A stretch of 19,074 bases of DNA from an uncultured Clostridia bacterium (GTDB lineage Bacteria; Bacillota; Clostridia; Oscillospirales; Ruminococcaceae): contig CAMEPN010000005.1 in assembly GCA_945931735.1 (NCBI GenBank), forward strand, positions 1 through 19,074, written 5' to 3'. Position 1 is the stretch's first letter. Each line of letters begins with the position of its first letter. Of this stretch, positions 1-19,074 are shown in pieces. The notes beneath the pieces are model-generated. The model searched no databases. It saw only the letters and a program-made list of their open reading frames with translations, and was not told the DNA's origin. The translations under genes were made by a program, and so were the position numbers.

Positions 1-1216
1 TTCCGTCCGAAGCGGCGGTATACAATTTCCCGCCATCAAAAAACGTCCCAAGCGAGCCGTCGGACTCGACGATAATGTCCCCGAAAAGTGTGCTGCCGCC
101 GCGCCACGGCTGAATATCCGCGCCGACGATACCGCTGTTGTAGGAGGAATATATCGCGCCGAATATCTCGCTGCTGTCCGCCGCGAAATGCGCGCCCACC
201 GATTCGATCGGCGCAAATCCCATAAAACTTACCGCTGCCGCCGCCGCAAACAGCACAGCAGCTCCCGCCGCGGAGGTTATCAGCGCGCCTTTGCAGTACT
301 GCGGCTCGTATTCTTCGTCCTCGTCCGCTTCATCGGGGGCTTCGGCAGCTTCGGCGCTTTCCGGCGCAGCTTCACCGCCGGATATTTCTTCCGCGTCGGC
401 AATTAAGCTCTGCCGCAGCAGCTCCATGTCGACGGGTCGGAACTCGCTTGTTTCCTCGGGAGCAGTGTTTTCGACTTCCTCGGGAGTATTGTCCTCGATT
501 TCCTCTGGGGCAATGTCCTCGACTTCCTCGGGGGCATTGTCCTCGATTTCCTCGGGGGCATTGTCCTCAACTTCTTCGGGAGCATTGTCCTCGATTTCCT
601 CGGGAGCATTGTCCTCGACTTCCTCGGGGGCATTGTCCTCGATTTCTTCGGGAACATTGTACTCGATTTCTTCGGGGGCATTGTCCTCAACTTCTTCGGG
701 AGCAATGTCCTCAACTTCTTCGGGAACATTGTCCTCAACTTCTTCGGGAACATTGTCCTCAACTTCCTCGGGAGCATTGTCCTCGATTTCCTCGGGGGCA
801 TTGTCCTCGATTTCCTCGGGGGCATTGTCCTCGATTTCCTCGGGGGCATTTTCCGCCTTTTCAAGGCGCATAGTGAGCGTGCGCTCCCAAAGCTGGCGCG
901 CGGTGTACAGCATACGCGTGTAATCCTGCGGGGTAAGACCCGCGCCGTCGAGAGTGAGGATAAGCGACTGCAAATTCATCGCGGGATTTCTGCGCACCTT
1001 TTCAACGGCCTCCTCGGGCGCGCCGCAGCCGCTTAAAAGGTACAGAAAATCCGCCGAGCCTATGCCGAGCGCGCGCAGACGGTTTAGGAACGTGAACGCG
1101 TCCAGCTCGGGCAGCTCTGCGTCCTCGTCCATGAGAAATTCCGCGATATTCTGCGGCATTACCTTCTCCGGAACGACCTTTTCCATCATTCTGTCCCTAA
1201 GCTGCGATACCGTCAT
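1..1216 (-). CDS. Membrane protein with acidic octapeptide repeats, candidate anti-sigma partner (3' part outside window)
   Basis: This frame is open from an ATG at 1216 (GGAGG seven bases upstream) to the left edge, 405 codons with no stop, so the C-terminus is missing. Residues 1-123 form a mostly helical, Leu/Glu/Arg-rich domain I do not recognise. Residues 124-251 are sixteen copies of an octapeptide of the form [AVT]PEE[IV]EDN, followed by a partial copy (APEETSE). An acidic stretch rich in Ala/Glu/Asp follows, then one hydrophobic segment at about residues 311-335, then an outside part rich in Gly, Ser and Asp. The protein starts 34 bp after an ECF-like sigma gene with no terminator between, the usual position of a membrane anti-sigma factor. 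That role is inference: no known anti-sigma motif was recognised. The outside part might be a sensor or propeller-like domain, but too little is present to say. Confidence 0.8.
   Translation of the reverse strand, partial: MTVSQLRDRMMEKVVPEKVMPQNIAEFLMDEDAELPELDAFTFLNRLRALGIGSADFLYLLSGCGAPEEAVEKVRRNPAMNLQSLILTLDGAGLTPQDYTRMLYTARQLWERTLTMRLEKAENAPEEIEDNAPEEIEDNAPEEIEDNAPEEVEDNVPEEVEDNVPEEVEDIAPEEVEDNAPEEIEYNVPEEIEDNAPEEVEDNAPEEIEDNAPEEVEDNAPEEIEDNAPEEVEDIAPEEIEDNTPEEVENTAPEETSEFRPVDMELLRQSLIADAEEISGGEAAPESAEAAEAPDEADEDEEYEPQYCKGALITSAAGAAVLFAAAAAVSFMGFAPIESVGAHFAADSSEIFGAIYSSYNSGIVGADIQPWRGGSTLFGDIIVESDGSLGTFFDGGKLYTAASDG
464..847 (-). repeat. Sixteen in-frame 24-bp tandem repeats (octapeptide array)
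   Basis: Sixteen contiguous 24-bp units encode [AVT]PEE[IV]E[DNY][NIT] in the membrane protein. Most differences are synonymous or conservative (Ile/Val at position 5, Ala/Val at position 1). Three identical APEEIEDN units stand together at the N-terminal end, which suggests recent unit duplication. Each unit carries about four acidic residues and one proline, so the array is probably an extended, strongly negative spacer between the cytoplasmic domain and the membrane. The repeat also keeps other frames open on both strands, and those frames are artefacts. Confidence 0.95.
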
Positions 1217-1250
1217 TCCCGTTCCCTCCTTCCGATAAATTTTAATCGCC

Positions 1251-1721
1251 TTAATCCAGCTCGAACTGCTCCATTGCGCTCTTCAGCCGCTTTTTCACCG
1301 CGCCCGCGGACATTCCCGTGAACGCCGCTATCTCCGACGGGATAAATCTCCCCGCCACATACATCGCGGCGACCATTCTCTCGCCCTCCGGCAGGCGGTC
1401 AAATTCCCGCTTTATGTCCGAACCGCCGTATTCCGCCGAAACGCCGCCCGAGCGGTATTCCTTCAGCCGCGCCTTTATCCTCGCGCAAAGCGACTTCATC
1501 ATAAACGTGCGGAACGCTTCTTCGGTGCGGAGCTTTCCCACCGAGGAAAACCCGTCCTTTACCGTCCGCATTACAACGTCCACCGCGTCCGCGTCGTTCG
1601 CCAGAGTGTAAAAGGCGGTGTAGTACATCTCGCGGTAAATCGTTTCATAAAGGTGCGCGAACGCCTTTGTGTCGCCGTTTGCGGCAAGCGCGCTTATCTC
1701 CTTGTATTCACGTTTATCCAT
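1251..1721 (-). CDS. RNA polymerase sigma factor, sigma-70/ECF-like
   Basis: The 156-residue protein has the two-domain ECF layout. A region-2-like helical part lies at about residues 20-90 (FAHLYETIYREMYYTAFYTL, then a segment ending KSLCARIKARLKE). A region-4 helix-turn-helix lies at about 107-155 (LPEGERMVAAMYVAGRF, then IPSEIAAFTGMSAGAVKKRL). It would direct core RNA polymerase to a small regulon. Its start lies 21 bp after the aspS stop and the Shine-Dalgarno is weak (GGCGGTG about ten bases upstream), so translation may be low or coupled to aspS. The membrane protein gene downstream is the likely regulator. Region 2 diverges from textbook ECF sequences, so the subgroup and target promoters cannot be told. 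Confidence 0.85.
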   Translation of the reverse strand: MDKREYKEISALAANGDTKAFAHLYETIYREMYYTAFYTLANDADAVDVVMRTVKDGFSSVGKLRTEEAFRTFMMKSLCARIKARLKEYRSGGVSAEYGGSDIKREFDRLPEGERMVAAMYVAGRFIPSEIAAFTGMSAGAVKKRLKSAMEQFELD

Positions 1722-1742
1722 CTGTACACACCGCCCGTTAAT

Positions 1743-3524
1743 TTATTCGTCGTCCTCGTTTCTTACAATGGCTATTCCAAGCTCGTCAAGCTGCTCCTCG
1801 CTTACGTAGGAGGGCGCCTCGCTCATCAGCTCGCTCGCGTCCTTTACCTTCGGGAAAGCAACGACGTCGCGCAGGCTGTCGCAGCCGCACATCAGCATGG
1901 CAAGTCTGTCAAGCCCTATTCCCGCACCGCCGTGAGGGGGCGCGCCGTACTTGTATGCGTCGACAAGGAAGCCGAATTTCGCGTCTATCTCCTCGTCGGT
2001 CATTCCGAGCATTTCAAACATATGCTGCTGAAGCTCGGGGTCGGTTATTCTGATAGAACCGCTCGAAAGCTCGATACCGTTCAGCACAAGGTCGTAGCAC
2101 TTCGCACGCACCCTTGCCTTGTCCGTGTCGAGATACGGAATGCACTCGTCAAGCGGCATCGTGAAAGGGTGATGCATTGCGAGCCACTCGCCGCTCTCCT
2201 CGTCGTACTCGAAGAACGGGAACTCGACTATCCACAGGAAATTCCAGCCCTCGGGGATAATGTCGAGCTGCTTCGCTATCTTAAGGCGCAGCGCACCAAG
2301 CACGGGCAGCGTCACCTTGTCCTTGTCCGCGACGATAAACGCAACGTCGCCCTTTTCGCAGCCAAGCGCGGAAAGTATCTTCTCAAGCTCGCCCTCGCCC
2401 ATGAATTTTCCGAAGGAGCAGTTGGGCGCGTCCTCAACCCAGCGGACATACGCCAGACCCTTTGCACCTATTCCGCGGACAAATTCGGTCTGCTTGTCTA
2501 TTTCCTTTCGGGTCAGCTTGTCAGCAGCGCCCTTTGCTACGATACCGCGAACCGAGCCGCCGTTTGCGACCGCGTCCTTGAACACAGAGAAGCCGCAGTC
2601 CTTTACTATATCGGAAATATCGGTTATCTCCATGCCGAAGCGGGTGTCGGGCTTGTCCGAGCCGTAGCGGCTCATTGCCTCGTCGTAGGTCAGACGGGGC
2701 AGCGGGGTCGGGATATCAATGTTCAGCACCTGCTTGTAAAGGCGCTTTACGAAGCCCTCGAGGCATTCGAGTATATCGTCGACGTCGACAAAGGACATCT
2801 CAAGGTCTATCTGCGTAAATTCGGGCTGTCTGTCCGCTCTGAGGTCCTCGTCGCGGAAGCAGCGCGCAAGCTGGATATACCTGTCCATGCCGGATATCAT
2901 CAGAAGCTGCTTGTACATCTGCGGCGACTGCGGCAGGGCGTAGAACTTTCCGTTGTGAACGCGGGAAGGGACGATGTAGTCGCGCGCGCCCTCGGGCGTG
3001 GACTTTATCATCATCGGCGTTTCTATCTCAACGAAGCCGTTTTCATAGAAATACTCGCGCGCGCACTTTGCTATCTCGTGGCGCATTATGAGGTTGTCCT
3101 GAAGCGGCTTTCTGCGCAGGTCGAGGTAGCGGTACTTAAGGCGAAGCTCCTCGTTGGTCTTGGTGTTGGAGGTTATCTCGAAGGGAGGGGTCTGCGCCTT
3201 GGAAAGAATGCGCAGGTCGGTCACCATTATCTCAATACCGCCCGTTGCTATCTCGGTGTTCACGCTCTCGCGCGCACGCACATTGCCCTTTGCCATAAGG
3301 ACATATTCGGAGCGCACGGTCTTTGCCTTATCGAAAACGGCGCGGTCGGTCGTGTCGTCAAAAACTAGCTGTACGATGCCGCTCTTGTCCCTTAAATCTA
3401 TGAAAATAATTCCGCCCTTATCGCGAACTCTCTGAGTAAAGCCGCCGACAACGACCTCGCTCATTGCGGAAGTTACCTCGCCGCATAAACACGTTCTTTT
3501 CAGACCCTGCATAGTGTCTGCCAT
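1743..3524 (-). CDS. aspS: Aspartyl-tRNA synthetase
   Basis: This class II aminoacyl-tRNA synthetase charges tRNA-Asp, or both tRNA-Asp and tRNA-Asn if non-discriminating. At 593 residues it has normal bacterial length. Visible are the N-terminal OB-fold anticodon-binding domain (FIDLRDKSGIVQLVF at about 41-55), the hinge motif YRYLDLRR (131-138), motif 1 around FVEIETPMM, the substrate loop LPQSPQMYKQLLM, motif 2 around RCFRDEDLRADRQPEFTQID (221-240), the GAD insertion, and motif 3 GAGIGLDRLAMLM near the C-terminus. The start has AGAGGG seven bases upstream and a canonical promoter about 75 bp upstream. Usual neighbour hisS is absent; a sigma/membrane protein pair follows instead. Residue 36 in the anticodon loop (RDKGG) is Lys, so tRNA discrimination cannot be read off simply. 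Confidence 0.98.
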   Translation of the reverse strand: MADTMQGLKRTCLCGEVTSAMSEVVVGGFTQRVRDKGGIIFIDLRDKSGIVQLVFDDTTDRAVFDKAKTVRSEYVLMAKGNVRARESVNTEIATGGIEIMVTDLRILSKAQTPPFEITSNTKTNEELRLKYRYLDLRRKPLQDNLIMRHEIAKCAREYFYENGFVEIETPMMIKSTPEGARDYIVPSRVHNGKFYALPQSPQMYKQLLMISGMDRYIQLARCFRDEDLRADRQPEFTQIDLEMSFVDVDDILECLEGFVKRLYKQVLNIDIPTPLPRLTYDEAMSRYGSDKPDTRFGMEITDISDIVKDCGFSVFKDAVANGGSVRGIVAKGAADKLTRKEIDKQTEFVRGIGAKGLAYVRWVEDAPNCSFGKFMGEGELEKILSALGCEKGDVAFIVADKDKVTLPVLGALRLKIAKQLDIIPEGWNFLWIVEFPFFEYDEESGEWLAMHHPFTMPLDECIPYLDTDKARVRAKCYDLVLNGIELSSGSIRITDPELQQHMFEMLGMTDEEIDAKFGFLVDAYKYGAPPHGGAGIGLDRLAMLMCGCDSLRDVVAFPKVKDASELMSEAPSYVSEEQLDELGIAIVRNEDDE

Positions 3525-3552
3525 AAATATCCCTCTTTCGTTTTGTTATTGA

Positions 3553-3573
3553 GCCTGCGATCCTGCCGCAGGC
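3553..3573 (-). promoter_or_regulatory. Hairpin in the aspS leader
   Basis: A perfect 7-bp inverted repeat (GCCTGCG / CGCAGGC, 7-base loop) lies in the roughly 68-nt leader between the predicted aspS transcription start and its start codon. No U-run follows, so it is not a terminator. The leader is far too short for a T-box. It may only stabilise the message. Confidence 0.5.
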
Positions 3574-3598
3574 ATAATTCAACATTTTATACTTTACC

Positions 3599-3627
3599 AT
3601 TATATCATTATTCCTCATTTTTTGCAA
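3599..3627 (-). promoter_or_regulatory. Promoter of aspS (sigma-A type)
   Basis: On the minus strand TTGCAA (3622-3627) is followed by a 17-bp spacer and a perfect TATAAT (3599-3604). It points to aspS and probably also drives the sigma factor and membrane protein genes behind it. Confidence 0.85.
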
Positions 3628-3771
3628 TAGGTGATGAAATATTTTTCACGCAGATAATTTATTACGCGGATTTTACGCGCAAATCGCCGGTTTTATTGTA
3701 AAATAAGCAAAACGGAGGATAATAAAAGCGGCGCGTCCCGCATAATCTGATAAAAAAACAAGGAGAAGCCT

Positions 3772-4614
3772 ATGAAAGAGAGCATTTTGACAGTGCTGAA
3801 GGGGCTTGCGGTCGGGTCGTCTATGACGATTCCCGGCGTAAGCGGCGGGTCGATGGCAATGATAATCGGCGTTTACGACCGCCTTATCACCTCGGTCAGC
3901 AGGATATTTTCCGAGCCGAAAAAAAGCATTCCTTTTCTTCTGAAATTCGCCGCCGGCGCGGCTGCGGGTATGCTGCTTCTCGCGGGGCTTATCGGCGCGG
4001 CGCTCGACACGCCTGCGGGGCTGCCGCTGAGGTTTGTTTTCCTCGGCGCGGTCGCGGGCGGTATTCCGCTTATTTTCCGAAAGGCGGAGCTGAACAGGCT
4101 GACGGCGGTCGGCGTCCTGTTCATTCTCACGGGAACAGCCGCGGTGCTGCTGCTCGGCACTCTGCCCGAGGGGATGTTCTCGCCCGCAAAGGAGGGCTTC
4201 GGCGCGGCAGTGATACAGTTTCTCGGCGGGGTCATTGTGGCTGCCGCGCTGGTTCTTCCCGGAATTTCCTGCGCGCATATGATGTATATGATGGGCATTT
4301 ACGAGCCTGTCATGGACAGCATCTCGCGGCTGGACATACTTTCGCTGCTCCCGATGGCGCTGGGGCTTGCCGCGGGGACGTTTCTCACCGCAAAGCTGCT
4401 CGAGAGCCTTATCGAAAAGCACAGCCGCGGCTGCTACCTCGTTATCCTCGGGTTCATGGCGGGGTCGCTGCTCGATCTTGTTCCCGAGGTCAGTTTTTGG
4501 TGGCAGTGGCTTATCGGCGGCGTTTGCACTGCGATAGGGTTTATCGCGGTGCGGCTGATGTGTTCGGGAGAGATAAAGAAGCTCCGCGAGGAACGGCAGG
4601 GGTTAAACAGCTGA
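3772..4614 (+). CDS. popT: DUF368 family polyprenyl-phosphate translocase (PopT-like)
   Basis: This 280-residue polytopic membrane protein belongs to the DUF368 family. Family members have been shown to return undecaprenyl phosphate across the cytoplasmic membrane for cell-wall precursor recycling. Two inverted-repeat halves are visible, each opening with the family motif: PGVSGGSMAMIIGVYDRLI at residues 21-39 and PGISCAHMMYMMGIYEPV at 163-180. Several Gly/Ala/Leu-rich membrane segments lie between and after these, and a short basic tail ends the protein. The start has AAGGAG upstream. The gene stands alone, divergent from aspS; only a weak promoter candidate (TTTTAC-17-TATTGT upstream of 3690) was seen. 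The second motif has Cys-Ala-His where the first half has Gly-Gly-Ser. No clear terminator follows. Confidence 0.9.
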   Translation: MKESILTVLKGLAVGSSMTIPGVSGGSMAMIIGVYDRLITSVSRIFSEPKKSIPFLLKFAAGAAAGMLLLAGLIGAALDTPAGLPLRFVFLGAVAGGIPLIFRKAELNRLTAVGVLFILTGTAAVLLLGTLPEGMFSPAKEGFGAAVIQFLGGVIVAAALVLPGISCAHMMYMMGIYEPVMDSISRLDILSLLPMALGLAAGTFLTAKLLESLIEKHSRGCYLVILGFMAGSLLDLVPEVSFWWQWLIGGVCTAIGFIAVRLMCSGEIKKLREERQGLNS

Positions 4615-4643
4615 ATTTGGGGGCGTAAGCGCCTTACACTGCG

Positions 4644-5037
4644 CGGCGGATTATCATGCGGAGGGCGTGATTGGGAAACAAATTAACCCCACGGAACGAC
4701 GCGGGTAAAGGCTTGACTTGGGCGGGATTGACGGGCTTTGTGCGGCGGATTGTCATAAAGCAGGCGTGCTCGTGGAATAAATAAACCCCACGGGACGATA
4801 CGGGTAAAAGCTTGGCTTGTGCGAGAATGGCGGACTTTGCTCGGCGGATTTTCATGCGGCAGGCGTGAACGAGAGCAAAAAGCTCCATGGAACGGCGCAG
4901 GGGAAATGCTTGACTTGGGCGAAAACGGCGGACTTTAGGCGGCAGATTGTCATGCGGCAGACGTGCTCGTGTAACAAATTAACCCCATGGAACAGCACAG
5001 GAAAGAGTTTGAGTGAGATGTGACGACGAACACTGCG
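4644..5037. repeat. Four tandem copies of a 98-99 bp repeat
   Basis: Four adjoining units start at 4644, 4743, 4842 and 4940 (lengths 99, 99, 98, 98) and each begins CGGCGGATT or CGGCAGATT. Shared internal blocks are TCATGCGGCAGGCGTG, AAATTAACCCCACGGAAC, GGCTTGACTTGGGCG and GGCGGACTTT. Copies are clearly related but diverged. The string CACTGCGCGGCGG stands just before the first unit (about 4637) and again at the end of the fourth (about 5031), and a fifth unit starts and then breaks off. Reading frames across the units exist on both strands but shift at the 98-bp units and lack ribosome binding sites, so I regard the array as non-coding. It lies between popT and the gdhA promoter. Confidence 0.85.
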
Positions 5038-5382
5038 CGGCGGGTGCCGGAAATGCTCCGTGCAGATGAAGCGGCGGCATTTTCCGGAGCTGCGCCGTCG
5101 AACACACGCGCGCGATAAACTGCTCCCGCACAAAAAACAGTAAAACTACGAAACTTTTTTGTCCTAATCCTGCAAAATGTGTTTCCGCTCCGCAGAGGCG
5201 TTTCTTTATATCGGCGAAGCAGCGCAGTTATGCGTAAACCCGTTGAAACAGCAATGCAGGGCTGGAATATCTCCCCAATATGCCGCAGCACAAACGAATG
5301 TGCGTTTTGCATAAAATGTAAAAATAAAATTGTTAAAAAACAACAAAATGAATTTTCCAAATGAAAAAATATCAAAATATTC
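5038..5382. other. Gene-free stretch upstream of gdhA with one inverted repeat
   Basis: No supported gene lies here. After the broken fifth repeat start there is an inverted repeat CCGGAAATGC (5047-5056) / GCATTTTCCGG (5077-5087), with one bulged base and a 20-base loop; no T-run follows. The rest moves from GC-rich to a markedly AT-rich segment (about 5300-5410) that leads into the gdhA promoter and may act as an upstream promoter element. Confidence 0.6.
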
Positions 5383-5411
5383 TTGCAAAACAGACGAGTA
5401 TAGTGTATAAT
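5383..5411 (+). promoter_or_regulatory. Promoter of gdhA (sigma-A type)
   Basis: TTGCAA (5383-5388), a 17-bp spacer and a perfect TATAAT (5406-5411) stand about 65 bp before the gdhA start, preceded by A/T tracts. The -35 hexamer is the same as that of aspS. Confidence 0.88.
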
Positions 5412-5413
5412 AA

Positions 5414-6829
<1,416 letters not shown>

Positions 6830-6852
6830 TAACAGCGCTATTTGAACATTTT

Positions 6853-6881
6853 TCGGCGGCACTCACAATGCCGCCGATTTT
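6853..6881 (+). terminator. Intrinsic terminator after gdhA
   Basis: A perfect 9-bp stem (TCGGCGGCA / TGCCGCCGA) with a 7-base loop is followed by only four T. It lies 24 bp after the gdhA stop. The short T-run suggests partial read-through into the small ORF at 6920. Confidence 0.75.
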
Positions 6882-6919
6882 CAAACAAAGGTCACTTCGA
6901 GAAAACATGAGGTCTTATC

Positions 6920-7081
6920 ATGAAACCCGACACTAAAAATTCCGAATACAAGCGCGGCAAGAACGATGAAGTCAGGCTTCGCTCCCCTCTTCACCCCGAC
7001 GACAAAAAGGGCGGCAAGGGTGTTAAGGCAAGCAAGGACTTCAATAAAAACTGCGATTTCAACGTAAACGGCAAGAAATAA
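6920..7081 (+). CDS. Small basic hypothetical protein, 53 aa
   Basis: I do not recognise this ORF. It starts with ATG, GAGG lies seven bases upstream, and it ends in TAA just before a strong terminator. The product is rich in Lys, Asn, Asp and Gly, with no hydrophobic segment; it begins MKPDTKNSEYKRGKNDEV and ends DFNKNCDFNVNGKK. It is probably disordered and basic, and could bind nucleic acid or ribosomes, but that is a guess. Codon choice (AAG, GGC, GAC, AAC) resembles gdhA, which supports real translation. No own promoter is visible, so it would depend on read-through past the gdhA terminator. Its position inside a gdhA-terminator/terminator frame is the main argument for a gene. Confidence 0.6.
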   Translation: MKPDTKNSEYKRGKNDEVRLRSPLHPDDKKGGKGVKASKDFNKNCDFNVNGKK

Positions 7082-7084
7082 AAT

Positions 7085-7115
7085 AAGGCGGAGCACCGAG
7101 AGTGCCCCGCCTTTT
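7085..7115. terminator. Bidirectional terminator between convergent genes
   Basis: A 12-bp stem AAGGCGGAGCAC / GTGCCCCGCCTT with one A-C mismatch and a 5-base loop is followed by T on the plus strand (TTTTC) and, on the minus strand, by ATTTTATTTC. It serves the plus-strand small ORF and the minus-strand NrdD-like gene that ends at 7123. Confidence 0.85.
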
Positions 7116-7122
7116 CGTTATA

Positions 7123-7395
7123 TCACATCATCTCATGCTTCACGCGGTCGTGCTCCTCGCAGCGCTTCGCGTTGTTGAAGCGGTCGAGCGTACCAACAAG
7201 ATAACCCGTAATTCGGCGGATACGCTGGAACGGCTGGTCCGAGAAATGATATGCGACGTTGATATACTCGCCGTCGACATCAAGATCTATCGCCGTGAGG
7301 CATTTGTCCGCAAACCTGCTCTTAGCGCTCTCGACGTAATAATTTATCTCCTCGCCGGAGATATCGCCGCCCGATACATTAACATCAATAACCAT
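7123..7395 (-). CDS. Stand-alone NrdD C-terminal (glycyl-radical tail)-like protein, 90 aa
   Basis: Residues 58-87 (RIRRITGYLVGTLDRFNNAK, then RCEEHDRVKH) match the C-terminal signature of anaerobic ribonucleoside-triphosphate reductase NrdD: RR-x-x-GYL, then R-x-FN-x-x-K, E-E, and RVKH at the very end. Gly64 takes the place of the glycyl-radical residue. The first 57 residues form a short alpha/beta part. The four zinc-binding cysteines that precede the radical loop in full NrdD are absent, and there is no catalytic barrel. A GTG frame opens at 7413, but the ATG at 7395 is chosen because GGAGG at 7405-7409 overlaps that GTG and fits the ATG. Its promoter holds an NrdR box, independent support for a ribonucleotide reductase role. 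It might repair or tune NrdD as YfiD does for pyruvate formate-lyase; this is inference. Confidence 0.75.
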   Translation of the reverse strand: MVIDVNVSGGDISGEEINYYVESAKSRFADKCLTAIDLDVDGEYINVAYHFSDQPFQRIRRITGYLVGTLDRFNNAKRCEEHDRVKHEMM

Positions 7396-7434
7396 AATAC
7401 ATTTTCCTCCCACTAAATATAAGATTATGGTATT

Positions 7435-7463
7435 ATTTTATCACAATATATTGTGTCTGTCAA
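7435..7463 (-). promoter_or_regulatory. Promoter of the NrdD-like gene
   Basis: Minus strand: perfect -35 TTGACA (7458-7463), 17-bp spacer, -10 TAAAAT (7435-7440). A second TTGACA stands at 7465-7470. Transcription should start about 30-35 bases before the ATG at 7395. Confidence 0.85.
7441..7456. promoter_or_regulatory. NrdR box (operator) within the promoter spacer
   Basis: The 16-mer read on the minus strand, ACACAATATATTGTGA, agrees with the published NrdR-box consensus acaCwAtATaTwGtgt at every position but the last. Its 14-bp core CACAATATATTGTG is a perfect palindrome and fills the space between -35 and -10, so a bound repressor would block RNA polymerase. NrdR senses dATP/ATP and represses ribonucleotide reductase operons. 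The usual second box is not clear: only a half-match (ATATTGT) lies 33 bp upstream. Confidence 0.82.
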
Positions 7464-7528
7464 TTGTCAACTTGTACAATATTAGTCGGAGGATTTTGTA
7501 AAGGCGCGCCGCTATGCCGTTTCTCAAA

Positions 7529-7558
7529 CAAAACAAAAACCTCCCCGAAATGGGGAGG
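7529..7558 (-). terminator. Terminator of the ABC transporter operon
   Basis: On the minus strand a perfect stem CCTCCCC / GGGGAGG with a 5-base loop is followed by TTTTTGTTTTGTTT, about 20 bp after the MalG-like permease stop. Confidence 0.92.
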
Positions 7559-7579
7559 CTGATGTTTTGAAGAGAGGTA

Positions 7580-8470
7580 TCAACCCTTTACCGCGCCGAG
7601 CGCAACGCCCTGTACAATGTGCTTGGACAGGAAGATGTACACGATAACAACAGGGATAATTGCAAGCAGGATCATCATGTAAACCTCACCGAGGTCGCCT
7701 GCTCTGGAGTTAAGCTCAGAGCGGAGCAGCGAGATCATGATAGGCAGCGTTGCCTTTTCCTTGGTGTTAATGATAAGGGCAGGAGTAAAGAAGTTGTTCC
7801 ACGACGCTACGAACGCGAAGATAAGCTGTACCGCGAGGGCAGGCTTAAGCATAGGAAGCGCGATCGTATTGAATGTCAGGAACTCATTCGAGCCGTCAAC
7901 GCGCGCCGCTTCAACTACCTCGAGGGGCAGCGAGCTTTCGATGTATTGCTTCATATAGAAGAATACGGAGGGCGCAGCGATCGCAGGAATGATCAGCGGC
8001 CAGTATGTATCGGAAAGACCGATCTGGTTTACAAGCTGTACAAAACCAACGGCAGAAACCTGCGTCGGGATCATCATGACGATCAGAATGAAGTTGAAAG
8101 CGAACTTCTTTCCCTTGAAGTCATAAACATGGATGCCGTAAGCCGTCATAGCGGAGAAGTAGGTCGTCAGAATAGCCGCCGACGCCGCGATGATAAAGCT
8201 GTTCAGCATACCTCTCGGGATAGAAACGAGAGAAGTATCGTTCCATGCCTTGACGAAGTTGTTGATAAAGTTGCCGTGAGGAATAAGGGTAAAGCCTGCC
8301 TGAAGCTCCGCGTTAGAACGCGTTGCGTTGATTATCAGCAGATAGAAGGAGAAGAGCGAAAGCACGGTAACAAATGCAAGGAAGATGTAAGAGATTACTC
8401 TCGATGCCATCATCTTGCCCTTATCGCTCTTGGTCTTCTGACCCGCGGGCGTAAATGTGTTAGCGTTCAT
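7580..8470 (-). CDS. Sugar ABC transporter permease, MalG-like (CUT1)
   Basis: This is an inner-membrane channel subunit of a carbohydrate uptake (CUT1) ABC importer. The 296-residue product has about six membrane segments and the cytoplasmic EAA loop EAARVDGSNEFLTFNTIALP (about 187-206 from this start) that docks the ATPase. It ends GVALGAVKG, typical of MalG-type permeases. The frame also opens at a GTG (8476) that overlaps the stop of the MalF-like gene, but the ATG at 8470 has a better-placed GGGGTG and follows that stop by two bases, so translation is coupled. The substrate cannot be read from the sequence. Confidence 0.93.
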   Translation of the reverse strand: MNANTFTPAGQKTKSDKGKMMASRVISYIFLAFVTVLSLFSFYLLIINATRSNAELQAGFTLIPHGNFINNFVKAWNDTSLVSIPRGMLNSFIIAASAAILTTYFSAMTAYGIHVYDFKGKKFAFNFILIVMMIPTQVSAVGFVQLVNQIGLSDTYWPLIIPAIAAPSVFFYMKQYIESSLPLEVVEAARVDGSNEFLTFNTIALPMLKPALAVQLIFAFVASWNNFFTPALIINTKEKATLPIMISLLRSELNSRAGDLGEVYMMILLAIIPVVIVYIFLSKHIVQGVALGAVKG

Positions 8471-8472
8471 TC

Positions 8473-9438
8473 TCACTTCACCCCTTTCGCAGCAAGCTTC
8501 TTAGCCTTTTTCTTGCCGGAATCGTCGCCCTTGACCATGGTCTTGTAAACAAACATGCTGAGGATACCCGTGATGATGAATACGACAACCGAGATAGCAC
8601 CCGACATACCGTAGTTCTTGGACGTACTCAGATAGTTGTTCAGATACATGATAAGCGTCATAGTCGATCTGTTCGGCTTACCGATACCAGCTGTGATGAT
8701 CTGCGGAACATCGAACATTTGCAGACCGCCTATGAGGGACGTGATGATAACGTAAACCAGAATAGGCATCAGCAGCGGCAGCGTTATCTTGAAGAATACC
8801 TGAACGGAGTTAGCACCGTCGATGGACGCAGCCTCGAACAGGCTCTGGTCGATACCCATGATACCAGCCATCAGCAGGATCGTGGTATTACCGAACCACA
8901 TCAGGAAGTTAATGAACGCGATTATTCCTCGCGCAGTCCATACGTTTCCGAAGAAGTCGACCGTTTCACCGCCCATAGCGTTGATAAGCTGATTTACAGG
9001 ACCAACGTTGGAGAACAGTGTGAAGAACAGCATAGCGAAAGCGGAAGCCATTACGAGGTTAGGCATATAAATGACCGTTTTGAAGAACTGCTGTCCCTTT
9101 ATCTTCAGTCTTGCGCTTGTGAAAATTATCGCAAGCAGGAGCGAGAATATAAGCTGAGGGATAGCGCCAAGCAGCCACATTATCATGGTGTTAGCGGTAT
9201 AATCCAGTATCAGGATATTTCCCGAAGAGTTCGGAGTGAAAAGCTTTATGTAGTTTTCAAAACCGACAAAGTTGGGTCCGATCTGCGTCAGACCGTCTCT
9301 GTAATTCTCGAAGAAGCTGTTATAAAACGTCGAGAACAGGGGGATCAGCGAACAGAAGATATAAACAACAAAGAACGGTATGATGAAGATATATCCCCAT
9401 TTTGAATAGCTGACGGATTTTCGCTTTTGTGTACTCAT
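8473..9438 (-). CDS. Sugar ABC transporter permease, MalF-like (CUT1)
   Basis: This is the partner permease of the MalG-like subunit, 321 residues. The N-terminus is cytoplasmic (MSTQKRKSVSYSKWGYIFII), followed by about six membrane spans. The EAA loop EAASIDGANSVQVFFKITLP is clear, and a Lys-rich tail (DDSGKKKAKKLAAKGVK) ends the protein. The start has GAGAGGT seven bases upstream. It lies 124 bp after the lipoprotein gene, with a stem-loop in the gap, and abuts the next permease. No ATPase gene is in the cluster, as is common for CUT1 systems of Gram-positive bacteria that share a multi-sugar ATPase (MsmK/MsiK type) encoded elsewhere. Confidence 0.94.
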   Translation of the reverse strand: MSTQKRKSVSYSKWGYIFIIPFFVVYIFCSLIPLFSTFYNSFFENYRDGLTQIGPNFVGFENYIKLFTPNSSGNILILDYTANTMIMWLLGAIPQLIFSLLLAIIFTSARLKIKGQQFFKTVIYMPNLVMASAFAMLFFTLFSNVGPVNQLINAMGGETVDFFGNVWTARGIIAFINFLMWFGNTTILLMAGIMGIDQSLFEAASIDGANSVQVFFKITLPLLMPILVYVIITSLIGGLQMFDVPQIITAGIGKPNRSTMTLIMYLNNYLSTSKNYGMSGAISVVVFIITGILSMFVYKTMVKGDDSGKKKAKKLAAKGVK

Positions 9439-9474
9439 TCCAACGACCTCTCATCATTATTTGCATTTGCCTAA

Positions 9475-9510
9475 TAAAAAGAGGTGAAGCGAGTAAACTG
9501 CCTCACCTCT
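9475..9510 (-). terminator. Stem-loop between lipoprotein and permease genes (attenuating terminator)
   Basis: On the minus strand AGAGGTGA (9503-9510) pairs with TCACCTCT (9480-9487) across a 15-base loop, followed by TTTTTATTA. It looks like a leaky terminator or a 3' stabiliser that gives more binding protein than permease, a common arrangement in such operons. Confidence 0.75.
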
Positions 9511-9562
9511 CTTAAAGGCTAATGGTTAATTACCTGTATGCGCCTGTTAGACCTCAATTAAC

Positions 9563-11026
9563 TCAAGGAGTAACGATTGCGGGGTACTTCTCGTTTACAT
9601 ACTGGTAGAAGTTCTTGTATGCATCTTCCTCGGAGATATTGCCCTTGAAGTAATCCAGGAATACGTCAGGCAGCTTCTCGTTGAGCAGCTGGTCATACTG
9701 AGTCTTGTTCTCGAACTTGATATTCTTAGCAAGCTCTACATAAATAGCTGTATCGTTCTGACCGCCCAGGAATGCGTTACCAAATGTAGGATCATCAGCG
9801 TACTTCTGGTTAACTGCCATGTTGTTGGTGAACTGGCCTTCGTTTTCGATCAGCTTGGAGCAGATGTCCTCGTTAGCTGTGAATGCGTTCATGATATCAG
9901 CAACCATCTCGGGGTTATCTGTGCCGGTAGCTGCGAGCAGCCATGTGCCGCCCCAGAAATAAGCCTGAGGACCCTGGCAGATAGCCCAGTCGCCGGAGCA
10001 GCCCTTTTCGGGATCCTGTGCATTGCTCATGGAGAAGTTGTAGTACCAAGCAGGACCGAAGAAGCACATTACCTTACCATCCTTGTACATCTCAGCGGTC
10101 TTCTGGTCATCCCAAACGCCGCAGGGGAGAGTGTATTCCTTATCAAGGAAGTCCTTAGCCTGAGCTATGTACTGCTTGATAGCGTCGTCGATAACAAGGT
10201 TGTTATCAGCGTCTACCCAAGCGGAAGTAGTGTTGTTGGAGAATGTACGGAATGTTTCAACGTAAGAGCCGGTCATGTAGTAGCCGCTGTCCTTAGCCTT
10301 CTGAGCAACCTCAGTGAACTTATCCCAGTTGTCAAGCTGTGCCTGAACCTCAGCGGGATCGTCTGTGCCGAGAACTTCCTTAGCGATGGAGCGTCTGTAA
10401 ATCAGAGCAGCAGGGCAGCACTGGAAAGATACGCCCTTGATAGCGCCGTTGTTGTCGGAAGCAGCGGATACAGTGTACTGATACTCGGTGTCGAGCTGCT
10501 TAACGCCGATAGTGGAAACATCCAGTGTGTAATCGGAGTTGGTGTACTTAACGATGTAGTCAGCCTCTGCAAGGAACATATCTACCTTGTCATCAGCTGC
10601 TGCGGAAGCCTGGTTCAGCAGAGCCTCGTCCAGCTTATCCTGGTATACGCCGTCATCGGAAGGATTGATGATCCAGTTAACGGTTACGCCCTCGGGAACG
10701 GTGTAGTACTTCTCGAAGAAGCCTTTGAACTCTTCGTTCCAAGCGTAGATGTTGAATACCTTACCTTCGGACTCGGACAGTGTGATACCTGTGCCTGCCT
10801 TGGAAATGTCGGTGGTGTCGTCAGCAGCAGCGGAGCTATCATCTGCAACGGAGCTGTCGTCTGCAACGGAGCTGTCGTCTGCAACGGAGCTGTTGTCAGC
10901 TACGGAGCTGTTGTCAGCGGGTGCAGAAGAATTTGTGTTGCTTGTGCTGGTTGTATTGCTGGAGCAGCCAGCAAAAGAGAGAACCGTAGCAGATGCAACC
11001 AGAGCTGCTAATAATCTTTTCTTCAT
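9563..11026 (-). CDS. Sugar-binding lipoprotein of the ABC transporter (CUT1)
   Basis: This 487-residue extracellular solute-binding protein begins with a lipoprotein signal (MKKRLLAALVASATVLSFAG, Cys21 lipidated). A Ser/Asp/Ala-rich linker (about 22-70) precedes the bilobal binding domain. Features of the CUT1 family are KVFNIYAWNEEFKGFFEKYY near the domain start, the GKVMCFFGPAWYY segment, and WGGTWLLAATGTDNPEMVAD. Many aromatic residues suit sugar stacking. The protein would sit on the outer face of the membrane and feed the two permeases. The start ATG has GGGAGG ten bases upstream. The gene has a long regulated upstream region. The substrate is unknown and no glycosidase or regulator gene is adjacent. 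Confidence 0.95.
   Translation of the reverse strand: MKKRLLAALVASATVLSFAGCSSNTTSTSNTNSSAPADNSSVADNSSVADDSSVADDSSVADDSSAAADDTTDISKAGTGITLSESEGKVFNIYAWNEEFKGFFEKYYTVPEGVTVNWIINPSDDGVYQDKLDEALLNQASAAADDKVDMFLAEADYIVKYTNSDYTLDVSTIGVKQLDTEYQYTVSAASDNNGAIKGVSFQCCPAALIYRRSIAKEVLGTDDPAEVQAQLDNWDKFTEVAQKAKDSGYYMTGSYVETFRTFSNNTTSAWVDADNNLVIDDAIKQYIAQAKDFLDKEYTLPCGVWDDQKTAEMYKDGKVMCFFGPAWYYNFSMSNAQDPEKGCSGDWAICQGPQAYFWGGTWLLAATGTDNPEMVADIMNAFTANEDICSKLIENEGQFTNNMAVNQKYADDPTFGNAFLGGQNDTAIYVELAKNIKFENKTQYDQLLNEKLPDVFLDYFKGNISEEDAYKNFYQYVNEKYPAIVTP
10832..10921 (-). repeat. Five 18-bp tandem repeats encoding the lipoprotein linker
   Basis: Five contiguous 18-bp units (starts 10832, 10850, 10868, 10886, 10904) encode hexapeptides of the form D[DN]SSVA just after the lipidated cysteine. 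They form a flexible acidic tether between membrane anchor and sugar-binding domain. Copy number probably varies by slippage. Confidence 0.9.
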
Positions 11027-11057
11027 AGGTTTTTTCCTCCCAAAATGGTTTTCACTC

Positions 11058-11157
11058 GTCCCTCTGTCGGGACAGGTAAATGAAATAAGGATCGGAGCAA
11101 TATCGGTAATTCATATTCCGTTGCCGGCTGTCTTATTACCGTCGTCCGATTTCATTT
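11058..11157 (-). promoter_or_regulatory. Highly structured 5' leader of the lipoprotein mRNA
   Basis: Nested inverted repeats fill the leader: ATTTCATTT (11149-11157) with AAATGAAAT (11078-11086), TCCGAT (11145-11150) with ATCGGA (11091-11096), and ATTACCG (11135-11141) with CGGTAAT (11104-11110). After these come two mutually exclusive short hairpins, GTCCC/GGGAC and CTGTC/GACAG, at 11058-11075. The outer arm starts almost at the predicted transcription start. I do not recognise a known riboswitch class. Confidence 0.55.
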
Positions 11158-11160
11158 GTA

Positions 11161-11189
11161 AGTTTATCATAAATCATTTTAATTTTCAA
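11161..11189 (-). promoter_or_regulatory. Promoter of the sugar transporter operon
   Basis: Minus strand: TTGAAA (11184-11189), 17-bp spacer, TAAACT (11161-11166). This is a moderate sigma-A promoter, and the predicted start is about 127 bases before the lipoprotein ATG. Confidence 0.65.
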
Positions 11190-11226
11190 CCCCTTTTTTT
11201 GAACTTTTTTCACGACAAAAAGCGGA

Positions 11227-11246
11227 AAACGATTTCAAAATCGTTT
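11227..11246. promoter_or_regulatory. 20-bp palindrome upstream of the transporter promoter
   Basis: AAACGATTTCAAAATCGTTT has two perfect 9-bp arms around a 2-bp centre. It lies about 38 bp upstream of the -35 box, a position that suits an activator. Weaker inverted repeats follow further up: ATGTAA/TTACAT at 11302-11317 and GTTAC/GTAAC at 11390-11405. Confidence 0.55.
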
Positions 11247-11446
11247 GATTGTTCAATTTGACAACTCATTTACCTAATAACCTAATATTTTACCTTAAAT
11301 CATGTAAATGATTACATCGCTGTATTAAGCCAAAAATCCGGACTACCATTGACCCGAAAAATAGTTTTTAATTATTATTAACCTCTATTGTTACCGTTTT
11401 GTAACATTTGGATTGGTGAAAGTGACGAAAAATTTATGTCAGCGTT

Positions 11447-11462
11447 TTGTAAACGATATCAC
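11447..11462. promoter_or_regulatory. cre-like site (CcpA/LacI-family operator candidate)
   Basis: TTGTAAACGATATCA (plus strand) fits the consensus WTGNAANCGNWNNCW at every fixed position. Such sites bind CcpA in Firmicutes, and a carbon-controlled sugar importer is a sensible target. The site lies about 290 bp upstream of the predicted start, farther than usual. The block CGTTTTGTAA inside it recurs at 11395-11404. Confidence 0.45.
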
Positions 11463-11584
11463 TTATATTTCATATATTAAATGTAGACGCCCGACGCTTT
11501 TTCACACCATTTTAATATTCATTTCATATGGTAAATTTCAGACAGAAATGTCCGATTTTTGTTAATAATAACTGTTTAGTCCAA

Positions 11585-11623
11585 CAAAAAATCCCCGCCC
11601 TTTCGGACGGGGACAGTTTTTTT
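11585..11623. terminator. Terminator of the biotin-dependent carboxyltransferase operon
   Basis: On the minus strand a GC-rich 9-bp stem (TCCCCGTCC / GGGCGGGGA with one G-U pair and a GAAA tetraloop) is followed by TTTTTTG, right after the OadA-like stop. A T7 run at 11617-11623 on the plus strand makes it potentially bidirectional. Confidence 0.92.
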
Positions 11624-11624
11624 A

Positions 11625-13028
11625 TCATACGGGGTGAACCTTGTTTGCCTTGTCTGCGTGAACAGCGTCGATGCCGACCTGTCTGTCGCGGCGCTTCTCG
11701 AAGAACTTCGGAGCTACCTTCGGGAACATCGCATATGTCAGAACGTCCTCAACGGAAGCGTCCTCAACATACTGCTTTACCTCTTCCTTCATGGTGTCGA
11801 ACTCAGGCTTGAGGTTGTCCGCGGGACGGCAGGTTATAGGCTCCTCGCCGCCGAGGATCTTCTTCTGGAACTCGGGGTCGATAGCAACGGGCGTCTTGCC
11901 GTATTCGCCCTTGACAAGTCCCTTGAACTCCTTGGTGACAGTCTTGTAGCGCTCGCCTGTGATAACGTTGAACACAGCCTGCGTGCCGACGATCTGAGAT
12001 GTGGGCGTAACGAGAGGCGGGAAGCCGCTGTCCTTGCGCACTCTCGGAACTTCCCGCAATACCTCCTCGAGCTGGTCAGCCTTGCCTGCCTGCTTAAGCT
12101 GAGAAAGCAGGTTGGACAGCATTCCGCCCGGAACCTGATATATCAGCGCGTTAGTATTGGTTGCAAGCATAGAGGGGTCGAGCAGACCGCTGTCGATATA
12201 CTTCTTGCGCAGCTTCATGAAATAATCTCTTACTTCGTTGAGCTTTACAAGGTCAAGACCGGTGTCGTATTCGGTGCCTTGGAAGGTTGCAACGATAGAC
12301 TCGGTGGGAGCGTGAGATGTACCCAGAGCGAGCGGGGACATTGCCGTATCAACAGCGTCAACGCCCGCCTCAACAGCCTTAAGTATGCACATGGAAGCAA
12401 GACCCGACGTATAGTGAGTGTGGAGCTGAACGGGGATCTTGACCGCGCTCTTGATATCCTTAACGAGAGTTTCAGCCTCGTAAGGAGTGAGCAGCGCCGC
12501 CATATCCTTGATGCAGATAGAGTCCGCGCCCGCGCTCTCGACCTGCTTTGCATAGTTCATGTAATATTCGTGCGTGAATACCTCGCCGAGGGTATAGGAG
12601 ATAGCCACCTGAGCGTGACCCTGCTCCTTCTTTGCCGCCTTGATAGCGGTTTCGAGGTTGCGGATATCGTTAAGCGCGTCGAAAATACGGATTATGTCGA
12701 TACCGTTCGCGATAGACTTCTGTACGAAATATTCAACGAGGTCGTCCGCATAGTGGCGGTAGCCCAGCATATTCTGACCTCTGAACAGCATCTGGAGCTT
12801 TGTATTGGGCATTTCCTTTCTCAGGATACGGAGCCTTTCCCACGGGTCCTCGTCGAGGAAGCGAATGCAGGAATCGAACGTTGCGCCGCCCCAGCACTCT
12901 GCGGAATAAAATCCGATCTTATCCATCGTGGAAAGTATGGGACGCATATCGTCCATGGACATTCTTGTAGCGAGCAGCGACTGGTGCGCGTCACGAAGAA
13001 CGGTTTCGGTTATCTTCAGTTTTGCCAT
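11625..13028 (-). CDS. oadA: OadA/5S-type carboxyltransferase subunit (pyruvate/oxaloacetate)
   Basis: This is the DRE-TIM barrel subunit that moves a carboxyl group between biotin and pyruvate/oxaloacetate. The 467 residues correspond to the OadA body without a fused biotin domain, or to the 5S subunit of transcarboxylase. Visible are RDAHQSLLATRM (Asp13 metal ligand), the EAD-equivalent ECWGGATFD, the carbamylated lysine in ICIKD (Lys174), the metal histidines QLHTHYTSG (His203, His205), and the conserved carboxylase domain with VPGGMLSNL and the ending PEFDTMKEEVKQY to DRQVGIDAVHADKANKVHPV. The start has AAGGAG upstream. It lies 15 bp after the biotin carrier gene and ends the operon. Direction depends on partners: transcarboxylase with the MmdA-like subunit, or decarboxylase if a membrane subunit is supplied from elsewhere. 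Confidence 0.93.
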   Translation of the reverse strand: MAKLKITETVLRDAHQSLLATRMSMDDMRPILSTMDKIGFYSAECWGGATFDSCIRFLDEDPWERLRILRKEMPNTKLQMLFRGQNMLGYRHYADDLVEYFVQKSIANGIDIIRIFDALNDIRNLETAIKAAKKEQGHAQVAISYTLGEVFTHEYYMNYAKQVESAGADSICIKDMAALLTPYEAETLVKDIKSAVKIPVQLHTHYTSGLASMCILKAVEAGVDAVDTAMSPLALGTSHAPTESIVATFQGTEYDTGLDLVKLNEVRDYFMKLRKKYIDSGLLDPSMLATNTNALIYQVPGGMLSNLLSQLKQAGKADQLEEVLREVPRVRKDSGFPPLVTPTSQIVGTQAVFNVITGERYKTVTKEFKGLVKGEYGKTPVAIDPEFQKKILGGEEPITCRPADNLKPEFDTMKEEVKQYVEDASVEDVLTYAMFPKVAPKFFEKRRDRQVGIDAVHADKANKVHPV

Positions 13029-13043
13029 TTTCGGTTCTCCTTA

Positions 13044-13406
13044 TCAAGCGATAGTAACAACAGCGGCGCCTGTGTCTACGGAGTCGCCCTTGTTTACGCA
13101 TACAGCGGCAACTACGCCGTCCCTGTCGCATACGATGTCGTTTTCCATCTTCATAGCCTCGAGGACTGCAACAACAGTGCCGTTGGACACCTTGTCGCCT
13201 ACCTTTACCTTGACATCAATTACGGTGCCGGGCATGGGAGCGGCGATAGGTGTGCCGCCTGCCGCGGGGGCAGCAGCCTTAGGAGCGGGCTTGGGAGCGG
13301 CAGCCTTGGGAGCTGCGGCGGTCACAGCGGGAGCGGAGGAGCCGTCCGCCTCGTCAACAGTTACATCATAAGCAGTGCCGTTTACTGTGATAGTATATCT
13401 TTTCAT
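13044..13406 (-). CDS. Biotin carboxyl carrier protein
   Basis: This 120-residue carrier has three parts: a short beta N-terminus (MKRYTITVNGTAYDVTVDEA), an Ala/Pro/Lys hinge (about 22-50), and a lipoyl/biotinyl domain with the biotin site EAMKMEN (Lys86). The hinge lets the biotin arm swing between two active sites. Its size and shape match the 1.3S transcarboxylase subunit and the gamma/delta carrier subunits of decarboxylases (MmdC/GcdC). It sits between the two carboxyltransferase genes (39 bp and 15 bp gaps), so all three are one transcript. Biotin ligase must come from elsewhere. Confidence 0.96.
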   Translation of the reverse strand: MKRYTITVNGTAYDVTVDEADGSSAPAVTAAAPKAAAPKPAPKAAAPAAGGTPIAAPMPGTVIDVKVKVGDKVSNGTVVAVLEAMKMENDIVCDRDGVVAAVCVNKGDSVDTGAAVVTIA

Positions 13407-13445
13407 TTTAAGTACCTCTCATTATTTATTTCCGGAAATCTCTTA

Positions 13446-14771
13446 TCAGAATGCGAAGTTCGCGTGCTTCCTTGCGGGAGAAGCAACTCTCTTGCCCGCG
13501 CAAAGCTCAACGGCGGACGCCAGCGTGTCCTTTGTGTCCTCGGCAGCGATAACGCCGTCGACCATGCCGAGAGCTGCCGCCTCGAACGGAGAGGTGGATA
13601 TCTCTTCGCCCATGAATACCTTGCAAGCCTCGGGGGACATGGGAGCTATCGCAGCGTTTTCCCATGCGTAGGTGAGGTCCGCGCTGTCGAAAGCTGCGTA
13701 GGCTGCGCCGAACGCGCTGCCCGTGATTATGTTCACCTTAGCGGTAGTTGCGGAAGCGTAAACCTGAGCAAGCTTAGCGCAGTCGCGGACGGAGCCCGCA
13801 AGCTCCGCCTCGGAGGAGCCGACAAAGCCCTCTGTATTTATCAGCGTTACGACAGGAATGGAGAATATGTCTGCGAGCTGAACGAAGCGAGCTATCTTTG
13901 CGCAGTCTGCGGCGGTCAGCTTTGCAGCCTTGTCTGTCGCAACGAATGCAACGGTAGCCCAGTTTACGCTTGCGAGAGCGGTGTATGCCGCCGTGCCGAA
14001 CTCCGCGCCAAGCTCAACGACGCTGTTGTTGTCAGCGAGAGCCTTTACGAGGTCTGCGCCCTTCATGCCCGCAGCAGCCGCAGACTCGTTTACGGTGAAG
14101 TCGTCGTTGCCCGCGAGGGAGATATTGTTCGCGGGGAGTATAGCGACCAGCTTCTTTGCCTTTGCGACAGCCTCCGCGTCGTCCTTTGCGAGAATGCCGC
14201 ATACGCCCGACTTTGCCGCATTAGCCGCCGTGCCTGCGCCCTCGAGCTTGCCGTCGGGGGTGTTAAAGGGAGCGGTAAGGAACAGCTCAGCCTTTTCGGT
14301 CATTATTGTAATATCCGCCATGGAAGCGAGCATTGCCGCGCAGCCTGCGCACACGCCGCATACCACTGCGATCTGCGGAACTACGCCCGAGATCTCCGCG
14401 GAAGCCTTCATGATATCGCCGTAAGCGGAAAGAACAGCCATTCCCTCGTTGATATCGCCGCCCTTGGAGTCATAGATACCTACGACGGGAGCGCCTACCT
14501 TTGCCGCGAGAGCGAAGAGCTTCTTGATCTTGAGAGCCGCGCTCTTGTTCACCGCGCCGCCCTTAACGCTGACGTCCTGCGCGAATGCGTAGGCAGTGGC
14601 TCCCATTACGGTGCCGTAGCCTGCGACAACCGAGCTTTGTTCGCCGTCGGCAGACAGAAACTTGTCCAGCTCTCTGAAGCTGTCCTCGTCGAAGAGAGCA
14701 GTCAGTCTTTTTCTTGCTTCGCTGTCTGAAACAGTCTGTTCCATCTCAGCCAGAGTCTTTGTAAATGCCAT
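13446..14771 (-). CDS. Acyl-CoA carboxyltransferase subunit, MmdA/12S-like, short form
   Basis: This crotonase-fold carboxyltransferase has two half-domains. The N-half shows VVAGYGTVMGATAYAFAQDV, DSKGGDINEG (101-110) and CGVCAGCAAM. The C-half shows IPVVTLINTEGFVGSS, ITGSAFGAAY, YAWENAAIAPMSPEA, and the family ending KRVASPARKHANFAF. At 441 residues it is about 70 shorter than usual MmdA/PccB proteins (about 510-520). The long N-terminal helix is reduced, and the helical stretch before the last domain is cut out. The canonical DSGGARIQEG and PCAGGAVY motifs are altered, so acyl-CoA preference (methylmalonyl, malonyl, glutaconyl) is open. It starts the operon with GGAGGAGAC before the ATG. 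The protein is unusually Ala-rich. Confidence 0.88.
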   Translation of the reverse strand: MAFTKTLAEMEQTVSDSEARKRLTALFDEDSFRELDKFLSADGEQSSVVAGYGTVMGATAYAFAQDVSVKGGAVNKSAALKIKKLFALAAKVGAPVVGIYDSKGGDINEGMAVLSAYGDIMKASAEISGVVPQIAVVCGVCAGCAAMLASMADITIMTEKAELFLTAPFNTPDGKLEGAGTAANAAKSGVCGILAKDDAEAVAKAKKLVAILPANNISLAGNDDFTVNESAAAAGMKGADLVKALADNNSVVELGAEFGTAAYTALASVNWATVAFVATDKAAKLTAADCAKIARFVQLADIFSIPVVTLINTEGFVGSSEAELAGSVRDCAKLAQVYASATTAKVNIITGSAFGAAYAAFDSADLTYAWENAAIAPMSPEACKVFMGEEISTSPFEAAALGMVDGVIAAEDTKDTLASAVELCAGKRVASPARKHANFAF

Positions 14772-14848
14772 TTTGTCTCCTCCATAATTGCTATATAAGG
14801 CAAACTACACCTTTTGAGCATGGCTCACCCGAAAATTTATCCACAATA

Positions 14849-14877
14849 ATTATACTACATCGTGATAAAAATAACAA
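14849..14877 (-). promoter_or_regulatory. Promoter of the carboxyltransferase operon
   Basis: Minus strand: TTGTTA (14872-14877), 17-bp spacer, perfect TATAAT (14849-14854). The leader to the first ATG is about 70 bases. AT-rich DNA lies upstream (14881-14920). The stretch up to 14972 also holds direct GCAGATGT copies (14933, 14967) and a TGCGAAA/TTTCGCA pair of unclear use. Confidence 0.82.
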
Positions 14878-14972
14878 GCGTATTTTCGCAATTTTTGATT
14901 TTTTTATTTTATGCTGTAAAACCATTGCGAAAGCAGATGTTTTTTGAGCATTTTAACCAATTTTCGCAGATG

Positions 14973-15290
14973 TCATTTGCAGTTCTTGTCCCCGAAAAAC
15001 GCCGCTATATTGGGGATAGAGCAGTTTTCGTCCTTAACAAATCCGAGCTTTTTCAGAATTTCCAATTGTTCGGGAAGCTCAAAGCGCGCCGAGGTTATCC
15101 CGTGAAGGTCGGCAAGATTTAATATCGCGCGGATAAGCCCGTCCGCGAAGAAATCGGGGCAGTCAAGCTCGTCAATAACGAAATCCCCGCCGTCTATCCT
15201 GCCTGCGCATCTGCCGAGTATCTCGCTGCCGTCCGCCGCGACGAACTCTATCTTGTCGGCGTTTTCCTTATTATGTAAAATCTCGATCAT
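14973..15290 (-). CDS. Small GNAT-like hypothetical protein, 105 aa
   Basis: The product has the look of a truncated GNAT acetyltransferase fold. Beta strands come first (MIEILHNKENADKIEFVAAD, then GDFVIDELDCPDFFADGLIR). A helix follows (AILNLADLHGITSARF), then a strand, and the typical LPEQLEILKKLGFVKDEN, which resembles the GNAT C-terminal helix and final strand. The acetyl-CoA pyrophosphate loop (Q/RxxGxG/A) is not evident, so catalysis is doubtful. Its ATG overlaps the RluB stop by four bases (ATGA), which means translational coupling. It is the last gene of the scpB-to-rluB run. I give it no function. Confidence 0.7.
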   Translation of the reverse strand: MIEILHNKENADKIEFVAADGSEILGRCAGRIDGGDFVIDELDCPDFFADGLIRAILNLADLHGITSARFELPEQLEILKKLGFVKDENCSIPNIAAFFGDKNCK

Positions 15291-16051
15291 CTGCTGCCGC
15301 CCTTTCCTCCGCGCTGAGATGTCCCCTTGCCTACCGCCGCGCGCAGGCTGCGCAGCTCGTCCTTAGTCAGCTCGCGCCATTCGCCGGGCTTTAGCATACC
15401 GAGCTTAACCCCGCCGACAGCGGTGCGGCGGAGCCTTCCGACCTGAAGCCCGACAGCGGCGCACATACGGCGTATCTGTCGGTTAAGTCCCTGCTTTATA
15501 ACAAAGCGCAGAACGGTACGCTCCGGCTCCTCGGTCAGCACCTCTACCTGACACGGCATCGTCCATGTACCGTCGTCAAGCTCCACGCCCGACATGAGCC
15601 GTGTAAGCTGCTCCTCGGAAACGCGCCCGTCGATGGTGACGCGGTAGGTCTTGCTGACATGGCGGGAGGGGTGCATGATGTCGTTCGCGAAATTTCCGTC
15701 GTTCGTGAACAGGAGCAGCCCCTCGGAATTTCTGTCCAGCCGTCCCACGGGATAAAGCCGCTCGTCTATCCCGTCAAGCAGCTCGGCGGCGGTCTTTCTG
15801 CCCTTTTCGTCCGCCATTGTCGTGACGTAGCCGCGCGGCTTGTTCAGCATGATATAGCGCTTTTCGGTAGGAACGGCGGATATCTCGTCGTCGCCTATCC
15901 TTATAATATCCGCGCGCGGGTCTGCCTTGTCACCGAGGGAGCATTTTCTGCCGTTTACGGTGACTATCCCCGCCGAGATGTATTCCTCCGCTTTTCTTCG
16001 CGAGCAGTAGCCGCTGTCCGCGATTATTTTCTGTATCCTGACTTCTTCCAT
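15287..16051 (-). CDS. rluB: rRNA pseudouridine synthase, RluB/RsuA family
   Basis: The enzyme converts a uridine of ribosomal RNA to pseudouridine (RluB acts in the peptidyl-transferase region of 23S rRNA). The N-terminal S4 RNA-binding domain (VRIQKIIADSGYCSRRKAEE, to about residue 55) precedes the catalytic domain with the signature GRLDRNSEGLLLFTNDG, in which Asp106 is the nucleophile. KTYRVTIDG and the RQIRRMCAAVG motif follow. A Gly/Arg/Lys-rich tail (GKGTSQRGGKGGSR) ends the protein. The start has GGAGG close upstream. The position after dacF and near scpB is conserved in Firmicutes, where spmA/spmB often lie between; they are missing here. RsuA-type specificity is not excluded. Confidence 0.93.
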   Translation of the reverse strand: MEEVRIQKIIADSGYCSRRKAEEYISAGIVTVNGRKCSLGDKADPRADIIRIGDDEISAVPTEKRYIMLNKPRGYVTTMADEKGRKTAAELLDGIDERLYPVGRLDRNSEGLLLFTNDGNFANDIMHPSRHVSKTYRVTIDGRVSEEQLTRLMSGVELDDGTWTMPCQVEVLTEEPERTVLRFVIKQGLNRQIRRMCAAVGLQVGRLRRTAVGGVKLGMLKPGEWRELTKDELRSLRAAVGKGTSQRGGKGGSR

Positions 16052-16070
16052 TTTTCCTCCGTTTTATGTA

Positions 16071-16088
16071 AAGCGGGATATCCCGCTT
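16071..16088. other. Perfect 18-bp palindrome between dacF and rluB
   Basis: AAGCGGGATATCCCGCTT is a perfect palindrome in the 48-bp gap just before the rluB ribosome binding site. As RNA it forms a GC-rich hairpin with an ATAT loop. No T-run follows on the minus strand (TTTACATAAAA), so it is at most a weak terminator, a processing site or an operator. Confidence 0.55.
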
Positions 16089-16099
16089 GTTATCGAATT

Positions 16100-17215
16100 T
16101 CAAATATATATTCCCAAGAACGACAGCAGCCTTTGCATAGGGTTAAGCCCCCCGCTGTCGGCAGCGACGGTCTTTTCCGCGCAAAGAGGCACTGTTTTTA
16201 CGACCTCTCCGTCAAGCAGGAACTCGATACACCCGAGCTGCTGCCCCTTTTCAACGCCGCCGTATACCATTCTCGGGAGCAGCACCCTCCGCGTCAGCTT
16301 GACGCGCTGCTCCGGCTTGAGCGCAAGCGACGCCTCCTGCGCATAAACGCCGACGCGCTCGCCCGTCCCCGCTACCGCGACCGTTGATGAGCAGCCGGTT
16401 TCCATCGGGTAGGACTTCACCTGCGTAAAGCCGTAGTCCAGCATTTTAGTATGGTCGTTCCAGTCGTCGCCCGCATTCAGCGTTACCGCGATGAGCATTA
16501 CTCCGTCGCGCTCCGCCGCGGAAACAAGGCACCGCCGCGCGTTATCGGTAAATCCCGTTTTAACGCCGCAGGCGCCCTCGTAGCGGGTGAGCATTTTGTT
16601 TGAATTGTAAAGCGTGCGGGCGTAGGGCGGGTTTCCGAACTCGACCTCTTTTGACGAGCAGGAAACTATCTCACGGAACGTTTCGTTCTTCATCGCATAC
16701 GCGGTCAACGCCGCAAGGTCGCTCGCGGTGGTATAATGTCCGTCCGCGTCAAGACCCGACGGGGTTACGAAATGAGTGTCGGCAAGCCCCAGTTCCTCAG
16801 CCTTTTTGTTCATTCCCTCGACGAACGCGCCAATGCTCCCCGAAACGGAAACAGCCGCCGCATTCGCCGCGTCGTTCCCCGAGGGGAGAAGTATCCCGTA
16901 AAGCAGGTCGCGCCGCGAAACGCGGTCGCCTTCCTTAAGCCCCATCGACGTGCCCTCAACCATAATTGCATAGCTGTCGACGGTGAATTCGCTGTCGAGG
17001 TCGCCCGCTTCGATTGTAAGCAGCGCGGTCATTATTTTGGTCGTGCTCGCCATTGCGCGCCGCTCGTGCGCGTTCTTTTCGTAAAGCACGGTGCCGGTTT
17101 CCGCTTCGATAAGCACGGCGCTCACCGCCGATACCGACGGAGTTTCCGCACCCGCTCTCACCGAGAAAACCGGAAGCATCGCCGCGCAGAGCAAAATTGA
17201 AATGATCCTTTTCAT
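16100..17215 (-). CDS. dacF: D-alanyl-D-alanine carboxypeptidase, DacF/PBP5 family
   Basis: This low-molecular-weight penicillin-binding protein trims the terminal D-Ala of peptidoglycan stem peptides outside the cell. The 371-residue product has a signal peptide (MKRIISILLCAAMLPVFSVR, cleavage probably after AGA at 21-23). The serine peptidase motifs are STTK (Ser57, Lys60), SGN (112-114) and KTG (219-221). A beta-sandwich C-terminal domain follows, ending LNPMQRLLSFLGIYI, a possible membrane-binding tail. GGAG lies eight bases before the ATG. It lies in the scpB-gerW neighbourhood, as dacF does in Bacillus, where it is made in the forespore. A sigma-G-like promoter directly upstream fits that role. 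Confidence 0.94.
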   Translation of the reverse strand: MKRIISILLCAAMLPVFSVRAGAETPSVSAVSAVLIEAETGTVLYEKNAHERRAMASTTKIMTALLTIEAGDLDSEFTVDSYAIMVEGTSMGLKEGDRVSRRDLLYGILLPSGNDAANAAAVSVSGSIGAFVEGMNKKAEELGLADTHFVTPSGLDADGHYTTASDLAALTAYAMKNETFREIVSCSSKEVEFGNPPYARTLYNSNKMLTRYEGACGVKTGFTDNARRCLVSAAERDGVMLIAVTLNAGDDWNDHTKMLDYGFTQVKSYPMETGCSSTVAVAGTGERVGVYAQEASLALKPEQRVKLTRRVLLPRMVYGGVEKGQQLGCIEFLLDGEVVKTVPLCAEKTVAADSGGLNPMQRLLSFLGIYI

Positions 17216-17249
17216 ACGTTCATCTCCGTGAAAAAATATTCTCTTCCGT

Positions 17250-17279
17250 TATGATGCACGCATTTTAGGAAAAATATTC
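17250..17279 (-). promoter_or_regulatory. Sigma-G-like forespore promoter of dacF
   Basis: On the minus strand GAATA (17275-17279), an 18-bp spacer and CATCATA (17250-17256) match the Bacillus sigma-G consensus GHATR-18-CATWHTA with one mismatch. It ends about 35 bp before the dacF start, and no better sigma-A promoter is visible in the 88-bp gap. Confidence 0.4.
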
Positions 17280-17303
17280 AAATCCGCCCTATATCGCCGA
17301 AAA

Positions 17304-17711
17304 TTATTCCTCGCTGTCCTTCTTCTCGTCCTTTTTGCCGCTTTCCTTTTCTTCCTTTGCGGGAATGAACGCCTTTATCTTCTCGATAATATCGGGTATG
17401 GAGTCAACTATCCCCTCGATAGGGCTGGACTTTGCGCCAAGCTCAAGCAGCTTAACGTCGCCGCTCTTGCTGATGACGATGAACGCCTGCGGCTTGACGG
17501 TAACGCCTGCGCCCGCGCCGCCAGCGAACTTTTCAGCCGCTTGTACGGGGAGGTCGCTTCCGCCCGACGCAAAGCCGAACGATACCTTAGAAACAGGGAT
17601 AATTGTCGCCTCGGGAGTAGTGATAGGCTCGCCGATGATGGTGTTTACGTCCACCATCTCGCGGATCTTTTCCATAGATACTCCCATAATGCCTTCAACA
17701 GGATGTGCCAT
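17304..17711 (-). CDS. gerW: GerW family sporulation protein (YtfJ)
   Basis: The 135-residue product begins MAHPVEGIMGVSMEKIREMV, the family signature. It continues with DVNTIIGEPITTPEATIIPVSKVSFGF and a Gly-rich core (GGAGAGVTVKPQAFIVIS), followed by VKLLELGAKSSPIEGIVDSI. The tail is Lys/Glu/Asp-rich. In Bacillus, GerW is a forespore protein needed for normal germination. Here it follows a DUF2953 gene exactly as in the ytfI-ytfJ pair. The frame also opens at a GTG at 17729, but that codon overlaps the AAAGGAG that serves the ATG at 17711, so the ATG is chosen. The small gap to DUF2953 (37 bp) suggests one transcript. Confidence 0.93.
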   Translation of the reverse strand: MAHPVEGIMGVSMEKIREMVDVNTIIGEPITTPEATIIPVSKVSFGFASGGSDLPVQAAEKFAGGAGAGVTVKPQAFIVISKSGDVKLLELGAKSSPIEGIVDSIPDIIEKIKAFIPAKEEKESGKKDEKKDSEE

Positions 17712-17748
17712 AATAAAAACTCCTTTCACATTAGCATGTGTATTATTG

Positions 17749-18537
17749 TTATTTTTTTGTCAGTTTTCTGAGCGCTCTCTGCGCTTCGGGGTGATTTCTG
17801 TAATACCTCACCGCGCGGCCGAATACCGTGAACAAAAACGCCAGCGCCGCATACAGCGGCATTTTCACCGTGCAGGACGCTTCCGCCTTTGTTTCCTCGC
17901 TCTGAAAATCCACGGTTATGTTTATCTCGTCGGCGGGCTTGAGCGTGAAGAAGCTGTCTATCCAGCCTAGCGCGTTTCCGACGAGGATATTCGTCCTGCC
18001 GAAATTAATCGCAGCCTTTGCCGCGTCCTCGCCGCCGCATACTATATATAAACGCAGGTGGTGTATCCGCGTGCGCTTGAGTATCTTTTTAAGCGGCTTT
18101 TTAAGGCTGTCGAGAACCAACTTCACCATCTCGAAAATATCGCCGAGCGAGGTTTTCGCCGCGCCCTTTTTCTTACCGGTATTATCGCCGCCCGACGCGG
18201 GTTTATCCGTTTTTTCGGAGGTATTCGCCTTTTCAGCGCCCCCGCTCTTTTCTTCGGAAGCATTCGCCTTTCCTGCGTCCCCGCTCTTTTCTTCGGGGGT
18301 AGAATCGGCGATTTTCTCCGCAGCGGCGTCCGCTTTCTTTACCGCGTTTTCCGTTTTTTTGTTACGACGCCGCGTTTTCTTTTTCACGGCGGGGTATTTC
18401 AGAATGGTCACGAAAAGCCAGCTTATCCTCAGTCGGATATCGTCGCCGTACTCAAACCTCAGCGCGGCGGGGCTTATCAAAAGCAGCACTATCGCCAGCA
18501 CCACCGCCCCGAAAAATATCCAGCCCAAACGCCTCAC
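17749..18537 (-). CDS. DUF2953 membrane protein (YtfI-like)
   Basis: This 262-residue protein opens with a membrane segment (about 5-23), followed by FEYGDDIRLRISWLFVTI. A long Lys/Glu/Ala/Ser-rich linker (about 52-128) contains a partial duplication of the type EEKSGxAxKANxSE. Then comes the DUF2953 core with GRTNILVGNALGWIDSFFTL and the strand INITVDFQSEETKAEASCTV, and a second hydrophobic segment (about 227-241). It pairs with gerW, as in sporulating Firmicutes; the function is unknown. The start codon is GTG with a poor ribosome binding site (AAAGG only two bases before it), 24 bp after the scpB stop, so coupling to scpB is likely. Confidence 0.85.
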   Translation of the reverse strand: MRRLGWIFFGAVVLAIVLLLISPAALRFEYGDDIRLRISWLFVTILKYPAVKKKTRRRNKKTENAVKKADAAAEKIADSTPEEKSGDAGKANASEEKSGGAEKANTSEKTDKPASGGDNTGKKKGAAKTSLGDIFEMVKLVLDSLKKPLKKILKRTRIHHLRLYIVCGGEDAAKAAINFGRTNILVGNALGWIDSFFTLKPADEINITVDFQSEETKAEASCTVKMPLYAALAFLFTVFGRAVRYYRNHPEAQRALRKLTKK

Positions 18538-18561
18538 CGCCTTTCCGCCGCAGGTCGGATA

Positions 18562-19074
18562 TCATTCTGTTTCCTCTCCGCCGCTGTCCTCTCCGTACAT
18601 CATTTCCTCGTACTCGTCAAAGTCGATCTGGTCGGTGCTGTTGGGTATCGGCGGGAGCGCGTCAAGGCTGTTAAGCCCGAAAACGCGCAGGAAGTTCTCC
18701 GTCGTGCGGTATGCGATAGGCCGCCCGGGAACGTCCTCAAGTCTGCCGTGCTCCTCGAGCAGGTTCCTGTCGACAAGGCTTTTCACAACGCCCGAGCTGT
18801 CCACGCCGCGCACCTGCTCGACAAATCCGCGTGTGACCGGCTGATTGTACGCGACAATCGCCAGCACCTCCATCGCCGCCTGCGTCAGCGGAGCCTGCCG
18901 CCGCGTTTCCAACGCGGACTTTACATACCGCGCATATTCGGGGCGGGTCATCATCTGCCAGCTTTCGCCGAGCTTCCCGATGACGAGCGCGCTCCCCTGC
19001 TCCTTATATCTGTCGTTAAGGCGGTCGATAATGCGCAGCACCGTGTCGCTTTCTATCTCCGCGGCAGCGGCGAG
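18562..19074 (-). CDS. scpB: Segregation and condensation protein B (5' end outside window)
   Basis: ScpB is the winged-helix dimer that binds the ScpA kleisin in the Smc condensin complex and helps chromosome segregation. The frame is open through the right edge (170 codons visible); upstream of the internal GTG at 19041 it continues with LAAAAEIESD, typical ScpB sequence, so the N-terminus lies beyond the window. The signature is clear: QAPLTQAAMEVLAIVAYNQP, then VTRGFVEQVRGVDSSGVVKS, LVDRNLLEEHGRLEDVPGRP, and YRTTENFLRVFGLNSLDALP. An acidic tail ends the protein. scpA is expected next to it outside the window. Confidence 0.95.
   Translation of the reverse strand, partial: LAAAAEIESDTVLRIIDRLNDRYKEQGSALVIGKLGESWQMMTRPEYARYVKSALETRRQAPLTQAAMEVLAIVAYNQPVTRGFVEQVRGVDSSGVVKSLVDRNLLEEHGRLEDVPGRPIAYRTTENFLRVFGLNSLDALPPIPNSTDQIDFDEYEEMMYGEDSGGEETE

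Follow-up and report, generated by a model that had tools for sequence, protein, structure and literature searches.

A separately encoded NrdD-type glycyl-radical protein as a probable trans-acting part of class III ribonucleotide reductase

Class III ribonucleotide reductases, as described in the published accounts consulted here, carry the radical glycine on the catalytic chain. The DNA analyzed here, a stretch of 19,074 nucleotides from an uncultured Clostridia bacterium of the Ruminococcaceae (the window), encodes what appears to be the same glycine in a small gene of its own. This raises the question of whether the product is a spare part for the reductase NrdD, as the initial annotation had proposed, or a working subunit of the enzyme.

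The gene for this stand-alone glycyl-radical protein was assigned from its open reading frame, a Pfam match and a homologue search. It comprises 90 codons on the minus strand at positions 7123 to 7395 (ATG at 7395, stop at 7123; 90 amino acids), with a GGAGG ribosome site approximately 10 nucleotides 5′ of the ATG and a start methionine that is common to most homologues among the matches listed. Consensus scans identified a sigma-70-type promoter, TTGACA-17-TAAAAT (11/12, TG before the -10), at positions 7435 to 7463 and a terminator-like 13-pair hairpin followed by ATTTTATTTC at positions 7085 to 7113, both on the minus strand. Protein homologue searching found 7768 of 7777 candidates to be homologous at E ≤ 1e-3; the 120 of these that were listed were mostly 87-100 amino acids long and all contained RITGYL, so the gene is not a chance reading frame. 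The gene was previously held to have its own promoter and terminator and not to be the decayed 3′ end of a larger gene, and this is supported. An overlapping plus-strand frame of 104 amino acids (positions 7102 to 7416) was rejected as a shadow of the small gene, as it had no Pfam match and the homologues belong to the minus strand. A second plus-strand frame, lysine-rich and 53 codons long (positions 6920 to 7081), also lacked a Pfam match; it and the small gene are convergent, with the hairpin between them.

Analysis of the protein revealed an NrdD-type glycyl-radical tail at residues 54-87 (positions 7135 to 7236, minus strand), which matched positions 532-562 of the 562 in the Pfam NRDD profile (PF13597) with significance and above its curated cut-off (E 6.8e-7; 28.7 bits, cut-off 26.2). 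Residues 30-88 matched the NCBIfam model PRK14704 (E 2.4e-12, 46.2 bits), for which the full-length cut-off of 736 is far higher, and other NCBIfam NrdD models matched the same end of the protein, again far under their full-length cut-offs. The best match among solved structures was NrdD of P. copri (8p23), to which residues 45-87 aligned without gaps over 43 residues (E 7.8e-7). By hand count, Gly64 (codon at positions 7204 to 7206, minus strand) aligned with 8p23 chain position 715, or residue 711 after a 4-residue offset, and Gly711 is given as the radical glycine of P. copri NrdD in the sections of PMC11226230 available to us. This presumed radical glycine was retained in 120/120 listed homologues and in 41/41 copies from the window's genus. 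The PFL-type glycine radical domain (PF01228) was not matched at E ≤ 1; NRDD was matched instead. No catalytic barrel is present in the 90 residues, where the NRDD match is limited to positions 532-562, and no CxxC pair was found, so the protein is without the Zn-binding cysteines that precede the radical loop. The NrdD radical tail that the initial annotation had read in this frame, with its glycine and without barrel or zinc cysteines, was confirmed and can now be placed on the minus strand.

The remainder of the protein, residues 1-53 (positions 7237 to 7395, minus strand), is predicted by AlphaFold2 to form a beta-alpha-beta-beta domain. Block pLDDT values were 82-87 over residues 1-50 (fair confidence) and 53-67 in the tail (low); low values would be expected of a loop that folds only inside the barrel of a partner. 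A search for relatives of the N-terminal fold gave no convincing match. The N-terminal sequence pattern recurs in a second family, f38, and the named relatives further down the match list of one f38 small protein (G366) were from Selenomonas, Anaerovibrio and Pectinatus. Four of the small proteins (P0056, P0174, P0177 and P0225) are database entries under the name of the whole enzyme.

The closest known parallels are GrcA/YfiD and the phage T4 protein Y06I, which are likewise small stand-alone glycyl-radical domains with an extra N-terminal part and, in the available sections of PMC8683613, the only validated spare parts, with others for further glycyl radical enzymes considered possible. GrcA/YfiD supplies the radical glycine in trans to oxygen-cleaved pyruvate formate-lyase according to the same sections (PMC8683613), and here too the radical domain is encoded apart from its enzyme and trans supply may be envisaged. 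The tail of the present protein, however, is of the NrdD type, and whereas pyruvate formate-lyase keeps its own glycine until damaged, many of the NrdD partners described below have none. The radical loop and tail are those of the NrdD C-terminal domain (43 ungapped residues with 8p23; PF13597 positions 532-562), but in NrdD this tail comes after the Zn site within a single chain (PMC11226230, available sections) whereas here it has a separate gene, its own N-terminal domain and no CxxC. As in split RNR genes, one reductase chain would be spread over two genes. The class II NrdJa/NrdJb pair is an example of such a split. The available sections of PMC3653736 describe introns, inteins or homing endonucleases that interrupt RNR genes, phage nrdD among them. 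Those splits are chain breaks, many of them linked to mobile elements, whereas the piece separated here is the radical carrier itself; unlike them, it comes with an N-terminal domain of its own and can occur alongside an intact NrdD, and the NrdD tail has been lost several times.

The window's own genome, which is 70% complete, has an NrdR gene and a partial type-2 NrdD cut at a contig edge (L001, G000:C298), with no type-1 NrdD in the assembly and no NrdG above the cut-off. In its relatives the type-2 enzyme bears a tail, and several of them have a separate nrdG next to its gene. Both nrdD and nrdG were found across the genus, but in the window's genome only the partial type-2 nrdD was detected. 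The nearest relative by small protein is G121 (88% identical), with which the window's protein groups on a starred branch, and G121 also has a complete type-1 NrdD; the type-1 enzyme missing from the window's genome is therefore likely to be of the complete kind. As to whether the partner lacks the glycine, the type-1 NrdD is absent from this incomplete assembly and that of G121 keeps it. A spare part is our best guess for the window's lineage, inferred with the type-1 gene absent from the assembly. The ruvB locus carries type-1 nrdD in G069 and G133 and is without it in G106, G104 and G099; in the window's genome the contig breaks off about 1 kb past ruvB.

We examined 98 genomes of the window's family, its own included, with the NRDD profile. 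Many of the NrdD proteins ended short of the radical glycine, at position 530-547 of the profile, and direct reading of these ends showed that they stop after the Zn site. Combining by hand the profile search and a search for stand-alone tails, tail-less type-1 NrdD was present in 34/98 genomes, and a stand-alone radical domain was present in 34/34 of these. Two architectures were seen. In 27 genomes the domain was short and adjacent, being a radical tail without the N-terminal domain, encoded by a short frame of 49-107 open codons a few hundred bases at most behind nrdD; L034 and L047 are examples with a tail-only frame directly behind the tail-less nrdD. In 7 there was no tail near NrdD, and a long protein of 88-90 amino acids, the type found in the window, was encoded elsewhere in the genome. 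Type-1 NrdD was exclusively fused to its tail in 32 genomes, 11 of which also had the long protein and a twelfth (G020) a copy of it without the glycine. No match to the type-1 tail was obtained in 31/98 genomes, by a search that is blind to stand-alone tails of other NrdD types, and the remaining genome is that of the window, with the small gene and no type-1 NrdD in the assembly. The G020 copy (L297, G020:C105, ~656-907; RSTDYLV) and a second divergent paralogue (L298, G015:C40, ~10149-10406; RSADYLV) carry Asp where the radical glycine would be and are possible radical-dead regulators; G015 also carries two normal copies of the small protein.

Within the window's genus (43 genomes), type-1 NrdD was tail-less in 30, fused in 8 (the call for G103 rests on a partial gene) and not found in 5, including the window's own. 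All 30 tail-less ends were read and stop just before the glycine. One of them (L331, G123:C30) ends FDRFRRAKS, unlike the other genus rows, and the small protein of this genome groups with those of fused genomes; perhaps this is a separate tail loss within the genus. The small protein was identified in 41/43 genomes, comprising 28/30 tail-less, 8/8 fused and 5/5 with no type-1 NrdD. The two misses, G127 and G113, were read by hand and have the syntenic neighbours at contig ends where the small gene is expected, so the gene is missing there because its place falls at the contig ends. The spare-part claim fits the window's lineage, where G121 has a complete type-1 NrdD, but not the sister clade and other families, where NrdD has lost the radical tail; there the small protein cannot be just a spare and is most likely the obligate radical subunit.

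Dependence on the small protein was assessed from the other reductases in these genomes. Type-2 NrdD, the tail of which differs from that of type-1 (RMNGYLSYSRV.. / RMNGYLSYSRVKG..), was present in 31/43 genus genomes, in three only as fragments. It accompanied tail-less NrdD in 19/30 genomes (in G098 and G113 only as fragments), and the argument that the small protein is needed is weaker there because a second NrdD type is present. No second NrdD was found in the other 11 tail-less genomes, and no class I/II reductase was found in any of the 43 by a search that was positive in 11/14 controls. The small protein was present in 10 of these 11 genomes as the only radical-glycine domain detected; among the 10, G133 is rated 100% complete and G069 99%. 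NrdG was over the cut-off in 39/43 genus genomes and in 10/11 of the tail-less genomes with a single NrdD (missing in G130), and an NrdR gene was found in 33/43 and 6/11, respectively. As judged from these genomes, the protein is most probably an obligate radical subunit in many relatives whose NrdD has dropped its tail.

A partner other than type-1 NrdD, either the type-2 enzyme or another glycyl radical enzyme, would account for G106 (99% complete), where the small gene occurs with type-2 NrdD only, and for the window's genome, where only a partial type-2 gene is seen. In G104 (92% complete) the small gene is present and NrdD was not found. The tail of the small protein, however, has the type-1 sequence and not the type-2 sequence (RMNGYLSYSRVKG..), the only genome in the 98-genome survey with the stand-alone form and no type-1 NrdD is the window's own, and the gene order described below places the small gene with tail-less type-1 nrdD. 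We regard such a partner as extremely unlikely.

We also considered whether the tail-less enzymes are alive. The core of the G069 tail-less NrdD aligned with P. copri NrdD up to a point before Gly711 (hand count), has an ATP-cone and keeps counterparts of Cys416 (the radical cysteine) and Cys171 as well as the NxN flap; the catalytic residues were checked in this genome only. For pairs with dS between 0.1 and 1.5, median dN/dS was 0.044 for tail-less NrdD (47 pairs of 91) and 0.05 for the small gene (9 pairs of 55). The new C-terminus of NrdD, R[IV]ERPxxF, was kept in 28/30 genus rows. The tail-less NrdD of G366 was 100% identical to Megamonas hypermegale entries on contigs of 2.23 and 2.35 Mb, and on account of their size the tail-less form is unlikely to be an artefact of draft assembly. 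Type-2 NrdD in 19 of the 30 tail-less genus genomes would fit the idea that tail-less NrdD is dead, with the small protein a leftover and the cells relying on another reductase or on salvage. Against it stand the 11 genomes with no second NrdD detected, the lack of any class I/II match in the genus, the low dN/dS of both genes, the conserved new C-terminus and the occurrence of the form on chromosome-sized contigs, and we give this idea almost no credence.

The arrangement extends to other families. Among 398 genomes surveyed across the phylum, 14 had a match to the long protein at the threshold of E 1e-20, two from the window's family and twelve from f38 and f64. Of these twelve, 11 have tail-less type-1 NrdD and one (G529) the fused form; in G271 there is also a further NrdD, complete and of a different kind. 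The order tail-less nrdD, small gene, nrdG was found in G366, G296, G429 and G465, and it recurs at L158 in an uncultured Clostridia genome, where the intergenic gaps measure about 10 bases; the arrangement is an apparent operon as judged from the gene order. At the other 79 of 80 named loci a genuine nrd gene was not detected within 3 kb, a candidate at L168 proving to be a false match. In one f64 genome (L304, G201:C83) NrdD ends ..FERIHRITE, exactly at the place of the radical glycine, and G529, its relative in the same family, is complete.

The order of events was read from a tree of the type-1 NrdD core (83 of 86 rows, with three short duplicates left out), built by a quick search, without bootstrap and unrooted. 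Absence of the tail required 13 changes on this tree, and the state of a tail-less enzyme with a remote small protein required 4, a number that the starred branches also force. The 23 genus tail-less rows in the tree formed one group; the nearest row outside it was G121, which has both the complete NrdD and the small protein, and other rows with fused NrdD and the small protein lay further out. Tail loss is thus nested inside lineages that have both, and our reading of this tree is that the small protein may have come first and the enzyme tail been lost later.

The promoter of the small gene also suggested how it may be controlled. A site resembling an NrdR box, ACACAATATATTGTGA (positions 7441 to 7456, minus strand), lies between the -35 and -10 and matches 15/16 of the NrdR consensus; a second, weaker site (12/16 to the consensus; positions 7410 to 7425, minus strand) lies 31 bp from the first, giving a 15-bp spacer. 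Spacers of 14-17 bp bound NrdR well under the spacer rule in the available sections of PMC12051234. The mark of an NrdR regulon, paired boxes with a 15-16 bp spacer before the gene, was found in the window in the form of these putative sites. At a threshold of 13/16, which was picked after viewing the histogram, a box preceded 55/98 long small genes over all loci compared with 17/962 upstreams of other frames at the same loci, a control that includes shadow ORFs; 6/490 shuffled upstreams also reached 13/16. Upstream of the genus small genes, 38/41 had a box of at least 13/16, with a partner site of at least 10/16 at -33 in 26/41 and at -31 in 17/41, offsets that correspond to spacers of 17 and 15 bp. 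Boxes of at least 13/16 were also found at type-1 nrdD in 23/29 genus loci, often with the same sequence as that of the small gene; one of the 30 loci had too little upstream sequence to be scored. The remote small gene and nrdD appear to be jointly controlled, as NrdR-like boxes precede both. None of the 19 short nrdD-adjacent forms reached 13/16. No NrdR was found in 10/43 genomes, yet most small genes there have the box.

These data bear on two further explanations. A regulator or decoy that lowers reductase activity by competing against the NrdD tail, either for the barrel or for NrdG, would be compatible with the NrdR-like operator, with a shared tail sequence that could compete, and with the two paralogues that have lost the glycine and kept the rest. 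A decoy would not need the glycine, yet it is kept in every listed homologue and every genus copy, and for the sole reductase of 10 genomes no further radical glycine was detected; we consider a decoy very unlikely. That the protein is purely a GrcA/YfiD-type spare in every lineage, replacing only tails cut by oxygen at the radical glycine, is also unlikely, if less remote. The small protein does lie beside a complete type-1 NrdD in all 8 fused genus genomes (G103 being partial) and in 11/32 such family genomes, the window groups with fused genomes, and the stretch before the glycine is repeated, as in YfiD (PMC8683613, available sections). However, type-1 NrdD without a tail, in 30/43 genus and 34/98 family genomes, leaves nothing to repair, the nrdD-small-nrdG order occurs in another family, and the upstream sites resemble NrdR boxes and not a known oxygen signal.

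Taken together, the sequence comparisons point to a real and conserved glycyl-radical carrier for class III ribonucleotide reductase, transcribed on its own, GrcA-like in principle and with an NrdD tail. We consider it quite probable that the small protein acts in trans as the glycyl-radical domain of type-1 NrdD, the class III form with an ATP-cone, being a spare where the enzyme has kept its tail and obligate where the tail has been lost. This reading is based on homology, the conserved glycine, domain architecture, co-occurrence, gene order and operator-like sites, from which we infer binding, radical installation, catalysis in trans and repression by NrdR. The last 34 residues would enter the barrel of NrdD in the manner of its native tail, NrdG would install the radical on Gly64, and each turnover would begin with transfer of the radical from there to the NrdD active-site cysteine. 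It is probably through its N-terminal beta-alpha-beta-beta domain that the protein docks on NrdD and keeps the radical loop shielded before binding, and NrdR would repress the small gene along with nrdD. Beside an NrdD with its own tail, the likely state in the window's genome, the protein would be a spare part or a boosting subunit; in several lineages NrdD would later have lost its tail, leaving the small protein as the only radical carrier. We also think it likely that a three-part class III reductase, made up of an already truncated NrdD core, a glycyl-radical subunit on its own chain and NrdG, arose several times once the spare part had made the tail dispensable.

If the trans-acting reading is true, delivery of glycyl radicals in trans would be the normal working mode of an essential enzyme, and the question raised in the available sections of PMC8683613, whether spare parts exist beyond pyruvate formate-lyase, would be answered. 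In the three-part form, the part that oxygen destroys would be a 10-kDa unit, synthesized apart and open to replacement. The data also suggest how a repair part could turn into an obligate subunit, explain small proteins that are named in databases as the whole enzyme, and provide a warning that an NrdD that stops at the Zn site is not necessarily a fragment.

Several other features of the window were recorded. ABC sugar transporter-like and carboxylase cluster-like genes, named by eye, lie near the small gene at positions 7580-14771; similar neighbours were seen in several genus genomes (L230, L231, L236), and in these and in the window the small gene has no adjoining nrd genes. A 24-bp tandem repeat of 16.8 copies (positions 451-854) lies within a 405-codon minus-strand frame (positions 2-1216) with weak Pfam matches under the cut-off. 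An imperfect 99-bp repeat of 3.6 copies (positions 4640-4993) sits between genes resembling those for an undecaprenyl-phosphate translocase and glutamate dehydrogenase.
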